From the NCBI GenBank assembly GCA_001029295.1, contig LDXJ01000062.1:310001-374000 (forward strand): a stretch of DNA of 64,000 nt. Reading direction: 5' to 3'. Position numbers and translations under genes: made by a program. Of this stretch, positions 1 through 64,000 are shown in pieces; within the stretch, counting starts at the first letter, position 1; each line of letters opens with the position of its first letter. The DNA is from Peptococcaceae bacterium CEB3 (lineage in GTDB: Bacteria; Bacillota; Desulfitobacteriia; Desulfitobacteriales; Desulfitobacteriaceae). The notes beneath the pieces are model-generated. The model made no database searches. It was not told the origin of the DNA and worked only from the letters and a program-made list of their open reading frames with translations.

Positions 1-414
1 TTCCGGTTTGGCAAAAACCTTGCTTTCTTGAACGTTGGCCAAGAGCTGACGGTAGCGCTCATCATGGCTTTTTTCAATCTGGGCCACTCCCTCAAAGAGT
101 TGGGCGATGTCTTCGAATCCTTCAGCCCGGGCTTCTTTCGCCATAGTCGGGTACATGTCCGTCCATTCGTAGTGCTCTCCACCCGCGGCTGCCTCAAGGT
201 TGGAGGCGGTGTCGCCGATGCCGTTCAAGAGCTTGAACCAAATCTTGGCATGCTCTTTTTCGTTGCCAGCCGTCTCCAAAAAGAGGGCAGCCAGCTGCTC
301 ATATCCTTCTTTCTTCGCTTGAGAGGCAAAATAAGTGTATTTGTTCCGGGCTTGGGATTCCCCTGCAAAGGCTGCCAACAAATTTTGCTCGGTTTTACTC
401 CCTTTGAAATCCAT
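1..414 (-). CDS. rbr: Rubrerythrin (C-terminus cut by window edge)
   Basis: Non-heme di-iron peroxidase-type protein of anaerobes; reduces hydrogen peroxide with electrons from rubredoxin or ferredoxin in the cytoplasm. The reverse strand reads [20 protein letters not shown] onward for 138 codons. Visible are the family hallmarks [22 protein letters not shown] and IEKSHDERY, the E and ExxH ligands of the ferritin-like four-helix bundle. The C-terminal rubredoxin domain (two CxxC) would lie beyond base 1, so its presence cannot be checked. The start at 414 is set by a GAGGAGG site 8 nt upstream. It lies 81 bp downstream of superoxide reductase on the same strand, which makes an oxygen-defence pair likely. 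Confidence 0.93.
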
Positions 415-495
415 CTGGCATTCCTCCTCAAAAACGTCCTCTTTTCCTGGGCATGTCCAACGGTGGCAAGTGTGCTGCGGAGTACTTCCGCTTTC

Positions 496-876
496 TTACC
501 GGTCTTTCCAGAGACCGTGCAAGTTACAATAGGCCCGCACTTCAGTTACAGCAGCTGCATCCACGGCAAAAACCGCTTCCGGACTTTGCCCGGGGGCTAA
601 TTCCGCCCGCAGCACCTGGTTTGCGGTCAGAACCTCAATGAAGCGGATGAAGTGTTTTTCCTCCATCGGATGGGGTACGGATCCTACCTTGACCAACAGT
701 CCCGCACCAGTTTGTTCGACTACGGGAATGTGCTTTTCCTTAGCCCCCTCCTGGGCCAGAGCATCGAGCTTGACCATGGGTTGGTGACAGCAGACTAAGG
801 CGGGCGCCCCCGGGTTGACCACCTCAATCACATTGCCGCAAATGTTGCACTTGTAGAGTTCCCGAACCTTTGTCAT
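496..876 (-). CDS. dfx: Desulfoferrodoxin / superoxide reductase (2Fe-SOR)
   Basis: Reduces superoxide to peroxide without making oxygen, in the cytoplasm of anaerobes; the peroxide would be handled by the adjacent rubrerythrin. 126 residues. The N-terminal desulforedoxin-type domain shows CNICGNVIEV and VCCHQPM (the four Cys ligands of center I). The catalytic domain shows KHIPVVE, HPMEEKHFI and the C-terminal CNLHGLW, giving the four His and one Cys of the square-pyramidal center II. The ATG at 876 is preferred over an in-frame ATG 24 bp upstream because AGAGGTG sits just before it. Both iron centers look intact. Confidence 0.95.
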   Translation of the reverse strand: MTKVRELYKCNICGNVIEVVNPGAPALVCCHQPMVKLDALAQEGAKEKHIPVVEQTGAGLLVKVGSVPHPMEEKHFIRFIEVLTANQVLRAELAPGQSPEAVFAVDAAAVTEVRAYCNLHGLWKDR

Positions 877-1061
877 GAATAAGCACCTCTTTCTCCTCAT
901 AATGTCCCGTTCTTACCTGTAATCATTACTAAGTAGTTACGGTTCTACCTGTTATATTCTACGGAAAGTCCCGTTTTCCTCCTTTGACAGTGGCTAAGAA
1001 AAAGATTATTTTTCGGGACGAATCTCGAAAAGTAGGAGTACCACAACTACCCGCTGCAAAC

Positions 1062-1201
1062 GGAGAGTAATTCCGGTACCTGACCTACACCCGAAGAAAA
1101 AGGGGAAACAGTTTGGGTTGGGCTCACGCCCGGAGCAAACAGGAAACAATTTGGGTCCGACTCACACCCGCAGCAAATAGGAAACATATTTGAGTCTGCC
1201 C
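1062..1201 (+). repeat. Imperfect 38-bp tandem repeats upstream of argC
   Basis: Three head-to-tail units begin at 1104, 1142 and 1180 (third one partial), each opening GGAAACA followed by TTTGGGT or TTTGAGT and ending CACCCGCAGCAAA-like. A more diverged, about 42-bp unit precedes them from 1062. They end two bases before the argC -35 element. No coding frame is evident. They could be a leader or operator array, or simply replication-slippage repeats; the rest of 901-1203 shows nothing else. Confidence 0.7.
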
Positions 1202-1202
1202 A

Positions 1203-1237
1203 TTGCATAATTATACGAAGAACTGTATACTTATGAA
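1203..1237 (+). promoter_or_regulatory. argC promoter with two overlapping ARG boxes
   Basis: -35 TTGCAT (1203-1208), 17-bp spacer, -10 TATACT (1226-1231). Two ARG-box-like 14-mers fit TG-N-AT-N4-AT-N-CA with one mismatch each: TGCATAATTATACG (1204-1217) and TGTATACTTATGAA (1224-1237), 20 bp apart. They cover both promoter hexamers, so an ArgR/AhrC-type hexamer bound here would block RNA polymerase when arginine is plentiful. The argF promoter has the same geometry, which raises confidence. Confidence 0.72.
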
Positions 1238-1300
1238 GTAGTATGAAGCTTGGATTTCATGTGGAATCCCAAGGGTGGAATTCCAAGGGGGGGTGAAGAG

Positions 1301-2329
1301 GTGCGTGTGGGCATTTTAGGGGCCACCGGATATACCGGGCAAGAGCTGGTCCGCCTGCTGTCAAACCATCCAGCGGCGGAAATTATCTATTTGGGTTCAT
1401 CCAGCACGGCGGGGCAGCCTTACGCGGGGATATGTCCTCAGTTCAGCGCGGAAAATCTCGGCCTGTTGCAGGACGAAACCGTGCCGGACGGGGTGGACGT
1501 CCTATTCTGCGCTTTGCCGCATGGAATTACGGCGGCTAGGGCGCGGGGGTTTCTGGAACGCGACATAAAGGTGATCGACTTGGGAGCGGATTTTCGCCTG
1601 CACAGGGCTGAGGTTTATGAAAAATGGTATAAGATAAAGCATCCGGCGGCGGAGCTTCTGCCGCAAGCAGTCTATGGCCTGCCGGAATTGCACCGCAAGG
1701 AGATAAACGGGAAGTCCCTGGTGGCCAATCCCGGCTGCTATCCGACGGCGACCCTCCTGGCTCTGGTTCCCTTACTCAGAGCCGGTCTGTTGCGGGAGGA
1801 TTCACTAATTGTAGACGCTAAGTCGGGGGTTTCCGGCGCCGGTAGGGGCGCATCCATGGGAACGCACTTCTCGGAAGTGAATGAGAACTTTAAGCCTTAC
1901 GGGGTGGCGGAGCACCGGCACACGCCGGAGATTGAGCAGGAACTTTCAGAGGCCGCCGGGCGGGAATTGGTTGTCAGTTTCACGCCGCACCTGGTGCCGA
2001 TGATTCGGGGTATCCTGGTGACGATCTACGCGGAGATAAAAGAGGGAGTGAATGAAAGCGACCTCAGGGCGGCTTGGGGGGAAAGCTACCAGGAGGAGAC
2101 TTTTGTGCATATTCTGCCGGAAGGGGTATGGCCTCAGACAAAATTTGCCGCCGGCGGGAATCACGCGTTTCTGCAATTGACCCTGGATAGGCGAACCGGG
2201 AGGGCCGTTATCGCCGCCGCCATTGATAACTTGGTGAAAGGGGCCTCCGGACAGGCAATTCAGAACATGAATATACTCTTCGGTCTGCCCGAGGACTTGG
2301 GGCTGAAAGGACCGGGCATCTGGCCTTAA
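1301..2329 (+). CDS. argC: N-acetyl-gamma-glutamyl-phosphate reductase
   Basis: Third step of arginine synthesis: NADPH-dependent reduction of N-acetylglutamyl phosphate to the semialdehyde. 342 residues, normal for the family. The N-terminal Rossmann motif GILGATGYTG and the catalytic Cys in VANPGCYPTA are present; the conserved HTPEIEQEL and GKFAAGGNHA-like stretches (TKFAAGGNHAF) follow. The start is taken as GTG 1301, 8 nt after AAGGGGGG. An in-frame ATG at 1250 would add 17 residues that do not look like the family and lacks a ribosome site. First gene of the arg block, directly behind the ARG-box promoter. Confidence 0.95.
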   Translation: MRVGILGATGYTGQELVRLLSNHPAAEIIYLGSSSTAGQPYAGICPQFSAENLGLLQDETVPDGVDVLFCALPHGITAARARGFLERDIKVIDLGADFRLHRAEVYEKWYKIKHPAAELLPQAVYGLPELHRKEINGKSLVANPGCYPTATLLALVPLLRAGLLREDSLIVDAKSGVSGAGRGASMGTHFSEVNENFKPYGVAEHRHTPEIEQELSEAAGRELVVSFTPHLVPMIRGILVTIYAEIKEGVNESDLRAAWGESYQEETFVHILPEGVWPQTKFAAGGNHAFLQLTLDRRTGRAVIAAAIDNLVKGASGQAIQNMNILFGLPEDLGLKGPGIWP

Positions 2330-2461
2330 CCGGCGGGCAAGGCGGGAAAAGTAGAAAGGAACTGGCCGTCGGGGAAGCATGAGCAGCCTGAGCGGAAAAA
2401 TTACAACAGCTGAAGCCGGGCGCGACAGATAAGGTGTGCAACGGGTTTGGGAGTGTGAAGT

Positions 2462-3949
2462 ATGAACGGAATGCAAGACATGGACGGTGCAAAGGATATG
2501 AATAGCGCAGGCGGCACAAATGATATGGGCGGCACAAGTGATATGAGTGGCACAAACGGTACGACCGGCACAAGCAGTATGGGCGGCGCAGGCGGTATGA
2601 GCGGTGAGCTGGGCAGAGGTCTGCCAACTGGGCGCACTTGGTTTCCCATCCGGGGCGGGATCGCGGCCCCGCGCGGTTTTTGGGCCGACGGGGTGAAAGC
2701 GGAGGTCAAATATCCGGACAAATATGATGTCGCGCTGTTGTATTCGTCTCGGCCGGCTCAAGCGGCGGGGGTTGTTACGCGCAATCTGGTCAAGGCCCAT
2801 CCTCTGGTTCTGAACCAAAGGCACTTGGCCAACGGAGTGGCTCAGGCGATCGTCATGAATAGCGGTAATGCCAACGCCTGTGTGGGCGAAGCCGGGGACC
2901 GGGCGGCCTTGGCCATGGCTTGCCTGACGGCTGAAGCCCTGGAGATAGGGGTTGACGATGTGCTTGTCGCTTCCACCGGAATTATTGGGGTGGAGATGCC
3001 CATGGACCGGGTGGCGGCCGGAATCGAGCGGGTGGTGGCGGACATAAACGTCTTAGGGAAAAGCGTAGAGGCATCGGATCCTCAGGGAAGAATCAGGGAC
3101 GGATCGGACCCGGAGGGAAGAATAGCAGAGGGAAGAATAAGGGAGGCTTTCACCCCCGAGGGAAAAGTTGAGGGTGCCCACCGGGCGGCCTTGGCTATTA
3201 TGACGACGGATACGGTGGCCAAGGAGCTGGCTTGGGAATTTCCCTGCCGGGGGGGTACGATCCGTCTCGGCGGCATGGCCAAGGGTTCCGGGATGATTCA
3301 CCCCAATATGGGAACGATGTTGGGGTTCTTGACCACGGACGCTCAAATTCCCGCGGCTGAGCTGCAAAGGCTGTTGAGGGAAGCGGTCGATGAGAGCTTT
3401 AATATGGTGACGGTGGACGGGGATACCAGCACAAACGACATGGTCCTCCTCCTGGCTAACGGTGCCTCAGGTTTGGCTCCCGTCGCTGAGGAGTGGGAAG
3501 GTTTTGCCTCTATGGTCAAGGAGATGTGCAGGGAACTGGCTAAGGCCATCGCCCGGGACGGAGAGGGAGCCAGCAAGTTTCTCGAAGTTCGGGTTCTGGG
3601 GGCCAAGACAAGGGAGGATGCCCGCAAGATTGCCAAAAGCATCTGCGCATCCAGCCTGGTTAAAACGGCCATGTTCGGTGAAGACGCCAACTGGGGGCGC
3701 ATCCTCTGTGCGGCGGGATATGCGGGGGCTTCTTTTAACCCGGCCAAGGTGGACATTCTGATTGGGAACCTGCCTATGGCTTTGGCGGGCCGCGGAGTCG
3801 CTTTTTCGGAAGGGGAAGCGAAAGAAATTTTGCGGGAAAAGGATATTCGGATCACCGTGAACTTGCACGGAGGTGTGGAGGAAGCGACAGCCTGGGGGTG
3901 TGATTTAACCCACGATTATGTGACGATTAACGGAGACTACCGGACGTAA
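2462..3949 (+). CDS. argJ: Glutamate N-acetyltransferase / amino-acid acetyltransferase with repeat-derived extensions
   Basis: Recycles the acetyl group from N-acetylornithine to glutamate and may also make N-acetylglutamate; cytoplasmic, self-cleaving Ntn hydrolase. 495 residues, longer than the usual ~400. The autoprocessing site is in GSGMIHPNMGTMLGF: Thr285 would be the nucleophile and new N-terminus of the beta chain. The residue before it is Gly rather than the usual Ala. Residues 1 to about 48 are Gly/Met/Thr-rich hexapeptide repeats encoded by an 18-bp tandem array, and residues about 205-238 (PEGRI/EGRI motifs) are a second low-complexity insert. The family core begins around PTGRTWFPIRGGI, so the true start could be a later codon. 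It lies between argC and argB. Confidence 0.92.
   Translation: MNGMQDMDGAKDMNSAGGTNDMGGTSDMSGTNGTTGTSSMGGAGGMSGELGRGLPTGRTWFPIRGGIAAPRGFWADGVKAEVKYPDKYDVALLYSSRPAQAAGVVTRNLVKAHPLVLNQRHLANGVAQAIVMNSGNANACVGEAGDRAALAMACLTAEALEIGVDDVLVASTGIIGVEMPMDRVAAGIERVVADINVLGKSVEASDPQGRIRDGSDPEGRIAEGRIREAFTPEGKVEGAHRAALAIMTTDTVAKELAWEFPCRGGTIRLGGMAKGSGMIHPNMGTMLGFLTTDAQIPAAELQRLLREAVDESFNMVTVDGDTSTNDMVLLLANGASGLAPVAEEWEGFASMVKEMCRELAKAIARDGEGASKFLEVRVLGAKTREDARKIAKSICASSLVKTAMFGEDANWGRILCAAGYAGASFNPAKVDILIGNLPMALAGRGVAFSEGEAKEILREKDIRITVNLHGGVEEATAWGCDLTHDYVTINGDYRT
2468..2602 (+). repeat. 18-bp in-frame tandem repeat at the argJ 5' end
   Basis: Units of 18 bp (GGCACAAATGATATGGGC, GGCACAAGTGATATGAGT and relatives) run from 2513 to 2602. 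Two earlier diverged units lie at 2468-2503, with a 9-bp interruption. The period keeps the reading frame and yields a Gly-Thr/Ser-x-x-Met-x hexapeptide pattern. Confidence 0.85.
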
Positions 3950-3950
3950 T

Positions 3951-4056
3951 TCGGAAGTCGGAAGTCAGAGGTCAGAAGTCGGAAGTCAGAGGTCAGAAGT
4001 CGGAAGTCGGAAGTCGGAAGTCGGAAGTCAGAAGTCAGAGGTCGGAAGTCAGAAGT
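3951..4056 (+). repeat. Heptamer tandem array between argJ and argB
   Basis: About 15 copies of a 7-bp unit (GGAAGTC, with AGAAGTC and AGAGGTC variants) run uninterrupted from two bases after the argJ stop codon to 59 bp before the argB start. Such a register is prone to slippage, so copy number may vary between strains. No hairpin or frame is implied. Confidence 0.9.
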
Positions 4057-4114
4057 TTGTGGCCGGAAATGGACTGGCTGAAGGAGCGAGTTGAAGGAAG
4101 AAGGAGCGGGCGGA

Positions 4115-5008
4115 ATGGCTTTCAGTGACGAAGGCGTGGATAAAGCGCGCGTATTGGTGGAGGCGCTCCCCTATATTCAGAAGTTTGCCGGCAAAACGAT
4201 TGTCATTAAATACGGCGGGCACGCTATGGTGGATCCGCTCTTGAAAGAATCGGTCATGCTGGATGTCCTGCTCTTGCATTCGGTCGGGATCCGACCGGTG
4301 CTGGTGCACGGCGGGGGGCCGGAGATCAACGCCATGCTGAAGAAAGTCGGCAAAGAGAGTCAGTTTGTGCACGGGCTCAGAGTGACCGACGCCGAGACGA
4401 TGGAGATCGCCGCCATGGTTCTGGTTGGCAAATTGAATACGGAGATTGTCTCGATCATCAACCGCTTTGGTGGTAAGGCGGTGGGGCTCTCCGGCAAGGA
4501 CGCTTCCCTTTTTCTGGCCGAAAAGAAGCCGATGCGGATGCCGAACAGTCAAGGGGAGATGGAGGAGATCGATCTTGGTTATGTAGGGGAAATCTACAAG
4601 GTTTCTCCGGATTTGATAGAGACACTCCTCGACCGGGGATATATTCCGGTCATATCTCCCTTGGCTGGGGGAGAGGGTGGAGAAACTTATAATATCAACG
4701 CCGACACGGCGGCCGGGAAAGTGGCCGAGGCCCTGAAGGCGGATAAGTTCCTCCTGCTGACGGACGTAAGTGGAGTCTTGCGCACCCTTGAAGACCCTAA
4801 ATCGCTCATCTCCACGATCAGGCGGGAGGAAGTGGGGGCTCTGGCTGAAGAGGGGATCTTCAGCGGTGGGATGAGGCCTAAGGTGGAGTGTGCCGCCGCG
4901 GCTCTGTCGGGTGGGGTCGGGAGTGTGCATATTTTCGACGGGCGCTTGCCGCACGCTATTTTATTGGAACTTTTCACAGACGGGGGCATCGGCACCATGT
5001 TCATTTAA
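4115..5008 (+). CDS. argB: Acetylglutamate kinase
   Basis: Phosphorylates N-acetylglutamate, the usual feedback-controlled step of the cyclic arginine pathway. 297 residues, normal size for the amino-acid kinase fold. Visible motifs: [11 protein letters not shown] (glycine-rich phosphate loop), [10 protein letters not shown], and [10 protein letters not shown] plus [10 protein letters not shown] near the ATP site. The C-terminal [14 protein letters not shown] and GIGTMF are typical of the arginine-sensitive hexameric class. ATG 4115 follows AAGGAG by 8 nt; a TTG at 4091 is less likely. Followed 24 bp later by argD. Confidence 0.96.
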
Positions 5009-5032
5009 AAGTTATAAAGAGGAGGGGTTTCT

Positions 5033-6241
5033 ATGTTGGAAGGTTTGTCCACTTCCGAGATTATCGCCAAAGGGCAGGCCGTGGTGATGAATACTTACGG
5101 GCGTTTGCCGCTGGCTTTGGTGCGCGGTGAAGGATCCTGGGTCTGGGATGTCGAGGATAAGCGCTATTTGGATTTCGTGACCGGCTTAGCTGTCAATTCT
5201 TTGGGCTATGGGCATCCGGCCATCGTCGAGGCGATTCAGAAGCAGGCAGAGAAGATTTTACACACCTCCAACCTCTACTGGATCCCGAATCAAATCGCCT
5301 TGGCCGAACGTTTGGTGGAGAGTTCCTTTGCCTCTAAGGTTTTTTTCTGTAACAGCGGGGCCGAGGCCAACGAAGCCGCCATCAAACTTGCCCGCAAATA
5401 TGCTAAGAAAAAATACGGCGAAGACAAATTCGAGATCATTTCCCTGAAAAATTCTTTCCACGGGCGGACTTTGGCAACCTTAACGGCAACAGGACAACCC
5501 AAATATCAACAAGGTTTCGCTCCCTTGCCTGAGGGCTTTTCCTATGTGGAAATTAATAACTTGGGAGAGCTTGAGGAGAGAGTGAATGCAAAGACGGCCG
5601 CGCTCTTGATCGAGCCCATCCAGGGGGAGGGTGGAGTCTTCCCGGCTTCGGAAGAGTTTTTGCGGGCAGCCCGCCGGCTTTGCGATCAACATGGGGCGCT
5701 GCTCATTTTTGACGAGGTTCAAGTCGGACTGGGTCGGACCGGAAAGCTCTTTGCCCATGAATGGAGCGGCATAACCCCGGATATCATGACTTTGGCCAAG
5801 GCGCTGGGCGGGGGGGTGCCGATGGGGGCCATGCTCGCCAGCGAAGAAGCGGCGCAGGCTTTCCAACCGGGGGACCATGCTTCGACCTTTGGCGGGAATC
5901 CGTTGGCGACTGCGGTCGGATGTGCGGTACTGGACGTCATGCTCCGGCCGGGGTTCCTGGAAGACGTCCGGGAGCGCGCCCTCTATTTCCGGCAGGGATT
6001 AGAGAATCTGGCGGAAAAATATGAAACAGGTGAAAGTGTTCGGGGCCGAGGGTTTATCCTGGGGTGGCCCCTGTCCAAGCTCGGGGGAGAGGTTGTAGAA
6101 CTCTGCCGGGAGCGGGGGCTTCTTGTCAATTGCATCGGCGGCAAGACTTTGCGGTTCCTGCCACCGCTTACGGTGAGCAAAGGGGAAATTGATCAGGCCT
6201 TGGGTATTTTGGACGGGTTTTTAAGAGAGAACTGGAAGTAA
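5033..6241 (+). CDS. argD: Acetylornithine aminotransferase
   Basis: PLP-dependent transfer of an amino group from glutamate to N-acetylglutamate semialdehyde, fourth step of arginine synthesis; related enzymes also serve in lysine synthesis. 402 residues. The class-III aminotransferase signature is seen as FDEVQVGLGRTG followed by MTLAKALGGGVPMGAM, the Lys being the Schiff-base residue; NSFHGRTLATL and FCNSGAEANEAAIKLAR are also typical. ATG 5033 is preceded by AGAGGAGGGG. It sits in line with argB and carA, with no terminator seen between. Confidence 0.95.
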   Translation: MLEGLSTSEIIAKGQAVVMNTYGRLPLALVRGEGSWVWDVEDKRYLDFVTGLAVNSLGYGHPAIVEAIQKQAEKILHTSNLYWIPNQIALAERLVESSFASKVFFCNSGAEANEAAIKLARKYAKKKYGEDKFEIISLKNSFHGRTLATLTATGQPKYQQGFAPLPEGFSYVEINNLGELEERVNAKTAALLIEPIQGEGGVFPASEEFLRAARRLCDQHGALLIFDEVQVGLGRTGKLFAHEWSGITPDIMTLAKALGGGVPMGAMLASEEAAQAFQPGDHASTFGGNPLATAVGCAVLDVMLRPGFLEDVRERALYFRQGLENLAEKYETGESVRGRGFILGWPLSKLGGEVVELCRERGLLVNCIGGKTLRFLPPLTVSKGEIDQALGILDGFLRENWK

Positions 6242-6274
6242 TACTTTAACCGGCGGGTGACGGGAGGAATTTGG

Positions 6275-7720
6275 ATGCGGGCAGCGCTGGTTCTTGCGAC
6301 AGGACGGATCTTTTTCGGTGAAGCGTTGGGCAGCAGCGGCGAAGCATGGGGGGAAGTGGTCTTTAACACCGGGATGACGGGCTATCAGGAAATTTTGACC
6401 GACCCTTCTTATGCCGGACAGATGGTCTGTATGACCTACCCGCTGGTAGGAAATTATGGAATCAACGCCGGGGACAATCAGTCGGAGAAGATTCAGGTAC
6501 AGGGTTTTATCGTCAAGGAGGCGGCTCTGAATCCCAGTCATTGGCAGATGGAAAAAAATCTCTCCCGGACCTTGGCCCAGGCGGGGGTGGTTGGGATTAA
6601 AGGGCTCGATACCCGTTTCCTGACCCGGCTGATTCGAGAACACGGGACTTTAAAAGGGGCCATAACTACGGACTTGGAGCAAAGTCTGCCGGCGCTGGCC
6701 GAGCGTCTCAAGGGTTGGGAGCCTCCGCAGGATTTGGTGGCGCGGGTGAGTACCGGGAAGGTCTTTTCCCTTCCCCCGCTGGCGCCGGCGAACACGCCGG
6801 ACGTGTTCCTTCAGAAATCCGGAGCGTCTGTGGGTCCGGCAGTGGCCGCAGGTCCGGAAATCCCCGGGGATTCAAGGACATCCGGGCAATCAACGGTATT
6901 CTGGGAATCAACGGTATCCCGGGAATCAACAGTATCCGAGAAGCCAACTGCGCCCGAGGAGCCTACGCTGTCCCGGGAGTCGGCGCTGCCGAAAGGGTCT
7001 GAGGTTCCTTCTGGGACGGGAAAGCCCACGGACTCAAAGACCCCGCTGGAACCGGAGGCGGTTGACGGTCGTACGGACCCGGATCCAGGGTTAGACTCCG
7101 GGACAGATTCGGGGACAGACACCGGGACAGACGGGGAGCCCTTTCATGTTGTGGTGATGGATTTTGGTATCAAAGGCAATATTTTACGGGCAATGCAGGA
7201 AAAAGGTTTCCGTTTGACGGTTGTCCCTTATTCCACTTCGGCGGAAGAAATTCTCAGCTTCTTGCCGGATGGAATTTTTCTTTCCAATGGCCCGGGGGAT
7301 CCCAAGGTCGTGACGGAAGGAATTGCCACGATCCGGAAACTCTGCGGCCAACGCCCTATTTTCGGCATTTGTTTGGGGCATCAGCTCCTGGCTCTGGCTC
7401 TGGGCGGAGATACCTACAAACTAAAGTTCGGGCACCGGGGCGGAAACCAGCCGGTACAGGATTTGCGCAGTGAGAAGGTGACTATCACATCCCAAAATCA
7501 CGGGTATGCGGTGGCGGGTGAGAGCCTAAAAAACATGCCTTTGCGAGTGACGCACCTTAATATGAACGATCAGACGGTGGAGGGGGTCCGACATCGGGAA
7601 CTCCCGCTTTTCTCTGTGCAATTCCATCCTGAAGCGGGTCCGGGCCCGAGTGATTCCCTCTATTTATTTGACGAATTCGCCGAGTTGATGCAGCAAAGGA
7701 GGGCGCAGCATGCCTCTTAA
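6275..7720 (+). CDS. carA: Carbamoyl-phosphate synthase small (glutaminase) chain with a long interdomain insert
   Basis: Hydrolyses glutamine and channels ammonia to CarB to make carbamoyl phosphate for arginine and pyrimidines. 481 residues against roughly 360-380 usually. The N-terminal CPSase small-chain domain ([22 protein letters not shown]) ends near residue 170. The class-I glutaminase domain starts near 290 ([12 protein letters not shown]) with nucleophile Cys366 in FGICLGHQ and the His-Glu pair in VQFHPE. The ~115 residues between are Ser/Thr/Pro/Glu-rich, partly built of hexapeptide repeats ([24 protein letters not shown]) and ending in [13 protein letters not shown]. Both catalytic parts look intact, so the insert probably forms a flexible tether. 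ATG 6275 follows GGGAGGA. Its 3' end overlaps carB by 11 bp. Confidence 0.94.
6867..6992 (+). repeat. 18-bp in-frame tandem repeat inside carA
   Basis: Seven consecutive 18-bp units, clearest as GGGAATCAACGGTATCCC (6903-6920) and GGGAATCAACAGTATCCG (6921-6938), diverging outward. They keep the carA frame and encode a hexapeptide pattern in the interdomain linker. Confidence 0.85.
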
Positions 7721-10700
7721 TCCGGCGTGGCACAAGGTTATGGTGATAGGCTCGGGGCCCATCGTGATCGGCCAGGCGGCAGAATTTGACTACGCGGGGA
7801 CCCAGGCTTGTAAAGCCCTGCACGAGGTCGGGCTGGAAGTCGTTTTGGTGAATTCGAATCCGGCTACGATCATGACGGATGTCCAGATGGCCGATAAGAT
7901 TTATTTGGAGCCTCTCCTGCCGGAAAGGTTGGAAGCCATTATGGAGAAGGAGAGGCCCGACGCCCTTCTTCCCACTTTAGGCGGGCAGACCGGCTTGAAT
8001 CTGGCCATGGATCTGGCAAGCCGGGGCATCCTGCAACACTACGGGGTGGAACTCATCGGTTGTGATGCCGGGACTATCTACAAAGCCGAGGACCGGGAAG
8101 CGTTCAAGGAGACGATGCTCAGGATCGGGGAACCGGTGGCGGACAGCGTCATCGTTACAAGTGTGGCGGAAGGAGAAGAATTCGCCGGACGCTCAGGTTA
8201 CCCTGTCATCGTGCGGCCCGCCTATACCTTGGGAGGAACCGGCGGCGGGATGGTCAAGAACAAAAGGCAATTGGCCGAGATCCTTGGCCGCGGTCTGCAA
8301 GCCAGCCCTATCGGGCAGTGCTTGATCGAGCGAAGCGTGGCAGGCTGGAAGGAAATCGAGTACGAAGTTATGCGGGATGCGGCCGACAACTGCATCACCG
8401 TCTGTAATATGGAAAATATCGATCCGGTGGGGGTGCACACGGGTGACAGTATCGTGGTAGCCCCTTCCCAAACTTTGACGGACCGGGAATACCAGATGCT
8501 GAGGGCGAGTTCGCTGAAGATCATCCGTACTTTGGGTGTGAACGGCGGCTGTAACGTGCAGTTTGCCCTCAATCCGAAGAGCCGGGAGTACGTCGTGATC
8601 GAAGTAAACCCTCGGGTGAGCCGGTCCAGTGCCCTGGCGTCCAAAGCGACGGGTTATCCAATCGCCAAGATGGCGGCTCTGCTGGCGGTTGGCTTTACTT
8701 TGCCGGAATTGACCAATCCGGTGACCGGGCATACGAGCGCCTGTTTTGAGCCGGCTTTGGACTATGTTGTGCTCAAGTTTCCGCGCTGGCCTTTTGACAA
8801 ATTCCCCGCGGCGGATAACCGCCTGGGAACCCAGATGAAGGCCACGGGAGAAGTCATGGCTTTGGAGCGCACGTTTGAGGCCTCCCTGCTCAAGGCCGTC
8901 CGTTCCTTGGAAATTGGGGCGGTGGGCCTGAGAATTCCTGATTCGGGCCGCTGGACGGAAATGGAGATCGAAGACAAGCTGGCCCAGGCGGACCACGAGC
9001 GGTTTTTCGCGGTTGCCGAGGCGTTTCGCCGGGACTGGACGGTCACGGAAGTGGAAGCCCTCACGAAGATCGATCCCTTTTTTCTGTATAAAATCAAAGG
9101 CCTCGTCGACCTGGAAAGGCGGTTGGCCGAGGGGCCCGTGGGTGGGGAGCTCTTGCGCCTGGCCAAGGGCATGGGTTTTTCCGATCTGGCCATCGCCAGG
9201 CTGACCCGGCGCAAGGAAGAGGATGTCCGGCGGCAGCGCCTGAGAGAAGGAATCGTTCCGGTTTACAAAACGGTTGACACCTGTGCGGCGGAATTTGCCG
9301 CCTCGACCCCTTACTATTATTCCAGTTACGAGGAAGAGGACGAGGTGAAGGTGCTCTCCGGGCCCAAGGTGGTGGTCCTGGGTTCGGGGCCCATCCGGAT
9401 AGGCCAGGGGATTGAATTTGACTACTGTTCGGTTCACGCTCTCTGGGCCCTGCAAGAGGCCGGGGTGGAGTCCATCATGATCAATAATAACCCCGAGACC
9501 GTCTCCACCGACTTTGACACGGGGGACAAACTGTATTTTGAACCTTTAACGACGGAAGATGTCCTTCATGTGGTGGAAAAAGAGAATGTTGACGGGGTCT
9601 TTGTCCAGTTCGGCGGCCAGACCGCGATCAATTTGGCTGGTCCTCTGAGCAAAGTCGGGGTCAGGATCCTCGGAACTTCGGTGGATTCTATCGACATGGC
9701 GGAGGATAGGGAGCGTTTTGCCCAGTTGCTGAGCCGTTTAGGTATCCCACAAAGCGAAGGTCGGGGCGCGACTTCAGTGGAACAGGCGAAAGAGATCGCG
9801 GAGGAATTAGTATTCCCGGTTTTGGTCCGCCCTTCCTATGTTATCGGGGGTCGTGCCATGCAGGTCGTCGACGATCTGGAAGAATTGGAGGAATACCTGG
9901 GCCGGGCTCTCCACCTTTCGCCTGAGCACCCCATCCTGGTCGATAAATATTTGGAGGGCCGTGAGGTGGAGGTGGACGCCGTGTCGGACGGGGAGACGAC
10001 GGTGATTCCGGGGATAATGGAGCACATTGAGCGGGCCGGGGTCCATTCGGGCGACAGTCTTGCGGTTTATCCGCCCCAGAACCTGACGCCTAACGAAATT
10101 CAGCAAATAGAAAACTATACCTGTAGAATAGCGGGGGAGATGCGGGTTCAAGGTCTGATAAATATTCAGTATGTGGTGGTGCACGGTAAGGTCTACGTCC
10201 TGGAAGTCAATCCGCGGGCCAGCCGCACGGTACCCATCCTTTCTAAAGTGACCGGGATTCCCTTAGTGAATCTGGCGGTGCGGGTGGCTTTGGGCAAAAA
10301 ATTGAGGGATTTGGGTTATAAACACGGTTTAGCCCCGGTAGTGCCTTTCGTCGTGGTCAAAGCGCCGGTTTTCTCTTTTGAAAAGTTGACCAAGGTCGAG
10401 ACTTCCTTGGGCCCGGAGATGAAATCAACCGGTGAGGTTTTGGGAATGGACCGGAATTTCGGGCACGCTTTGGCCAAAGCCTTTGCTTCGGCCCAAGTGG
10501 CGCTGCCGGAGACGGGTTCCATCTTGGTCACGGTGGCGGAGAAAGATCGCCCCGAGGCTTTGGCTCTAAGCAGAGATCTGGCCAAACTGGGCTTCAGCGT
10601 CAAGGCCACCGGTGACACCGCCAAGGCCCTGCGGCTCTGCGGGGTTGAGGCAGAGGAAGTGGCCGAGGGGAGCGAAAAGTTGAAAGAAGCCATTCGGGAA

Positions 10701-10907
10701 CGGGAGTTCTCTTTTATCTTGAGTACTCCCAGTAAAGGAAAAACCCCGGAGCACACCGGCTATCTCTTGCGCCGGTTGGCGGCGGAGCATCATGTTCCTT
10801 GCCTGACTTCGATGGATACGGCTCGGGCCGTTGTCAGGGCGCTTTTGGAAATGCGCAGTAATACGGAACCCCGGACTTTGGCGCTCCAGGAATATTTGGA
10901 AGTCTAA
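7710..10907 (+). CDS. carB: Carbamoyl-phosphate synthase large (ammonia) chain
   Basis: Makes carbamoyl phosphate from bicarbonate, ammonia and two ATP, with CarA supplying ammonia. 1065 residues, full length, with the expected internal duplication. The first ATP-grasp half opens [21 protein letters not shown] and contains GGTGGGM; the second opens [21 protein letters not shown], with IGGRAMQVV and [12 protein letters not shown]. The last ~130 residues (from about [17 protein letters not shown]) form the MGS-like allosteric domain. ATG 7710 has AAAGGAGGG upstream and lies inside the carA 3' end, implying translational coupling. Being in the arg operon suggests an arginine-repressed isozyme, but no pyrimidine gene is present to compare. 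Confidence 0.97.
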
Positions 10908-10970
10908 AGGCGCCTGCGGGCGCAGCTCGGCGTTCATCCTATTGCTCGAATCCTATTGCTCGCATTGTGA

Positions 10971-10994
10971 GCTCCCGCTTCTGCAAGCGGGAGC
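10971..10994 (+). terminator. Hairpin between convergent carB and pspC
   Basis: Perfect 10-bp stem GCTCCCGCTT / AAGCGGGAGC with loop CTGC. It is followed on the plus strand only by GGTTTCC, so it is a weak or factor-assisted terminator at best. It lies 64 bp past the carB stop and 61 bp before the pspC stop. Confidence 0.45.
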
Positions 10995-11054
10995 GGTTTC
11001 CCCGTGCCTTGACTCAGTGGGGAAGACTCGAACGAGTTCAGTGGCGTTCCGGGT

Positions 11055-11531
11055 TCAATGGCGTTCCCCCCGGATGATGACGGCAGCCCCGAGGATAACC
11101 AGGACCAAGGGCCACATCTTGTTAAAGTTGAACCAGAAGGGGAACCAACGGTCCAGGAAAAAGAGGAGACCGAGCACAATCAGGACAATGCCCGCCCAGC
11201 GGGTACCTTGGCCGGGGTTCACTTGATGGCTGAAATTGCGGGCGGCATCCTCAATGTCGGTGCGCACATCTTGAACATTGGCGCGGATATCGTCGGAAAA
11301 GCCGCCCTCGCGGGAATTCCGGCCGAGATAAGGCCGGTCGTTGGGATTCATCGGGATGATGATCCAGCAGGCAATATAGGCCACAAAGCCCGCGCCGATG
11401 GCAAATATGGTGACGATGGCGATCAAGCGAATCAAGGTAGGATCGATGTTAAAGTATTCGGCCAGCCCTCCGCATACCCCTCCCAAGATTTTATTACGTC
11501 CCGAACGGTATAGGCGTTCCGTGACTGTCAT
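11055..11531 (-). CDS. pspC: PspC-domain membrane protein
   Basis: Envelope-stress protein of the phage-shock C family. 158 residues. The N-terminal PspC domain is clear: LYRSGRNKILGGVCGGLAEY, then the hydrophobic IRLIAIVTIFAIGAGFVAYI and IIIPMNP. A polar stretch (about 65-105) leads to two more hydrophobic segments near the C-terminus (WAGIVLIVLGLLFFL and WPLVLVILGAAVII), similar to LiaF/DUF5668-type tails. The ATG follows AGGAAAGGAG. It is oriented against the arg genes and splits carB from argF. No other psp gene is seen nearby. Confidence 0.88.
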   Translation of the reverse strand: MTVTERLYRSGRNKILGGVCGGLAEYFNIDPTLIRLIAIVTIFAIGAGFVAYIACWIIIPMNPNDRPYLGRNSREGGFSDDIRANVQDVRTDIEDAARNFSHQVNPGQGTRWAGIVLIVLGLLFFLDRWFPFWFNFNKMWPLVLVILGAAVIIRGERH

Positions 11532-11653
11532 TTTGTCTGCTCCTTTCCTTGCCGCCTAAAAGAATTCAGGGGTGGTTTTTCCGGAAATGTCGGGCGGGCT
11601 TTTTTTTTCATCCCTGATACGCGAGAAGGAAGAAAAAAGTTTCATATTTGAGG

Positions 11654-11688
11654 TTGAATGTTTATACAATGTAATGTATAATAATACA
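11654..11688 (+). promoter_or_regulatory. argF promoter with two overlapping ARG boxes
   Basis: -35 TTGAAT (11654-11659), 17-bp spacer, -10 TATAAT (11677-11682). Two 14-mers fit TG-N-AT-N4-AT-N-CA without mismatch: TGAATGTTTATACA (11655-11668) and TGTATAATAATACA (11675-11688), 20 bp apart. This is the operator arrangement expected for ArgR/AhrC and it repeats that at argC. Confidence 0.82.
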
Positions 11689-11712
11689 CAGAAAAGAGAG
11701 GTGCGGATGGAT

Positions 11713-12657
11713 ATGGAAACGTTAGAGAAGGTAGGATTGCGCGGCAGGGATTTCATCTCTTTGCATGACTTTTCACAAAGCGAACTTCAGGAAATGATTA
11801 ACCTGGCTTTGGCTTTAAAGGCCGAAAAGAAAGCGGGGGTTTCCCACCCGCTCCTCCAAGGGAAAACCTTGGGGATGATTTTCACCAAGTCCTCTACCCG
11901 GACGCGGGTGTCTTTTGAGGTGGGGATGTATCAGCTGGGGGGACACGCCTTGTTCTTGAGCAGCCGGGATATTCAGCTGGGCCGGGGGGAGACGATTCCG
12001 GATACAGCCAGAGTGCTCTCGCGCATGGTCGACGGGATCATGATCCGTACCTTCAGCCACCGGGAAGTCTTGGAGCTGGCTGAATACGCCACGGTACCCG
12101 TGATCAATGCCCTGACCGACCATCTGCACCCCACCCAGGTTTTGGCCGACCTCTTGACGATTCAAGAGCACAAGGGCCGTCTCAAAGGGCTTAAGCTCGC
12201 CTATATCGGGGACGGAAACAATATGGCGCATTCCCTGATGTACGGGTGCGGAAAAATGGGGCTTCAGGTTGTAATCGCTTCCCCTCAAGGCTACCGGCCG
12301 GATGCGGATGTGACGGCCAGGGCCCAGGCGGATGCCAGGGTGAACGGGGGCTCCGTGGAAGTCGTAGAAGACCCCTGGCTTGCCGCGGCAGGCGCGGATG
12401 TGCTCTACACGGATGTTTGGGCCAGCATGGGTCAAGAAGGTGAAGCCGCAATCCGTAAAAAGGCTTTTGCGGGTTATCAGATAAATACGGAATTGCTGCG
12501 CCTGGCAGCCAAGAAGGCGATCGTCTTGCACTGCCTGCCGGCTCACCGGGAGGAAGAGATCACGGCTGAGGTGTTGGAAGGGGAGCAATCCGTCGTTTTC
12601 GACGAAGCCGAAAACAGACTACATGCCCAAAAAGCGATTTTGGCTTCGCTGCTGTAA
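11713..12657 (+). CDS. argF: Ornithine carbamoyltransferase
   Basis: Joins ornithine and carbamoyl phosphate to give citrulline. 314 residues, usual length. The carbamoyl-phosphate site is SSTRTRVSFEVG (STRTR), the domain linker carries HPTQVLADL, and the ornithine site has HCLPAHREEEIT. Two nearby ATGs compete. ATG 11713 is 9 nt from GAGAGGTG and is preferred to ATG 11707, which is only 3 nt away. The leader from the ARG-box promoter is very short. Followed by argG after 78 bp. Confidence 0.95.
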   Translation: METLEKVGLRGRDFISLHDFSQSELQEMINLALALKAEKKAGVSHPLLQGKTLGMIFTKSSTRTRVSFEVGMYQLGGHALFLSSRDIQLGRGETIPDTARVLSRMVDGIMIRTFSHREVLELAEYATVPVINALTDHLHPTQVLADLLTIQEHKGRLKGLKLAYIGDGNNMAHSLMYGCGKMGLQVVIASPQGYRPDADVTARAQADARVNGGSVEVVEDPWLAAAGADVLYTDVWASMGQEGEAAIRKKAFAGYQINTELLRLAAKKAIVLHCLPAHREEEITAEVLEGEQSVVFDEAENRLHAQKAILASLL

Positions 12658-12735
12658 GGGAGCTTTGGGTTTTGCTGTTACGAGTTTGCTTTTGGAATTT
12701 AGCTTTATGTGGCTGATTTTTGGGGGGAAAGACCT

Positions 12736-13941
12736 GTGAAAAAAGTAGTCTTAGCCTATTCCGGAGGACTTGATACGTCCGTTATTATTCCTTGGCTCAA
12801 AGAAAACTACGGCTGCGAGGTTATCGCCATGGCGGCTGACCTGGGCCAGGGTGAGGAACTGGCTCCGCTGAAAGAAAAGGCGATTAAAACCGGAGCGAGC
12901 AAGATTTACATCGAGAACCTTCAGGAAGAGTTTGTCACGGATTTCATCTACCCGACCTTAAAGGCCGGTGCCGTATATGAAGGGAAATACCTCCTGGGCA
13001 CATCTTTTGCTCGACCGCTGATTGCTCGCCGCCTGGTGGAAATTGCCGAAAAAGAAGGAGCGGTTGCCATTGCCCATGGGGCCACGGGCAAAGGAAATGA
13101 CCAGGTGCGTTTCGAACTCAGCGTGAAGGCGCTCAATCCCGACTTGGAGATCATAGCGCCTTGGCGGCTGTGGGATATTAAATCTCGCGAAGACGCTATC
13201 GATTACGCGGCGGCACGAGGGATTCCCATTCCGGTCAACAAGGAGCGGCCCTACAGCATGGACCGGAATCTATGGCATCTCAGCCATGAAGGCGGAGATT
13301 TGGAGGATCCCTGGAATGAGCCGAAACGAGACCTGTATTTGCTGGGCGTTGCGCCCGAGGATGCGCCGGATGAGCCCACTTATCTGGAACTGGGTTTTGA
13401 ACAGGGAATTCCCCAGACCCTGAACGGGGAAGAAATAGCCCCGGTCGCCTTGCTCGCCGCACTTAACGAGGTGGGCGGGAAGAACGGGGTCGGTATTGTG
13501 GATATGGTGGAAAATCGTCTGGTTGGGATGAAGTCGCGCGGGGTTTACGAGACGCCGGGCGGAACCATTCTCTATCAAGCACACCAAGCCCTGGAACAGT
13601 TGACCCTGGACCGGGTCACTTATCACTACAAAGAACAAATCGCTCTCCGTTACGCGGAGCTGGTTTACGACGGGCTTTGGTATTCTCCGCTGCGGGAAGC
13701 CTTGGCCGCTTTCGTCGACGCGACCCAGAAAAATGTCACCGGAACGGTGCGGCTCAAACTCTATAAAGGAAGCTGCACGGTTACGGGCGTTAAATCTCCC
13801 TATTCCCTTTATAGCGAAGAATTCGCGACCTTTGGCCGGGATGGGGTATACAATCAAAAAGATGCCGAAGGGTTTATCAACCTCTTTGGGCTTCCTTTGA
13901 AAGTCAAGGCTTTGATGGAGAAAAAGGCCGGTTTGCGCTGA
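12736..13941 (+). CDS. argG: Argininosuccinate synthase
   Basis: ATP-dependent condensation of citrulline and aspartate. 401 residues, usual length. The PP-loop ATP site [10 protein letters not shown] is at the N-terminus, [13 protein letters not shown] follows near 120, and YETPGGTIL with KGSCTV later are typical. The GTG at 12736 gives the family N-terminus [10 protein letters not shown] and has GGGGGGAAA upstream; an in-frame GTG at 12709 is less likely. A strong terminator lies 55 bp downstream, so argFG forms one transcript. Confidence 0.96.
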
Positions 13942-13947
13942 TCGATG

Positions 13948-13973
13948 TTCAGCTTGAGCTGAACGAGTTCACT
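13948..13973 (+). repeat. Interspersed palindromic element, copy 1 of 3
   Basis: Carries TTCAGCTTGAGCTGAA, a near-perfect palindrome, followed by CGAGTTCACT. Closely related sequence occurs inverted at 23811-23845 and in part at 26984-27005; a weaker GAACGAGTTCA match lies at 11027. All sit just past gene 3' ends. Confidence 0.7.
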
Positions 13974-13996
13974 TTCTTCGGGACCTTGTTTGACTG

Positions 13997-14045
13997 AACT
14001 GTGGAAAGCATCCGTGAGGGTGCTTTCCACAGTTTGCTTTTTTTT
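13997..14045 (+). terminator. Rho-independent terminator after argG
   Basis: Perfect 14-bp stem AACTGTGGAAAGCA / TGCTTTCCACAGTT with a 10-nt loop, then TGCTTTTTTTT. It separates argFG from argH. Confidence 0.93.
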
Positions 14046-14122
14046 CATTTAGGTTTTCATGTCGTGAGACGCCGCTGCTTGAGGATGGAAATGCGCGCCA
14101 CAGCGGCAGTATCGATTCCCAT

Positions 14123-14151
14123 TTGACAGGTGTTTCAGCCCTGGTTAGAAT
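14123..14151 (+). promoter_or_regulatory. argH promoter
   Basis: TTGACA (14123-14128), 17-bp spacer, TAGAAT (14146-14151). A near-consensus vegetative promoter after the argG terminator; no ARG box is visible around it, so argH may escape arginine repression. Confidence 0.75.
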
Positions 14152-14217
14152 TAAGACAACGCGCGGTCCTTTTCTCCTGCGAGTTAAATGAGGAAGGAGG
14201 AGGGGTCTGGATCAGAG

Positions 14218-15624
14218 ATGCTGATACGGGCTCCGACGATCATGAAATTATGGGGTGGCCGTTTTGAGAAAGACACGGATGCTTTGGTAGAGGATTTTCA
14301 TTCTTCCATATCCTTCGACCAGCGGCTTTACAAGCAGGACGTTCAGGGCAGCATGGCTCATGCCCGGATGTTGGGACAGATAGGGGTTTTGTCCCCTCAA
14401 GAGGCGGAGATTCTGCTTCAGGGTTTGGCCGGACTTCTGGCAGACATTGAGGCCGGCCGGGTAGAATTTGAAACCGGGGCCGAAGACATCCACATGAATA
14501 TTGAAAAACTGCTGACGGAACGGGTCGGAACGGTGGGAAAAAAGCTGCATACGGCCCGCAGCCGCAATGACCAGGTGGCTTTAGATCTGCGCCTTTTTCT
14601 GAGGGAAGAAATCGACGGGACCAAGGACTTGCTGGTACGCTTGTTGCAAACGCTTCTGCAACTGGCGGAAAAACACAAAGAGACCTGGATGCCCGGTTAC
14701 ACGCATTTACAAAAAGCGCAGCCCATTAGTTTTGGGCACCATTTAACAGCCTATGTGCAAATGTTTTTGCGTGATTTGGGGCGTCTGAAAGACACGCGTC
14801 GGCGGCTGAACTTTTCTCCGTTAGGCTCGGGGGCCTTAGCGGGAACCACTTTTCCATTACAACGTGAAGTCGTGGCGGAGGAGCTCGGTTTTGAGGGGGT
14901 GACCATAAACAGTCTGGACGGGGTGAGCGACCGGGATTTTGCCCTGGAGTTTCTCAGCGCGGCGTCCATTTTAATGATGCATCTGAGCCGCCTGTGCGAG
15001 GAACTGGTACTATGGTCAAGCGGGGAATTCCGTTTTGTCGTGATGGATGACGGGTACAGCACCGGCTCGAGTATTATGCCGCAAAAGAAAAACCCGGATG
15101 TGGCGGAACTGGTCCGGGGGAAAACGGGGCGGGTTTACGGTGACTTGATGGCCCTGCTGACTGTGATGAAAGGCTTGCCTTTGGCCTATAATAAGGACAT
15201 GCAGGAAGACAAAGAAAGCGTCTTTGACGCTGTGGACACCGTGAAGAAATCCCTCTTGGTGGTCGAACCGATGCTTGGCACGATGCAGGTCAACAAGGAA
15301 GCCATGGCCCGGGCGGCGAAAGAAGGCTTTACCAATGCCACGGATCTGGCCGACTACTTGGCGAAGAAAGGGGTGCCTTTCCGGGAGGCCCATGAATTGG
15401 TTGGCCGGATCGTCCTATACTGCAGCAAGCGCGGGCTCGCCCTCGAGGATCTGACGGTGGCCCAGTATCGGGAATTCTCGCAGGTGTTTGACCCGGACTT
15501 GTTTCAAACTATCGGTATCGAGCACTGTGTGCGCGCCCGCGGGTTGACCGGGGGACCCGCTCCCGACGCGGTCGCCGCGGGAATTGCCCGAAGCCGGGAG
15601 ATCCTGGCCGAATTACTCTGGTAA
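14218..15624 (+). CDS. argH: Argininosuccinate lyase
   Basis: Cleaves argininosuccinate to arginine and fumarate, the last pathway step. Fumarase/aspartase superfamily; the family core starts MKLWGGRFEK at 14242. The signature GSSIMPQKKNPD is present, with TARSRNDQVALDLRL and PGYTHLQKAQP (substrate loops). The start is ambiguous: ATG 14242 matches the family N-terminus but lacks a ribosome site, ATG 14188 also lacks one, and ATG 14218 lies 12 nt after GGAGGGG, so it is used here (468 residues). Followed by a DnaA-box-like cluster rather than another arg gene. Confidence 0.94.
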   Translation: MLIRAPTIMKLWGGRFEKDTDALVEDFHSSISFDQRLYKQDVQGSMAHARMLGQIGVLSPQEAEILLQGLAGLLADIEAGRVEFETGAEDIHMNIEKLLTERVGTVGKKLHTARSRNDQVALDLRLFLREEIDGTKDLLVRLLQTLLQLAEKHKETWMPGYTHLQKAQPISFGHHLTAYVQMFLRDLGRLKDTRRRLNFSPLGSGALAGTTFPLQREVVAEELGFEGVTINSLDGVSDRDFALEFLSAASILMMHLSRLCEELVLWSSGEFRFVVMDDGYSTGSSIMPQKKNPDVAELVRGKTGRVYGDLMALLTVMKGLPLAYNKDMQEDKESVFDAVDTVKKSLLVVEPMLGTMQVNKEAMARAAKEGFTNATDLADYLAKKGVPFREAHELVGRIVLYCSKRGLALEDLTVAQYREFSQVFDPDLFQTIGIEHCVRARGLTGGPAPDAVAAGIARSREILAELLW

Positions 15625-15635
15625 CTCAAGTTTCC

Positions 15636-15686
15636 TGTGGAATACCTGTGCATAATGTGGATAAGTTTGTGGATAACAGTGGATAA
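15636..15686 (+). other. DnaA-box-like cluster downstream of argH
   Basis: Exact TGTGGATAA 9-mers (reverse of TTATCCACA) lie at 15656-15664 and 15668-15676, with TGTGCATAA at 15647-15655 (still within TTWTNCACA), AGTGGATAA at 15678-15686 and TGTGGAATA at 15636. All face the same way at roughly 10-12 bp spacing. It is in a 264-bp gap that also holds a TCCGCAACT/AGTTGCGGA hairpin (15737-15756) and nothing else clear. Confidence 0.6.
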
Positions 15687-15888
15687 ACGGCGAATGACGG
15701 TGGATAGCTGCGGATTGTTGCGGTGAACAGCGAACATCCGCAACTTCAGTTGCGGAGAGGTTTACTGCGGGGGTATGTGGGCTAGTCTTCAGCCAGCCGA
15801 AGGCGGCGCCGGCAGACCGGATTTCCGAAGTTGCAGGGGGTTGGGGGTAGGCGGCTGAAGCCGGAGTAGATGGAAATGGGGCAGGAAT

Positions 15889-17334
15889 GTGCGGAACTTG
15901 ACGATGTTGACGGATCTTTACCAATTGACGATGATGCAGGGGTATCGGGCCAACGGCTGCTGGGAGAAAGAGGCGGTATTTGATCTCTTTTTCCGTACCC
16001 TTCCTCCGGGAAGCGGTTATGCCCTGGCAGCCGGGTTGGAGCAAGTTGTCCGCTATATCGAAAACTTGCGTTTTGAAGAGGACGACCTTAAATACTTAAG
16101 TAGTCTGAACTTGTTTCAGAAGGATTTTCTGGTTGAACTGCGGCAGTTTCGTTTTTCCGGGGACCTAGATGCGGTGCCGGAAGGAAGTGTGGTCTTTCCT
16201 TATGAACCGCTGGTCCGGGTAAAAGCCAGGATCTTCGAAGCCCAGCTTTTGGAGACGGCTCTTTTGAACCTCATCAATTTTGAGACCCTGATCGCGACCA
16301 AAGCGTCCAGGGTTGTGGCGGCGGCGGAAGGAGGAGCGGTGATGGAGTTCGGCCTGCGCCGCGCTCAGGGTCCTGATGCGGGTACTTTGGGCGCTCGGGC
16401 CGCGTTTATCGGCGGAGTGAAGTCGACGTCCAATCTGCTGGCCGGTGAACGTTACGGAATTCCCGTCTCAGGTACCCAGGCGCACAGTTGGATTCAATGC
16501 TTTTCTTCGGAATTGGAGGCTTTTCGGGCCTATGCCAAGACGTTCCCGGACCAATGCCTTCTGCTGGTGGATACCTACAATGTCCTCAAATCCGGCGTGC
16601 CCAACGCGATTAAAGTGGGATTGGAGTTGGAAAAGGAAGGCCACCGTTTTCTGGGCATTCGGATCGACAGCGGGGACCTGGCCTACTTGTCACGGGAAGC
16701 CAGGAAAATGCTGGATGAGGCGGGGCTCAAGCAGGCCATCATCGTGGGGTCCAACGATCTGGACGAAGAAACCATCTGGGCCATTCGGGGCCAGGGAGCG
16801 GCTATCGATTCTTGGGGGGTCGGCACCCATCTCATTACCTCCAAGGATGCCCCTTCTTTGGGTGGGGTTTACAAACTGGCGGCGGAAGGGGAGAAGGGGA
16901 TTTTCACTCCCCGGCTGAAAGTGTCCGAAAACACAACCAAGATTACCAACCCGGGGATCAAGAAAGTGGTTCGTTTCTACAACCGGGAGGGAAAAGCTCT
17001 GGCCGACCTCATCGCTTTGGCGGAGGAGGAGTTTAACACGCCCGCTTTAACCATCTTTGACCCAGTTCAAACTTGGAAGCGGAAGACTCTGGAGAATTTT
17101 TGGACGCGGGAGCTCCTGGTTCCCGTATTTCGTGAGGGCCAGCGGGTTTATTCCTTGCCGGGGTTAACGGAGATTCAGAAATATGCCGCAAGGGAATTGG
17201 ATACACTTTGGGGGGAAGTAAAACGGTTGGCCAATCCTCACCGCTATATCGTCGACCTTTCGGCCGGGCTTTACGATTTGAAACAGAGGCTCTTGCGCGA
17301 GGTGAACTTAGGGCTTGAGGAGCACGGCGGTTAA
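15889..17334 (+). CDS. pncB: Nicotinate phosphoribosyltransferase
   Basis: Salvages nicotinic acid to nicotinate mononucleotide with PRPP and ATP. 481 residues. The family opening LTDLYQLTMMQGY is intact. Other typical parts are EFGLRRAQGPDAG (substrate loop), the SGTQAHSW region holding the phosphorylated His, RIDSGDLAYLSREARKM and GVGTHLITS. The start is a GTG with only a weak AGG upstream; starting at the internal ATG (15904) would cost five residues. It pairs functionally with nadE, 128 bp downstream. Confidence 0.94.
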   Translation: MRNLTMLTDLYQLTMMQGYRANGCWEKEAVFDLFFRTLPPGSGYALAAGLEQVVRYIENLRFEEDDLKYLSSLNLFQKDFLVELRQFRFSGDLDAVPEGSVVFPYEPLVRVKARIFEAQLLETALLNLINFETLIATKASRVVAAAEGGAVMEFGLRRAQGPDAGTLGARAAFIGGVKSTSNLLAGERYGIPVSGTQAHSWIQCFSSELEAFRAYAKTFPDQCLLLVDTYNVLKSGVPNAIKVGLELEKEGHRFLGIRIDSGDLAYLSREARKMLDEAGLKQAIIVGSNDLDEETIWAIRGQGAAIDSWGVGTHLITSKDAPSLGGVYKLAAEGEKGIFTPRLKVSENTTKITNPGIKKVVRFYNREGKALADLIALAEEEFNTPALTIFDPVQTWKRKTLENFWTRELLVPVFREGQRVYSLPGLTEIQKYAARELDTLWGEVKRLANPHRYIVDLSAGLYDLKQRLLREVNLGLEEHGG

Positions 17335-17462
17335 AGTGCCGGCAAGAATGCCCCGACGGTTAAAGCGGACCACATATCCGGGGAGATCGTGCCCCAGCAT
17401 TTTTGTTGAACATTGTACATTGTTATTTAAAGTCATTATTTAAATAGGGAGGGATTTTTGCG

Positions 17463-18236
17463 ATGTGGACAGACGAAGAAATCCAAAGTCGTATTCGGAG
17501 GGCAGTGGAGTGGCTGCGGGAGCAGGCCCTTCAAGCCCGAGCGCAAGGGCTGCTCGTCGGAATATCCGGCGGTGTTGATTCGGCAGTCGTGGCCGGTTTG
17601 TGCAAAAGGGCTTTTCCCGAGCATTCCTTGGCGGTGATTATGCCCGCCCAGTCCAATCCCAGGGACCGCGAGGATGCCTTGCTGGTGGCCAAAACACACG
17701 ACCTGTGCACTTTAGAGGTCGAATTGGCTAATGCCCACCGGCTGATCATGACCCAGGTCGAGGAAAGTCTAACGCGGGCGGGTTTAGAGGCACGGGGTCT
17801 CCGTACCTCTCAAGGGAATTTAAAGGCACGCCTGCGCATGTCCACCCTCTACGCAGTGGCCAATGCTTTAAACTATTTGGTGGTTGGGACCGACAATGCT
17901 CCGGAAAGTTATACCGGGTACTTTACCAAGTACGGGGACGGAGGGGTGGATGTTCTGCCCATCAGTTCTTTGACAAAAAGTGAGGTACGGGTCTGGGCGA
18001 AAGCTTTGGGACTTCCGGACGAAATTAGCGAAAGAACTCCCAGCGCGGGACTTTGGGCCGGGCAAACAGATGAAAAGGAAATGGGCCTCACTTACGACGA
18101 GCTTGACCGCTATTTGCTGGGGGGAGAGGTTAAGGCGGACGTGCGGGAGCGTATCGAAGCCCTGCACCGGGCGAGTGAGCACAAGCGCCACCTGCCGCCC
18201 AGCTTGGAGCTGCCCCGCCCGGAGAGTCTGGTTTAG
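17463..18236 (+). CDS. nadE: NH3-dependent NAD synthetase
   Basis: Last step of NAD synthesis: amidates nicotinate adenine dinucleotide using ammonia and ATP. 257 residues with no glutaminase domain, so it uses free ammonia. PP-loop motif GISGGVDSAV near residue 33; NLKARLRMSTLYAVAN and VVGTDNAPESYTGYFTKYGD are characteristic. ATG 17463 has AGGGAGGG upstream. Only two bases separate its stop from the next start, so the following HAD gene is translationally linked. Confidence 0.95.
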   Translation: MWTDEEIQSRIRRAVEWLREQALQARAQGLLVGISGGVDSAVVAGLCKRAFPEHSLAVIMPAQSNPRDREDALLVAKTHDLCTLEVELANAHRLIMTQVEESLTRAGLEARGLRTSQGNLKARLRMSTLYAVANALNYLVVGTDNAPESYTGYFTKYGDGGVDVLPISSLTKSEVRVWAKALGLPDEISERTPSAGLWAGQTDEKEMGLTYDELDRYLLGGEVKADVRERIEALHRASEHKRHLPPSLELPRPESLV

Positions 18237-18238
18237 GG

Positions 18239-18796
18239 ATGCGGATAGGGGTGGATATCGACGGAGTGGTGTCTGACAGTTATCCGGCTTGGTTGCAGGA
18301 ACTGAATCGGCATTATGGCAAAAACATTACAGTGTTGGAAGACTATGAGATGCACTTGGTGTTTGATGTTCCCTGGGATGACATGAATGATTTCTTCGTT
18401 GAAAATGTCGACCGTCTTCTCAGTATGCCGAGACCCGTGCCGGGTGCCAAAGAGGGGATTGAAAGGCTGCGCCGGGAAGGGCATGAAGTGATCTTCGTCA
18501 CGGCCCGTCGTCCGGAAGAAGAGAAAGTGACCCTTAAGTGGCTGGAGAAATATGAGATACCCCATGAGACCGTTCTTTTCAGCGGTTTCAAAAGCAAGGT
18601 GGATCTGGTCAAACAGTGGAAACTGGAAGCCTTTGTCGAAGACCACTTAGCCAACGCCCTGGGAATCTCCGCGTTCGGCGTACCGGTCTTCCTCCTGGCG
18701 ACCACTTACAACCGAGGGAAACTCCCGGCGGGGGTTACCCGCTGTGCGACCTGGGCGGAGATAGTGGCGCTGCTGAGACACCTGGCTTGCCGCTAA
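18239..18796 (+). CDS. HAD-family 5'(3')-deoxyribonucleotidase-like phosphatase
   Basis: 185 residues with the HAD motifs: VDIDGVVSDSY (nucleophile Asp and acid Asp), IFVTARRPEEE (motif II Thr), FKSKVDLV (motif III Lys) and VEDHLANA (motif IV Asp). Size and layout match the NT5C/YorS-type nucleotidases that remove phosphate from (deoxy)nucleotides; the substrate is not readable. It starts two bases after nadE, so nucleotide or NAD-metabolite housekeeping is plausible. Its stop codon overlaps that of the convergent murC (shared TA at 18794-18795). Confidence 0.8.
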   Translation: MRIGVDIDGVVSDSYPAWLQELNRHYGKNITVLEDYEMHLVFDVPWDDMNDFFVENVDRLLSMPRPVPGAKEGIERLRREGHEVIFVTARRPEEEKVTLKWLEKYEIPHETVLFSGFKSKVDLVKQWKLEAFVEDHLANALGISAFGVPVFLLATTYNRGKLPAGVTRCATWAEIVALLRHLACR

Positions 18797-20178
18797 CAGA
18801 CCAGACCCTGGCCAACCTTGTAAATGTCTCCCGCTCCCAGAGTGAGGACGAGGTCTTCGGGGGAAAGGGTCTGGGAAAGATAATTCTTGATGTCTTCCAA
18901 GGTTCCGATATAGCGGGCTTGTTTACCCTGTTGTTGAATCAGATCAGCCAAAGACGCGGCCGAGATGGTATGCAGATCTTGCTCTCTGGCGGAAGCGAAG
19001 ATTTCGGCAACCACCACTTCATCGGCCGCTTGGAAGGCCTCTGAGAACTCCCGCAGCAATTTTTCCGTGCGGCTGAACGTATGGGGCTGGAAAATAGCCC
19101 GGATACGGCGGTCTGGGAAGGAAAGACGGGCCCCTTCCAGGGTGCTGCGGATCTCGGTGGGATGATGGGCATAGTCATCCATGATTAAGGCCCCGTCGCG
19201 GATACCCAGCTGCTCAAAGCGGCGTTTGGTGCCGGTGAAAGTGCTCAGGCCGGTGAAGATTTCCTGCGCGGGAATTCCAATCTCCTGACAAAAGGCAATG
19301 GCGGCCAAGGCATTGAGAATGTTGTGCCGGCCCGACACGTGCAGGCTGAGGTCCCCGGCGTATTGACCGTGAATGAAGATTTTCATGGCACTTCCCTGGT
19401 TTTTGAAGGTGATATCGGTGGCCCTGACATCCGCTTCCGGCGTGAAGCCGAAGGTCGTGATGGGGGCCTGGCCGTGAATAAGAGAACGGTTGGGATCTTC
19501 GTCCAGAATGAAAATATGCCCGTGAGGGGGGACTTTGGCGGCGAAAGTGGCAAAAGCCTGTACGACGTCGGCCAAATCCGCAAAATAGTCAGGATGGTCG
19601 AATTCCATGTTAAGGATAATCAAGAACTCGGGAGAATAATTCAAGAAGTGGCGGCGGTATTCACAGGACTCCGCCAAAAAAAGATCTCCGTGCCCGGCGC
19701 GGGCGTTGCCGCCGATGCCGGGAACATCACTGCCGACGATGACGGTGGGATCTAACCCCGCTTGAATGAGTACCAACGCTATCATGGCGGTTGTGGTCGT
19801 TTTGCCGTGAGTGCCGGAAACGGCGATACCGCGCTTTTTGGTCATTAAACGCCCCAGATACTGCGGATAGGTGAGGACGGGAATATTAAGCTCCCGCGCT
19901 CGGGCAATTTCGGGGTGTTTTTCCGTATAAGCCGCAGAGGCGACGAGGAGATTGGCCTTTTCCACATTTTCGGGGGCGAAAGGCAAGACGGAAATATGTG
20001 CCCTTTCCAAGACACTGTCCGTAAAAAACCTTTCTGACACATCTGAACCGGTGACGGTGGCTCCGTCCACTTTTTCCGCAACTTGGGCCAAGGCACTCAT
20101 GCCGGTTCCCTTGACACCCACAAAATGGATATGTAATGACAAGATTTCATCTTCCTTCCCAGTCGTTGAGTCATTCAT
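18793..20178 (-). CDS. murC: UDP-N-acetylmuramate--L-alanine ligase
   Basis: First amino-acid addition in peptidoglycan precursor synthesis; cytoplasmic Mur ligase. About 461 residues. The N-terminal UDP-binding loop HFVGVKGTGMSALAQ, the ATP P-loop VSGTHGKTTTTAM, the central ESCEYRRHFLNYSPEF and NMEFDHPDYF, and the C-terminal MDDYAHHPTEI are clear. The start is uncertain: ATG 20178 has only a weak AGGG. A TTG at 20142 lies 11 nt after GGAAGG and gives the shorter, family-like N-terminus SLHIHFVGV. Outside the usual dcw cluster and convergent with the HAD gene. An extended-type TATAAT lies upstream (20323-20318 on this strand). Confidence 0.93.
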   Translation of the reverse strand: MNDSTTGKEDEILSLHIHFVGVKGTGMSALAQVAEKVDGATVTGSDVSERFFTDSVLERAHISVLPFAPENVEKANLLVASAAYTEKHPEIARARELNIPVLTYPQYLGRLMTKKRGIAVSGTHGKTTTTAMIALVLIQAGLDPTVIVGSDVPGIGGNARAGHGDLFLAESCEYRRHFLNYSPEFLIILNMEFDHPDYFADLADVVQAFATFAAKVPPHGHIFILDEDPNRSLIHGQAPITTFGFTPEADVRATDITFKNQGSAMKIFIHGQYAGDLSLHVSGRHNILNALAAIAFCQEIGIPAQEIFTGLSTFTGTKRRFEQLGIRDGALIMDDYAHHPTEIRSTLEGARLSFPDRRIRAIFQPHTFSRTEKLLREFSEAFQAADEVVVAEIFASAREQDLHTISAASLADLIQQQGKQARYIGTLEDIKNYLSQTLSPEDLVLTLGAGDIYKVGQGLVC

Positions 20179-20489
20179 CAAAGAAAATATCCCTACATCA
20201 TATTCTCGAACCGAAAAGACAGGGGATGAACCCTAGCCTGATACGCATGAATACGGGTCAATAACCCTCACGCAAATTACACTAGAACATCACTGTGACA
20301 CTTGAAACCTACTTTACATTATACCCAATCTGTTCAAAAAAGGTATCATGGGTTTAAAGGAAATTTTCCCCTTAAGCGGTGTTCCGGAAGGGAAGGGTGG
20401 GCGCTAAGGGGGTTGTGAAACATGTGAAACATTTAGCGACGGAAAATCGACCGTTGGGGGCCCGGTTTTCGCAATTGAGGGAAAATTCC

Positions 20490-20518
20490 TTGGGTCCATA
20501 AGATGCAGGCGCTATAAT
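20490..20518 (+). promoter_or_regulatory. Promoter of the stand-alone acyl-CoA-synthetase C-domain gene
   Basis: TTGGGT (20490-20495), 17-bp spacer, TATAAT (20513-20518), 35 bp before the start codon. The rest of the 375-bp murC-to-20554 gap shows only the murC -10 candidate. Confidence 0.6.
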
Positions 20519-20553
20519 GATGTCAGAAAATAAAATCTAAGGTGGGGTTTGAG

Positions 20554-20937
20554 ATGGGAGTGTGTTCTTTGAGGGCTGTGCAGGAGGAGATGGGCTTAAT
20601 TGACGGCCGGCAAAGGGATGGGATTGTTGTGGACCGCCAATTCGTCAGCTATTTCCTAATCGAGTCGGCTCTTCTGGAGTACCCCGGTGTAATCGAAGCG
20701 GGTGCCGTTTCTGATTGTGTCGACCGGCAGGATCCCGCGGAAAGCCAGGTATTGAGGATCTTCCTTTCCTTAGATGACAGTGTGAAAGTGGATTTTGAGG
20801 CCCTGCAAGAAGGGGTCAAGGAATATATTCGCCGGAAGTTCGGGTTTAAAGGCCCGATCATCGTCCGGGAACGGGAGAAGTTGCCCATGACGCGCTCCGG
20901 AAAGATTATGCGCACGATTCTTAAGGAATGGAGTTAG
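20554..20937 (+). CDS. Stand-alone AMP-binding-enzyme C-terminal domain
   Basis: 127 residues resembling only the small C-terminal lid of acetyl-/acyl-CoA synthetases: IEAGAVSDCVDRQDPAESQV-type strand-loop, EYIRRKFGFKGPIIV, then the A10 motif LPMTRSGKIMRTIL with the catalytic (and acetylatable) Lys. The large nucleotide-binding domain is absent, and the gene has its own promoter, ribosome site (AAGGTGGG) and terminator, so it looks like a real small gene rather than a broken end. Function unknown; partner domain or regulatory decoy are guesses. Confidence 0.72.
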   Translation: MGVCSLRAVQEEMGLIDGRQRDGIVVDRQFVSYFLIESALLEYPGVIEAGAVSDCVDRQDPAESQVLRIFLSLDDSVKVDFEALQEGVKEYIRRKFGFKGPIIVREREKLPMTRSGKIMRTILKEWS

Positions 20938-20976
20938 CGAGGGCTTTTAGGAATGTGAAGAAAGGATGCCGGTGCA

Positions 20977-21004
20977 GGCAGGGTCGACGGCCCTGTCTTT
21001 TTGT
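20977..21004 (+). terminator. Terminator after the small acyl-CoA-synthetase-like gene
   Basis: Short hairpin GGCAGGG / CCCTGTC followed by TTTTTG. The 230 bp from here to the next gene show only a short direct repeat (CCCACGAATGA, twice near 21190-21213). Confidence 0.6.
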
Positions 21005-21233
21005 TTGGACGAAAATCAAAGTCGGGCTGCCGGCGGAACTTCCTGGCCCCTAAAACGTCTGCGGTTTCTGTGAGGTGGCAGGGATGCGGCAGAATTATCT
21101 TCCCCTGACCGGGGCAGAATAAGAATCACCGAAGAGCGAGCCCCAGCCAAAGCGGAAACAGGGGCAAGAACAACTGCACGGATGAAAACCCACGAATGAG
21201 AACCCACGAATGACAACAAAGGAGAGTCGCGCC

Positions 21234-22634
21234 ATGCTGACACAAAGTGATGATTTATTAGAGCATACGGTTAAGAGGCTGGGCCTGGCCGCCTTGGGCG
21301 CGGCCGGCCTTTATTTGTTGAGCAGGATGGTCTTCAAGAGGCTGGTAACACAGAGTGCTTCCAAAATTTTGCGCGAGCCTTATGACAGGAACATTTTTGA
21401 AACCTATGCTATGACCAGCCGCGTTAACCCTATGATCATGGTGGACACAAACCTGCGGGCCGAGTCCGGACAGGCAGTCATGAGTTTTGGTACCCCATTT
21501 CCAATGCCCGCTTTCGAAGGAATACGCTTCAATACCGCCCAGCTGCACCGTTTTTCCACCCCTCAGGATGTGGAGGTAGATACTACCTTGGTATTAGGCA
21601 AACAGGCGGCCAAACCCTTGAAACTGGACATCCCGATCCTGATCACCGGCATGGCTTTCGGCAACGGTCTCAGTAAACAGGCAAAGCTCGCTCTGGCGGA
21701 AGCCGCTACCCTGGCGGGGACTTCCACTAACAGTGGTGATGGACCCTTTAATGCCTGGGAGCGGGCGGCCGCCAAACACTATGTGGTACAGTACGGCCGC
21801 ACCAAATTCAACCGTGACCCGAAAATATTGCGCCAGGCCGATATGATCGAGATCCAGTTCGGCCACTGCGGCTGGGTTGGGCTCGGCAGTAAATACGCCT
21901 GGAAAGAGTTTACACCCGAACTTCGCAAAGCCTTCGAACTCAAGCGCGGGGAGGACCTGGTCTATCATGCCAATTTCCCCGAACTGTCGAAGCCGCAGGA
22001 TCTGGGCAGGCTGGTCTCTGACTTGCGGAAAATTACCGGGGGTGTGCCGATTGGAGTTAAGCTCACCTGCGGCAGCGATATTGAGCGCGACCTGGCTCTT
22101 ATCCTTGAGGCCGGCGTTGACGTGATCTCTCTCGACGGCGGCCAGGCCACATCCCACTGGTCCCCTGCGGCTATTCATGATAACTTTACGCTGCCCTCGG
22201 TATCCGGACTTTGTCGCGCCTCACGCTTCCTGGATAAGGAGAAAGTGCGTGACCGGGTTTCCCTGCTGGTTGGGGGAGGCTTGGAGACGCCGGGAGATTT
22301 TCTCAAGGCGCTCGCCCTCGGCGCTGACGGTGTATATATCGGCTTCATTGCCCTGGTTGCCCTGCTGCACAATCAGGAATTCAAGGCACTTCCATATGAA
22401 CCGCCGACCCAGCTCCTTTGGTATACGGGCAAATACAAGAATAAGTTCAATCACAAGGAAGGAGCCAAATACCTGGCCAATTATTTGCGGGCCTCGGCGG
22501 AAGAGATGCGGATGATGACCCGGGGCGTGGGCAAAAGCGCCCTGCGGGATGTTTCGCCCGAGGATTTGTTTGCGGTTGATGAAACGTCCGCCAAGATAGC
22601 TAATCTTCCCTTGCACTACCAATCGGCCCTTTGA
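21234..22634 (+). CDS. FMN-binding glutamate-synthase-like (GltB2) protein, membrane-anchored
   Basis: 466 residues. A hydrophobic segment near the N-terminus (LGLAALGAAGLYLLSRMVF) suggests a membrane anchor. The rest is the FMN-binding (beta/alpha)8 barrel of glutamate synthase: ILITGMAFGNGLSKQAKLAL, GTSTNSGDGPF, IGVKLTCGSDIERDL, ISLDGGQAT, LLVGGGLETPGDFLKALALG. The amidotransferase domain and partner subunits of true glutamate synthase are missing, so the reaction is unknown; family members are annotated as FMN-binding glutamate synthase family protein. ATG 21234 follows AAAGGAGAG and is preferred over ATG 21210. Confidence 0.85.
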   Translation: MLTQSDDLLEHTVKRLGLAALGAAGLYLLSRMVFKRLVTQSASKILREPYDRNIFETYAMTSRVNPMIMVDTNLRAESGQAVMSFGTPFPMPAFEGIRFNTAQLHRFSTPQDVEVDTTLVLGKQAAKPLKLDIPILITGMAFGNGLSKQAKLALAEAATLAGTSTNSGDGPFNAWERAAAKHYVVQYGRTKFNRDPKILRQADMIEIQFGHCGWVGLGSKYAWKEFTPELRKAFELKRGEDLVYHANFPELSKPQDLGRLVSDLRKITGGVPIGVKLTCGSDIERDLALILEAGVDVISLDGGQATSHWSPAAIHDNFTLPSVSGLCRASRFLDKEKVRDRVSLLVGGGLETPGDFLKALALGADGVYIGFIALVALLHNQEFKALPYEPPTQLLWYTGKYKNKFNHKEGAKYLANYLRASAEEMRMMTRGVGKSALRDVSPEDLFAVDETSAKIANLPLHYQSAL

Positions 22635-22737
22635 AAACCCCATCTGCCCAACACCGGGCAAGCCCGCCAAGACCCATCGCCTCCTCAAAAATCGGTTAGC
22701 CTTTGACCCCGTTGTTGATTTTAAGCACGCAGTTCGG

Positions 22738-22767
22738 TTGTAGTTTCCGGCCGGTTTAAGTTAAAAT
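22738..22767 (+). promoter_or_regulatory. Probable promoter of the cyclophilin lipoprotein gene
   Basis: TTGTAG (22738-22743), 18-bp spacer, TAAAAT (22762-22767). Moderate match; about 115 bp before the start codon. The rest of the 250-bp gap shows no other feature. Confidence 0.4.
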
Positions 22768-22884
22768 ATAAGGGGAAACAGGGGAACCTCATGTCCCGTT
22801 CGGCAGTCAGGGGAAGCGGTCTGTCGGCAGCCGGAGGGGCGTCGGGAATTACCGAAGGCGTTTTACCGTTGGGGAGGGTGGTCG

Positions 22885-23565
22885 ATGAGGTATTCCAGGA
22901 TTCTGGGCTTGATGCTTGCTTCTACAGTTCTGGCGGCCGGGCTCGGCGGCTGTGGCCAACAATTCCCCGGGGCAGCGGCGGGGCAGACGGTTAAAAAAAC
23001 GGAAAGCGGTGGTACCAAAGTGGAAAGCAGCCAGACGAAAGATCCGAAAGATCCGATCGTAACGATTGAAATGGAGAACGGGGGTGTTATCAAGATCGAA
23101 CTCTATCCTAAGACCGCCCCGAACACGGTTAAGAACTTTATTTCCCTGGTGCAGAAGGGTTTTTACAACGGGTTGATCTTTCATCGGGTCATCCCGGGGT
23201 TCATGATTCAGGGTGGAGATCCGCAAGGAAACGGTATGGGTGGCCCCGGCTATTCGATCAAGGGGGAATTTGCCGCCAACGGTTTTGACAACCCCCTAGA
23301 ACACACGCGTGGTGTGATTTCCATGGCCAGAAGCAGCAATCCCAACAGTGCGGGTTCACAGTTCTTTATCATGGTGGGGGATGCCTCTTACTTAGATGGG
23401 CAATACGCGGCTTTCGGCAAAGTGATTGAAGGCATGAATGTAGTGGACCAGATTGCCAATGTGCCCCGGGATGGCTCGGACAAGCCCTTGCAGCCGCAAA
23501 CAATGAAGACGGTGACGGTCGACACGTTCGGCGTCAACTACGGGCCCCCGGAGATCATTAAATAG
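22885..23565 (+). CDS. Lipoprotein peptidyl-prolyl cis-trans isomerase (cyclophilin)
   Basis: Folds exported proteins at the outer face of the membrane. 226 residues: a lipoprotein signal with lipobox LGGC (Cys23), a short linker, then a bacterial cyclophilin domain from about residue 55 with FISLVQKGFYNGLIFHRVIP, MIQGGDPQGNGMGGPGYSIKGEF, SAGSQFFIM and AAFGKVIEGMNVVDQI. The catalytic Arg of FHRV is present. ATG 22885 follows GGGGAGGGTGG. A strong terminator follows, so it is probably transcribed alone. Confidence 0.93.
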   Translation: MRYSRILGLMLASTVLAAGLGGCGQQFPGAAAGQTVKKTESGGTKVESSQTKDPKDPIVTIEMENGGVIKIELYPKTAPNTVKNFISLVQKGFYNGLIFHRVIPGFMIQGGDPQGNGMGGPGYSIKGEFAANGFDNPLEHTRGVISMARSSNPNSAGSQFFIMVGDASYLDGQYAAFGKVIEGMNVVDQIANVPRDGSDKPLQPQTMKTVTVDTFGVNYGPPEIIK

Positions 23566-23631
23566 ACGTGAAATAGTTACGAGACAGTTACCGGACAGTT
23601 GCAAAATAGTTGCGGAGACGCAACGAACTTA

Positions 23632-23669
23632 ACGGCCGACCTGTGGAATGTCAAGGTCGGTCGTTTTTT
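23632..23669 (+). terminator. Rho-independent terminator after the cyclophilin gene
   Basis: 10-bp stem ACGGCCGACC / GGTCGGTCGT (one G-T wobble) with a 13-nt loop, then TTTTTT. Confidence 0.88.
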
Positions 23670-23741
23670 GGCTTGCGTATGTGGCAAGCCTCTGAACAAG
23701 CATAACAAGGTGCGCGAAAGTGGCAGAAGTGTGCATGTCTA

Positions 23742-23804
23742 TGTGGATAAGGTGTGAATTTTGTGGATAAACCTGTGGGAATAATGTGCGGACCCTGTGG
23801 ATAA
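23742..23804 (+). other. DnaA-box-like cluster downstream of the cyclophilin gene
   Basis: Three exact TGTGGATAA 9-mers in the same orientation at 23742-23750, 23762-23770 and 23796-23804, with a degenerate TGTGGGAAT between. The surroundings hold no dnaA, dnaN or recF, so this is not oriC. Confidence 0.6.
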
Positions 23805-23810
23805 CAAGCG

Positions 23811-23845
23811 AGTGAACTCGTTCAGCTTAAGCTGAGCCGTTCACT
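23811..23845 (-). repeat. Interspersed palindromic element, copy 2 of 3
   Basis: AGTGAAC and GTTCACT arms (23811-23817, 23839-23845) flank the perfect palindrome TCAGCTTAAGCTGA (23822-23835). On the minus strand it matches the element after argG and that at 26984. It sits 15 bp past the 3' end of the next minus-strand gene. Confidence 0.7.
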
Positions 23846-23860
23846 GAAGTGCACAGTCGG

Positions 23861-24139
23861 TTACTCCACCGTGCCACGAATTTCGGAAACCAGGCGGACC
23901 GGGATCTGACGCTTGGCCGCTTCTTCAAAGGCAGCGACCAGAAACATCTGGGCGACGCGAAAACTCTCGAATAGGCCGAGAGGTTCCTGCGGGTCTTGAT
24001 CAATCCAAGCCAGCCAGCCTTTGGAGGTCTGGGCGACATAATAATTTACCCCATGGTCATAAATGATCGAATTGCTGGCGTTTTTCAGTTTTTCCAGAGA
24101 ATCAAAGCCGTAGTCCGAAGGCCAAAAGTTTTCAACCAC
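23861..24139 (-). CDS. Conserved-looking small protein of unknown function
   Basis: 92 residues, soluble, acidic, beginning VENFWPSDYGFDSLEKLKNA with a Trp-rich centre (SKGWLAWIDQDPQEP) and a helical C-terminal half. No family recognised. Start GTG 24139 is 8 nt after AAAGGAAG; an ATG inside that site opens a different, non-coding-looking frame. Downstream (3') are the palindromic element and the DnaA-box cluster. Confidence 0.6.
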   Translation of the reverse strand: MVENFWPSDYGFDSLEKLKNASNSIIYDHGVNYYVAQTSKGWLAWIDQDPQEPLGLFESFRVAQMFLVAAFEEAAKRQIPVRLVSEIRGTVE

Positions 24140-24268
24140 TTGCTCATCTTCCTTTCACCGCTAGTTTTCCCAGAATCGGCGAAAGTTTTCACGTCGAGGG
24201 AAAAAAGCCGGAAAGAAAGATTCGGTCCCGACTCAAAGGGTTTATGGTGTGCCTTTCTTTTTCCTGAC

Positions 24269-24297
24269 TTGAATCCAACTTTGGCATGCGGTATAAT
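24269..24297 (+). promoter_or_regulatory. Promoter of the decayed-locus antitoxin RNA
   Basis: TTGAAT (24269-24274), 17-bp spacer, TATAAT (24292-24297). It points into a 130-bp noncoding unit ending at a strong two-way terminator. Confidence 0.65.
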
Positions 24298-24303
24298 CAA
24301 GAC

Positions 24304-24435
24304 AGAACATGGTATAAATAGTAAAGGCCAGGATGTTATGAGCATCCCAGCCCGCACAACTGGGCCGCTGTGAGCGACCGCATAGGGTTTCCGAAAAAGT
24401 AGCTTTTCCTACCAGGGTGGGGCTACTTTTTCGTT
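24304..24435 (+). ncRNA. Candidate antitoxin-type sRNA, copy 1 (decayed TA locus)
   Basis: Begins about 7 nt after a consensus promoter, contains an internal hairpin (CAGGATG / CATCCCAG) and GCACAACT, and ends in the perfect 12-bp stem CGAAAAAGTAGC / GCTACTTTTTCG (24392-24433). The order promoter, hairpin, GCACAACT, GTAGC/GCTAC terminator is the same as in the intact locus at 26 kb. No reading frame. The opposing toxin frame is truncated, so this RNA may now have no target here. Confidence 0.55.
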
Positions 24436-24482
24436 TGCGTCATATCATGAGCAAACTTGAGTATCGCAACGACAAGTGTATT
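24423..24482 (-). pseudogene. Truncated holin-like toxin remnant
   Basis: On the minus strand the 19 codons after the stop of the zinc-finger-like gene read TLVVAILKFAHDMTQTKK and a stop within the terminator stem. TLVVAIL plus a basic tail matches the C-terminal half of small holin-like toxins (compare the intact gene at 26119). The N-terminal half and ribosome site are missing, replaced by the end of the neighbouring gene. Confidence 0.5.
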
Positions 24483-24779
24483 CTAGTAGTTGGGATTTAG
24501 CCAAAAGCGCACAAAGCGGATCAATGTTTCACCTTCGGGTGTGAGCAACTTGCCGCGGCCATGACATTCTTGGCAGAGAAAAAACATGGGTTCGGAAGGT
24601 TCTGGCGGCAGCATTTCCGCGGCAATGTCTGACGGCCCGTCCGCGGTCCGGGTGCGGGTGCGGAACAGGTCCTTCATGTTTTCCTGCACCCTCCAAAACT
24701 GTGCCCAACTGGGGTTCTCTATCCGGCCCTGACCTTGGCACACAGGGCATTTACGCTCCAAGCGGCCGAGCTCCAACAT
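24483..24779 (-). CDS. Small protein with two DnaJ-type zinc-finger motifs
   Basis: 98 residues. Two CxxCxGxG repeats are seen, CPVCQGQG near residue 10 and CQECHGRG near 69, as in the DnaJ cysteine-rich domain and similar small zinc proteins; with only two copies it would hold one zinc. No J-domain. ATG 24779 follows GAGGAGGG by 7 nt, so the in-frame upstream ATG is not used. Function unknown. The Cys motifs are separated by about 50 residues of Pro/Arg-rich sequence. Confidence 0.65.
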   Translation of the reverse strand: MLELGRLERKCPVCQGQGRIENPSWAQFWRVQENMKDLFRTRTRTADGPSDIAAEMLPPEPSEPMFFLCQECHGRGKLLTPEGETLIRFVRFWLNPNY

Positions 24780-25068
24780 GTGCGATCCCTCCTCGATTTT
24801 CGGGGCGAACCGGACAGTATTGTGGTCTCGCGGACAAGGCAACCGGCGTCCCGCTTGCACCCGCTGGCGGATGCATGCATATTTTCTAAATTATACGGAA
24901 AAAGGCAACAAAAGATTCTGGGTCTTTCGGGCAAGAAAACATTTCCTGGTCCTTTGGACGGGCCAAGGAGGTTGCTCATACCATCAACCCAGAACTGAAA
25001 TTCGCCTGTTGACCTGGAGCGGAAAAACTGGGATATTTAGTACAGCGAAATCTATACATACCTGGAGA

Positions 25069-25102
25069 AGAAGCAAGAAGCAAGAAGCAAGAAGCAAGAA
25101 GC
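25069..25102 (+). repeat. 7-bp tandem repeat (AAGCAAG)n
   Basis: About five copies of AAGCAAG in a row, upstream of the small membrane-protein gene. An 8-9 bp repeat of GTTACGAA follows at about 25147-25178. The 24860-25196 gap otherwise shows nothing. Confidence 0.75.
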
Positions 25103-25196
25103 TGGGATGCACTGGGATCCAGAGGATGGAACAAAGTTCAAAATTTTACAAAGTTACGAAGTTACGAAATTACGAAATGAGGGAGGGACACGGGAA

Positions 25197-25601
25197 ATGG
25201 GAAAGGAAGGTTTAGCCAAAGGCGAAATGAGAGAGGGAGGCTGGGGCAAGGGGATTGCCCGGGTGAACGACCTTGTGGCCGTACGGTCGACTTTGATTTT
25301 CGGTACAATGTGGATGTTTTACGCTTTTTTTGTTTACGGACTTCTGCCACTTATTCCGGCACTTAAACCCTATGAGTATTCGTTCTTTTACTGGTCCGGC
25401 TGGGTGCAGCTGTGGGCTCTGCCTTTGCTGATGGTCGGACAAAATGTCATCGGCCGGGCGGCGGAAGCAAGGGACCAGGAGACCCACGATGCTGTGATGG
25501 CGGAATTGGGCATCGTTAAGGAAGAACTGGCCCTGGCCAGGGAAGAGCGGGAGGAACTGAAGATTTTGCTGGCGGAACTTCACGCCAAGATCCCCGGCTG
25601 A
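25197..25601 (+). CDS. Small two-helix membrane protein with coiled-coil tail
   Basis: 134 residues. Two membrane segments (FGTMWMFYAFFVYGLLPLI, and WVQLWALPLLMVGQNVIG) are followed by a charged helix rich in E/R with heptad-like leucines (EELALAREEREELKILLAEL). The layout, including the GQNxxxRAAEARDQ bridge, recalls DUF1003-type proteins, but no firm family is claimed. ATG 25197 follows GGGAGGG. The last codons and stop lie in a 17-bp tandem repeat. Confidence 0.6.
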   Translation: MGKEGLAKGEMREGGWGKGIARVNDLVAVRSTLIFGTMWMFYAFFVYGLLPLIPALKPYEYSFFYWSGWVQLWALPLLMVGQNVIGRAAEARDQETHDAVMAELGIVKEELALAREEREELKILLAELHAKIPG

Positions 25602-25654
25602 AGAAGATCCCCAGCTGGTTAAGATCCCCGGCTGGCCAAGATCCCTGGCCCGTC
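25587..25654 (+). repeat. 17-bp tandem repeat across a stop codon
   Basis: Four units at 25587, 25604, 25621 and 25638, each AAGATCCCCGGCTGGxx-like, beginning in the last codons of the membrane-protein gene and running into the intergenic region. 25655-25960 holds nothing else recognisable. Confidence 0.85.
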
Positions 25655-25989
25655 CAGACCGGAGTTAGGTAATTCTGGCAAAGGCAGATTAACGGGGCAA
25701 TATCCAGCGGAGAAAGTCAAGATTCCCAAGTATCTACCAGAGCTGAGGCATGATTTTTTCATGGGATAGATAATGTGGCGGTGCTCATTTCTTTATTCGC
25801 ATTTCTTAAGGATGACTGTTGATAGACAAATAGCAGAATTCCATAGAGCATGAGAACCGTAGTACCAGGCCTATTTTGAGAAAAAGATTATTTTCGAAAC
25901 CCTTACACCCCTTATTCCATACGGGTTACAAAGTAATGCTTCAGCTTTGCTGGCGAGGTTTCATCATAGCGTTGTCCTCAGCTATGTGG

Positions 25990-25995
25990 TATAAT
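25990..25995 (+). promoter_or_regulatory. Extended -10 promoter of antitoxin RNA copy 2
   Basis: TGGTATAAT (TGn plus TATAAT) with no good -35 at 17 bp; the opposing toxin promoter also uses TGGTATAAT. Confidence 0.55.
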
Positions 25996-26001
25996 AGACC
26001 T

Positions 26002-26132
26002 GTCAAAGGCATAATAAATACCGGGACGCGGTCAACATCCCGGTAGCACAACTCACAGCCGTCAATGGGCGGCCTATAGGGGTTACGAAGCAAAAGTAGC
26101 TCTCACTTGCTGGGTGGGCTACTTTTGCTTAT
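26002..26132 (+). ncRNA. Antitoxin sRNA of the holin-like type I system
   Basis: Noncoding transcript predicted from the extended -10 at 25990 to the terminator stem AAGCAAAAGTAGC / GCTACTTTTGCTT (26088-26130, perfect 13 bp, 17-nt loop). It contains a CCGGGA/TCCCGG hairpin and GCACAACT, as in copy 1. Its 3' end runs antisense to the 3' end of the toxin mRNA, the geometry of txpA/RatA and bsrG/SR4 in Bacillus, where pairing triggers RNA decay. The terminator is two-way and shared. Confidence 0.6.
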
Positions 26133-26199
26133 GTCTCAGTATCAGCACTACCAACGTTGCAAACGCAATCATTAGTGAAAGTGATTGATACACGCTCAA
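26119..26199 (-). CDS. Holin-like (TxpA/BsrG-type) small membrane toxin
   Basis: 26 residues: M(TTG)SVYQSLSLMIAFATLV then VLILRHKQK, a single membrane helix with a short basic tail. This is the classic 'putative holin-like toxin' pattern (xVYxxLxLMIxFxTLVVxI) of Firmicutes type I toxin-antitoxin loci. The TTG start is preceded by AAAGGGGGTGAG. The stop codon lies in the stem of the two-way terminator that also ends the antisense RNA. Overexpression of relatives disrupts the membrane; expression here would be held down by the overlapping sRNA. Two decayed relatives flank it. Confidence 0.75.
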   Translation of the reverse strand: MSVYQSLSLMIAFATLVVLILRHKQK

Positions 26200-26261
26200 G
26201 GCCTCACCCCCTTTCAGGGGATTGGCCGCCCACCCAGGCCCCTATTGAGTTGTACAGACTC

Positions 26262-26267
26262 ATTATA
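26262..26267 (-). promoter_or_regulatory. Extended -10 promoter of the toxin mRNA
   Basis: On the minus strand TGGTATAAT; transcription would start near 26255, giving a ~55-nt leader before the toxin start. Confidence 0.55.
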
Positions 26268-26379
26268 CCATAAACCTGGGACATGGTTTTCTTGCGCGGA
26301 GGATTTCGTTTGTACGTCTGTTCATCGTGCTAAAACACCAAGAGGACGTCGCTCGAACGCCTGCCGTACAACTTAAGCA

Positions 26380-26412
26380 AAGTAGCCGCCGCTTTTTCAG
26401 GGATGGCTACTT
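26380..26412 (+). other. Third, decayed TA-type terminator remnant
   Basis: AAGTAGCC / GGCTACTT stem like those of the two TA copies. On the minus strand the bases just before it resemble the toxin 3' end (LRHK then stop), but no toxin frame remains upstream. The rest of 26268-26513 shows nothing else. Confidence 0.45.
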
Positions 26413-26513
26413 CTACTTGTGTCTGAGTCTGCTTTTGTGCAGATCAAGGCTATGGGTCGGATTAGTTAACTATATCGGGAAAAGCATAGCAGGGTTGCCG
26501 CCGGCAACCCTGC

Positions 26514-26837
26514 CTATTTTCCACGTTTTCTCAGTTCCATGGCTAAGTTGTATTTTGTCTCGAGCTCTCGGAGTTTCCCGCCCATACGTTTTTTCTCGTC
26601 TTGATCGCGACAGGTGGTTAACCGCTCGCGCAACTCCCCGATTTCCTTTAACAATTCCACTTCTTCAGGGGCATACCCGGTATTCTTTAACAGCGTGTAG
26701 CCGAGGCGTATCTCCACCGGCAGGCTGGCCCAGTCGTCCAGGTTGATGGGTTTACCCCGTGCCGGTAAATTGTCAAATTCGCCGTTCCTAATAGCTTCCT
26801 GAATTTTCTCCTCGGCAATTTTATCAAAGATGCCTAT
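26514..26837 (-). CDS. DUF1992 (DnaJC28-like) protein, probably with an ATA start codon
   Basis: 107 residues. The reverse strand reads GIFDKIAEEKIQEAIRNGEF, DNLPARGKPINLDDWASLP, then GYTLLKNTGYAPEEVELLKE, a full-length DUF1992 domain. The role of the family is unknown; it is linked by name to J-domain proteins. No ATG, GTG or TTG is in frame before the domain. The only codon at the right distance from the strong GGAGGAG site (plus-strand 26848-26854) is ATA at 26837, 10 nt away. An ATG at 26856 is in another frame and lies across that site. A GTG at 26717 would delete the conserved N-terminal half. Confidence 0.72.
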   Translation of the reverse strand: MGIFDKIAEEKIQEAIRNGEFDNLPARGKPINLDDWASLPVEIRLGYTLLKNTGYAPEEVELLKEIGELRERLTTCRDQDEKKRMGGKLRELETKYNLAMELRKRGK

Positions 26838-26926
26838 CCGGTGTCAGCTCCTCCATGGGTAATCCGGCAAAGGACAACGCGGTCCAATCCAAGATCATTT
26901 TACCACAGGGAGAGCGGGAAAAGTAC

Positions 26927-26950
26927 AGCCTCCCGATTTTTCGGGAGGCT
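26927..26950 (-). terminator. Hairpin downstream of the demi-ferritin gene
   Basis: Perfect 10-bp stem AGCCTCCCGA / TCGGGAGGCT with a 4-nt loop of T. On the minus strand it is followed by GTACTTTTCC, a weak tail. A second small inverted repeat (GGATACTCC/GGAGTACC) lies at 26957-26977. Confidence 0.5.
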
Positions 26951-26983
26951 CAGAGGGGATACTCCGGTGGGAGTACCGTCCGG

Positions 26984-27005
26984 ACTTAAGCTGAACGAGT
27001 TCACT
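26984..27005 (+). repeat. Interspersed palindromic element, copy 3 (partial)
   Basis: CTTAAGCTGAACGAGTTCAC matches the element at 23811 (inverted) and after argG. Here its end supplies the stop codon of the demi-ferritin gene. Confidence 0.7.
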
Positions 27006-27315
27006 GCATCGGGGATTGGAAATTTTGAGATTGCTGCTGCTGCACAGCTTGTTTCCCTTTTTCCGTAAACTCAGCTTCCTTAGGGCTCAGGATGTAGAGC
27101 AATTGCTGCAGTTCTCCCACGTGTTGTCTTTCTTCGTCCGCGATATGGTAGAGAACTTTTTTGGCCCTCTCATCGGTGGTTGCCAAAGCGTGTGCTTCAT
27201 AACCGATGATTGCCTCGTATTCCCCGGCAATGTCTACGCGCAGGGCCTGAGCCAATTCGTCGGCTGACAACTGTTTGGGCATGTTCGCCAGGTAAGGGTT
27301 GCCGAGCAAAGCCAT
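27001..27315 (-). CDS. Encapsulated-ferritin-like / rubrerythrin-family demi-ferritin
   Basis: 104 residues. Two-helix ferritin-like domain: LRVDIAGEYEAIIGYEAHAL and KKVLYHIADEERQHVGELQQ, with E and ExxH metal ligands, then LSPKEAEFTEKG. This is the half-ferritin layout of encapsulated ferritins, which dimerise to build the di-iron site. No encapsulin shell gene is in the window, and the Gln-rich tail (VQQQQSQNFQSPMQ) does not look like a standard cargo peptide. Start follows GGGAGTG. The stop codon is provided by an interspersed repeat, so the tail may be recent. Likely an iron or peroxide role. Confidence 0.8.
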   Translation of the reverse strand: MALLGNPYLANMPKQLSADELAQALRVDIAGEYEAIIGYEAHALATTDERAKKVLYHIADEERQHVGELQQLLYILSPKEAEFTEKGKQAVQQQQSQNFQSPMQ

Positions 27316-27543
27316 AGAATCACTCCCTTAATTAAAGTTAGTTCAATTACAATTGACTCTCGATATTGCGCACCTCAAGCAAATTCACCCCAATTAATTC
27401 ACTTCACTTCATTTCATTTCACTCCGTGAGGTTCACGTCAAATTCGCTTCAGATCCACTTCAGTCCTTCACTTCACTCCGGATTCGTAAGTTATTCTTTG
27501 ACGAAAAAAGGTTTGATATGCATACGCGGATGGGTCGGGCGCG

Positions 27544-27629
27544 GAATGGTTCAAGGTGAGGAGTGGCTCAAGGTGCAGAATGGTTCAAGGTGGCAGGATG
27601 GTTCAAGGTTCGGGATGGGTCAGGGTGCG
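27544..27629 (+). repeat. 17-bp tandem repeat at the 3' end of the LtaS-type gene
   Basis: Five units of about 17 bp (GAATGGTTCAAGGTGAG and variants) from 27544, the last covering the stop codon of the minus-strand gene. The adjoining 27370-27480 is a CACTTCA/TTCATTTCA-rich low-complexity stretch; nothing else is seen in 27316-27619. Confidence 0.8.
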
Positions 27630-29557
27630 TGAAGCAATTTTTGTTGTAAATCATACTGAAAAATCAAATCTGTATTATCGAGATAGGTGTGAAAGAGTTT
27701 CAGGGCCGGGTCGGACTTCGACCAAGGAAGGACTTTCCCGGTCCCTATCTGATACACGGTCCGGCCGTAAATATTGTAGAGCTTTCCTTCTTCGTAGAGA
27801 ACGCCGTTGCGGGAGATGGCCAACCCGGCCAGAGGCGAATGAAACAAGTCATGGCCGATGAGAGGGTAATGGCTGGCATCCTGACCGAAAAGGCCGAGAA
27901 GTGTGGGAAAGAGGTCGACCGGTCCGCCGACTGTATGGACGATGCCATGATCGGCGCCCCCCGGAAGGTGGATAATGAGGGGAATTTTTTGCATCTCCTG
28001 CCAGCGATAATCGTCAATCCCTTTGGTGCCAAAGCCCAGAAAACTGCTCAATTGGGGATCGTGGCGCGGGAGCGGGGCGGGGTGGTCGCCGTAGATCACT
28101 ACGACGGAATTGGCCAGTAAACCGTCTTTTTGCAGACGATCCAGAAAAGAGCCGATGGCTTGATCGGTATAATGGACGGCCTGCAGATAATGCCCGAACA
28201 GGGTGTGTTGATAAGGAGCCGCGTTGAGGGTGCGATCTTTTTGGGGCAGCTCAAAAGGATAATGACTGGAGAGGGTGACAAAGAAAGAGTAGAAGGGTTG
28301 TTTTAGCTGCTCAAGCCTTGCCGCTCCTTGTTGAAACATATCCGGGTCGGTTAAGCCGAGACCGATTTTCTGGCCGGGCTTAAAGTCGTCGGAGTCCATG
28401 ACTTGCTGAAATCCCAGGGAGGGAGCCATGAGATCCATACCCCAAAATCCGGGCAGGTTGGCTTCGATGGCGGCTGTCGTATACCCTGCGGCGGCGAAAG
28501 TGGAGCCAATGCTCGTGTAATGGTTCATAGGATAGTCAATGAAAGCACTTCCTTTGGAGACCGGATACTGAGACACATTGGCCATGAACTCCGCGTCAGC
28601 GGTGCCGCCGTTCCAGGTTTCGCCATAATAATGGTCAAAGTAGTAGCTGCTCTTGATAAGACGGTTGAGATTGGGGGTGATCTCCTGGCCGTCAATTTTC
28701 TTGCCGATGACGAATTGTTGCAAAGACTCGACTTGAATGATGATCAAGTTCTTTCTTTTTGTCACACCCAAGGCCGGGGGGACGTTGGTGTGCTGGGCCG
28801 GAGGATGAGTTGCCTTGAACCACTGCCCCAGGGCCAGGCGCTTTTGAGGCGTGGGAGGAGGAGACTGGAGGCGAATTTGCCAAGCGCGTTTGGCGTCCAG
28901 GACGTGGAAATCCAGATTTCCGACGCTTTGAGCGATGTAGAGTTTTGAATAGAGGGTGCGGGTAATCCCGGGCTGATCCTTGTCCAACATGGCAGAAGCC
29001 CGGTTTAGAGCCAGTAAGCCGAGACCTAAGGCTAAAACAAAGCCTCCTATGCGATAGAGCAGGGCTCGGCGTCTGGGGGACGGCAGGGAGCCGGTGACAC
29101 GGGCAGCGAGCTCGCGCGGGGAATGGAAGCCGAGTGCGGCTGGGACCAGGAAGAAGAAGTCGGCGATAAGTAAAATGTCTTGTGGGCGCAGCAGGGTCCA
29201 CCAAGCGGTTGTCCTCGTGAGGTCCTGCCAGGCGGTAAGAAAGGTGCGCAGGGTGATAATATCGTCAAAATGTCTCAAAAAAAGTAAATCAAAGAACGAG
29301 ACGGCGGTGACTAGGAGGTCTGCGGCTAAAAGATAGAGCCCGCGGCCCCGGCCTTTAAACAGAAAAGCAACGGAGAAAAGAATGAGGAGCACACCGGCCG
29401 TACCGAAAAAACGGCTTTGGGCTTGAAGTTGTGTGATCAAGCCAAAAGCACTCAGGACGAGATAGACTTTGATCAGGAAAAGGACAAAAGCCAGGGCAAC
29501 AAGAACGGCGGGAGTTGGTCTCTTTGATTTTGCGGACTGGGGCTTGGCAGAATTCAT
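27620..29557 (-). CDS. LTA-synthase-family membrane sulfatase/phosphoglycerol transferase
   Basis: 645 residues. About five N-terminal membrane helices (residues ~15-200), then an extracellular sulfatase-fold domain. Metal and catalytic residues are visible in IIIQVESLQQF (Glu), NGGTADAEFMANVSQYP (nucleophile Thr), and VVVIYGDHPAP (Asp-His). This matches enzymes that move glycerol phosphate from phosphatidylglycerol to lipoteichoic acid or prime the chain. ATG 29557 follows AGGAAGGAGAAAG. It lies alone between a repeat-marked 3' end and the CWB2 surface-protein gene. Confidence 0.9.
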   Translation of the reverse strand: MNSAKPQSAKSKRPTPAVLVALAFVLFLIKVYLVLSAFGLITQLQAQSRFFGTAGVLLILFSVAFLFKGRGRGLYLLAADLLVTAVSFFDLLFLRHFDDIITLRTFLTAWQDLTRTTAWWTLLRPQDILLIADFFFLVPAALGFHSPRELAARVTGSLPSPRRRALLYRIGGFVLALGLGLLALNRASAMLDKDQPGITRTLYSKLYIAQSVGNLDFHVLDAKRAWQIRLQSPPPTPQKRLALGQWFKATHPPAQHTNVPPALGVTKRKNLIIIQVESLQQFVIGKKIDGQEITPNLNRLIKSSYYFDHYYGETWNGGTADAEFMANVSQYPVSKGSAFIDYPMNHYTSIGSTFAAAGYTTAAIEANLPGFWGMDLMAPSLGFQQVMDSDDFKPGQKIGLGLTDPDMFQQGAARLEQLKQPFYSFFVTLSSHYPFELPQKDRTLNAAPYQHTLFGHYLQAVHYTDQAIGSFLDRLQKDGLLANSVVVIYGDHPAPLPRHDPQLSSFLGFGTKGIDDYRWQEMQKIPLIIHLPGGADHGIVHTVGGPVDLFPTLLGLFGQDASHYPLIGHDLFHSPLAGLAISRNGVLYEEGKLYNIYGRTVYQIGTGKVLPWSKSDPALKLFHTYLDNTDLIFQYDLQQKLLHAP

Positions 29558-29707
29558 AGCTCTTTCTCCTTCCTGCAACATGGGGAGCGTTCGAAATGGG
29601 TGGCGAGATGTTCGTTTCATGAGCTTGAACGGGCCGGAACGGCAAATGGCCGAATGGGTTTACTGTCGTATTTTATCACATTGTGAGGGTTTGATGCGAA
29701 CAGGCCC

Positions 29708-29752
29708 CGTAAAAGAAACGGGCCGCCGGCGTAAAACGCGGGCAGCCCGTTT
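29708..29752 (-). terminator. Terminator of the CWB2 transglycosylase gene
   Basis: On the minus strand AAACGGGCTGCC / GGCGGCCCGTTT stem, 13-nt loop, then CTTTTAC. The GCxGCCCGTTTGTCAT sequence recurs at 29808-29823. No other feature in 29558-29856. Confidence 0.65.
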
Positions 29753-29856
29753 GTCATAGGCAAAAGTTTCTCGTCATATTTCCGGACGCAAATGCGACCC
29801 TTCGCAGGCGGCCCGTTTGTCATGGGCCAAATGCTCGAAATATCGGAATGCGGTGG

Positions 29857-31878
29857 TTACGATGAACGCATCTCATCTAATTCACTTTCGACCTGGGAAG
29901 AAATGGCCTCCACGTTGCCAAACAGATAGGGCTGAAGCTGCGTGGACGCTAAATGCCGAGCGATAAAATTCTTCAGGTCAGGATAGCTATCCAGGGAGGT
30001 GTCGGGGACCAGGACCAGGGTTTCATTCATATGTGCGGCCAAGGCGGCTCCGGTCAAAGCATTGGGGAAATCTTCGCCGGTGGCAAAAGAAAGGCCCTTA
30101 ATATTCTGGCCAAAGGCATTTCCCACGGCTGCCATCGTGTCGTAGCGGGAGGCCCCGGATAAGCGTGCGACCTGAACGGCCGAGGGTTTCAGGGCGGAAG
30201 CAATTTCCCCGCTGACCGCGGGAGAGATGACACCGGTTCCGCCGATGAGATAAACGAGGGAAGGCCTCAGCGCGCGCAGAGCCTGCGACGTCTCGTCGGG
30301 GACTTGCGAGGTTTTAGTCAGTAGGACCGGCATTTTCTGTTGCCCGGCGACGGAAGCGATGCTCAGGGCATCGGGAAAATTTTCGCCGGTGGCGAGGGCG
30401 ACCGCTTGGGGTTGTTCCCCGCCCATGAGGTTCCGGGCGACAATGGCGGCCGTCGCATAGCGGTTCACACCGCCCAGCCGAACTTGCTTTGTCTTATTCC
30501 AGCCGAGAGCGCTGAGGTCGGCGCTGACTTGAGGGCTTAACGCCCCTTCTCCGCCCAAAAGGTAGACTGTGTTTGGATGCAGGGTCTTAAGAGCCGTTTG
30601 CACCCGCTTATCCAGTCCTTGAGGGGCGGTGAGGAGAATCGGCGCATCCAGCTTGGCGGCTAAAGGAACTCCCGCCAGGGCATCCGGATAGTCGTCGGAG
30701 CGGGCGAGGACGACGGCCGGGGCTCCTTGCGGCCAGCCCAAGAGAGCTTGTTTGACTGCGGTGGCTACCCGATCCGAGCCGGCTATGCGGATGAGAGAAG
30801 TATGTGTTGGCGGTGCGGGGAGTGTCGTCCCCAAATCCCCCAAATGAAAGGGCTGAGGAGTCGGCCAGGGGGTGGAGGCGGAAGGGGTTCCGTCTTTGGG
30901 AAGAGTAGCTGTTGGAATGGGGGTAACCTGTACAGGCTGTATATAGCGGCTGAGCCAAGCGGGGGGATAAGCAAGGAGGTTGAGAATTCTGTCTTGGTAG
31001 ACCGGGAGACTAGGACCCTTAGAGGGGGGAGGAGAGGGTGGGCTCGAAGGAGCGGAGGATGAGCCGGCTGCTGAAGGCGAAGAAGCGGATGCCCCCCCGG
31101 GTGAAGAGGAAGAGGGAGACGCGCCGGAGGGCGGAGGTGAAGAAGGGGACGAGCCCGAGGGCGAAGGCGAAGAGGGGACCGAGCCGGAGGTTGGGGAGGA
31201 TGCGGCAGATGAACCCGCGGATGCGGTGGAAGAAGGTGAGCCGGCGGGCGCGGGGGATGAAGAGGGGCCGGAGGGCGGGGTGGAAGAAGGGGTTGGACTG
31301 GGAAGCGGGGCCGGAAGTTGGGCCTCGTTGGGATTGTTGGTTCCCGACCAGCGGTTATAAGCCCAGAGGGCAAAATACCAATTCTCCAGCTTGTTGCGGT
31401 CCCCATCTCCTATTTTGGGCACCATTCGCCATTTTTGATTGAGGAGGTCTGCGCCCATTTCGATATTAAAGTCTATATCATACTTCAGTTTGTTAATCGT
31501 CGCCTGATCTGAATCATTGTAACTGGATACCTGCATCAAGCCGATGGCGGGATGGTTCGCGGGGCCGGCCAGCAGCGGATTTCCCTGGCTGTCAAACTGC
31601 CGCCATGAGCTTTCCTCAAAAGCAATCGCCTTGAGGATGTCGCTTGGTATGCCTTTTTCCCTGGCGATGGTGTCTAGTTTTTGATTGACAACCGCTAAGG
31701 GGGGGTTGTCATGTGGAGGCAGAGGTGCGGGTGACCCTACAGCAAAGCCGGGTTCCGATAATACCTGAAGCAATAAGGTGAGCACCAAGAGAGTTCCCCA
31801 AAATGCGCGTACCTTACTTAGGAGGTTTATGTTCTTTTTCACAATATCTTTCTGTCTATATCTTCTACACCTTTTCAA
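29857..31878 (-). CDS. Secreted transglycosylase-like protein with three CWB2 repeats
   Basis: 673 residues. Signal-type hydrophobic segment (FWGTLLVLTLLLQVLSEPGFAV), then a lytic-transglycosylase-like domain (IPSDILKAIAFEESSWRQF with the candidate catalytic Glu; AIGLMQVSS; ENWYFALWAYNRWSG). A Pro/Ser/Gly-rich stretch of about 105 residues separates that from VYQDRILNLLAYPPAWLS, which in relatives follows directly, so the linker seems inserted near the domain end. The C-terminal ~290 residues form three CWB2 (PF04122) repeats (RIAGSDRVATAV, RLGGVNRYATAA, RLSGASRYDTMA) that anchor to secondary wall polymer. TTG 31878 is chosen for its AGGAGGGAGGGG; a GTG at 31920 lacks a site. Confidence 0.85.
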   Translation of the reverse strand: MKRCRRYRQKDIVKKNINLLSKVRAFWGTLLVLTLLLQVLSEPGFAVGSPAPLPPHDNPPLAVVNQKLDTIAREKGIPSDILKAIAFEESSWRQFDSQGNPLLAGPANHPAIGLMQVSSYNDSDQATINKLKYDIDFNIEMGADLLNQKWRMVPKIGDGDRNKLENWYFALWAYNRWSGTNNPNEAQLPAPLPSPTPSSTPPSGPSSSPAPAGSPSSTASAGSSAASSPTSGSVPSSPSPSGSSPSSPPPSGASPSSSSPGGASASSPSAAGSSSAPSSPPSPPPSKGPSLPVYQDRILNLLAYPPAWLSRYIQPVQVTPIPTATLPKDGTPSASTPWPTPQPFHLGDLGTTLPAPPTHTSLIRIAGSDRVATAVKQALLGWPQGAPAVVLARSDDYPDALAGVPLAAKLDAPILLTAPQGLDKRVQTALKTLHPNTVYLLGGEGALSPQVSADLSALGWNKTKQVRLGGVNRYATAAIVARNLMGGEQPQAVALATGENFPDALSIASVAGQQKMPVLLTKTSQVPDETSQALRALRPSLVYLIGGTGVISPAVSGEIASALKPSAVQVARLSGASRYDTMAAVGNAFGQNIKGLSFATGEDFPNALTGAALAAHMNETLVLVPDTSLDSYPDLKNFIARHLASTQLQPYLFGNVEAISSQVESELDEMRSS

Positions 31879-31952
31879 CAAGTCCCCTCCCTCCTGAATC
31901 AAACGAAATCTTCCCGCCACTGCGGTTGCACGGGACAGCTAAAGGGTCCTTT

Positions 31953-34900
31953 TCAGCCCAGCTCCACCGCTTCCTTGGCCACTGTCAGCATCAGCTTGAT
32001 CCGGTTGAACTGGTTGACGGCACTGGCACCTGGGTCATAATCGATAAACGAGATATTGGCCCCCGGATAATGCTTTTTCAACTCCCGGAGCATTCCCCGG
32101 CCTATGACATGATTGGGCAGGCAGGCAAAAGGCTGTATACAAAGGATATTGTTCGTGCCGCTGTGGAGGAGTTCTTCCATTTCCCCGGTCAGGAACCAGC
32201 CCTCTCCGGTTTGGTTGGCCAGGGACAGGTGTTTCTGGGCGGCACGGGCAAATTCTCCGATGGCTAGCGGGGGTTCAAAGCGCCGGCTGTGTCTCAAGGC
32301 TTTTTTCATGGCCCGTCGGTACCACTCAATAATCCCCACAGCCAGGCGGGACGAAAGGACGCCGGAAAGAGGGCCGGCCAGAAATTGGTACTGGAATTGG
32401 CTGTCCATAGCATTGTAGAGAAGAAAATCTATGAGGTCCGGAACGATCACTTCCGCTCCCTCTTCTTCCAACATTTGGACAAGATTATTGTTGGCTGCCG
32501 GGTAGTATTTCACCATAATTTCGCCCACGATTCCCACTCTCGGTTTGACCACGGTTTCATCAAGGGGCAGCCGGTCAAATTGCCGGACGATCCCTTCGAT
32601 GTTCCGGCTAAAGGCTTTCCTGTCTCGCTGTTGCAGAGAGTTTTGGCACTCTTCCACCCAATAGTCATAGAGGGTGTCGGCCGACCCGGGTACTTGCTCA
32701 TAAGGACGTACCCGGTGCAGAACGCGCATCAAGAGGTCGCCGTAGACTAAGGCCTGCATGATCTCGTTAAAGAGAGAGCGGGTTAATTGAAAGCCAGGAT
32801 TAGGTTCCAAACCTGCCGTATTCAGGGAAATGACCGGTATATGCCCCAGGCCGGCGTCGCGCAAGGCTTTGCGCAAATAGGCAATATAATTAGTGGCCCG
32901 GCAGCCGCCTCCGGTCTGGCTGACGATGACCGATGTCTGTTCCGGATCATAATTGCCGCTGTGAAGGGCTTTCATGACCTGGCCGACGACCAAAATGGCC
33001 GGATAACAGGCGTCATTGTTGACAAAACGCAGTCCTTCATCCACTGCGGCTTGATCGGCGTCAGGCAGAAGTTCGATTCGATACCCGGCATTTGTGAAAG
33101 CGGTCTTTAAGAACTGGAAGTGAACCGGGGACATCTGGGGGGCGAGGATGGTATGCTGTTCTTTCATGGCGGCCGTAAAGGGCACCCGGCCCTGACTTTG
33201 ATATTTTTGCCGGGGAATAAATCCTTTTTTGTCCCGTTCATAGATCGAGGCGATGAGAGAACGCACCCGGATCCGGGCTCCGCCCAAATTGTTAATATCG
33301 TCGATTTTTATGGTCGTGTAAATCTTGCCGTAACGGCGCAGGATTTCCCTGACTTGCTCAGAAGTAATGGAATCAAGGCCGCAGCCGAAAGAGTTTAACT
33401 GGATCAGTTCCAAATCCGGCTCTTGCGCCACCAAAGTCGCCGCCGCATAAAGGCGGGAGTCGTAAACCCACTGGTCGATCATCTGCAAAGGTCTTTCCAC
33501 AACCGCCAAATCCCGCACGGAGTCCTCCGAGAGCACGGCAAACCCGTAGGATTGCAGCATATCCGGAATACCGTGATGCAGTTCCGGATCGATGTGATAA
33601 GGCCGGCCCGCCAGGACAATTCCTTTCAGGTGATGTTCGCGCATAAAGCGCAGGGCTTCCTTCCCTTCTTTTTGCACATCTTCCCGATAGCGGGACAGTT
33701 CGGCATAGGCTTTTTGGACCGCCGGCCGAATCTCCGCCAATGGCAGTCCTTCCGGAGCCAAGGCTGCGGCCAGCCGCTTCGCCATATGCTGGGGGCTGTC
33801 CAGAGGTAAAAAAGGATGATAGAATTTGACACCCTGCTCCCCGAGGATTTCCATGTTGGCCCCGATGGTTTCCGGATAAGAGGTGACGATCGGGCAGTTA
33901 TAATGGTTGCCGGCCAGAGGGTCCTCCGGGATATTGAAAGGAATGGAAGGGTAGAAGATGGTTTTCAGACCCTTGTTAACCAGGTCCGCGATATGTCCGT
34001 GTACCAGTTTGGCCGGATAACAGACGGAATCGGACGAAATGCTTTCCATTCCCAGCGCAAACAGCCCCTGGCTGGAACGGCCGGAGAGGATAACCCGATA
34101 GCCCAATTCCGTAAAGAGCGTAAACCAGAAAGGATAATCATCATACATGTTCAAAGCCCGGGGCAAGCCGATGCTGCCGCGGCGGGCTTCTTCCGCTTTC
34201 AGAGGCCGATAATGGAAAACGCGCCGATATTTATAGGCATAGAGATTGGGAATGGGGTTGCTCTCCTTTTGCAGCCCCAACCCTCTTTCGCAACGGTTAC
34301 CAGAAATGAAGCAGCGACCATCGTTAAAGTGATGCACCGTAAGCCGGCAATGGTTGCCGCAGAACTCGCAGCGGCGGAATTCGGTTTCGTTATGCAGATG
34401 TTCCAAGGCGTCCGCCGGAAGGAGGCTGCTGCGGCGGCCCTCTTGGTCATGTTCTCGGGCGATGAGGGCTGCTCCGAACGCTCCCATGATTCCGGCAATG
34501 TCCGGGCGGACGACCTCCCGGTCCGTGATCATTTCCAAGGCCCGGAGTACCGCGTCATTATAGAAGGTTCCCCCTTGGACGACGATCTTTTGCCCCAGAT
34601 CATCAGCGCTGCGAAAACGGATAATTTTGAACAGGGCGTTTTTAATCACCGATAAGGCCAGGCCGGCTGAGATGTCCTCGACTTCTGCCCCTTCTTTTTG
34701 TACCTGCCTCACCTTCGAATTCATGAAAACGGTACAGCGGGTTCCCAGATCGACGGGATGTTGGGCCCGAATTCCTTTATGGGAGAAGTCATTCACCTCC
34801 AATTGCAAGGAGGTGGCGAAGGTTTCTATGAATGAACCGCAGCCGGAGGAACAGGCTTCATTGAGGAGAATGGAATCAATCACTCCCTCCTTGATGATCA

Positions 34901-36179
34901 AGCACTTCATGTCCTGCCCGCCGATGTCCAAGACAAAGTCCACTCCGGGCAGGAAGAAACCGGCCGCTTTATAATGGGCTACGGTTTCGATTTCCCCCAG
35001 GTCGACTTTTAAGGCGGCTTGAATGTACGGTTCTCCGTACCCAGTCACCACAGAATTCGCTATCCAGGCCTCCAGGGGTAATTTGGCGTATAAATCTCGC
35101 AAGGCCTCAACCGTGGTTTCCAAAGGTTTCCCTTTATTGTTCCCGTAATAGGAATAGAGAAGCCGTCCCTCATCATCGATCAAGGCCACTTTAGTCGTAG
35201 TTGAACCGGCGTCAATGCCCAGAAAAGTTTTACCTTTATGAAGGGCCAAATCATGTTTGGGCACCGTATGCCGGGCATGCCGTTCCCGGAAGCGGGCATA
35301 GTCCTCTGCGCTCGTGAACAAGGGCTTGAGGGGAGCGTCACCCTGTCGTTCCATGTGGGGAAGAAGAACGGCCCGTTCGTAAAGTGTCTGCCCCGAAAGA
35401 GGGCTCTCTTTGACGGAAGATAAAGCGGCTCCCAAAGCGACAAAGAACTGGGAGTCTTCCGGATGAAGGTATTGCTCAGGTTCAAGGGCGAGCGTTTGAC
35501 GAAATCTTTGACGCAGTTCAGGCAGAAAGTGAAGCGGTCCCCCCAAGAAAGCGACTTTGCCTTTGATCGGCCGTCCTTGGGCCAACCCTCCGATGGTCTG
35601 GTTGACGACTGCCTGAAAAACAGAGGCGGCGATATCCTCAGAGGCCGCGCCCTCGTTTAAGAGAGGCTGGATATCAGTCTTGGCAAAGACGCCGCAACGG
35701 GAGGCGATGGGATAAAGGGTTTTATAGTGCCGGGCCAGTTCATTGAGCCCCGCCGCATCCGTTTGCAATAAGGCGGCCATCTGGTCGATAAAGGCTCCGG
35801 TTCCGCCGGCACAAGTGCCGTTCATTCTCTGCTCCAGGGACTGATCGAAGTAGGTGATTTTGGCATCTTCTCCGCCCAATTCAATGGCGACATCGGTCTC
35901 CGGTATGTATTCTTTGACGGCCTGAGTGCAGGCGATAACCTCCTGGACGAAGGGAACGTTCAAAGTCTGAGCAAAGGGCAATCCTCCGGAACCCGTGACC
36001 GTTAGGGTCAGAAGCCGGTCGGCCAAAAGCGGCCGGCATTCTGCGAGTAAGGCGATGACCGCCTCTTTCAAACCGGACAAATGTCTGAGGTACTTTTTGT
36101 GGGTGATGCGGCCGTTCGCCAAAACGACCAGTTTGGCCGTCGTCGAGCCCACATCAAGCCCAACGTTAAGAAGCTCCAT
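31953..36179 (-). CDS. Giant acyl-CoA dehydratase activase-like protein (BadF/BadG/HgdC ATPase fusion)
   Basis: 1408 residues. Two ASKHA-type activase domains: LDVGSTTAKLVVLANG with MNGTCAGGTGAFIDQMA and ASRCGVFAKTDIQ, then FLGIDAGSTTTKVALID with NEACSSGCGSFIETFA and GTRCTVFMNSKV. The Cys of each pair fit the shared [4Fe-4S] cluster. The C-terminal ~800 residues match the DUF2229/HgdB-D-like part, with further Cys (CEFCGNHCRL, NDACYPAILV). Such proteins use ATP to push one electron at very low potential to a dehydratase, but no dehydratase subunits are nearby, so its partner is unknown; it may be self-contained. Start after GGGAGCGAG; promoter at 36274-36301. Confidence 0.87.
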   Translation of the reverse strand: MELLNVGLDVGSTTAKLVVLANGRITHKKYLRHLSGLKEAVIALLAECRPLLADRLLTLTVTGSGGLPFAQTLNVPFVQEVIACTQAVKEYIPETDVAIELGGEDAKITYFDQSLEQRMNGTCAGGTGAFIDQMAALLQTDAAGLNELARHYKTLYPIASRCGVFAKTDIQPLLNEGAASEDIAASVFQAVVNQTIGGLAQGRPIKGKVAFLGGPLHFLPELRQRFRQTLALEPEQYLHPEDSQFFVALGAALSSVKESPLSGQTLYERAVLLPHMERQGDAPLKPLFTSAEDYARFRERHARHTVPKHDLALHKGKTFLGIDAGSTTTKVALIDDEGRLLYSYYGNNKGKPLETTVEALRDLYAKLPLEAWIANSVVTGYGEPYIQAALKVDLGEIETVAHYKAAGFFLPGVDFVLDIGGQDMKCLIIKEGVIDSILLNEACSSGCGSFIETFATSLQLEVNDFSHKGIRAQHPVDLGTRCTVFMNSKVRQVQKEGAEVEDISAGLALSVIKNALFKIIRFRSADDLGQKIVVQGGTFYNDAVLRALEMITDREVVRPDIAGIMGAFGAALIAREHDQEGRRSSLLPADALEHLHNETEFRRCEFCGNHCRLTVHHFNDGRCFISGNRCERGLGLQKESNPIPNLYAYKYRRVFHYRPLKAEEARRGSIGLPRALNMYDDYPFWFTLFTELGYRVILSGRSSQGLFALGMESISSDSVCYPAKLVHGHIADLVNKGLKTIFYPSIPFNIPEDPLAGNHYNCPIVTSYPETIGANMEILGEQGVKFYHPFLPLDSPQHMAKRLAAALAPEGLPLAEIRPAVQKAYAELSRYREDVQKEGKEALRFMREHHLKGIVLAGRPYHIDPELHHGIPDMLQSYGFAVLSEDSVRDLAVVERPLQMIDQWVYDSRLYAAATLVAQEPDLELIQLNSFGCGLDSITSEQVREILRRYGKIYTTIKIDDINNLGGARIRVRSLIASIYERDKKGFIPRQKYQSQGRVPFTAAMKEQHTILAPQMSPVHFQFLKTAFTNAGYRIELLPDADQAAVDEGLRFVNNDACYPAILVVGQVMKALHSGNYDPEQTSVIVSQTGGGCRATNYIAYLRKALRDAGLGHIPVISLNTAGLEPNPGFQLTRSLFNEIMQALVYGDLLMRVLHRVRPYEQVPGSADTLYDYWVEECQNSLQQRDRKAFSRNIEGIVRQFDRLPLDETVVKPRVGIVGEIMVKYYPAANNNLVQMLEEEGAEVIVPDLIDFLLYNAMDSQFQYQFLAGPLSGVLSSRLAVGIIEWYRRAMKKALRHSRRFEPPLAIGEFARAAQKHLSLANQTGEGWFLTGEMEELLHSGTNNILCIQPFACLPNHVIGRGMLRELKKHYPGANISFIDYDPGASAVNQFNRIKLMLTVAKEAVELG

Positions 36180-36273
36180 GATCTCGCTCCCATCTTCCGA
36201 GTGACTATAAGAAATATTGCTTGTGCCCTAATCGTGACCCTACGGCCCGACCGACGATTCTCTTCTTCGATCT

Positions 36274-36301
36274 ATTTTACCAACTCAAGAAAATCTTGCA
36301 A
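36274..36301 (-). promoter_or_regulatory. Probable activase promoter
   Basis: Minus strand: TTGCAA (36301-36296), 16-bp spacer, TAAAAT (36279-36274). Nothing else is seen in 36180-36480. Confidence 0.5.
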
Positions 36302-36488
36302 GCGTCGGGGGAATGGTGTGCCGAGATTTCTTTTCACTTGTATCGATTGGACCCTCTCCCCCTCCCTTGCTCGCTTTCCCCTTGCCCGCGACCGACTATT
36401 TCTTTCCCCCGGACATCTTGACATTGGCCAATGGCCGGTGTAAGATTACATCAAAAGCCAATTTAAAGTTTATTGACAAAATTAGAAG

Positions 36489-36546
36489 AAAAAGGACCAT
36501 GGAGGTCTGACCTAATTTCGGGTCGCTCTATGGCCTTTTTGTTTTT
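36489..36546 (+). promoter_or_regulatory. Terminator-like leader hairpin before cbiM
   Basis: AAAAAGGACCATGG pairs with CTATGGCCTTTTT across an inner GACC/GGTC helix, followed by GTTTTT. It lies 22 bp before the cbiM start with no plus-strand gene upstream, so it looks like an attenuator of the cbiM leader. A TTGACA is at 36473 but no clear -10. I cannot match it to the NiCo or cobalamin riboswitch by eye. Confidence 0.55.
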
Positions 36547-36567
36547 AGGGTGAGGAGGGACTAATCA

Positions 36568-37605
36568 ATGCATATTCCGGACGGATACTTAAGTCCGCAA
36601 ACAGACGCGCTGATGGGGATTGTGAGCGCCTCTGTCTTAGGTATTGCGGCTAAGAAGACCTCTAAAACACTGAGTGCCAAGAACATTCCCCTACTGTCTG
36701 TGGGCGCGGCCTTTTGTTTTACACTGATGATGTTCAATGTTCCCATTCCCGATGGGACGACAGCACACGCGGTGGGTGGCTCATTGCTGGCTATTCTGTT
36801 CGGTCCATGGACAGCGGCCATTGGCGTGTCTATTGCCTTGGTGATCCAGGCGATCTTTTTCGGGGACGGGGGTATTTTGGCCTTAGGGGCAAACATATTT
36901 AACATGGCCATTGTGCTGCCGTTCCTGAGTTACGCCATTTACCGTTTAATCGCCGGTAAGAGTGTGATCTCATCAAAACGCCGTTTAGTGGGGGCTGCCA
37001 TCGGCGGCTATATCGGCCTGTGCGTCGCGGCTGTTTCTGCCGGAACAGAATTTGGCTTGCAACCGCTTCTTTTCCATACCGCCAACGGGACTCCGCTTTA
37101 CAGCCCTTATGGCTTGAATGTGGCTGTACCGGCCATGCTTTTTGCGCACGCGACGATAGCTGGGCCGGTGGAGGCTGCGGTTACCACAATGGTTCTTGCC
37201 TATCTGCAACGTTCGAACCCGGCCTTGTTGGAACTGAGACATAATCGGGAAAGTGCGGGCCCGGCGTTGCGGCTGAGGAAGTATGTCATCGGTTTGCTGG
37301 TCATTGCCGTGTTTACTCCCTTGGGACTTCTAGCTTCGGGAACTGCCTGGGGAGAAGGGAGTTTGGAAGACATAAAGTCCACATTAGGATTTGTTCCCGC
37401 TGGGATGCAAAAATTCGGTGATTTATGGCGACACGCGGTGCTCAAAGGCTATGGTATTGCGGGATATGACCATACGTTCTGGCAGCAAGCACTGGGTTAC
37501 CTTTTGTCCGCCTTTGTGGGTTTGCTCCTGATCGGGGGGATTGCCTTGATTGTTCAGCATTTTGTCCGTAGGTCCGGACACAGGCAAGTAAGCGCAAACA
37601 AATGA
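36568..37605 (+). CDS. cbiM: Cobalt/nickel ECF transporter substrate component CbiM (with CbiN-like C-terminal part)
   Basis: Integral membrane S-component for Co2+ or Ni2+. 345 residues. The N-terminus MHIPDGYLSP supplies the metal-binding Met-His-Ile pattern; NVPIPDGTTAHAVGG, FGDGGILALGANIFNMA and GLQPL follow, in about six to seven helices. After residue ~240 comes a second two-helix unit (KYVIGLLVIAVFTPLGLLASGTAWGE and a last helix near the end), as in CbiMN/NikMN fusions. The partner CbiQ and CbiO genes are missing here; the next DNA is a rearranged B12-locus scar and the AT-rich island, so the operon may have been split. ATG follows GGTGAGGAGGGA. Confidence 0.92.
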   Translation: MHIPDGYLSPQTDALMGIVSASVLGIAAKKTSKTLSAKNIPLLSVGAAFCFTLMMFNVPIPDGTTAHAVGGSLLAILFGPWTAAIGVSIALVIQAIFFGDGGILALGANIFNMAIVLPFLSYAIYRLIAGKSVISSKRRLVGAAIGGYIGLCVAAVSAGTEFGLQPLLFHTANGTPLYSPYGLNVAVPAMLFAHATIAGPVEAAVTTMVLAYLQRSNPALLELRHNRESAGPALRLRKYVIGLLVIAVFTPLGLLASGTAWGEGSLEDIKSTLGFVPAGMQKFGDLWRHAVLKGYGIAGYDHTFWQQALGYLLSAFVGLLLIGGIALIVQHFVRRSGHRQVSANK

Positions 37606-37699
37606 GGATTGACAAGCCCAGTGCCGATGTGCTCAGCTGACAAAAGGCCAACTGGCTGCAAAAACCTACCTGTAATGTATACACCGGTAAAACGTGTCG
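37605..37699 (+). pseudogene. Left island scar: B12-operon promoter copy joined to a btuF fragment
   Basis: 37605-37640 repeats, with four mismatches in 36 bases, the promoter segment at 43318-43353 (TTGACAAGCCC...GTGCCGATGTGCT). From 37647 to 37699 it repeats, with two mismatches in 53 bases, the coding sequence at 44419-44471 inside the btuF-like gene (CCTGTAAT, TATACACCGGTAAAACGTG). The ~1.06 kb that lies between these in the intact locus is deleted. It overlaps the last base of cbiM. Confidence 0.85.
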
Positions 37700-37719
37700 G
37701 TCGATTTAAGGGCTAGGAA

Positions 37720-37747
37720 AGAGGACCGTCCCAGGGGACGGTCCTCT
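37720..37747 (+). terminator. Perfect 12-bp palindrome at the island's left edge
   Basis: AGAGGACCGTCC / GGACGGTCCTCT with loop CAGG, then TCTGGTTGTGG. Strong stem, poor T-run; it may be a terminator or a REP-like element. Confidence 0.5.
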
Positions 37748-37906
37748 TCTGGTTGTGGCATCGGAAATACAGGAATCCTAAAAAAGTATCTTCCATAACG
37801 GGTAACTCTGTACTATAATCTAGGTAGAACTTATATTCGATGAGGCGGTGAAATAGAAGCGAGGTCGCAGGAACAACAAGACGTGAGGAAGAGGAGGGAA
37901 TTGCAA

Positions 37907-38824
37907 ATGTTTGACTTTGTTTCACGGGAAAGTGTCAAGGAAAAGTTAGTTGAACAGGGGTATATCTCAAACAAAAGCATTGAGTATACGCTGTTCAATA
38001 CCGTCAAATTACAAACCCCTTTGCTCATTGAAGGTGCTCCGGGAGTTGGAAAAACGGAATTGGCCAAAGTGCTCTCGTCTGTTTTCGCTGCCAAACTCAT
38101 TAGGGTGCAATGTTTTGAAGGAATTGATTTTACAAAGGTGCTCTATGATTACAATTATTCCAAACAGTTACTTTATATCAACCTTTTAAAAAGCAACACA
38201 GAAAAATTAATTAGTGACAAAGAATTCAACACAGCTGTCCAGATCATCGGGGATAAGACGGATTTCTTTGGTGAGGATTTCTTGATTGAGCGCCCCATCC
38301 TGGAAGCTATTTCCCCCAAGAATCATATCCCAAAAGTGCTTTTATTTGATGAGATCGACAAGGCCGACATGGAGTTTGAAGCCTATCTGCTTGAAGTCCT
38401 ATCAGATTTTGCAATTACGATTCCTGAGTATGGAACGATTCAAGCAGCAGAAAGGCCACTGGTCATTCTAACATCAAATAGTACAAGAGAACTGAGCGAA
38501 GCATTGAAGAGACGCTGCACTTATTTATACATTGATTATCCCAGCATGGAAATAGAGGCAGAAATCATAAGGTCAAAGGTTTCCATTGAACTAGACTTTG
38601 CCCAAAGAATCGCTGAGATAGTTAATAACATAAGAGAACTTTCGCTAAAACAGAAGCCATCCATTGCGGAAGCGATAACTTGGGCCAAGTCACTTTTATT
38701 GATCATCAATAAAGACCAGTTTGACATGACTAATAAAGATGAAATCGATCTCACCCTGAATGTCTTGCTGAAAAACAAAAACGATATTATGAAGGTTCGG
38801 CAAAGTAATTACCTGGCAAGTTAG
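37907..38824 (+). CDS. MoxR-family AAA+ ATPase (CoxD-like)
   Basis: 305 residues. Walker A GAPGVGKT (43-50), Walker B VLLFDEID (Asp148-Glu149), sensor-1 VILTSNSTRELSEALKRRC with the arginine-finger region, and a C-terminal helical lid. MoxR ATPases act as chaperones or remodelers, usually with a VWA-domain partner encoded nearby, as here. ATG 37907 follows GAGGAGGG by 8 nt; an in-frame GTG 24 bp earlier is less likely. First gene of an AT-richer three-gene operon, 39 bp before the next start. Base and codon use (AAA, ATT, TTA) differ visibly from the GC-richer flanks. Confidence 0.9.
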   Translation: MFDFVSRESVKEKLVEQGYISNKSIEYTLFNTVKLQTPLLIEGAPGVGKTELAKVLSSVFAAKLIRVQCFEGIDFTKVLYDYNYSKQLLYINLLKSNTEKLISDKEFNTAVQIIGDKTDFFGEDFLIERPILEAISPKNHIPKVLLFDEIDKADMEFEAYLLEVLSDFAITIPEYGTIQAAERPLVILTSNSTRELSEALKRRCTYLYIDYPSMEIEAEIIRSKVSIELDFAQRIAEIVNNIRELSLKQKPSIAEAITWAKSLLLIINKDQFDMTNKDEIDLTLNVLLKNKNDIMKVRQSNYLAS

Positions 38825-38863
38825 TCTATGTTTGCAGAACATGCGCGAGGGGGAAGGGGTTTT

Positions 38864-40339
38864 ATGATCGCAAACGAACTTAAGTTACGCACTATTTTGT
38901 CCACTATTTTGGAGAAGGACCTGTACGACGAAAAGATTTATTCTTTCAGATTATCAGTCAAGGGAAAGCCTGTACTTTGCAATAAGGCAGCCGGAAAGTC
39001 TTACGGCATTTCGGGAATTATTAGTAGGATAAATCAAATTGTGAACATTGAGGATACCAGTGCTGAAGCCATATTAAGTGTATTGCCCAACAAGTTAAGC
39101 AAAAACATCACAGAACAACTCAAGCCTTATCTTTCAAACGTGGCAGCTTTTGAAAAAGATATTATTGTGACGATTTTCGACCAGAAACACCAAGAGATTC
39201 ATCATGGACTTGCTCTCTTCAACGATCACAATAAGGCGATGTTGGCAATACTTCGCGCCGGAATCAAGAATAACAGTCTGACCCGCCTGTTTGACAAAGA
39301 GGCTCGAAAAATTGTTAATGCCAACATAAAGAAAAGCTGCGATCATTCAGATTATGACCTTTCCGTAGACAATAAAAACATAAAAGTCAAGTGTCCGGAT
39401 TGTGAATTTCACTGTCTATTTGATGGAAACACATTGTTTAAAACCGATACTTCCATCCTCAACCAGATGGAAGCACTCGAAGAAGTAATTTTAGGCTATA
39501 CTGATTTCGGGAAAATAGAAGAATCGTTTCGCCGTTTTAACAATGCTTTTTTCCAAATTAAAAGCGAGTCGCTTTTAGAATTGTCAACTTTAAGAGGACG
39601 ATATGGCAGCTTTAGGGCGAAATCGATGGATGAACTTATTCGCAATTTTGAAAAAGACGCTTATCAATATGATTACAAAATAAAAACGCTTGAATTTGCA
39701 AATTTGCGGTTCGACATTAACGACGAAGCCATAGCCGATTCTCTTAAAAAGGGAATTAGACAATTGATTGCTTTACACGAAACACAATTGATAAGACTGA
39801 AGGCTGAAACAGATGCGTTATTAGCTAAAGAACCCATCAGAATTGTATTAATGGCGATTAAGGCGATTCCCAAGTACGGAAAGACAACCTATGCCGACTT
39901 ACTCAAGGGGGCCAAAAATAAAAAGATGGCAGAATATGAACTTGATAAATCGGAATACTACGGTTTGCTAAGTGGGTATAAGCGGCATGAAATTGAAAGC
40001 ATGATCGACTCATTAGAGGCTAACGATATGCTCAGAACCTATTATTCGCAAGGGGACAGACATAACCGATACCCGAAATTGCGGCTAACCGAACAGGCCA
40101 GCGGGGTATTCACCCAAAAAATTGCATTACCTATTCAGCCGGTTATCACGCAAGACGTACCGGATGATTTTAAAACATTACTTAATGAACTATACCGGTT
40201 TCCTAAAGAAGTCAAAGCGAAAGCCATCAAGACAGCGATAGAAAAAGGGATCATTCATGACGCTGATTTCCCTTTTATCTTCGAGTATACGTTAGAGAAG
40301 AGAGCATACTACCGGGATGTGTTAGATGAATTTTTTTAA
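38864..40339 (+). CDS. Unrecognised MoxR-associated protein with Cys cluster and RQC-like winged helix
   Basis: 491 residues. N-terminal ~150 residues show no family I recognise. A Cys cluster follows: Cys159, then KCPDCEFHC giving Cys177, Cys180 and Cys184, a likely zinc ribbon or knuckle. Helical middle (residues ~190-320). Residues ~322-415 (PIRIVLMAIKAIPKYGKTTY, ADLLKGAKNKKMAE, SEYYGLLSGYKRHEIESMID, YPKLRLTEQ) look like the RQC winged-helix domain of RecQ helicases, which binds duplex ends and junctions. No helicase motor is present. It lies between MoxR and VWA genes with good ribosome site GGGGGAAGGGG, so it is probably the adaptor or target of that pair. Confidence 0.72.
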   Translation: MIANELKLRTILSTILEKDLYDEKIYSFRLSVKGKPVLCNKAAGKSYGISGIISRINQIVNIEDTSAEAILSVLPNKLSKNITEQLKPYLSNVAAFEKDIIVTIFDQKHQEIHHGLALFNDHNKAMLAILRAGIKNNSLTRLFDKEARKIVNANIKKSCDHSDYDLSVDNKNIKVKCPDCEFHCLFDGNTLFKTDTSILNQMEALEEVILGYTDFGKIEESFRRFNNAFFQIKSESLLELSTLRGRYGSFRAKSMDELIRNFEKDAYQYDYKIKTLEFANLRFDINDEAIADSLKKGIRQLIALHETQLIRLKAETDALLAKEPIRIVLMAIKAIPKYGKTTYADLLKGAKNKKMAEYELDKSEYYGLLSGYKRHEIESMIDSLEANDMLRTYYSQGDRHNRYPKLRLTEQASGVFTQKIALPIQPVITQDVPDDFKTLLNELYRFPKEVKAKAIKTAIEKGIIHDADFPFIFEYTLEKRAYYRDVLDEFF

Positions 40340-40410
40340 GTATTTTTCTGTTAATGCCGGAAAAGTATTTACCTTTAATCAAGCTAAATACAACGATTCA
40401 AGAGGGAGCC

Positions 40411-40458
40411 ATGCAAAAGACGTTTAAAAAGATATTGGATCTTAGGAAGGCGGGCTAA
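40411..40458 (+). CDS. Possible 15-residue leader peptide ORF
   Basis: MQKTFKKILDLRKAG, preceded by GAGGGAG but only 2 nt away, ending 2 bp before the VWA start. It may couple translation to the VWA gene or be chance. Its last codons contain the VWA ribosome site (AGGAAGG). Confidence 0.25.
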   Translation: MQKTFKKILDLRKAG

Positions 40459-40460
40459 AG

Positions 40461-41954
40461 ATGGATGAATTGATGGCCGAATTCATTGAGGTTAAGTGTA
40501 AAAAGAATCAAATAACCGAGAACTTTCTATGGGTCATTTTGGACTTGGTCAATTTTTTGCGAGAACATGAATTCACCATTACAACTCTCTCTGTTGTTCA
40601 ATTCTTTGAGCTTTGCCCTGATTATGACATTTTCGACTTTGAAGAAATGGTCATTGCGATGCGGTCGCTATTTGCCAAATCGAGACTGGAATACACAAAT
40701 TTTGAAGACTATTTAGCCGAGTTTTTTCAGAATAAGGCTTCTTATAGCATAAGAGAATTATCGGATAAACGCAGTGCTTTTCTTCAAAAACAGCATGAGC
40801 AATTAAGCAGAGAGCTATCTGACTACGGTGATCATACCCTCAGTATTCAAGCAGGAGGAACCCATGAAATAGAGGAAGACGAATTAATCGAAAACATTCT
40901 TGCCCAGTCAGGAACCACTTCCGTTTTAAAGCCCTTTTTTGAGTCTTTACAAAACAGCATGATTCCAATACGTCTTATCGTTCCGAATGAAAAAACCGTT
41001 AAAGACGCTCTGAATAAAGCAATGTTCTATAATCTGACGCATAATAATGATGAGTTGTTTAATAAGCGATGTATAGAACTAGCAGCTTTTTTGGCAAAAG
41101 CCAAAACCAAAGTTAAGTCCGATATGTCCCGGAAGATAAAGCAAATCAAGGAAATCGAAAAGCTCATGAGCACTACCCATCGAAAAGAGTTCATCGAAGG
41201 CCAGAACGCGGTAAGATCCTATCAGGAACTGATCCAGCGAGACATAAAATCGTTAAATGAAACAGAATACGAACTTCTGTTGGAATATATAAAAATGAAT
41301 GCTTCTAAATTCAGACAAAAAATCTCAAGAAGCATGAAAGTATCCAAACATAGGCAATTGGATTTTAAACGAACGATTCAAAAAGGGGTCCGGACATTCG
41401 GGGATCCGATAGAATTATGTTTTAAGAAGCCTATTGTTAAAAAAACGCGCCTTGTGTGTATCATGGACGTATCCGGATCGGTCAAGAAATACGCCAAAAT
41501 CCTTTTGCAATTCATCTACGAGCTGTCCAGTGTCTTTAAGGGCGGCGTTAAGTCTTATGTGTTTGTTAACGATATTATCGAAGCAACGGAGTGCATGACG
41601 AAGTATTCACTGAGCGAGGGAATATCATTAGCAATGGCGCTCAATAGTAAAGGCTACTCTGACTACAACAATGCTTTCAAACATTTCTGCGAGGAATATA
41701 TTGGCGTTGTCGATAAAAACACCATTGTTATCATACTCGGCGATGCCAGAAACAACAAAAATGCAGCAGGTATTCAGCACTTAGCTCAAATCAAGGAAAG
41801 AGCCAAACATATAGTCTGGCTTAATCCCGAAAATATGGAAAAGTGGGATACGGGAGATAGCATTATCAAGCAATACCGAAAGCTCGTCAATTCCACGTAT
41901 AAGACAACGAGTTTTTTGGATATTGTCGATTTCCTGAACGATATGGTAGTTTAG
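40461..41954 (+). CDS. CoxE-like VWA-domain protein
   Basis: 497 residues. Helical N-terminal two thirds with charged coiled-coil stretches (residues ~200-300), then a von Willebrand A domain with MIDAS motif DVSGS (Asp336, Ser338, Ser340), GYSDYNNAF near 398-406 where the MIDAS Thr region is Ser/Asp, and LGDARNN (Asp428). VWA proteins of this type work with MoxR ATPases. The AGGAAGG site is 10 nt before ATG 40461. Followed directly by the HIT/amidotransferase scar. Confidence 0.88.
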   Translation: MDELMAEFIEVKCKKNQITENFLWVILDLVNFLREHEFTITTLSVVQFFELCPDYDIFDFEEMVIAMRSLFAKSRLEYTNFEDYLAEFFQNKASYSIRELSDKRSAFLQKQHEQLSRELSDYGDHTLSIQAGGTHEIEEDELIENILAQSGTTSVLKPFFESLQNSMIPIRLIVPNEKTVKDALNKAMFYNLTHNNDELFNKRCIELAAFLAKAKTKVKSDMSRKIKQIKEIEKLMSTTHRKEFIEGQNAVRSYQELIQRDIKSLNETEYELLLEYIKMNASKFRQKISRSMKVSKHRQLDFKRTIQKGVRTFGDPIELCFKKPIVKKTRLVCIMDVSGSVKKYAKILLQFIYELSSVFKGGVKSYVFVNDIIEATECMTKYSLSEGISLAMALNSKGYSDYNNAFKHFCEEYIGVVDKNTIVIILGDARNNKNAAGIQHLAQIKERAKHIVWLNPENMEKWDTGDSIIKQYRKLVNSTYKTTSFLDIVDFLNDMVV

Positions 41955-41984
41955 CCTTTTCGGCCTAGAGAGGAGATGTCGAGA

Positions 41985-42205
41985 TGCCTTGGGATTGTGT
42001 CTTTTGCTCTCAACCCCAAACGGAAGTCCTGGCCGAAAATAAGCTGGTTTGGGCACTTTTGGACAGATACCCATTGAACCATGGATTCTCATGAGAAACA
42101 TACTTTTCTCATAGGAATCCAGTTTCACCCAGAAATGATGTGGCACACCGGCCCGGGCATGTTTAAGCTAGCTCGCTACTTTGTCCACTACTTGACGAGG
42201 CTGTG
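41985..42205 (+). pseudogene. Permuted scar of HIT and amidotransferase genes
   Basis: 41985-42090 is about nine-tenths identical to the 5' end of the intact HIT gene at 59512 (MPxDCxFCSQPQTEVLAENK), and it breaks just after the codons for LNHG. From about 42108 to 42200 the sequence matches the 3' end of the intact amidotransferase gene (IQFHPEMMWH...MFKLARYFVHYL). In the intact locus the order is the reverse. This is the junction left when a tandem duplicate of the pair loses its middle. No working frame remains. Confidence 0.85.
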
Positions 42206-42285
42206 AGGGGTACAACGTCGCGGCGGGGTTATGGTAATTCAATGTAGCCTATAGTATAATATTGACAGGGAGGCAGGTGAGACAC

Positions 42286-43257
42286 TTGTCCCAAAAGGAT
42301 GCAGGTTCAGAACGGGTGAAATTGGACGAAATACTAAAATCCTTGTTCACAGTGTCCGGCAAAGTACTGATCAATATGTTAAACAGCTTATTCAAAGAGA
42401 ACTATGCTATAGAAGCAACCGAGGTAAGCTTTGGTAGCAATGAATTCGTTGATGATGAGTACAATATACTAAGAGGAGATTTCTTCCTTAAACTTGGTGA
42501 CGCTGATAAATCTGGTCATTATCACATAGAAATACAGACACTCAACGATGACAGTATGGTTATCAGAATGTTAGAGTACGGAATTAGTAAAGCTAAGGAA
42601 ATAGCCAAAGGCCCTGGAGACCAAGAGGAAACGGCATTCTACATCCCTAAACAATTGGTAATCTTCATAGAACAAAACCCAAGCATTAAAGATGAACTAA
42701 GACTGAGACTGATCTTCCCAGATGGACAGGAAGTAAAATACCGGGTACCGGTCATGAAATACTGGGAATATGGAAAAGAAGAGATCTTAGAACAAAGACT
42801 CTACCCACTGTTGCCCTTACAGGTATTTAAGTTACGCTATCAGATGGAGAAGATAAAACTAAGAAAGACACATACAGAACAAGAACTGTGGGAATTGATC
42901 GAGAAAGCTAAACAGGTAGTGGAAGAAATGGCTAATGAAGCAGCTAGACTGTGTAAAGATGGGGAAATAGACGGAGGAGACCTGCACACAATGCTGTTAG
43001 CGAATGAAGAACTCTTCCGATACTTAAACAGCCGATATTGTAATGATGAAAAACTAAATGAGGAGGTGCTAAGCATGACTAGAACGTTGTATGATCCGAT
43101 AGTAGCAGAAAAAGCTAAGCAAGAAGGAAAGCGAGAAGGGAAACTAGAAGCAGCCCGAAGCGCATTGTTAAAAGGGTTCTCGTTAGAAGACATTGCTGAG
43201 ATAACCGGCCTACCCCTGGAAACTTTGCAGAAGTTGAAAGCGGAACTAACAAACTAG
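42286..43257 (+). CDS. Rpn/PD-(D/E)XK-family transposase-type nuclease
   Basis: 323 residues. N-terminal nuclease core typical of the PDDEXK_2 'Rpn family recombination-promoting nuclease/putative transposase': LDEILKSLF, ILRGDFFLKLGD, YHIEIQTLNDDSMVIRMLEY (the ExQ and metal-site region), IPKQLVIFIEQNP. The C-terminal tail has the usual GKREGKLEAARSALLKGFSL and LPLETLQKLKAE. The family nicks DNA and promotes RecA-independent recombination; often a multi-copy mobile gene. Start TTG 42286 after AGGTGAG; TATAAT at 42255-42260. Placed inside the island next to a recombination scar. Confidence 0.85.
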   Translation: MSQKDAGSERVKLDEILKSLFTVSGKVLINMLNSLFKENYAIEATEVSFGSNEFVDDEYNILRGDFFLKLGDADKSGHYHIEIQTLNDDSMVIRMLEYGISKAKEIAKGPGDQEETAFYIPKQLVIFIEQNPSIKDELRLRLIFPDGQEVKYRVPVMKYWEYGKEEILEQRLYPLLPLQVFKLRYQMEKIKLRKTHTEQELWELIEKAKQVVEEMANEAARLCKDGEIDGGDLHTMLLANEELFRYLNSRYCNDEKLNEEVLSMTRTLYDPIVAEKAKQEGKREGKLEAARSALLKGFSLEDIAEITGLPLETLQKLKAELTN

Positions 43258-43321
43258 GGCAGTGCCAGGATTTCCCCCCCCACACGACGGGAACCATTCT
43301 GCAAAGCTTCCTGTTTAGGGA

Positions 43322-43351
43322 TTGACAAGCCCGGTGCCGATGTGCTAGGCT
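43322..43351 (+). promoter_or_regulatory. Promoter of the cobalamin-riboswitch operon
   Basis: TTGACA (43322-43327), 18-bp spacer, TAGGCT (43346-43351). A degraded copy lies in the left scar at 37605-37640. Confidence 0.55.
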
Positions 43352-43382
43352 GAAAGTGTGAAAACTCAATATATGCGGCGCG

Positions 43383-43545
43383 AGTATACTTTCTTTAGAG
43401 AAAGTATTGAAAAGGGAAGTCAGTACGAATCTGACGCGGTCCCGCCACTGTGATAGTGAGCGGCCTTACATAGTGTCACTGGGTAAAACCGGGAAGACGT
43501 AAGGCGGCGATGAACTTAAGCCAGGAGACCTGCTCGCTCCGGAAC
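43383..43545 (+). promoter_or_regulatory. Cobalamin (AdoCbl) riboswitch
   Basis: The conserved core is readable: AAAAGGGAAGTC, GCGGTCCCGCCACTGTGA, GTCACTGGG, CCGGGAAGACG, GGCGATGAACTTAAG and the B12 box AAGCCAGGAGACCTGC (43518-43533). Expected to shut off the downstream importer when cobalamin is bound, probably through the terminator at 43623-43657. TGCTCGC (43531) can pair with GCGAGCA (43614), a candidate expression-platform helix. Confidence 0.95.
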
Positions 43546-43622
43546 AGCACAGATACCTACGGAAGATAGGGGAGGTGTTGCTTTTGCCGGGTAACCATCG
43601 ATCCGGCTAGGCGAGCAAGGCG

Positions 43623-43657
43623 AAACCCTTTACAGGTATTCTGTAGAGGGTTTTTTT
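43623..43657 (+). terminator. Riboswitch-controlled terminator
   Basis: AAACCCTTTACAG / CTGTAGAGGGTTT stem, 5-nt loop, then TTTTTTT; between the riboswitch and the first gene. Confidence 0.88.
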
Positions 43658-43687
43658 CTGTGTCGAGGCGGATAACTCTACGTACAA

Positions 43688-43745
43688 ACGAATCGCGTGC
43701 ATATGCACGAAACGAATCGCGTGCGTATGCACGAAACGAATCATC
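43688..43745 (+). repeat. 24-bp tandem palindromic repeat in the B12 leader
   Basis: Units at 43688 and 43712 and a truncated one at 43736. Each holds ACGAATCGCGTGC then ATATGCACGAA or GTATGCACGAA, so CGTGCATATGCACG is a perfect palindrome in the first unit. It lies after the riboswitch terminator and before the first ribosome site. Confidence 0.75.
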
Positions 43746-43795
43746 TAGGTCCGGTTTAATTGCTCCGTTTATCTCAAGAGGAGGGGTAGATAGTG

Positions 43796-44038
43796 ATGAG
43801 TCCCGAAAATGACAAAGGCACCACGGTGGAAGAGCGTAAACAGACCCTACTGGAGGCGCGCGAGGAGATCCTGATGAAGTATAAAACCGAAAAGGAGCAG
43901 CGGCTTCAGTGGCTGGTGCGTTTCATGGATATCGAAGACGAGCTGGAAGAATTGGCCCGACTGGAAAACCGGCGCACGATCCTGGGAAATCTCACGTCGG
44001 CAGGAAACTCCAGGCGGTGGAAAGCTAAGTCCTATTAA
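43796..44038 (+). CDS. Small coiled-coil protein of unknown function
   Basis: 80 residues, highly charged and helical (EERKQTLLEAREEILMKYK, FMDIEDELEELARLENRR). No signal or membrane segment. ATG 43796 follows GAGGAGGGG. It is the first gene under the cobalamin riboswitch, so a role in B12 uptake is possible, but no family is recognised. Its last codons start a 16-17 bp direct repeat (GCTAAGTCCTATTAA, twice). Confidence 0.6.
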   Translation: MSPENDKGTTVEERKQTLLEAREEILMKYKTEKEQRLQWLVRFMDIEDELEELARLENRRTILGNLTSAGNSRRWKAKSY

Positions 44039-44200
44039 AGAGCTAAGTCCTATTAACTGAGACGCAAGGTGTTGGAATGGCAAAAGAAGACCGGGAAGTG
44101 ATTCAGGGCAAGAGTGCTGATTTGAGGTAAGGTACAAATCCGGTGGAAATCTCAAGGCGCGATTTTTATGAGGTGGAAATTTTGGAGAGGGGTTTTGAAG

Positions 44201-45325
44201 ATGCTCGGATACCGAAGGAAACTGTCTTTAGTTCTAACCGTAATACTTACGCTGGTTTTACTCGCAGGCTGCGGCACAGTGCAGAAAGCGGCAGCTACGG
44301 GTGCCGTAAAGCTGGAATATGCCAAAGGTTTTAAGATCGCCAATGTCGGCGGCGGCTGCCAAGAGGTGACGGACGGTGAAGGGCGGACCTTGCTTTTGGT
44401 GCCGCGGGGCCAACAAACGCCAACTGGCTACAAAAACCTACCTGTAATTTATACACCGGTAAAACGTGTCGTGGCAGTTTCTACGACGGAGGCCGCCTTC
44501 CTGAGGCCTTTGGGGGAGTTGGGCAGCATTATTGGCGTTACTATTGATAAAAACCAGTGGTATATCGACCCGGTGAAAGAGGGAATGGCGAGCGGCAAGA
44601 TCCAAATGGTAGGTGGCGGCGCCGGGATGGGACCGTTGGCTTACGGCAAGATCGTCGCTTTGAGACCGGACCTGGTCTTTATGAGCACCGGGACATCGGG
44701 AGATGTTCAGACCTTAAAAAAATTGGAAGGACTCAAGATTCCGGTGGCCGTTGACAACAGCTGGCTGGAAAGCGATCCCTTGGGCAGATTGGAGTGGATC
44801 AAGTTTATAGCTGCTTTTTACGGGAAGGAACAACAGGCGGATCAATTCTTCACTCAGGCGGTGCAAAAAGTCTCCGGTATTAAAGAGAAAGTGGCCGGGG
44901 ACAAAGACAAACCCAAAGTCTTATGGGGGATGATCTACCAAGGTAAGGCCTATGTGCCGGGGGGAGATTCTTACGCAGCCAAAATGATCGCGCTGGCCGG
45001 GGGTGATTATCTCTTTAAAAACCTTAAAGGGACAGGCAGTGTGCCGATTACGTTGGAAGAGTATTATGCCAAAGGCAAAGAAGCCAATGTCTATATTTCT
45101 GACACGATGCCCAATTACGGAGTCACTTCCATCGCCGATATTAGCAAGCAGTCGCCGGTCCTGGCGGAACTTCCCACGATCAAGCAGGGAAAAGTGTGGT
45201 GTTATCAACCCTGGTATTTCCAGTCGCTGGATAAGACGGATGAGATCATTGGGGATCTGGCGAAGATTTTCCATCCTCATCTCTTTGCCGGAAGGCAATT
45301 GCAAGAGCTTATGAAGCTGAAATGA
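44201..45325 (+). CDS. btuF: ABC-transporter substrate-binding lipoprotein, BtuF/FepB-like
   Basis: Binds a corrinoid (inferred from the riboswitch) outside the membrane. 374 residues; signal peptide with lipobox LLAGC. The periplasmic-binding-protein type-III fold is suggested by VKRVVAVSTTEAAFLRPLGEL, ALRPDLVFMSTG, and WGMIYQGKAYVPGGDSYAAKMIALAGG. ATG 44201 follows GGAGAGGGG by 8 nt and is preferred over ATG 44168. A 53-bp piece of it (44419-44471) is duplicated at the left end of the island, and its 3' end is partly repeated 71 bp downstream. Confidence 0.87.
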   Translation: MLGYRRKLSLVLTVILTLVLLAGCGTVQKAAATGAVKLEYAKGFKIANVGGGCQEVTDGEGRTLLLVPRGQQTPTGYKNLPVIYTPVKRVVAVSTTEAAFLRPLGELGSIIGVTIDKNQWYIDPVKEGMASGKIQMVGGGAGMGPLAYGKIVALRPDLVFMSTGTSGDVQTLKKLEGLKIPVAVDNSWLESDPLGRLEWIKFIAAFYGKEQQADQFFTQAVQKVSGIKEKVAGDKDKPKVLWGMIYQGKAYVPGGDSYAAKMIALAGGDYLFKNLKGTGSVPITLEEYYAKGKEANVYISDTMPNYGVTSIADISKQSPVLAELPTIKQGKVWCYQPWYFQSLDKTDEIIGDLAKIFHPHLFAGRQLQELMKLK

Positions 45326-45390
45326 CCGTGATTACGGTTTAAAAGAGGGCTAACTTTGCCAGAAGGCAACTGCAAGAGTTTATGAAACTC
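45284..45390 (+). repeat. Partial duplication of the btuF 3' end
   Basis: TTTGCCGGAAGGCAATTGCA (45284) recurs 71 bp on as TTTGCCAGAAGGCAACTGCA (45355), similar for 36 bp. The first copy contains the btuF C-terminus; the second makes a short in-frame lead-in before the permease. Confidence 0.8.
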
Positions 45391-45465
45391 TTGCGAGCTA
45401 GAGGTGAGTTCTGCTTTCACCGAGACAGAAAGGGAAATCGTCCGGGAAGAAAGCGGACGTTTTAC

Positions 45466-46521
45466 ATGGTGACAGAGGTGATTCCTAAAAGTTTTTCCCG
45501 TTTTTCGAGCCCCATCGGTTGTAAGCCATTTTATTTATTGGCGCTGTTGAGTATTTTACTGGTTTTGACTCTCATTTTGAGCCTGACGCTCGGTTCGGTG
45601 GCAATTCCTCTCAAAGATTTAAGCCAGGTTTTATTGGGCCAGGGGAGTCATACGGTGGACAAAACGGTGATCTTGGACATCCGTTTGCCGCGGGCTTTGG
45701 CGGCAGCCTTTGGGGGAGCGGCCCTGGCGGTCAGCGGACTGCTCTTGCAGATTTTCTTTCGTAATCCCATTGTCGACCCTTATGTGTTGGGAGTTTCTTC
45801 CGGTGCTACATTGGTCGTCGCCCTGCTGATGCTGACAGGGTTCAGCCTGGGCATGGGGTCAGTCTCACCGTTCTTGGTCACGCTGGCCGCTCTTATCGGT
45901 GCCTTGGGAGTCGTAGTCCTGGTCATGGCGATTGCCAATCGGGTTAAAAGTGTGGTGACTTTACTGGTGATCGGCCTGATGATCGGCTATCTCTGCAGTG
46001 CCGTCGTCAATATCCTTATGACTTTTGCCGAAAAGGAAAATCTCCACAATTTTATCCTTTGGACTTTGGGCAGCTTTTCCGGTTTCGACTGGAGGGAAGT
46101 GGAAATCTTGGCGCCGGTGGGCGGGGTTTTGTTGGCTGCAGCCTACCTCCTCAGTAAACCGCTCAATGCCCTGTTGTTAGGAGAGGATTATGCGCAAAGC
46201 ATGGGCGTGAAGATCAAGAAGCTGCGACGGGGCACCGTTTTGATTTCCAGCGCCTTGACCGCTTTGGTGACGGCTTTCGCCGGGCCTGTGGCTTTTATCG
46301 GTCTGGCCAGCCCGCATTTAGCGCGCTTGATCCTTGGTACTTCCGATAACAAGATCCTTATTCCGGCCACCATTCTCCTGGGGGCCACGGTTACGACTTT
46401 GTGTGATCTGTTGGCCCGGATCAGTTTTTCTCCGGTGGAGCTGCCCATTAGTGCTATCACCTCTTTGTTGGGTGCGCCTATTGTCATCAGCCTGCTCATG
46501 AAAAGGAGGACGAGCTTATGA
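45466..46521 (+). CDS. btuC: ABC-transporter permease, BtuC/FecCD family
   Basis: 351 residues, about ten hydrophobic segments. Family signatures: DIRLPRALAAAFGGAALAVS, LLLQIFFRNPIVDPYVLGVS, LGSFSGFDW, and GPVAFIGLASPHLARLI (coupling helix to the ATPase). Start taken at ATG 45466; the upstream in-frame codons come from the duplicated btuF tail, and no strong ribosome site is visible for either. It overlaps the ATPase start by four bases (ATGA). Confidence 0.9.
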   Translation: MVTEVIPKSFSRFSSPIGCKPFYLLALLSILLVLTLILSLTLGSVAIPLKDLSQVLLGQGSHTVDKTVILDIRLPRALAAAFGGAALAVSGLLLQIFFRNPIVDPYVLGVSSGATLVVALLMLTGFSLGMGSVSPFLVTLAALIGALGVVVLVMAIANRVKSVVTLLVIGLMIGYLCSAVVNILMTFAEKENLHNFILWTLGSFSGFDWREVEILAPVGGVLLAAAYLLSKPLNALLLGEDYAQSMGVKIKKLRRGTVLISSALTALVTAFAGPVAFIGLASPHLARLILGTSDNKILIPATILLGATVTTLCDLLARISFSPVELPISAITSLLGAPIVISLLMKRRTSL

Positions 46522-47765
46522 GTATCGTTCAAACCAAAGAATTGGCCGTGGGCTATGAAGGCCGGACGGTTGTCGGCCAGATCAATCTGGAGGCTTTAAA
46601 GGGTCAGTTTATCTGTCTCCTCGGTCCCAACGGTTCCGGCAAATCCACGATCATCCGTACTCTGTCCGGGTTACTGAGGCCGCTGGGAGGCTCCGTGTTT
46701 CTGAAAGGTGAGCATCTTTACACGATTCAGCCTCAGGATTTAGCCAAGACGATGGCGGTGGTCTTGACCGAACGCCTCTCCCCCGGTTTGATCAAGGTCT
46801 TTGATCTAGTAGCGATGGGCAGGTATCCCTATACGGGTTTTTTTGGCCGCCTGACCGGGAAAGACGCGGGGAAGGTTTGGGAGGCTCTGAGCTTAGTCGG
46901 TGCCGGTAAGTTGGCCGGCAGATATTTCAATGAACTGAGTGACGGTGAGAAACAAAAAGTGCTCATGGCCCGGGCCTTAGTGCAGGAACCGGAAGTGCTG
47001 ATCTTGGATGAACCGACGTCTCATCTTGACCTGAAACATCGCCTGGAGGTCATGGCTATTTTGCGTCGGCTCACGCAAAAGAAAGGCATCACAGTCATCC
47101 TTTCTTTGCATGAAGTGGATATGGCTCTCAAAAGTTGCGAACTCGTCATTCTGGTCAAGAACGGGAAAATACTTGCCTATGGACCGCCGGAAGAAATCTT
47201 GGGTGATGAAAGGGTTGCTGAACTCTACGATATTGATTGTGCCAATTTCAGCAATTGCCTGGGTGGTATTGAACTGAGAAACGGTGGAGGTGCCGGGGTC
47301 TTTGTTTTGGCCGGGGGCGGCAGCGGTGCCTTGGTTTACCGGCTGCTCAATAAACAGGGTTTCAGCCTCAGTACCGGAGTCATCCCTGAGAACGATATAG
47401 ATTACCATGTGGGCCAAGCGTTGGGCGCAACCGTCATCAGTGAGAAGCCTTTCGAGGAGATCAGCAAATCCTCGCTCAACAGAGCCGTCTTCGCCAGTAC
47501 CCAAGCGGCTTACATCCTTGATGCCGGCTTTCCGGTAGGCACACAGAACAAGCGCAACCTGGATCTTGTCAAGCAGGTCTTAGCCCAAGGCCGGACGATC
47601 TACAGCCTGCGGAATCCCAAGGAAATTCGCCTCCTATTTGGAGAGGGTAAAGGCCAATGGGTCTTTTGTCCGACAACAGGTGCGCTGTTGTCGCAACTGA
47701 AAATAGAAGAGGGCCAGCGTCAGGGAAAAAATGCTTCAACTTCCGCAGCTGTCGTTGTGGGTTAA
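46518..47765 (+). CDS. btuD: ABC-transporter ATPase, BtuD/FecE-like, with extra C-terminal domain
   Basis: 415 residues. Residues 1 to ~250 are a complete importer ATPase: Walker A LLGPNGSGKST, signature NELSDGEKQKVLMARAL, Walker B VLILDEPTSHLDL, switch His in LSLHEVDMA. After ~255 comes a ~150-residue domain with a Gly-rich Rossmann-like start (GVFVLAGGGSGALVYRLLN) and DIDYHVGQALGATVISEKPF, seen in some archaeal and clostridial corrinoid/iron ABC ATPases but absent from ordinary BtuD. Its role is unknown. Ends inside a 64-bp direct repeat. Confidence 0.88.
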   Translation: MSIVQTKELAVGYEGRTVVGQINLEALKGQFICLLGPNGSGKSTIIRTLSGLLRPLGGSVFLKGEHLYTIQPQDLAKTMAVVLTERLSPGLIKVFDLVAMGRYPYTGFFGRLTGKDAGKVWEALSLVGAGKLAGRYFNELSDGEKQKVLMARALVQEPEVLILDEPTSHLDLKHRLEVMAILRRLTQKKGITVILSLHEVDMALKSCELVILVKNGKILAYGPPEEILGDERVAELYDIDCANFSNCLGGIELRNGGGAGVFVLAGGGSGALVYRLLNKQGFSLSTGVIPENDIDYHVGQALGATVISEKPFEEISKSSLNRAVFASTQAAYILDAGFPVGTQNKRNLDLVKQVLAQGRTIYSLRNPKEIRLLFGEGKGQWVFCPTTGALLSQLKIEEGQRQGKNASTSAAVVVG

Positions 47766-47878
47766 GACAGGTACTCCGGCTTCCGGTCATGACCCACGTG
47801 ACTGTGATTGACAGCCCCTGCAGAGTTAAGACATCTACTCCGGCTTCTGGTCTCTGAGCCGTGGCCTCTGATTTACAG
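47761..47878 (+). repeat. 64-bp direct repeat across the btuD stop
   Basis: GTTAAGACAGGTACTCCGGC (47761) recurs as GTTAAGACATCTACTCCGGC (47825), with similarity continuing to GATTGACAG/GATTTACAG. The first copy contains the btuD stop codon. Confidence 0.75.
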
Positions 47879-47940
47879 TTAGGTCGCGGAGGGATAGTTA
47901 CTCAACCCGACGAGCTTTTAGCTAATCTAGCGGAGGCAGT

Positions 47941-49962
47941 TCATTCCCGGTATTCAAAAGCGGCTAACTCGGCGGCAGCCTGGGTGCCGGCCGGGGTGAG
48001 TTCAAGCCCTCTCACTCCGCGATGAACGGTTAAGAGCCCGTTCTGTCTAAGCTCCTGAATGAGCCGGCGGGCCGTGGCTTCCGGAATGCCAAGCATGGTG
48101 GCAAGGGAACGGCGGCCGACATGTTTGCCCTCGGCAAGAGCCTTGGCTATTTCCCTGAGCGCCGAATTGACCGGGAGCTGTCGGGGTAGCCTTGGGCCGG
48201 TAAGGCCCGCGGTCATTTCCGGGGGAAGCAAGTCTGGGTCGGGAGTCGAATCCGGGCAGATGTTGACAAGGTATTCCACGATATTATGCAGTTCCCGGAT
48301 GTTTCCCGGCCAGTTATAGGTCAGGAAAAAAGGGGCTACAGCGTGAAAATAGGCGTCAGGTTTCATGCAAAGACGGCTTCTGAAATAGCGAAGGTAGAAA
48401 TCCACTGCAATAGGCATGACGTCCTCTCTCCGCTCTCTGAGCGGGGGCAAGGCGAGTGGAAGGACGTTCAGGCGGTAAAAAAGGTCCTGGCGGAACCGCC
48501 CCGCCGCGACCAGGTCTTTCAAGCTGGTGTTGGTGGCTGCGATGATGCGCACGTCGACGGGGATGACCTTGGACCCGCCAATGCGGCGTATCTGTTTTTC
48601 CTGCAGAACCCGTAAAAGCTTTACTTGAAAGGTCAGTGGGGCTTCTCCGATTTCATCAAGAAAGAGGGTGCCTTTGTGGGCTTGCTCAAAGAGTCCCGGG
48701 GCGCCTTCTTTTTTGGCGCCGGTGAAGGCACCTTCTGCATAGCCGAATAACTCGCTCTCCAGAAGGCTTTCGGGCAAGGAAGCAACATTGACGGCGACAA
48801 AAGGCCACTTTTGCCGGGGGCTCGCATTATGGATGCTTTGGGCGAAAAGTTCCTTGCCGGTACCGCTTTCTCCTTGAATTAAGATCGGGGACTCGGATGA
48901 CGCGAGCCTGTGGGCGAGGGCTTTGGTTTGGACCATAACGGCGCTTTTACCCAGAATATGCTTGAACGAATAAGGTGCGAGGTATTGCCGGGCCACAACT
49001 TTGCGCCTTAACTCCTGTTCGAGGCGCTGAATTTCCGTGACGTCTTTGAGAGTGAGCACTTTGCCGCGAAAGCCGTGCCGGTTCAGAGTGGAATGGGTGA
49101 CGACGACATCCCTATTGTTCAAACGGAGAAATTTTTCCCCACTGGGCCTATTCTGTGTCGAAAGGGAGAGAAGTTCCGGCGGGAGCCCTTCGTCAGCCAA
49201 GGTCCGCCCGACGGCCAAGCCGTTCGGAATCCCCATGATGTCCCCGGCTACACTGTTGAAGACCGAGATGCGACCGTTTTCATCCAGGGCCAGGATCCCG
49301 TCATGCACTGTGTTCATAATGGTTTCAAGTTGGCTTTTCATCAACTCGTTTTGATCAGCCATGCTTTTCGTCTCTTTGATCCGCTGTATAATATCACGCA
49401 AGTATTTGGCTGAGAGGAGGTTAGCCCGTTCGTCAGCCAGACTGAGAAAGTCCAAGATTTCAAATAGGGTCGTGAAGTCCATAGCGCGGGTCTGGATATC
49501 GACGATCTCTTCTACAAACCCTGGGACGAGTGCTACTTCCCCCGGTGTCACGGCCATTTTCAAACGCGGAAAGATGGTGGCTTCCGGAGCGTAAGGGAAA
49601 TAGTTAATATGGTCGATGCCCAGCGCTTTGAGCAAGGAAATGGTTTCCTCTGCCGTAAAGAGATAATCGTTCACTAAGAGGACATCAGTTCCCGCCGGAA
49701 TAGCCAAGAGCTTGTCGATTTTGTGGTAGTTAATTGAGCGCCTGGCAATGATCATAGGACAGGTCTTGGTAAGATAGGGTTTGGCTAACTCGTAACAAAG
49801 CTGGCTAGAGAAAACTAAAAGGTCTGCTTCTAAGCTGCCTCCCGCAAACCCATCGAGAAAAACGCCTTGAATAAAGCAGCGCTCACCTAAAAGATCATTG
49901 AGTTGTGTGTAAAGGGTTTCTGAGGTCGCCTGTCCCTTGGCGACAATGGTCACATGGGTCAT
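47941..49962 (-). CDS. Sigma-54-dependent transcriptional activator (PAS, AAA+, winged-helix)
   Basis: 673 residues. Unrecognised N-terminal sensor (~1-200), a PAS-like domain (~205-310, NTVHDGILALDENGRISVFN), then the AAA+ sigma-54 activation domain: GESGTGKELFAQSIH (Walker A), GAFTGAKK (sigma-54 contact loop, canonical), GTLFLDEIGEAP (Walker B), WPGNIRELHN. The C-terminus (RRSLATMLGIPEATARRLIQ, ELRQNGLLTVHRG) is a winged helix, not the usual Fis type. ATG follows AAGGGGAG. Divergent from the operon with the -24/-12 promoter at 50224, its likely target. Confidence 0.93.
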   Translation of the reverse strand: MTHVTIVAKGQATSETLYTQLNDLLGERCFIQGVFLDGFAGGSLEADLLVFSSQLCYELAKPYLTKTCPMIIARRSINYHKIDKLLAIPAGTDVLLVNDYLFTAEETISLLKALGIDHINYFPYAPEATIFPRLKMAVTPGEVALVPGFVEEIVDIQTRAMDFTTLFEILDFLSLADERANLLSAKYLRDIIQRIKETKSMADQNELMKSQLETIMNTVHDGILALDENGRISVFNSVAGDIMGIPNGLAVGRTLADEGLPPELLSLSTQNRPSGEKFLRLNNRDVVVTHSTLNRHGFRGKVLTLKDVTEIQRLEQELRRKVVARQYLAPYSFKHILGKSAVMVQTKALAHRLASSESPILIQGESGTGKELFAQSIHNASPRQKWPFVAVNVASLPESLLESELFGYAEGAFTGAKKEGAPGLFEQAHKGTLFLDEIGEAPLTFQVKLLRVLQEKQIRRIGGSKVIPVDVRIIAATNTSLKDLVAAGRFRQDLFYRLNVLPLALPPLRERREDVMPIAVDFYLRYFRSRLCMKPDAYFHAVAPFFLTYNWPGNIRELHNIVEYLVNICPDSTPDPDLLPPEMTAGLTGPRLPRQLPVNSALREIAKALAEGKHVGRRSLATMLGIPEATARRLIQELRQNGLLTVHRGVRGLELTPAGTQAAAELAAFEYRE

Positions 49963-50223
49963 AACTCGTCTCCCCTTCGGGTATTAGGATATTGGGATAA
50001 TGGGATACAAAGGGATTAGAAAATTTGCCCCTTCTCCCTTTATCTTAGGGTTGAAAGTGGGCAAAGGCAAGTGCGTTTTTGGAACGGGGTTCATACTCCC
50101 TGGTTAGCCGAGCAAGCGCCCGCCCGGCCTGGAGCTTTCGCCGTGGAACGAACACCGGGGAGTGATTAATCGGTGCCTGTGCCCTAAGTGTCATATAATG
50201 CGAAGAGAAGATATAGACTGTAT

Positions 50224-50239
50224 TGGCACAGTTATTGCA
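50224..50239 (+). promoter_or_regulatory. Sigma-54 (-24/-12) promoter
   Basis: TGGCAC (50224-50229), 5 bp, TTGCA (50235-50239): the consensus TGGCAC-N5-TTGCW without mismatch, 44 bp before the first ORF. The activator is encoded just upstream in the opposite direction. No obvious upstream activator inverted repeat was found in 49963-50223. Confidence 0.92.
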
Positions 50240-50283
50240 TGTTAGAATGTAGCGAGCAGAGACAGAAGAGGAGTGACGACCAC

Positions 50284-50424
50284 ATGGGCCATCCGAATCC
50301 CAACCGGCGCAGATCCAAAAGAGGTGTGACGACGGGGGACTTAAAAAGAGGCGTAGCGACGGTAGGCTTGAGAAGAGGTACGACGACGGGAGGCTTAAGA
50401 AGAGGCATAAGACGGGAGATTTAA
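50284..50424 (+). CDS. Arg-rich 46-residue repeat peptide
   Basis: Starts MGHPNPNRRRSK and continues as nine-residue repeats RGVTTGDLK, RGVATVGLR, RGTTTGGLR, RGIRREI, encoded by a 27-bp tandem repeat (units at 50321, 50348, 50375, 50402). GAGGAGTG lies 8 nt before the ATG, and it is the first ORF behind the sigma-54 promoter. Strongly basic. Unknown; could be a real small protein or a repeat-filled leader. Confidence 0.45.
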   Translation: MGHPNPNRRRSKRGVTTGDLKRGVATVGLRRGTTTGGLRRGIRREI

Positions 50425-50452
50425 AACGGGGGGTGAAGAACTGACGGACAAA

Positions 50453-51643
50453 ATGGGAACATCAAAGCCTTTATTTACAATCTTGAAAGGGGGTCACCTA
50501 TTCGCTCCGGCTGACGTGGGGATTGGGGATGTGGTCGTGGCGGCCGGGGTTATTGCCAATTTTGCTGACGAGGTCACTCCCGCACCGGCATATGGCGACG
50601 TAGAAGTAATTGATGTGAGAGGAAAGTATGTCGTGCCAGGCTTCCTTGATCAACATGTCCACTTGTTGGGAGGTGGCGGAGAAGGGGGCTATGCCTCCCG
50701 CACGCCGGAAGTCGTCTTAAGTCACTTGACCAGGGCCGGGATCACTACGGTTGTAGGTTGTTTGGGTACGGATGCGACCACCAGGCACCTCTCTTCACTT
50801 TTGGCCAAAGCTCGAGCCCTAGAGACAGAGGGGATAACAGCGTACATTTATACGGGAGCGTACGAGGTGCCGGTGCCGACCATTACGGACAATGTGCGCA
50901 ATGACCTCATTCTCATTGACAAGGTGGTTGGTTGCGGAGAGGTAGCCATATCCGATCACCGTTCCGCCCAGCCCAGCAAGGAAGACATCCGTAAGCTGGC
51001 GGCTCAAAGCCGGGTCGGGGGGATTTTGAGCGGCAAGGCCGGTGTTTTACATTTGCATGTGGGCGGCGGCCCCCAAGGACTCAAAGTGCTGTTCGAAATT
51101 TTGGACGAAGGGGAGATTCCGGTCAGCCAATTCACGCCAACACATATAAACCGCAGCGAGAACCTCCTCGACCAAGGTATTGAGTTTGTCCGCCGCGGTG
51201 GGATGCTCGATTTTACCACCAGCACGAATCCGGACGAGAAGCGTGTCTCAGGCATGAAGGCGGCCAAGGCTGTGCGCCACTGCCTTGAGCAGGGAGCGGA
51301 TATTGAACACCTTACCTTGAGCTCTGACGGCAACGGTAGCTTGCCGCGTTTCAACGAGCGCGGCGAGATGATCGGCTTGGCCGTGGGAGAGCCCCATTCG
51401 CTGTTACGGGAGTTTCGGGATTTGGTCTATGAGGAAGGACTGGAACTTTCGGAGAGTTTAAAGGTAGTTACTCAGAACCCGGCTCGCTCACTTAAGCTCT
51501 GGCCGAGGAAGGGGGCTTTGCAGGTTGGAGCAGATGCGGACATCCTGGTCTTGGATGAAGAACTGAACCCGGAGTATGTCTTTGCTCGCGGACGCTGCCT
51601 GGTACGACGGGGAAAGCCCATAGTGAAAGGTACCTTTGAGTAG
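50453..51643 (+). CDS. iadA: Isoaspartyl dipeptidase
   Basis: Zinc amidohydrolase that splits beta-aspartyl dipeptides left by protein damage. 396 residues. Metal and substrate residues visible: DQHVHLLGGGGEGG (HxH), GAYEVPVPTIT, HLHVGGGPQG (His), FTPTHINRS (His), and LSSDGNGSLP (Asp). ATG 50453 is far from the GGGGGTG site; an in-frame CTG at 50441 is 5 nt from it and might be the true start. It precedes an aminotransferase and a peptide importer, consistent with catabolism of imported isopeptides. Confidence 0.92.
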   Translation: MGTSKPLFTILKGGHLFAPADVGIGDVVVAAGVIANFADEVTPAPAYGDVEVIDVRGKYVVPGFLDQHVHLLGGGGEGGYASRTPEVVLSHLTRAGITTVVGCLGTDATTRHLSSLLAKARALETEGITAYIYTGAYEVPVPTITDNVRNDLILIDKVVGCGEVAISDHRSAQPSKEDIRKLAAQSRVGGILSGKAGVLHLHVGGGPQGLKVLFEILDEGEIPVSQFTPTHINRSENLLDQGIEFVRRGGMLDFTTSTNPDEKRVSGMKAAKAVRHCLEQGADIEHLTLSSDGNGSLPRFNERGEMIGLAVGEPHSLLREFRDLVYEEGLELSESLKVVTQNPARSLKLWPRKGALQVGADADILVLDEELNPEYVFARGRCLVRRGKPIVKGTFE

Positions 51644-51657
51644 AGGAGGTGAAAAAA

Positions 51658-52497
51658 ATGCCTGATATTACCTGGGTAAATGGAAAAATGGGGGAGCTTG
51701 CCACAGCGCAGGTGCCCCTTTTGGACCGGGGTTACCTTTTCGGGGACGGTGTGTATGAAGTGATTCGGGTTTACCGTGGCAGGCCCTTTGCCCTGTCGGA
51801 TCACTTGGAACGCCTGGAACGCAGCGCCTCCGGAATTCGTCTGCAGATTCCGCTCTCACGGGCCGGTTTAGAGTCCCTTATTCTTGGACTCATTGACCAG
51901 GCCGGCTACTCTGAGGCTTCTGCCTATCTGCAGATAACCAGGGGAGTCAGCACCCGGCAGCATGCCTTTCCCGCAGACGTCAAACCCGGCATGATTCTTT
52001 TTGTCTCGGCTCTGGTACCCCTTGGGGGAGAACAGTGGGAGCGAGGTATCAAGGTGGTAACCCTGCCGGATGACAGATGGGCCCACTGCCACATCAAAAG
52101 TGTCAATCTTCTGCCTAATGTCCTGGCGAAACAGAGGGCGCACGAGCAGGGAGCTTACGAAGCGGTTTTGGTCCGTGAGAACGGCCGGGTGAGTGAAGGA
52201 TCAAGCAGCAATGTCTTCCTGGTTAAGGATGGTGTGCTCAAGACTCCGCCTTTGGACGGGCATATCCTGGCTGGAGTGACGCGCAAATTCGCCTTGGCGG
52301 TGGCGCAAAAGGAAGCCTATCCGGTTCGAGAAGAGGAGGTTCTACTTCGGGATTTAAGACAAGCGGATGAAGTTTTTCTGACGAGCACGACAATGGAGCT
52401 CTTACCCGTAACTTTGCTTGACGAGGCTCGCATCGGGACGGGAGTTGCGGGTCCGGTAACACGCAGCCTGTACCAGGCTTTTCGCGGAGTAATCTAG
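51658..52497 (+). CDS. dat: D-amino-acid aminotransferase (class IV)
   Basis: PLP fold-type IV enzyme moving amino groups between D-amino acids and 2-oxo acids. 279 residues. Typical stretches: DRGYLFGDGVYEVIRVYRGR, TRQHAFPADVKP (the RxH pattern of D-amino-acid enzymes), CHIKSVNLLPNVLAKQ with the PLP Lys, and EGSSSNVFLV. ATG 51658 follows GAGGAGGTG. Branched-chain aminotransferase is the alternative, but the RQH signature favours the D-specific type. Only 14 bp after iadA. Confidence 0.9.
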   Translation: MPDITWVNGKMGELATAQVPLLDRGYLFGDGVYEVIRVYRGRPFALSDHLERLERSASGIRLQIPLSRAGLESLILGLIDQAGYSEASAYLQITRGVSTRQHAFPADVKPGMILFVSALVPLGGEQWERGIKVVTLPDDRWAHCHIKSVNLLPNVLAKQRAHEQGAYEAVLVRENGRVSEGSSSNVFLVKDGVLKTPPLDGHILAGVTRKFALAVAQKEAYPVREEEVLLRDLRQADEVFLTSTTMELLPVTLLDEARIGTGVAGPVTRSLYQAFRGVI

Positions 52498-52524
52498 CTA
52501 AGTGTGCAAGGGGGAGATAGTTAA

Positions 52525-54105
52525 ATGGTGAAAAAAAGCATGATGCTCGTATGTGCGCTGCTCTTTGGCTTGAGTTTAATTCTATCCGGCTGCGGAGCAC
52601 CGGCCGGTAAGACGGTGGGAGTCCAGTCCGTCCAAAAGCAGGGGAAAAGTATTACGGTTGCGGTCCAGGACAATTTTGTCAGTATGGACCCGGGCGATAC
52701 CAACGACACCCTCTCTTTCTCCGCAGAGAAGACTATGATGGAAGGCTTAATCGGCTTTGATAAGAGCATGAAAATGGTTCCACTCCTGGCCACAAGCTGG
52801 GAGGTTAGTCCCGATGCTAAGGAATTCACTTTCCATTTGCGCAAAGGAGTTAAGTTCTCGGACGGGACCCCGTTCAATGCGCAGGCTGTCAAAGTGAACA
52901 TTGACCGCCTGTCGGACCCCAAGAGCAATTTGAAGCGCCATAGTTTGTTTTCCCTGGTGGACAAAACCGTAGTAGTCGATGAGTACACAGTCAAGGTTAT
53001 TCTAAAACAGCCTTTTGGCGCGATGTTAAATAACTTCGCCCATCCGGCTGCCCTCATGGTCAGTCCGGCTGCTCTCGAGAAATACGGCAAGAATATAGGG
53101 CGCCACCCAGTGGGTACAGGTGAGTACATGCTGAAAGAATGGATTCCCGGCGATCATTTGACCGTGGTTAAGAATCCGAATTATTGGCGCCAAGGGTATC
53201 CCAAGTTAGACAGCATTACTTTTAAGTCCGTACCGGAAAACGGTTCCCGGATCGCCATGCTGCAGACCGGCGAGGCAGATTTCATTTATCCGGTACCGCC
53301 GGAAAATGTTCAATCCTTGGTCGGTCAGAGTGGTGTGACAGTGAAACATAAACCGAGCATCATCGTCGATTATGTCTCGATGAACACCCTGAAAAAACCT
53401 TTCAATGATCCTAAGGTACGCCAAGCTCTCAATTACGCCATCGATAAAAATGCCTTTATAAAGGTGGTCTACAGTGGCTTAGCCGAACCCATGACTTCGG
53501 AAATTGCCTCGAATGTTCAGTTCTTCAGCCCCCAACAACCGTACCCTTACGATCCGAACAAAGCGAAGGCACTTTTGAAAGAAGCGGGGTATCCAAACGG
53601 ATTTGACACGACCATTTGGTCGAATAATAATTCTACCTACATCAAGGCCACGCAGTTTATCCAGCAGCAGCTGGCGCAGGTGGGTGTCAAAGTAAAGATA
53701 GAGAATATGGAATCCGGAACGATGGACAGTAAGATTTGGAGCGTCAAGAAGCCGCAGGATGCTACGATTCAACTCTACTTTGGCGGCTGGTCGCCTTCGA
53801 CAGGAGATGCTGATTGGGGGCTCCGTCCGCTCTTGAGCAAGGACATGATCCCGCCGCAAGGCTATAACACGGCCTATTATCAAAATGACACGGTCAGCAG
53901 GGAAATCCAACAGGCCATTGAAACCGCGGATCCTGCCCAGAGGAAAGCGGCCTACGACAAAGTCGAAAAGGATATTTGGCAGGATGCGCCCTGGGTTTTC
54001 CTGGATACGCGTGACAATATCTATGGTTACAGAAACTATTTGAAAGACGCCTTTTTATTGCCGGACGGCTCCCTGGATGTTCAGAAGGCAGAAATCGTCA
54101 AGTAG
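52525..54105 (+). CDS. Peptide ABC-transporter substrate-binding lipoprotein (SBP family 5)
   Basis: Extracellular solute receptor of the Dpp/Opp/Gsi type. 526 residues; signal peptide with lipobox LSGC, then AVQDNFVSMDPGDTND, ATSWEVSPDAKEFTFHLRKG, KFSDGTPFNAQAVKVNIDRL and PVGTGEYMLKEWIPGDHL, all typical of SBP_bac_5. The sequence resembles the glutathione/dipeptide-binding branch, but the ligand cannot be read; context suggests short damaged or D-residue peptides. ATG 52525 has AGGGGGAG upstream. Confidence 0.9.
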   Translation: MVKKSMMLVCALLFGLSLILSGCGAPAGKTVGVQSVQKQGKSITVAVQDNFVSMDPGDTNDTLSFSAEKTMMEGLIGFDKSMKMVPLLATSWEVSPDAKEFTFHLRKGVKFSDGTPFNAQAVKVNIDRLSDPKSNLKRHSLFSLVDKTVVVDEYTVKVILKQPFGAMLNNFAHPAALMVSPAALEKYGKNIGRHPVGTGEYMLKEWIPGDHLTVVKNPNYWRQGYPKLDSITFKSVPENGSRIAMLQTGEADFIYPVPPENVQSLVGQSGVTVKHKPSIIVDYVSMNTLKKPFNDPKVRQALNYAIDKNAFIKVVYSGLAEPMTSEIASNVQFFSPQQPYPYDPNKAKALLKEAGYPNGFDTTIWSNNNSTYIKATQFIQQQLAQVGVKVKIENMESGTMDSKIWSVKKPQDATIQLYFGGWSPSTGDADWGLRPLLSKDMIPPQGYNTAYYQNDTVSREIQQAIETADPAQRKAAYDKVEKDIWQDAPWVFLDTRDNIYGYRNYLKDAFLLPDGSLDVQKAEIVK

Positions 54106-54125
54106 CTCGGCCAGCAGCTGGGCGA

Positions 54126-54143
54126 GGGGTGCTCACGCACCCC
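54126..54143 (+). terminator. Hairpin between binding-protein and permease genes
   Basis: GGGGTGC / GCACCCC with a 4-nt loop, no real T-run (CCTTCTCC). Probably an mRNA-stabilising or partial terminator that lifts binding-protein levels over the permeases. Confidence 0.45.
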
Positions 54144-54195
54144 CTTCTCCCTGTCAGGCCGAGCCCAACTTGACGACAGGAGTGGGGGAAGATAG

Positions 54196-55116
54196 GTGCT
54201 TAAATTCATAGTTCGCAGGTTACTCGGCATGATTCCTATCTTGTTCATAGTTTCAATTCTCATTTTCTCGTTTGTCCGTTTCATCCCCGGGGACCCGGCG
54301 CGCTTAGTGGCAGGACCTGATGCGACTTACCGGGATATTCAGGCGGTACGGGCGCAACTGGGCCTGGACAAGCCGGTGGTGACCCAGTACATCGACTATG
54401 TAGAAGGGCTTCTCCGGGGTAATCTGGGGACTTCGCTGAAGACCGGCCGCCCGGTAGCAGAGGAAATCGGCAGCCGGTTCATGGCCACGTTCTGGCTGAC
54501 GGTGGTCAGCATGGGCTGGGCCTTTGTTATCGGCCTCTTGATCGGAGTCGCCTCCGCAGTTAAACGCAACCGCTGGCAGGACTATGCCGGCATGTTCACA
54601 GCTGTCTCGGGAATCAGTCTACCCTCCTTCTGGCTCGGTCTCATGTTGATCCAGCTTTTTTCCGTCCGGCTCGGCTGGCTGCCGACAGCCGGCTTTGACT
54701 CCTGGAAAAGCCTTGTTCTTCCTTCCCTGACGCTGGGGTCCGGGGTAGCTGCGGTGATCGCTCGGTTTACCCGCTCCAGCCTGATGGAAGTTCTGCGGGA
54801 GGACTATACCCGGACGGCCCGAGCCAAAGGACTCCATTATAATATTGTCGTTTGGAAGCATGCCTTGCGTAATGCGTTGATCCCTGTCGTCACGATGACA
54901 GGCCTCCAATTCGGTTTTCTGCTGGGGGGTTCCGTGGTTGTGGAAACGGTCTTCAGTTGGCCAGGCCTAGGCAGGCTTTTAATTGATTCCGTAGCTTTTC
55001 GCGACTATCCGGTGATTCAGGGAGAAATGCTCCTCTTTGCCCTAGAATTCATCTTGATCAACCTCGTCGTAGATGTATTGTACGCAGTGCTCAATCCACA
55101 AATTCGTTTGGAGTAG
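54196..55116 (+). CDS. Peptide ABC-transporter permease (DppB/GsiC type)
   Basis: 306 residues, six membrane helices starting [32 protein letters not shown] is the DppB-family motif and the EAA-like coupling loop is [23 protein letters not shown] start at 54196 with GGGGGAAGA upstream. Partner of the next gene; forms the heterodimeric pore. Confidence 0.92.
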
Positions 55117-55128
55117 GGAGGAAGTGAG

Positions 55129-56073
55129 ATGCCAGATTTGCTCAAGAGTCCGGCGGCTGCCGGTTTAACCGTGACTGAACCTCCTGGGCCGCCGCTGCCA
55201 GCCCCCGATGCTATTTTGACTGGCGGGACGGTTTCCTCTCCCTGGTCCGAATTCTGGCGGAAGTTTCGAAGACAAAAGCTGGCTATGGTGGCGGGAGCAT
55301 TCATCGTCCTTCTCTTTATTATCGCCATCTTTGGCCCGGTAATTGCTCCCTATCGGATGGATCAGCCGGATTATAACAATATGTTGGCTGGACCTTCTCT
55401 CCAGCATCTCTGCGGAACGGATGAATTCGGACGGGACATCTTCAGCCGCATCCTTGTCGGCACGCGTATTTCCCTGTGGGTGGGGCTTTCTTCTGTGCTG
55501 GTCAGCGCCTTTTTTGGTACCATTCTAGGGCTAATTAGCGGCTTTTACGGTAAGTGGCTGGATGCGTTCATCATGCGGTTCTCCGATGTCCTCTTGGCTT
55601 TCCCGGGGATTTTGCTGGCCATCGGTATTATCGCCATTCTAGGTCCAGGACTGGGGAATGTCATCATTGCTGTCGCTATCTTTGGCATTCCGATTTTTGC
55701 CCGCATCGTTCGCAGCAGCGCACTCACTTTGAAAAACACGGTATATGTCGAAGCTGCCCGTTCAGTTGGCGCTCAGAATAAACGGCTCATCTGGAAGCAC
55801 ATCTTTCCGGGAGCGGTTTCTACGGTTATAGTTTATTTTACTATGCGTATTGGAACGGCTATTCTAACCGCTTCCAGTTTAAGTTTTCTTGGGCTTGGGG
55901 CTCAGCCACCCACTCCGGAATGGGGAGCCATGCTCAGCAGCGGCAGAAACTACCTAGACCAAGCTCCCCATGTGGCAGTATTTCCCGGGCTTGCCATTTT
56001 TCTAACAGTCTTGGCATTTAATCTTTTTGGCGACGGTCTGAGGGATGCGTTGGATCCGAAGATCAAGAGCTAG
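55129..56073 (+). CDS. Peptide ABC-transporter permease (DppC/GsiD type)
   Basis: 314 residues. Pro-rich cytoplasmic N-terminus (~1-45), first helix [19 protein letters not shown], then [19 protein letters not shown] (DppC hallmark) and the coupling loop [23 protein letters not shown] 55129 follows GGGAGGAAG; 12 bp after the first permease. Confidence 0.93.
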
Positions 56074-56153
56074 GGGAGGTTTGCGGTGTCCGAAGCCTGC
56101 AGGAAAAAGGTGGCGAACGGTTCTAATGAGAAACTCCCGGGGAGGTGTATAGC

Positions 56154-57176
56154 ATGACGCCGGCGATGCTAGAGATTGAAGGCTTGCAGACGTATTTCTT
56201 TACGGAAGAGGCAGTAGTGCGCGCGGTGGACGGCGTCGACATTAGGGTCGAAGCGGGACAGACGGTTGGGATAGTGGGAGAGTCCGGCTGTGGCAAAAGT
56301 GTAACATCGTTGTCCATTATGCGCCTTCTGGAAGACGGTGGTGGCAGGGTAGTGGCTGGCACGATCCGATTTAAAGGACGGGACCTCCTCGCGCTCTCGG
56401 ATGAGAAGATGCGCCAAGTGCGGGGGCGCGAGATTGCCATGATCTTTCAGGAACCGATGACTTCTCTCAATCCGATCCTAAAAATAGGTGAACAGGTGGC
56501 CGAAGGAATCCGGCTACATCTTAAGCTTGACAAAAAGCGGGCCTGGCAAAAGGCGGCGGAGGCCCTTAAAGCGGTGGGAATTCCCCGCACGGAGGCCATA
56601 ATGAGAGAATACCCGTATCAGCTATCCGGCGGGATGAGACAAAGGGTGATGATTGCGATGGCGATGTCCTGTGAACCCGCTCTCCTGATTGCCGACGAGC
56701 CGACAACCGCTCTCGATGTTACGATTCAGGCCCAGATCCTGGACCTAATGCGCAAACTCAAGGAAGCGAAAAGTACCGCTATTCTCTTCATCACTCACGA
56801 CCTCGGTGTGGTGGCGGAAATGTGTGATAGGGTTCTGGTCATGTATGCCGGCCAAGTTGTGGAAGAAGCGGACGTTAAGACAATCTTCGGAGATCCTAGA
56901 CATCCGTACACTCGGGGATTACTCAGTTCCATCCCTAAACCTTTCTCCAACCAGAGGCGTTTGGGTGTTATCCCTGGAAATGTTCCTGTGTTCAAAGAGG
57001 TTCCCTCAGGGTGCCGGTTTGCGGAACGCTGCTCAGTCCGAAACAAGAAATGTTTCATTAAGTCACCGCCACTTCAAAGCATTAAGCCGGGGCATTTCAG
57101 CCGTTGCTGGCTTGTTGGCCCGGACCATGAGAATGAGGACAATTCGGGGAGACGGGGGACGAGTGATGAGCGATGA
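56154..57176 (+). CDS. Peptide ABC-transporter ATPase (DppD type)
   Basis: 340 residues. Walker A GESGCGKS, signature [18 protein letters not shown], Walker [14 protein letters not shown], and the oligopeptide-specific C-terminal zone with Cys-rich [15 protein letters not shown], which in relatives holds an iron-sulfur cluster (here Cys positions look complete, ending FSRCW). ATG 56154 follows GGGGAGG. It overlaps the next gene by four bases. Confidence 0.93.
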
Positions 57177-58201
57177 GTAAGGAAAGCGGGAGCAGGGGTT
57201 CAGAGGCTGTTCAGGCTACCGGAGAACGTCCCCTCTTGCAGGTTAGCGGTCTGAAGAAGTATTTTCCCGTCCGGGCAAAGCATTTGTTCAGCCGGAAAAA
57301 AGAGAGGATCCGGGCGGTGGATGGGGTATCCTTTTTCATTCAGCCGGGGGAGACATTTTCACTGGTCGGAGAGTCAGGCAGCGGTAAATCAACGACTGCC
57401 CGAGTCATTCTCCGGCTTCTCGAACCGACAGCGGGGGAAATCTTATTTGAAGGAAAGAACTTGGGCCTTCTTTCAACTGAAGAAATGCGGCTGGCCCGCC
57501 GGGAAATGCAGATGATTTTTCAGGATCCCTATGCTTCTTTGAATCCACGGATGACAGTAGGAGAGATTGTGGGGGAACCGCTGGCCATCTTCAATGCCGG
57601 GGACTCTTCTCAGCGGGCCAGGCGGGTGAGTGAACTTCTGGCAACGGTAGGCTTGGCTTCTCAGCACGCTAAGCGCTACCCGCACGAATTTAGTGGCGGG
57701 CAGAGGCAGCGCATCGGGATCGCGCGGACTCTGGCTCTTAATCCCAAGCTGATTATAGGGGATGAGCCGGTGTCCGCCCTGGACGTCTCCATTCAGTCCC
57801 AGGTGCTGAATTTAATGAAGGATCTGCAAGAGGAGTTTAAACTCACTTATCTCTTTATATCCCACAACCTCGGTGTGGTGGAATTCATAAGCGACCGGAT
57901 CGGAGTCATGTATCTAGGTACGATTGTGGAAATGGCCGCGAAAGAGAGCCTGTTCCGGAAACCTCTTCACCCCTACACCCAGGCTTTACTTTCGGCGGTG
58001 CCCGTTCCTGATCCAAGCCATCACCGAGAAAGAATTCTTTTGCCGGGTGATATTCCGAGCCCTTCCGCGCCTCCGTCCGGTTGCCGTTTTCATACACGCT
58101 GTCGGGATTGCCAGGAAGTGTGCCGCAGGGAGCCCCCCGATCTTTATGAGGCAGAGCCCGGCCATTATGTGGCTTGCCATAGCCGAGCTAGCCGGCCATG
58201 A
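57173..58201 (+). CDS. Peptide ABC-transporter ATPase (DppF type)
   Basis: 342 residues. Walker [11 protein letters not shown], signature [18 protein letters not shown], Walker [14 protein letters not shown], and Cys-rich tail [19 protein letters not shown]. Starts in ATGA overlap with the DppD-like gene, so the two ATPases are translationally coupled. Last gene before a ~490-bp repeat-rich stretch. Confidence 0.93.
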
Positions 58202-58292
58202 AGGGGGCCGGCGGTCATCCGAGAAAGGCGCTGTCTTAGCCTTCCCGATAGGTAGTTGGCGGACTTGACGGATTAGCGACGGATTGCCGAGA

Positions 58293-58620
58293 AGTGGATA
58301 AGAGCGAAAAGAGTAGGGATAAGCCATTGGTGAGAGTGAGCGATAGGCGGATGAGCCCTAAAGTGGATAAGCGACGAGTGAAGATGTGGGAAGCAGATAG
58401 CCGAGGGGCGGACAAACGATGAGTAATGTAGTGGGAAGTGGACAGCCCAAGAGCGGATAAGCGGGGAGTGGGTAACCGAGGTGTGTATAAACGAGGGGCG
58501 GACAAGTGATGAATAAAGTAGTGGAAAGTGGATAGCCCAGGAGCGGACAAGCGGGGGGAGGAAAAGGGATGAGTGAAGAAGAGGGAGGTGGATGGCCGAG
58601 GAGTGGAGAAGTGGGAAGTT
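58293..58620 (+). repeat. Degenerate GTGGATAAGCG-type repeat region with a 90-bp direct repeat
   Basis: AGTGGATAA occurs at 58293 and 58362. A ~58-bp block beginning GACAAACGATGAGTAATGTA (58411) recurs 90 bp on as GACAAGTGATGAATAAAGTA (58501), continuing through AGCCCAAGAGCGGATAAGCG / AGCCCAGGAGCGGACAAGCG. A third, weaker unit runs from about 58566. No convincing gene is seen in 58202-58695; the repeats extend into possible N-terminal codons of the next gene. Confidence 0.8.
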
Positions 58621-58695
58621 GATTCGCGAGAAATGGAAAGGGGGAGGGGCCTATTTTCTCCTGGCGTACGTCAGAAGCATTCCGGCCCGAAAAGC

Positions 58696-59439
58696 ATGAA
58701 ACCGTTGATAGGAGTTACGTCTACGAAGATCTTGCTCAATTCTCCTTATTATGGAGCCTATGTGGCAGAGGGGTATTTCACCGGTATTGCGCAAGCGGGC
58801 GGCATTCCGCTCATCATTCCCCTAGTCGAAGAGGCAGACGTTTGGCGGGATATTATCGAGCATGTGGACGGTTTGATCTTCACTGGGGGTTTGGATATTC
58901 ATCCCCAATTTTACGGTGAGGGTCTTCACCCCCAGATCGGGGAGTTATATCCGCTGCGTGATCGTCAGGAAATAGCGGCGGCGCGTTACGCTTTAGAAAT
59001 AGATAAGCCGGTGGTCGGAATTTGCCGGGGTTGCCAGATTCTAAACGTGGCCAAAGGCGGGAGCCTTTATCAAGATATTAACAGCCAGTGCCAAGGAACT
59101 TATCTCCATACTCAAACGGCTCCGCGTGATGAAGGCAGCCACTACGTCGAGATCGGCGAAGACAGCCGTCTTTATGAAGCCTTTGGAGTACGGAGCCTGT
59201 TCACCAACAGTTTTCATCATCAGGCTATCAAAGAACTGGCTGCGGGCTTTCGCAAAGTTGCGCAGGCCAAAGATGGAGTTATTGAAGGGTTCGAAAGCAT
59301 GGAGCACACCTTTGTCATGGGTATTCAGTTTCACCCGGAAATGATGTGGCACTCCCATACAGAGATGTTTAGACTGGCCCGATACTTTGTGGACTATTGC
59401 GGTAAACGGCAGACCGGAACCAGTCCAGCCCGGAAATAA
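58696..59439 (+). CDS. Gamma-glutamyl-gamma-aminobutyrate hydrolase-like class-I amidotransferase
   Basis: 247 residues from MKPLIGVTSTKILLNSPYYG. Peptidase C26 / PuuD-like fold: FTGGLDIHPQFYGE, nucleophile Cys in GICRGCQILNVAKGG, and His-Glu in MGIQFHPEMMWH. Such enzymes cut gamma-glutamyl bonds. The start is uncertain: ATG 58696 fits the family but has no ribosome site. A GTG at 58573 has GGGGGAGG upstream but would add 41 Lys/Arg/Glu-rich residues encoded by the repeat region. A C-terminal fragment of this gene is found in the island scar at 42108. Confidence 0.85.
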   Translation: MKPLIGVTSTKILLNSPYYGAYVAEGYFTGIAQAGGIPLIIPLVEEADVWRDIIEHVDGLIFTGGLDIHPQFYGEGLHPQIGELYPLRDRQEIAAARYALEIDKPVVGICRGCQILNVAKGGSLYQDINSQCQGTYLHTQTAPRDEGSHYVEIGEDSRLYEAFGVRSLFTNSFHHQAIKELAAGFRKVAQAKDGVIEGFESMEHTFVMGIQFHPEMMWHSHTEMFRLARYFVDYCGKRQTGTSPARK

Positions 59440-59511
59440 TTGGCGGCCATTTTCATGCTCCGGTGGTGCTACCTTGACGGCATGAAGGCCCAGTAAGGGA
59501 GATGTGTTACC

Positions 59512-59919
59512 ATGCCTTCGGATTGTATCTTTTGTTCTCAACCCCAAACGGAAGTCCTGGCCGAAAATAAGCTGGCTCAGGCATTTTTGGACAGATACCC
59601 ATTGAACCATGGGCATACCCTCATCGTACCGAAACGGCACTTTGCCAGCCTGTTTGACGCTACGGATGAAGAAATGTTTGGTATTCTCGAGCTTCTGCAT
59701 GAAGTAAAGAAAAAGTTGGATCAACGTTTTGCCCCGGACGGGTATAATGTCGGGGTCAACGTGGGTGAAGCCGCCGGTCAGACTGTCTTCCACCTGCACG
59801 TCCACGTTATTCCGCGCTATTTAGGGGACGTGCCCGATCCCAGGGGTGGCATTCGCAGGATCAAAAAGAGCTTAGTGCCATGGGCCGGCGAAGGGGAAGA
59901 GGAAACGAGTGGGGTTTGA
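59512..59919 (+). CDS. HIT-family nucleotide hydrolase/transferase
   Basis: 135 residues. CIFC zinc-type pair near the N-terminus, NHGHTLIVPKRHFASL, and the histidine triad HLHVHVIPR at 94-102, the active site for hydrolysis of adenosine 5'-phosphoramidates or similar. ATG 59512 follows AAGGGAGATG. The 5' third is duplicated in the island at 41985. A terminator follows, ending the region that starts at the sigma-54 promoter, though readthrough across the repeats at 58.2-58.7 kb is not certain. Confidence 0.92.
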   Translation: MPSDCIFCSQPQTEVLAENKLAQAFLDRYPLNHGHTLIVPKRHFASLFDATDEEMFGILELLHEVKKKLDQRFAPDGYNVGVNVGEAAGQTVFHLHVHVIPRYLGDVPDPRGGIRRIKKSLVPWAGEGEEETSGV

Positions 59920-60005
59920 GGTATGTCGGATTGACTTATTGCGTCAGGGTCTTTACTATTTTCCTTAGACAAGGTATAGTTAAGAAGGTGAAAATTAGGC
60001 AACGG

Positions 60006-60037
60006 AGCCTTCAACCGGGTTGGTTGGAGGCTTTTTT
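60006..60037 (+). terminator. Terminator after the HIT gene
   Basis: AGCCTTCAACC / GGTTGGAGGCT (one wobble), 5-nt loop, then TTTTTT. Confidence 0.85.
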
Positions 60038-60095
60038 GGCGTAAAACCCGGAGGACGCTACGTAGGAGGACGGTTGACGTGGGGGTAGAGTTAGC

Positions 60096-61028
60096 GTGAA
60101 AGTGTTAACCTGGATTTCGGACCACTTGCTGCATTTCGTTTTAATTGTTGGGGCCTTTTCCCTCATTTTTCCCCAACCCGGTTCTTCCCTAGGCTGGCTG
60201 GTTACCCCTGTCCTGGCCGTCATGGTCCTTAACGTAAGCATGACGATTAAAGCGGAGGATTTAAAACAGCTTAAGCAGCATCCTTTCGTGATACTCTGGA
60301 GCGTGTTTCTGCAATTTGTTCCGATGGCGCTCTTTGCTTTGTTGCTCGGCAAACTGTTTGGGCCTTGGGATGACATTCGCACCGGGCAGTTGCTTTTGGG
60401 CAGTCTGCCGGCAGATGTTTCGGCGCCTCTGATGGTTTATCTGGCTGGGGGCAGTACGGCCGTCGGAACGGCCATGCTGGTCATGGCTATGGCGCTGACC
60501 CCCTTCGTTCTGCCCAATGTGCTGGCCTGGCTTGGCGGGGTGGCTTTTGAGGTGCCCGTATCCTATCTGGTTGGAGAATTGGTCGGGATCATTGTTGTTC
60601 CGGTTGTGTTTGGTATCTTCTTAAACTATCGTTCGGAAAAAGTCCGTGAGAAAGAACAGCTTTGGGCGGGCATAGCCTCTCTGTGTTACATAACCTTGCT
60701 TTTTGTTGTGGTTTCGGCCAATGCCAAAGCAATAATCGCCTTAAAAGTTTTTGCCTTATTGGTCTTGTTGGCGGAAATCGCCCTGAACCTGTTTGGTTAT
60801 ATGCTAGCTTTCCTGTCCAGACTCGTTCTTAAGCGGAAAGAGGTGTTTCTGCCCCTCTTGTTCCTAGTCAGCAGCAAAGAATTTGGCATCGCTTCCGCGG
60901 CGGTAGATACAATGAAACTAAATAGCGCCCTGATGATACCATCAGCCTTTTTCGCTGTGGTACAAATGATCTCATCGCCCATTATGGTTAAAATAGTAAA
61001 GAAGTATAAAGTTGACCAAAAAGCTTAG
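60096..61028 (+). CDS. Bile acid:sodium symporter (BASS)-family transporter
   Basis: 310 residues with nine to ten hydrophobic segments. Family features: LAVMVLNVSMTIKAEDLKQL, LLGSLPADVSAPLMVYLAGG, and FLVSSKEFGIASAA, the crossover segments that hold sodium and substrate in BASS/ACR3 folds. It lacks the Cys of arsenite carriers in an obvious place, so organic-anion uptake is more likely; substrate unknown. GTG start at 60096 after GGGGGTAGAG. Confidence 0.82.
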   Translation: MKVLTWISDHLLHFVLIVGAFSLIFPQPGSSLGWLVTPVLAVMVLNVSMTIKAEDLKQLKQHPFVILWSVFLQFVPMALFALLLGKLFGPWDDIRTGQLLLGSLPADVSAPLMVYLAGGSTAVGTAMLVMAMALTPFVLPNVLAWLGGVAFEVPVSYLVGELVGIIVVPVVFGIFLNYRSEKVREKEQLWAGIASLCYITLLFVVVSANAKAIIALKVFALLVLLAEIALNLFGYMLAFLSRLVLKRKEVFLPLLFLVSSKEFGIASAAVDTMKLNSALMIPSAFFAVVQMISSPIMVKIVKKYKVDQKA

Positions 61029-61085
61029 CCACATGCTCCTTGCTTTGGCCGGCTAAAGCAAGGGGGAAGTTCAGTGAGAGAAAAC

Positions 61086-61673
61086 CTAAATCTCCAGAGG
61101 AAACACTTCATTCAAGTCCATGGTCAGATCTGGAAAGATGCCGACTACCAGTGAGTCTGTTCCAGCGTAGATTTCCGGCCTACCGTATCTACCCTCAGGG
61201 CTAAGGCGAAAGACACTGATGGTTTTCTGGTCTGGATAGACTATCCAATATTCGCGTACGCCGACCCTCTCATAGAGGTTAAACTTGTCCTTGAGGTCTT
61301 TCTGAAATGTTGATGGGGACACGATTTCGACGACGAGGTCAGGGCTTCCCTTGCAGCCCAGATCATCCAGTTTAGTTCTATCACAGATCACTGCGATATC
61401 AGGTTGGACCACGGTGGAAGTCTGGTTATCGCTTCCTTGCGATTGGGGCAGGCGCACATCAAAAGGTGCATGGTAAACTTCACACGGTTTACCCGAAAGA
61501 TAATTGTTGAAAAGTGTAAGCAGCTGGCGGGAGATGAGTTGATGCAAACGTGTCGGGGCTGGGGTCATGTTGTAGGCTAATCCGTCGATGAGTTCCCAGC
61601 GTTCTTCTTCAGGCCATGTCAGATATTCCTGATACGTAAATCTTTGTTCCGTACGTTCCGCGGGTTTACTCAT
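61086..61673 (-). CDS. Uma2-family (DUF820) restriction-like nuclease
   Basis: 195 residues. Typical order: FTYQEYLTWPEEERWELIDG, MTPAPTRLHQLISRQL, PDIAVICDRTKLD, SPDLVVEIVSPSTFQKDLKD with D...ExV...K metal site, YWIVYPDQKTISVF. PD-(D/E)XK fold; biological role unclear, often multi-copy and mobile. ATG 61673 follows GGAGGG by 7 nt. Convergent with the BASS gene; an 8-bp CTTGCTTT/AAAGCAAG hairpin lies between at 61039-61062. Confidence 0.88.
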   Translation of the reverse strand: MSKPAERTEQRFTYQEYLTWPEEERWELIDGLAYNMTPAPTRLHQLISRQLLTLFNNYLSGKPCEVYHAPFDVRLPQSQGSDNQTSTVVQPDIAVICDRTKLDDLGCKGSPDLVVEIVSPSTFQKDLKDKFNLYERVGVREYWIVYPDQKTISVFRLSPEGRYGRPEIYAGTDSLVVGIFPDLTMDLNEVFPLEI

Positions 61674-61737
61674 AAGAAAGCCCTCCATCTGCCAATAAAT
61701 CCCTGCTTACATGGTAACATATTGCCTGAATCAGTAC

Positions 61738-61780
61738 AAGCTTAACCCTTTCGTCGCCGGACGAAAGGGTTAAGCTTTTT
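61738..61780 (+). terminator. 18-bp perfect inverted repeat upstream of the Uma2 gene
   Basis: AAGCTTAACCCTTTCGTC / GACGAAAGGGTTAAGCTT with loop GCCG, then TTT. It is terminator-shaped on the plus strand but lies between divergent gene starts, so it may stop antisense readthrough or be a mobile-element trace. Confidence 0.55.
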
Positions 61781-61880
61781 CCGCTAATCAGAAAGTATAA
61801 CTTTCACGGTGAACAAGTGCAACATTGACATCATTGACGTCATTGACAAAACGGGTTCAGGAGTTTAAGATAAAGACGAT

Positions 61881-61897
61881 ATATGACAACGTCATAT
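61881..61897 (+). promoter_or_regulatory. Inverted-repeat operator candidate before the His-rich gene
   Basis: ATATGAC-AAC-GTCATAT, a perfect 7-3-7 repeat 31 bp before the start, with further ATATAT/GACGTCAT motifs around (61840-61860). The shape suits a metal- or redox-sensing repressor; identity unknown. Confidence 0.5.
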
Positions 61898-61927
61898 AGA
61901 TGATATATGTAAGAGGAGGTCTTAAAG

Positions 61928-62209
61928 ATGTGTGGTCAGTACGGGGATTTTCATGGAAAAGGGATGGGACACGACCATCACGGCTGTGGGTGTCACGGAG
62001 GACAGCACGGGCATGGGGGGTGCCATGGACACGGAGGCGGCTTCGGCGGGCATGGCTGGGCCTTCTTAACCCATGAAGAACGGGTTGACCGTCTTGTCCA
62101 GGTCAAAAAGGACTTAGAGGGTCAATTGGCAGAAATTCAGAAAACCCTGAACCTGTTGCAACCTGCGGATAAATCCCAGGATTCGCAGAAAAGCGTTTCT
62201 GAGGACTGA
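61928..62209 (+). CDS. His/Gly-rich metal-binding small protein
   Basis: 93 residues. The first ~45 are His, Gly and Cys rich (HDHHGCGCHGGQHGHGG and GHGGGFGGHG), fit to hold nickel, cobalt, zinc or copper. The C-terminal half is a helix (THEERVDRLVQVKKDLEGQL, AEIQKTLNLL) of the DUF5320-like type. ATG follows AGGAGG. Upstream inverted repeat suggests regulated expression. Storage or chaperone role is an inference. Confidence 0.75.
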   Translation: MCGQYGDFHGKGMGHDHHGCGCHGGQHGHGGCHGHGGGFGGHGWAFLTHEERVDRLVQVKKDLEGQLAEIQKTLNLLQPADKSQDSQKSVSED

Positions 62210-62237
62210 ACTTTCCCTCATCCGCTCACTTGTGTCG

Positions 62238-62270
62238 GTGGGAGCTGCGCTGCCCGCAGCCCCCACTTGT
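62238..62270 (+). terminator. Hairpin after the His-rich gene
   Basis: GTGGGAGCTGCG / CGCAGCCCCCAC with a 5-nt loop, followed by TTGTTCC; moderate terminator. Confidence 0.55.
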
Positions 62271-62334
62271 TCCTTCAGGCTGAAGGGTTATACACAAGGC
62301 ACGGACTAGATCTATTTACAGAATTGTCTTAGCT

Positions 62335-62385
62335 TGTTAACTAGTTTACGGCTAACTGTTAACAGACATGTTAACTGGTTTGCGG
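62335..62385 (+). repeat. GTTAAC-rich direct repeat upstream of the DoxD-like gene
   Basis: TGTTAACTAGTTTACGG (62335) recurs 34 bp on as TGTTAACTGGTTTGCGG (62369); the palindrome CTGTTAACAG (62356-62365) lies between, giving three GTTAAC cores. Possible operator array. The rest of 62210-62610 shows only the hairpin listed and the ribosome site. Confidence 0.55.
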
Positions 62386-62610
62386 TTGAAATTAGAGAAA
62401 CCCCTATTTCCCCGACATCTTATAGTGGCACGGGTTTTGCAAACTGCCCATGAAGGAAGCCCTTTGCACTTGTTAGAACTTTTATAAGGGCGGATGGGCA
62501 GGACCTGCCTCGGGAAGGAGGATAGCAAAAATAAGGTCATCGGGACGGTCGAGGAACTTATTTTCTTTTTCGTTTTGTTTGTCAAACAATATCATAGGGG
62601 GGTTTCTCAA

Positions 62611-63195
62611 ATGAATTCGTATTTTGATGCCGTAAAATCAGAAATGAGGAATTGGAAAAAGGCTGTTTTGGTGATTGTCTTCACAGTAGCAAGGATTATT
62701 TACGGGTGGTCTTGGTTGCAAGCCGGCTGGGGGAAAGCCACCACTGAAGGGTGGCTGACCAATGGGAAACATAACTCCTACGGATTAATTGCCGGAATGG
62801 TCAAGAATATGTTGCCCCCCAAAGCACATGGCCTTGACCCGCTCCATCTGAACAGCCTGTGGGCATGGGTTGCGACACATGTCTTTAACGGAATGCCATC
62901 TTTAACCGATAAACTGGTCATTTGCGTGGAAATTGCTATTGGCTTGTTGATGATTTTCGGGGTCAAACTATTTTGGACTTCTATCCTGGCGCTTTTTATG
63001 AACGTCCAGTTTATTACAGCCGGTTCAGGCAATAACTTTGGTTATATCTGGACTAATATCATTATTATGAATCTGGCTAACTACGCGGAATTAATTGGCG
63101 TCAGCGGATATCTCAAGTACAGAAAAGGTAAAGAGTTACTTGGAAGTAAGAAGCTTACGGCTTCCCCGGCCGGTGGAATCGGGCCAAGGGGATAA
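62611..63195 (+). CDS. DoxX/DoxD-family membrane protein
   Basis: 194 residues, four hydrophobic helices. ARIIYGWSWLQAGWGKATTE is the DoxX/DoxD hallmark; LVICVEIAIGLLMIFGV and MNVQFITAGSGNNFGYIWTN follow. DoxD is the membrane subunit of thiosulfate:quinone oxidoreductase, but no DoxA partner is present and many relatives have no known activity. ATG 62611 follows ATAGGGGGG by 8 nt. Confidence 0.82.
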   Translation: MNSYFDAVKSEMRNWKKAVLVIVFTVARIIYGWSWLQAGWGKATTEGWLTNGKHNSYGLIAGMVKNMLPPKAHGLDPLHLNSLWAWVATHVFNGMPSLTDKLVICVEIAIGLLMIFGVKLFWTSILALFMNVQFITAGSGNNFGYIWTNIIIMNLANYAELIGVSGYLKYRKGKELLGSKKLTASPAGGIGPRG

Positions 63196-63321
63196 CCGTG
63201 GGGTCAGAAGTCGCTTTGTGAATGTACGCTATAACGAACCCTATCAGGCAGACAGGAAATCCGCAACTTGAGCACGGTTCGTCTTCGAGTGTCCGGAAAT
63301 CGTGTAGCCTTTCTCGAGAAG

Positions 63322-63347
63322 CCGCGTAGTTACGCGGTTTTCTCTTT
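63322..63347 (+). terminator. Terminator after the DoxD-like gene
   Basis: CCGCGT-AGTT-ACGCGG followed by TTTTCTCTTT. Confidence 0.75.
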
Positions 63348-63381
63348 GTCAGCAAGAAAATATTGGGCCTCATATTGCGAC

Positions 63382-64000
63382 ATGGCAGCCGCCGTTGATC
63401 TGACGACTTCACGGACGAATGTCTCTTTAGGGGAAAAGTACAGCCAGATAAGAGCATGTATCGGTATCCATCCTTGGCGAGCGAATATGTTTACGCCGGA
63501 AACGGAAAAGGCTCTGGTCCAATTGGCCAAAACGGGTAAAGTGACTGCAATCAGCGAAACGGGAATCGACGTAATGCGCCGGAGGTCCGACGATTTCCGA
63601 ACTGAATTAGAACCACTTCCTCTGGAAGTCCAGCTAGAAGCCTTTCGTGCTCAGGTGCGTGCAGCCGTAAAGAACAATTTGTTTCTTGTACTACATGACC
63701 GGGGTGCTAGTGAGGAAATCATGAAGGTTTTTGAGGAGTTCAAGGAATATCCGCTAAGGGGGATCATTCATGGCTTTCTTGGTTCAGTCGCAGAAGCTCG
63801 CCAGTATCGAGATAAGGGGTTCCTGATCTCTGTCAACAAGCGTAACCTTCCCGCAGTTAACCCGGTATTGGAGACTCTAACTCTTAATGAGATAGTGCTG
63901 GAAACAGATTCAAATGAACCAGCACAGGTGGCAGACACATGTGACATGGTAGCATCGCTGAAGGGAGTAACGAAAGCCGAGGTCGCCGAAGCGACCACCG
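63382..64000 (+). pseudogene. TatD-family metal hydrolase, 5'-truncated, runs off the window
   Basis: Open to the end of the window. TatD landmarks: CIGIHPW, AISETGID (Glu ligand), LVLHDRG (His), IIHGFLGS (His), and VLETDSNEP (Asp). The first strand with the metal-binding HxH (usually DxHxHL) is missing: the ~60 residues before GIHPW in this frame do not look like the family, and a terminator for the previous gene lies there. The frame is open from 63232, with TTG 63268 and GTG 63289 as other possible starts, but no ribosome site is seen for any. It may be a truncated gene or a diverged homologue. Confidence 0.6.

Follow-up and report, generated by a model that had tools for sequence, protein, structure and literature searches.

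In bacterial genomes, close direct repeats arise from tandem duplication followed by later deletion. The locus that we describe here resembles such repeats in its direct orientation, its kilobase spacing and its pairing of a complete copy with a partly deleted one, but differs from them in having a foreign gene block between the copies and a riboswitch within the copied unit; literature searches on remnants of genes, on template switching and on repeats of this type returned nothing specific. The genes between the copies recall two other described systems. In the MoxR-VWA conflict systems, as in the island discussed below, a MoxR-type AAA protein and a VWA protein are encoded adjacent to each other with a third gene; the third component of the ternary systems is VMAP, iSTAND, FtsH or beta-propeller according to Kaur (2020; PMC7159879), in the main text of which the word RQC, the domain encoded by the gene that accompanies this pair in the island, is absent. 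In Escherichia coli, Rpn proteins (Rpn/YhgA) raise RecA-independent recombination, and the account of this work suggests their relevance to island assembly (Kingston 2017; PMC5350276). Here too there is an Rpn-family gene in an island and there are joints with little or no shared sequence, but the island protein, a putative nuclease, is only a borderline member of TIGR01784 and the association considered later is statistically weak.

The window, by which we mean the whole stretch of 64,000 nucleotides analyzed, belongs to the 64-contig draft genome (G000) of an acid-tolerant sulfate reducer, and the comparison at genus level covers one other species, whose locus (genome G001, on the single contig NZ_LR746496.1) we take to be that of Acididesulfobacillus acetoxydans. 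All genes and copied pieces of the window named below lie on the plus strand. The gene cbiM, for the substrate component of a cobalt transporter with a PDGLE domain (36568-37605; PF01891, E 3.6e-57, and PF13190), encodes a protein 93-94% identical to three G001 copies, and is directly followed by two short pieces of the B12 operon situated further downstream: a copy of the riboswitch-operon promoter at 37606-37640 and an internal piece of btuF (about codons 83-101) at 37643-37699. A repeat search of the window matches the first to 43319-43353 (35 nt, 3 mismatches, 91%, offset 5,713) and the second to 44415-44471 (57 nt, 3 mismatches, 95%, offset 6,772). Both pieces keep the orientation of their sources, only a few kilobases away, and are colinear with the intact copy except for an absent internal segment of 1,059 bp, the difference between the two offsets, which in the intact copy holds the whole cobalamin riboswitch aptamer identified with Rfam. 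An earlier note on this DNA had reported a promoter match of 36 bp with 4 mismatches, a btuF match of 53 bp with 2 mismatches and the loss of about 1.06 kb between them; these matches and this loss are real, the counts differing slightly by choice of ends. When the window is compared with itself by BLAST, the promoter piece has E = 3.7e-6 and the btuF piece E = 4.2e-18, and none of 500 dinucleotide-preserving shuffles of the 96-bp chimera, each compared to the window, reaches either of the observed scores (50.9 and 90.6 bits vs. 35.6 bits for the best shuffle), so that chance similarity is excluded as the source of the matches. Within its own genome, a 121-bp query matches only four places, namely its own position, both of its sources and a site on contig C61. 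The chimeric copy is absent from 40 related genomes, the best matches there being promoter or btuF pieces of 29-38 bp.

The intact operon starts with the right promoter (43319-43353), found by the repeat search, and continues with the aptamer (43365-43551; RF00174, 118.4 bits), a small ORF (43793-44038; 64% in G001 locus L056 and 49% in locus L065 of G003, a genome of another genus), the gene for a btuF-like binding protein from which the left piece derives (44168-45325; PF01497, 8.4e-31) and btuC- and btuD-like genes (45382-47765; PF01032, PF00005). Small partial duplications are seen also immediately behind btuF (36 bp, 89%; 45283-45389) and btuD (about 55 bp, 78%; 47761-47878). As the earlier note held, direct repeats of one locus (37606-37699 vs. 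43319-44471) bracket the island that stands between cbiM and btuFCD.

This island (37883-43257) consists of four genes, whose GC content of 38.6-40.9% (about 39%) against 52.3% for the whole window marks it as compositionally foreign. The first gene encodes a MoxR/dynein-type AAA ATPase (37883-38824; PF07728, 5.9e-13; GC 39%), with a MadB-like score of 249 bits that falls under the cut-off of 475; the second, an RQC-domain protein (38828-40339; PF09382, 4.8e-14; GC 39%); the third, a VWA_CoxE protein (40461-41954; PF05762, 2.5e-31), which none of 44 further family genomes matches at more than 30% identity; and the last, a putative recombination-promoting nuclease of the Rpn family (42262-43257), which scores 51.5 bits with TIGR01784 against a cut-off of 52.1, and 13 bits with PF04754 against 21. 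In Pfam the gene that would supply the third component matches only RQC, and so none of the third components described for the ternary MoxR-VWA systems (Kaur 2020, as cited above). PADLOC returned partial matches to the AAA domain but no whole system, the other island proteins remaining unmatched, and literature searches gave no paper that joins MoxR, VWA, RQC and conflict systems, nor one that joins MadB, MadC, ATPase and VWA. Plasmids gave no match to the RQC or the Rpn protein, and viral contigs no relative of the VWA or the Rpn protein. None of the four island genes reaches the cut-off of an integrase or transposase family (TIGR01784, which bears the name "recombination-promoting nuclease/putative transposase", falls just below), the window holds no tRNA and the only repeats flanking the island are the operon pieces. 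The block does not qualify as a mobile island that brings an integrase and leaves a target duplication, and we rejected an att-like site or transposon target duplication as the nature of the repeats, because these are operon pieces and there is no integrase. Between the VWA and Rpn genes lie two further scraps, one of the start of a HIT-family gene (41984-42084; 93% to 59512-59612, the HIT gene being at 59512-59919) and one of the end of a Peptidase_C26/GATase gene (42085-42206, ends read by eye; 42099-42190 is 76% identical to 59305-59396). These scraps abut in an order that is reversed with respect to their sources, found 17 kb away at 58.6-59.9 kb. On contig C64 of the same genome, another low-GC stretch (44.5%; L188:1183-8617) is bracketed by a 72-bp direct repeat (93%).

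The joints of the chimera share little sequence. Between the cbiM stop and the promoter copy (37602-37606), where the sister species has 366 bp, the motif TGAG is common to the window and both sides of that spacer, while the joint between promoter and btuF pieces shares at most 1-2 bases; both joints are illegitimate rather than products of long homology. The left promoter copy retains the -35 hexamer TTGACA and has TCAGCT at -10, where the right copy has TAGGCT (hexamers read by eye). Neither copy is listed by a consensus promoter scan, which found 13 promoters vs. 13.0 expected. A strong palindrome (37719-37748), detected as a self-complementary match and folding into a hairpin, follows between the scar and the island genes. 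The idea that the left promoter drives the island was rejected, since this promoter is absent from the scan (though so is the right copy) and has the strong hairpin downstream; a leftover riboswitch at the left copy was likewise rejected, as Rfam finds none there.

In the sister species the order at L056 is uninterrupted: cbiM, 366 bp, promoter and riboswitch, small ORF, btuF, btuC and btuD. Since the unit is unbroken in this one other species of the genus compared, the low-GC island of the window splits an ancestral cbiM-btuFCD unit, in agreement with the separation proposed by the earlier note and with its prediction that an uninterrupted cbiM-riboswitch-btuF order should be found in related genomes. 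Of the two observations that would have spoken against the note, the chimera in an island-free relative and cbiM and btuF nowhere adjacent, neither was made in the genomes compared. Such an order is not general in the family. Among 14 cbiM loci of relatives (L055 to L068), the riboswitch adjoins cbiM in three, and btuFCD lies behind in one of these; at L065, for instance, cbiM is followed by the riboswitch and then by the small ORF. The 366-bp spacer was considered and rejected as a mobile insert, because it is found only in its two G001 copies and as a weak 32-bp match in G000. These copies, L056 and L057, lie about 42 kb apart and carry cbiM, spacer, promoter and riboswitch in duplicate before different genes, a 401-bp query covering the spacer being 100% identical in both. 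The flanks of L056 have no counterpart among seven other riboswitch loci of G000. In a Desulfitobacteriaceae MAG, two tandem cobalamin riboswitches precede btuF (L115:9361-9863).

The age of the copies can be judged against this species pair. Of 92 positions compared, 6 distinguish the left copy from the right, whereas the two species differ at 17-29% of the four-fold sites of cbiM, btuF and btuD; the duplication is thus younger than the species split. Four of the six differences are derived on the left, one on the right and one is unpolarised. All three in the btuF piece are derived on the left, where the copy therefore seems to be drifting; the promoter piece, with one difference derived on each side and one unpolarised, does not by itself indicate drift.

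In evolutionary terms, these observations raise a question: How did the start of the B12 operon come to lie, in pieces, beside cbiM and on the far side of a foreign gene block? The explanation that we consider likely is that the operon start, comprising promoter, riboswitch, small ORF and the beginning of btuF, was present in two direct copies, of which one has shrunk by internal deletion to the 95-bp chimera. Ancestrally, the promoter and btuFCD would have come behind cbiM; a direct duplication in this lineage, spanning no fewer than 1,153 bp (43319-44471), would then have left one copy beside cbiM and an intact one before btuFCD. The former would afterwards have lost 1,059 bp including the riboswitch; it now seems to be drifting, and its promoter has probably lost function. 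The AAA/RQC/VWA block and the Rpn gene now stand between the copies. That the left copy was once complete, and the order in which duplication, island gain and deletion followed each other, we infer; no genome with a complete left copy or an island-free intermediate was found among those compared. We prefer to see in the left copy what is left of the operon start in its first position next to cbiM, and to place the new junction on the upstream side of the right copy. Duplication finds support in the same module being duplicated in G001 (L056, L057) and in the tandem riboswitches of the family MAG. A further indication comes from the scrap on contig C61 (L005:9484-9847, minus strand), composed of a D-aminoacylase piece (78% to an intact G001 gene), a cbiM tail with promoter and a riboswitch end, next to a gene read by eye as groEL. 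It shows the same zero-distance joint of cbiM and promoter as the window, which suggests that this adjacency existed as such.

Scars of this class are ordinary in these genomes, as dispersed direct pairs occur in control stretches too. Within 60 stretches of 20 kb (20 each from G000, G001 and another family member, G020), pairs of at least 30 bp with at least 80% identity and at least 1 kb apart occur in direct orientation in 12 stretches (3, 4 and 5, respectively), amounting to 15 direct vs. 3 inverted pairs; without the 30-bp limit, G000 and G001 list 11 direct and 2 inverted pairs. At least two of the control cases (L199 in G000 and L226 in G020) have, like the locus described here, colinear pieces with an unequal gap in the two copies. 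A comparable scar is present in G001 itself, at the ortholog of the window's left flank (L055; BcrAD gene and cbiM at 89-91%), which is island-free. Directly after cbiM (L055:8394-8588) come a 120-bp piece matching window 50531-50643 and, abutting it, a 75-bp piece matching 55207-55278, followed by sequence matching window 61082-61781 at 92%. G001's own related gene cluster matches these pieces worse than the window does (the first at 69% over 87 bp, the second not at all), and hence about 23 kb was lost at L055, two tiny pieces being kept in order. The earlier note had taken the chimera as a sign that the island entered, or was trapped, by duplication at the B12 operon. Repeats do flank a foreign island, and duplication as the cause of its entry is possible; the link between the two is not established, as similar repeats occur away from islands, and that the chimera marks the island's entry does not follow, given the two-piece scar of the island-free L055, the scrap pair inside the island with sources 17 kb distant and the C61 scrap beside groEL.

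An unlikely but coherent version of this link is that the island was captured in the joining of sister chromosomes broken at 44471 and 43318, possibly promoted by Rpn, which would make the 1.15-kb duplication and the insertion a single event of end joining or template switching. It would account for repeats at both ends of the island and for a HIT scrap of similar identity (93%) inside it, Ku is present in both species, making end joining available, and Rpn proteins raise RecA-independent recombination in E. coli (Kingston 2017, as cited above). Yet the scraps are not all of one age, since that of the GATase gene has an identity of only 76%, and similar repeats are found without islands. The Rpn gene offers a lead of its own. 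Relatives of its protein at 85-86% occur in G001 (L172) and in G011, of another genus (L173), the two being 93% identical to each other over 1,119 bp. In G011 (L173:984-2704) the Rpn gene follows an ABC-transporter gene (read by eye), a 98-bp piece of which (90%) lies displaced on the other side in direct orientation, but L172 has no bracketing repeat. Counting, under a single criterion, the Rpn loci bracketed by direct repeats gives 3 of 11 vs. 4-7% (about 5.5%) of random 1-kb slots (P about 0.02), which falls to 2 of 10 (P about 0.10) without the window in which the pattern was discovered. In this count, L174 and L175 of 13 loci were omitted, their match beginning within 10 bases of the contig start, and L177 was kept even if its contig ends at the gene and it could not have been bracketed; gene ends for L176 to L183 were set by hand, since in most of them the match was confined to the C-terminal part. 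L178, afterwards read as an ORF, has bracketing copies separated by 10 kb and several genes. The enrichment is weak, a lead and not a result. A long shot is that Rpn-family nuclease genes spread by a RecA-independent joining in which hundreds of bases of the target locus are duplicated; every fresh insertion would at first stand between long direct copies of host sequence, and one of these would later collapse into a scrap. Were this so, and we would put little weight on it, the chimera and the ABC-transporter scrap of G011 would be two footprints of such joining.

Alternatively, the left piece could have arisen by templated insertion where a break was repaired, its 35- and 57-bp parts never having belonged to a complete copy and having been copied, or captured, into a repair joint next to cbiM. 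These parts meet with no more than 1-2 bases in common, and at the sister locus L055 two short pieces (120 and 75 bp) likewise adjoin each other. We nonetheless regard this as quite improbable: In the three two-piece scars (window edge, HIT/GATase and L055) all six pieces keep the source orientation and four of the six the source order, as expected of duplication plus deletion, direct pairs outnumber inverted ones in the controls, and in the C61 scrap the junction between cbiM and the promoter has the same position. Chance or an artefact of assembly deserves hardly any credence even for a draft of 64 contigs, given the E-values and shuffles reported above, the point changes between the copies, which make an assembler misjoin unlikely, and the position of the locus inside a contig of 382,784 bp.

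A collapsed duplicate of the operon start with foreign genes between its copies is consequently the well-supported reading of this locus. It means that a foreign block came to stand between the cobalt transporter gene and the partner operon under riboswitch control, and that what looks like a boundary repeat of the island is no att-like site but a duplicate in decay. The link with Rpn, if true, would give a widespread and poorly understood nuclease family a recognisable genomic footprint.

Follow-up and report, generated by a model that had tools for sequence, protein, structure and literature searches.

A recurring MoxR, RQC and VWA gene trio as a candidate fifth class of MoxR-vWA ternary system

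MoxR-vWA pairs have been described as chaperone/co-chaperone pairs, and CoxD-CoxE as activators of metal-cluster insertion (PMC7159879, PMC4240915); the characterised CoxD/CoxE members activate metalloenzymes (PMC4240915). The published ternary systems are CoxD-CoxE pairs that have gained a third component (PMC7159879, PMC4240915), and in the four that have been described this component is VMAP, iSTAND, FtsH or a beta-propeller protein (Kaur et al. 2020, PMC7159879). MoxR-VWA machines are widespread; little is known about how they locate their targets.

In the window, that is, the whole stretch of 64,000 nucleotides that was analysed, a MoxR-VWA pair is encoded with a third protein by three genes on the forward strand (37907-41954), each preceded by a ribosome site. 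The MoxR AAA+ ATPase (37907-38824, 305 residues) belongs to the RQC-linked clade described below and has a 13-residue insert and a Y[DE]YNY motif; it matches NCBIfam MadB_ATPase (E = 4.3e-74) and also Pfam AAA_5. The RQC protein (38864-40339, 491 residues) consists of an N-terminal region, a Cys cluster (residues 159-184), a helical region and a winged helix (residues 324-425); an alternative upstream ATG at 38828 is without a good ribosome site. The third gene (40461-41954) encodes a CoxE-type VWA protein of 497 residues that is assigned by its match to PF05762 (E = 2.5e-31), its DxSxS (MIDAS) motif, its alignment and the VWA tree. The MoxR and VWA proteins are far below the NCBIfam equivalog cut-offs (249 vs 475 bits and 88.6 vs 600, respectively). 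The sequence-only reading had recognised three same-strand genes with ribosome sites and, in the outer two, a MoxR ATPase and a VWA protein; the MadB_ATPase, AAA_5 and VWA_CoxE matches and the DxSxS motif confirm this, and the assignment of the trio to three families is directly supported.

The same reading had placed an RQC-type winged helix, with no helicase motor, in the middle protein, and both parts are borne out. Pfam identifies the RQC domain (PF09382) at the winged-helix residues of the 491-residue form (E = 4.8e-14; 52.6 bits vs a gathering score of 23), and the Pfam scan finds no helicase family, that is, no SF2 motor, in this protein. The proposed structural check also returned an RQC fold: an AlphaFold model of residues 296-445, made with an alignment of four relatives, has a core with pLDDT ~90. 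Among PDB structures, Foldseek ranks highest the RecQ catalytic core (E = 4.9e-4, rmsd 2.5 Å over 94 columns) and the BLM RQC domain, with the WRN RQC lower; no more than two matches reach an E of 0.001, and MarR-type winged helices score too. Given the Pfam match and the predicted fold, the RQC call is sound at the level of sequence and fold prediction. RQC domains can also mediate protein-protein contacts. When the whole 491-residue protein was modelled without relatives, pLDDT was 33; the N-terminal two thirds, which are unclassified, could hold the main activity.

The C...CxxCxxxC cluster that had been reported for this protein is present (C159, C177, C180, C184), and relatives have equivalents of three of these Cys; the fourth Cys is unconserved and the cluster is absent from the Planctomycete proteins, so the claim stands for the window protein and does not extend to those. 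We considered the cluster as a RecQ zinc module, the spacing of which it resembles, and rejected this because ~140 residues separate it from the winged helix downstream and its fourth Cys is unconserved. The L142 protein (9210-10928) has C-x20-CPC at residues 157-180 where the window protein has C-x17-CPxC; the similar patterns suggest a metal site common to the Bacillota-type RQC proteins. These two proteins may also have homologous N-terminal regions; profile comparison gave no support, with hhalign finding no homology beyond the RQC domain among the window/Clostridia, Planctomycete and G391 proteins.

Protein-seed searches with the RQC protein gave no matches in 84,980 species genomes or in viral contigs, plasmids or phages, direct searches otherwise returned RecQ-type RQC domains only, and the N-terminal 327 residues matched only themselves among 83 genomes of the class. 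Genome contigs were therefore scanned at the DNA level for the MoxR motif Y[DE]YNYxKQ (YEWNYxKQ in relatives). Among the matches listed were all three genes of the trio in a Clostridia MAG (L257) and MoxR and RQC genes in two Planctomycetes; two Planctomycete loci (G618 and G619) were located via the RQC protein itself. The Clostridia trio (L257/L300) has the gene order of the window, and the L257 proteins match those of the window with E-values of 1.8e-127 (MoxR), 2e-31 (RQC protein, N-terminal part included) and 1.2e-114 (VWA); 148 relatives of this MAG yielded no additional trio. Of four loci in Planctomycetes, three (L296, L297 and L298) contain the whole trio; the other, L299, has the MoxR gene, a Rha/DUF559 ORF (10953-12062) and the RQC gene, and no VWA gene was found in that assembly. 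G468 has MoxR and RQC genes and no VWA match in any part of its assembly, so the VWA protein is perhaps dispensable or the MAG is incomplete. In G391, which belongs to the phylum of the window, the order is MoxR-VWA-RQC and the RQC protein has 572 residues; its length is 434-572 residues in six of the seven loci. The intergenic gaps are short, or the genes overlap, in most trio loci, which suggests operons. PF09382 is matched in L257 (E = 1.5e-13, 51.0 bits), G391 (4e-11, 43.2 bits) and L298 (5.4e-6, 26.6 bits); its threshold is not attained in L296, L297 and L299, where the RQC domain is degenerate and is counted as such by similarity to L298.

As controls we used ~92 other MoxR-VWA pairs; for 88 of 102 MoxR genes the flanks extended 3 kb or more in each direction. 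Whether the profile was made with the trio proteins or with RecQ only, no RQC gene was found near any of the ~92 pairs, vs seven of the seven judgeable clade loci (Fisher p = 7e-11, with related rows treated as independent). The RecQ-only profile, which is not circular, detects the RQC domain strongly in the window, L257, L142 and L298 and weakly in L297, and has no match in L296 or L299. Several members of the clade were located via the YNY motif, so the motif was partly selected for; the RQC neighbour was not so selected, except at G618 and G619. The RQC-linked MoxRs together with L186, the contig of which stops before an RQC neighbour can be judged, form one clade (SH-aLRT 99), which has support of 100/98 in a careful tree from which the insert columns had been removed; the VWA proteins of the RQC loci also form one clade (99/94). 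With a single MoxR clade and a single VWA clade, the trio appears to be co-inherited: the position of the RQC gene varies, yet among the loci seen it is inherited together with the MoxR/VWA clade without exception. The trio is a recurring system, and a chance neighbourhood is rejected.

The sequence-only reading had also placed the genes in an AT-rich island with a mobile character, next to a recombination-type nuclease, and this description holds. The trio lies within an insert of ~5.7 kb (37607-43318) that has 40.3% G+C, vs 52-53% in the surroundings, and is absent from the sister species G399 (blastn to L127). In G399, a CbiM gene is followed by a 365-bp unrelated stretch and then by sequence matching the window from 43319 onward, that is, the cobalamin riboswitch region and then binding-protein/ABC transporter genes. 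Direct repeats of 35 bp flank the insert (37606-37640 and 43319-43353; 91% identical, spacing 5713 bp), and one copy is found at the corresponding G399 site. The right copy is at the promoter-like start of the leader of the cobalamin riboswitch (43365-43551; RF00174, 118 bits); because the repeat overlaps this leader, the left copy is a second promoter-like copy. No integrase gene was seen in the insert. Additional features were observed in this region: a perfect 14-bp inverted repeat between the left repeat and the MoxR gene (37719-37748; AAGAGGACCGTCCC / GGGACGGTCCTCTT), a short ORF between the VWA and nuclease genes (MPWDCVFCSQPQTEV...NHGFS; 41984-42094) that by eye resembles the truncated start of a HIT-family protein, and a tandem 24-bp palindromic repeat shortly after the riboswitch (AAACGAATCGCGTGCATATGCACG; 43686-43742). 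Contig C1 of G399 (L126, L127 and L128) has three CbiM-like genes that are 93-94% identical, two of them followed by the same riboswitch region.

The nuclease ORF (42262-43257, forward strand) is like the Rpn family of recombination-promoting nucleases/transposases (TIGR01784, E = 1.2e-13; 51.5 bits, just below the 52.1 cut-off). It was considered as a fourth component and rejected because the family is a common repeat family, with 15 matches in the window genome and eight in the sister; no Rpn genes were seen on reading the remaining trio neighbourhoods, and the ORF is probably not part of the system. The G391 trio is on a mobile element, with a Gp3-like recombination directionality factor, a dNMP kinase, a sliding clamp, RNase H and an RRXRR nuclease nearby. 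The Clostridia locus is among the genes for topoisomerase I, RecG and RadC, the Planctomycete loci have mixed neighbours, and none of these has an obvious surrounding element. Thus, mobility is supported for two of the seven loci, in the lineages of the window and G391, and not for all.

Our preferred explanation, to which we give about an even chance, is that the co-inherited MoxR-RQC-VWA system works as a remodelling machine of the CoxD/CoxE type that the RQC protein redirects to DNA. The MoxR ring would be paired with the VWA (MIDAS) adaptor for ATP-driven remodelling, and the RQC protein would be their dedicated third component, with the three presumably forming a complex. The winged helix would bind DNA, probably at ends, forks or junctions, as in RecQ, so the RQC protein would recruit the remodelling activity to DNA; there, ATP hydrolysis by MoxR, coupled through the VWA protein, would load, unload or restructure the RQC protein or others. 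By the logic of the published ternary systems, in which a CoxD-CoxE pair gains a component, the RQC protein would be the targeting part, and its fold points to DNA; by analogy with RecQ, it may be a reader of DNA ends or junctions. More tentatively, and at somewhat less than an even chance, we propose a fifth MoxR-vWA ternary class in which the RecQ-like RQC protein guides the AAA+ remodelling machine to DNA that is aberrant or invading. If the motorless RQC partner is dedicated, this would be, within the literature searched, the first MoxR-VWA machine with a named DNA-binding fold as core third component, and it would connect AAA+ remodelling with RecQ-type DNA recognition. Because the trio is small, crosses phyla and, in two or more lineages, travels on mobile DNA, its function is directly testable.

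The setting that supports mobility can also be read as that of a mobile anti-phage or anti-plasmid conflict system whose RQC protein detects DNA intermediates of the invader and triggers a MoxR-VWA switch (cf. VMAP and iSTAND). The patchy spread across phyla, the absence of the 5.7-kb insert in the sister species, the element genes beside the G391 trio (including the excision-factor-like protein) and the arrangement of a core pair with a third component, as in PMC7159879, are consistent with this; however, the VWA proteins terminate with the VWA domain and no effector domain is found, the PADLOC matches amount to weak similarity to RQC or ATPase proteins, the Clostridia trio is surrounded by housekeeping genes, and no known defence gene is among the trio neighbours tested. 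We consider this explanation rather unlikely, and the defence role that the sequence-only reading had inferred, in part from the nearby nuclease, is not supported. The same mobile loci would fit a maintenance or DNA-processing module of the elements themselves (replication restart, transfer or excision) as opposed to host immunity, given that the G391 trio is among element replication and excision genes and the window trio is carried on an insert; this is highly improbable, as no recombinase or replication gene is recognised within the 5.7-kb insert and the Clostridia and Planctomycete loci are not obviously in elements.

A further explanation retains the activity of the characterised relatives: the MoxR and VWA proteins, which are of the CoxD/CoxE (MadB/MadC) kind whose characterised members activate metalloenzymes (PMC4240915), would activate an unlinked enzyme, and the RQC protein, whose fold also resembles MarR-type winged helices, would regulate transcription of the local operon. 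None of the seven trio loci is in a CO-dehydrogenase operon, the metabolic setting that had been named as telling against a new system, or in another recognised client metalloenzyme-maturation operon; one Planctomycete locus, L299, has a NuoF-like iron-sulfur gene ahead of it. The size of the RQC protein, and its strict co-inheritance with the MoxR/VWA clade despite its varying gene position, also argue against a local regulator, and we regard this explanation as quite improbable. The redirection of a remodelling machine to DNA remains our preferred explanation.

Compared with known systems, the trio resembles CoxD-CoxE and MadB/MadC in having a MoxR-type ATPase adjoining a CoxE-type VWA protein; however, it is a separate clade with the 13-residue MoxR insert, has an RQC gene at every judged locus and is without a metalloenzyme operon. 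With RecQ-family helicases the RQC protein shares the winged helix (by sequence and predicted fold); it differs in that no motor is found, the Cys cluster is upstream and the partners are different. The NCBIfam RQC-minor-1 and RQC-minor-2 DNA-binding proteins also have an RQC domain and no helicase motor, but the window protein is under their cut-offs (38.6 vs 115 and 19.2 vs 300 bits) and the RQC-minor-type loci inspected, unlike the trio, have no MoxR/VWA genes. One such protein, at L106/L129 (G170:C20), is a full-length RQC-minor-2 (483 bits); the stretch retrieved for it contains neither MoxR nor VWA genes. PADLOC 2.0 has no system-protein match for the trio, and the MoxR-RQC combination was found in none of the PADLOC, NCBIfam and Pfam libraries or the open-licence papers searched; the words 'RQC' and 'RecQ' are absent from the text of PMC7159879, and no relevant paper turned up for MadB/MadC. 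This agrees with the earlier suggestion that an RQC protein is a novel third component. In plan the trio is like the MoxR-vWA ternary conflict systems (PMC7159879), which also have a MoxR-VWA core and one conserved third protein; whereas their third proteins are VMAP, iSTAND, FtsH or beta-propeller proteins and variable effectors are fused, the third protein of the trio is of the RQC type, with no other domain recognised by Pfam, and its VWA proteins end at the VWA domain, with no effector domain on either protein (Pfam, VWA alignment). With no earlier description found among open-licence papers and curated models, the trio appears to be new, and we class it with the MoxR-vWA ternary systems.
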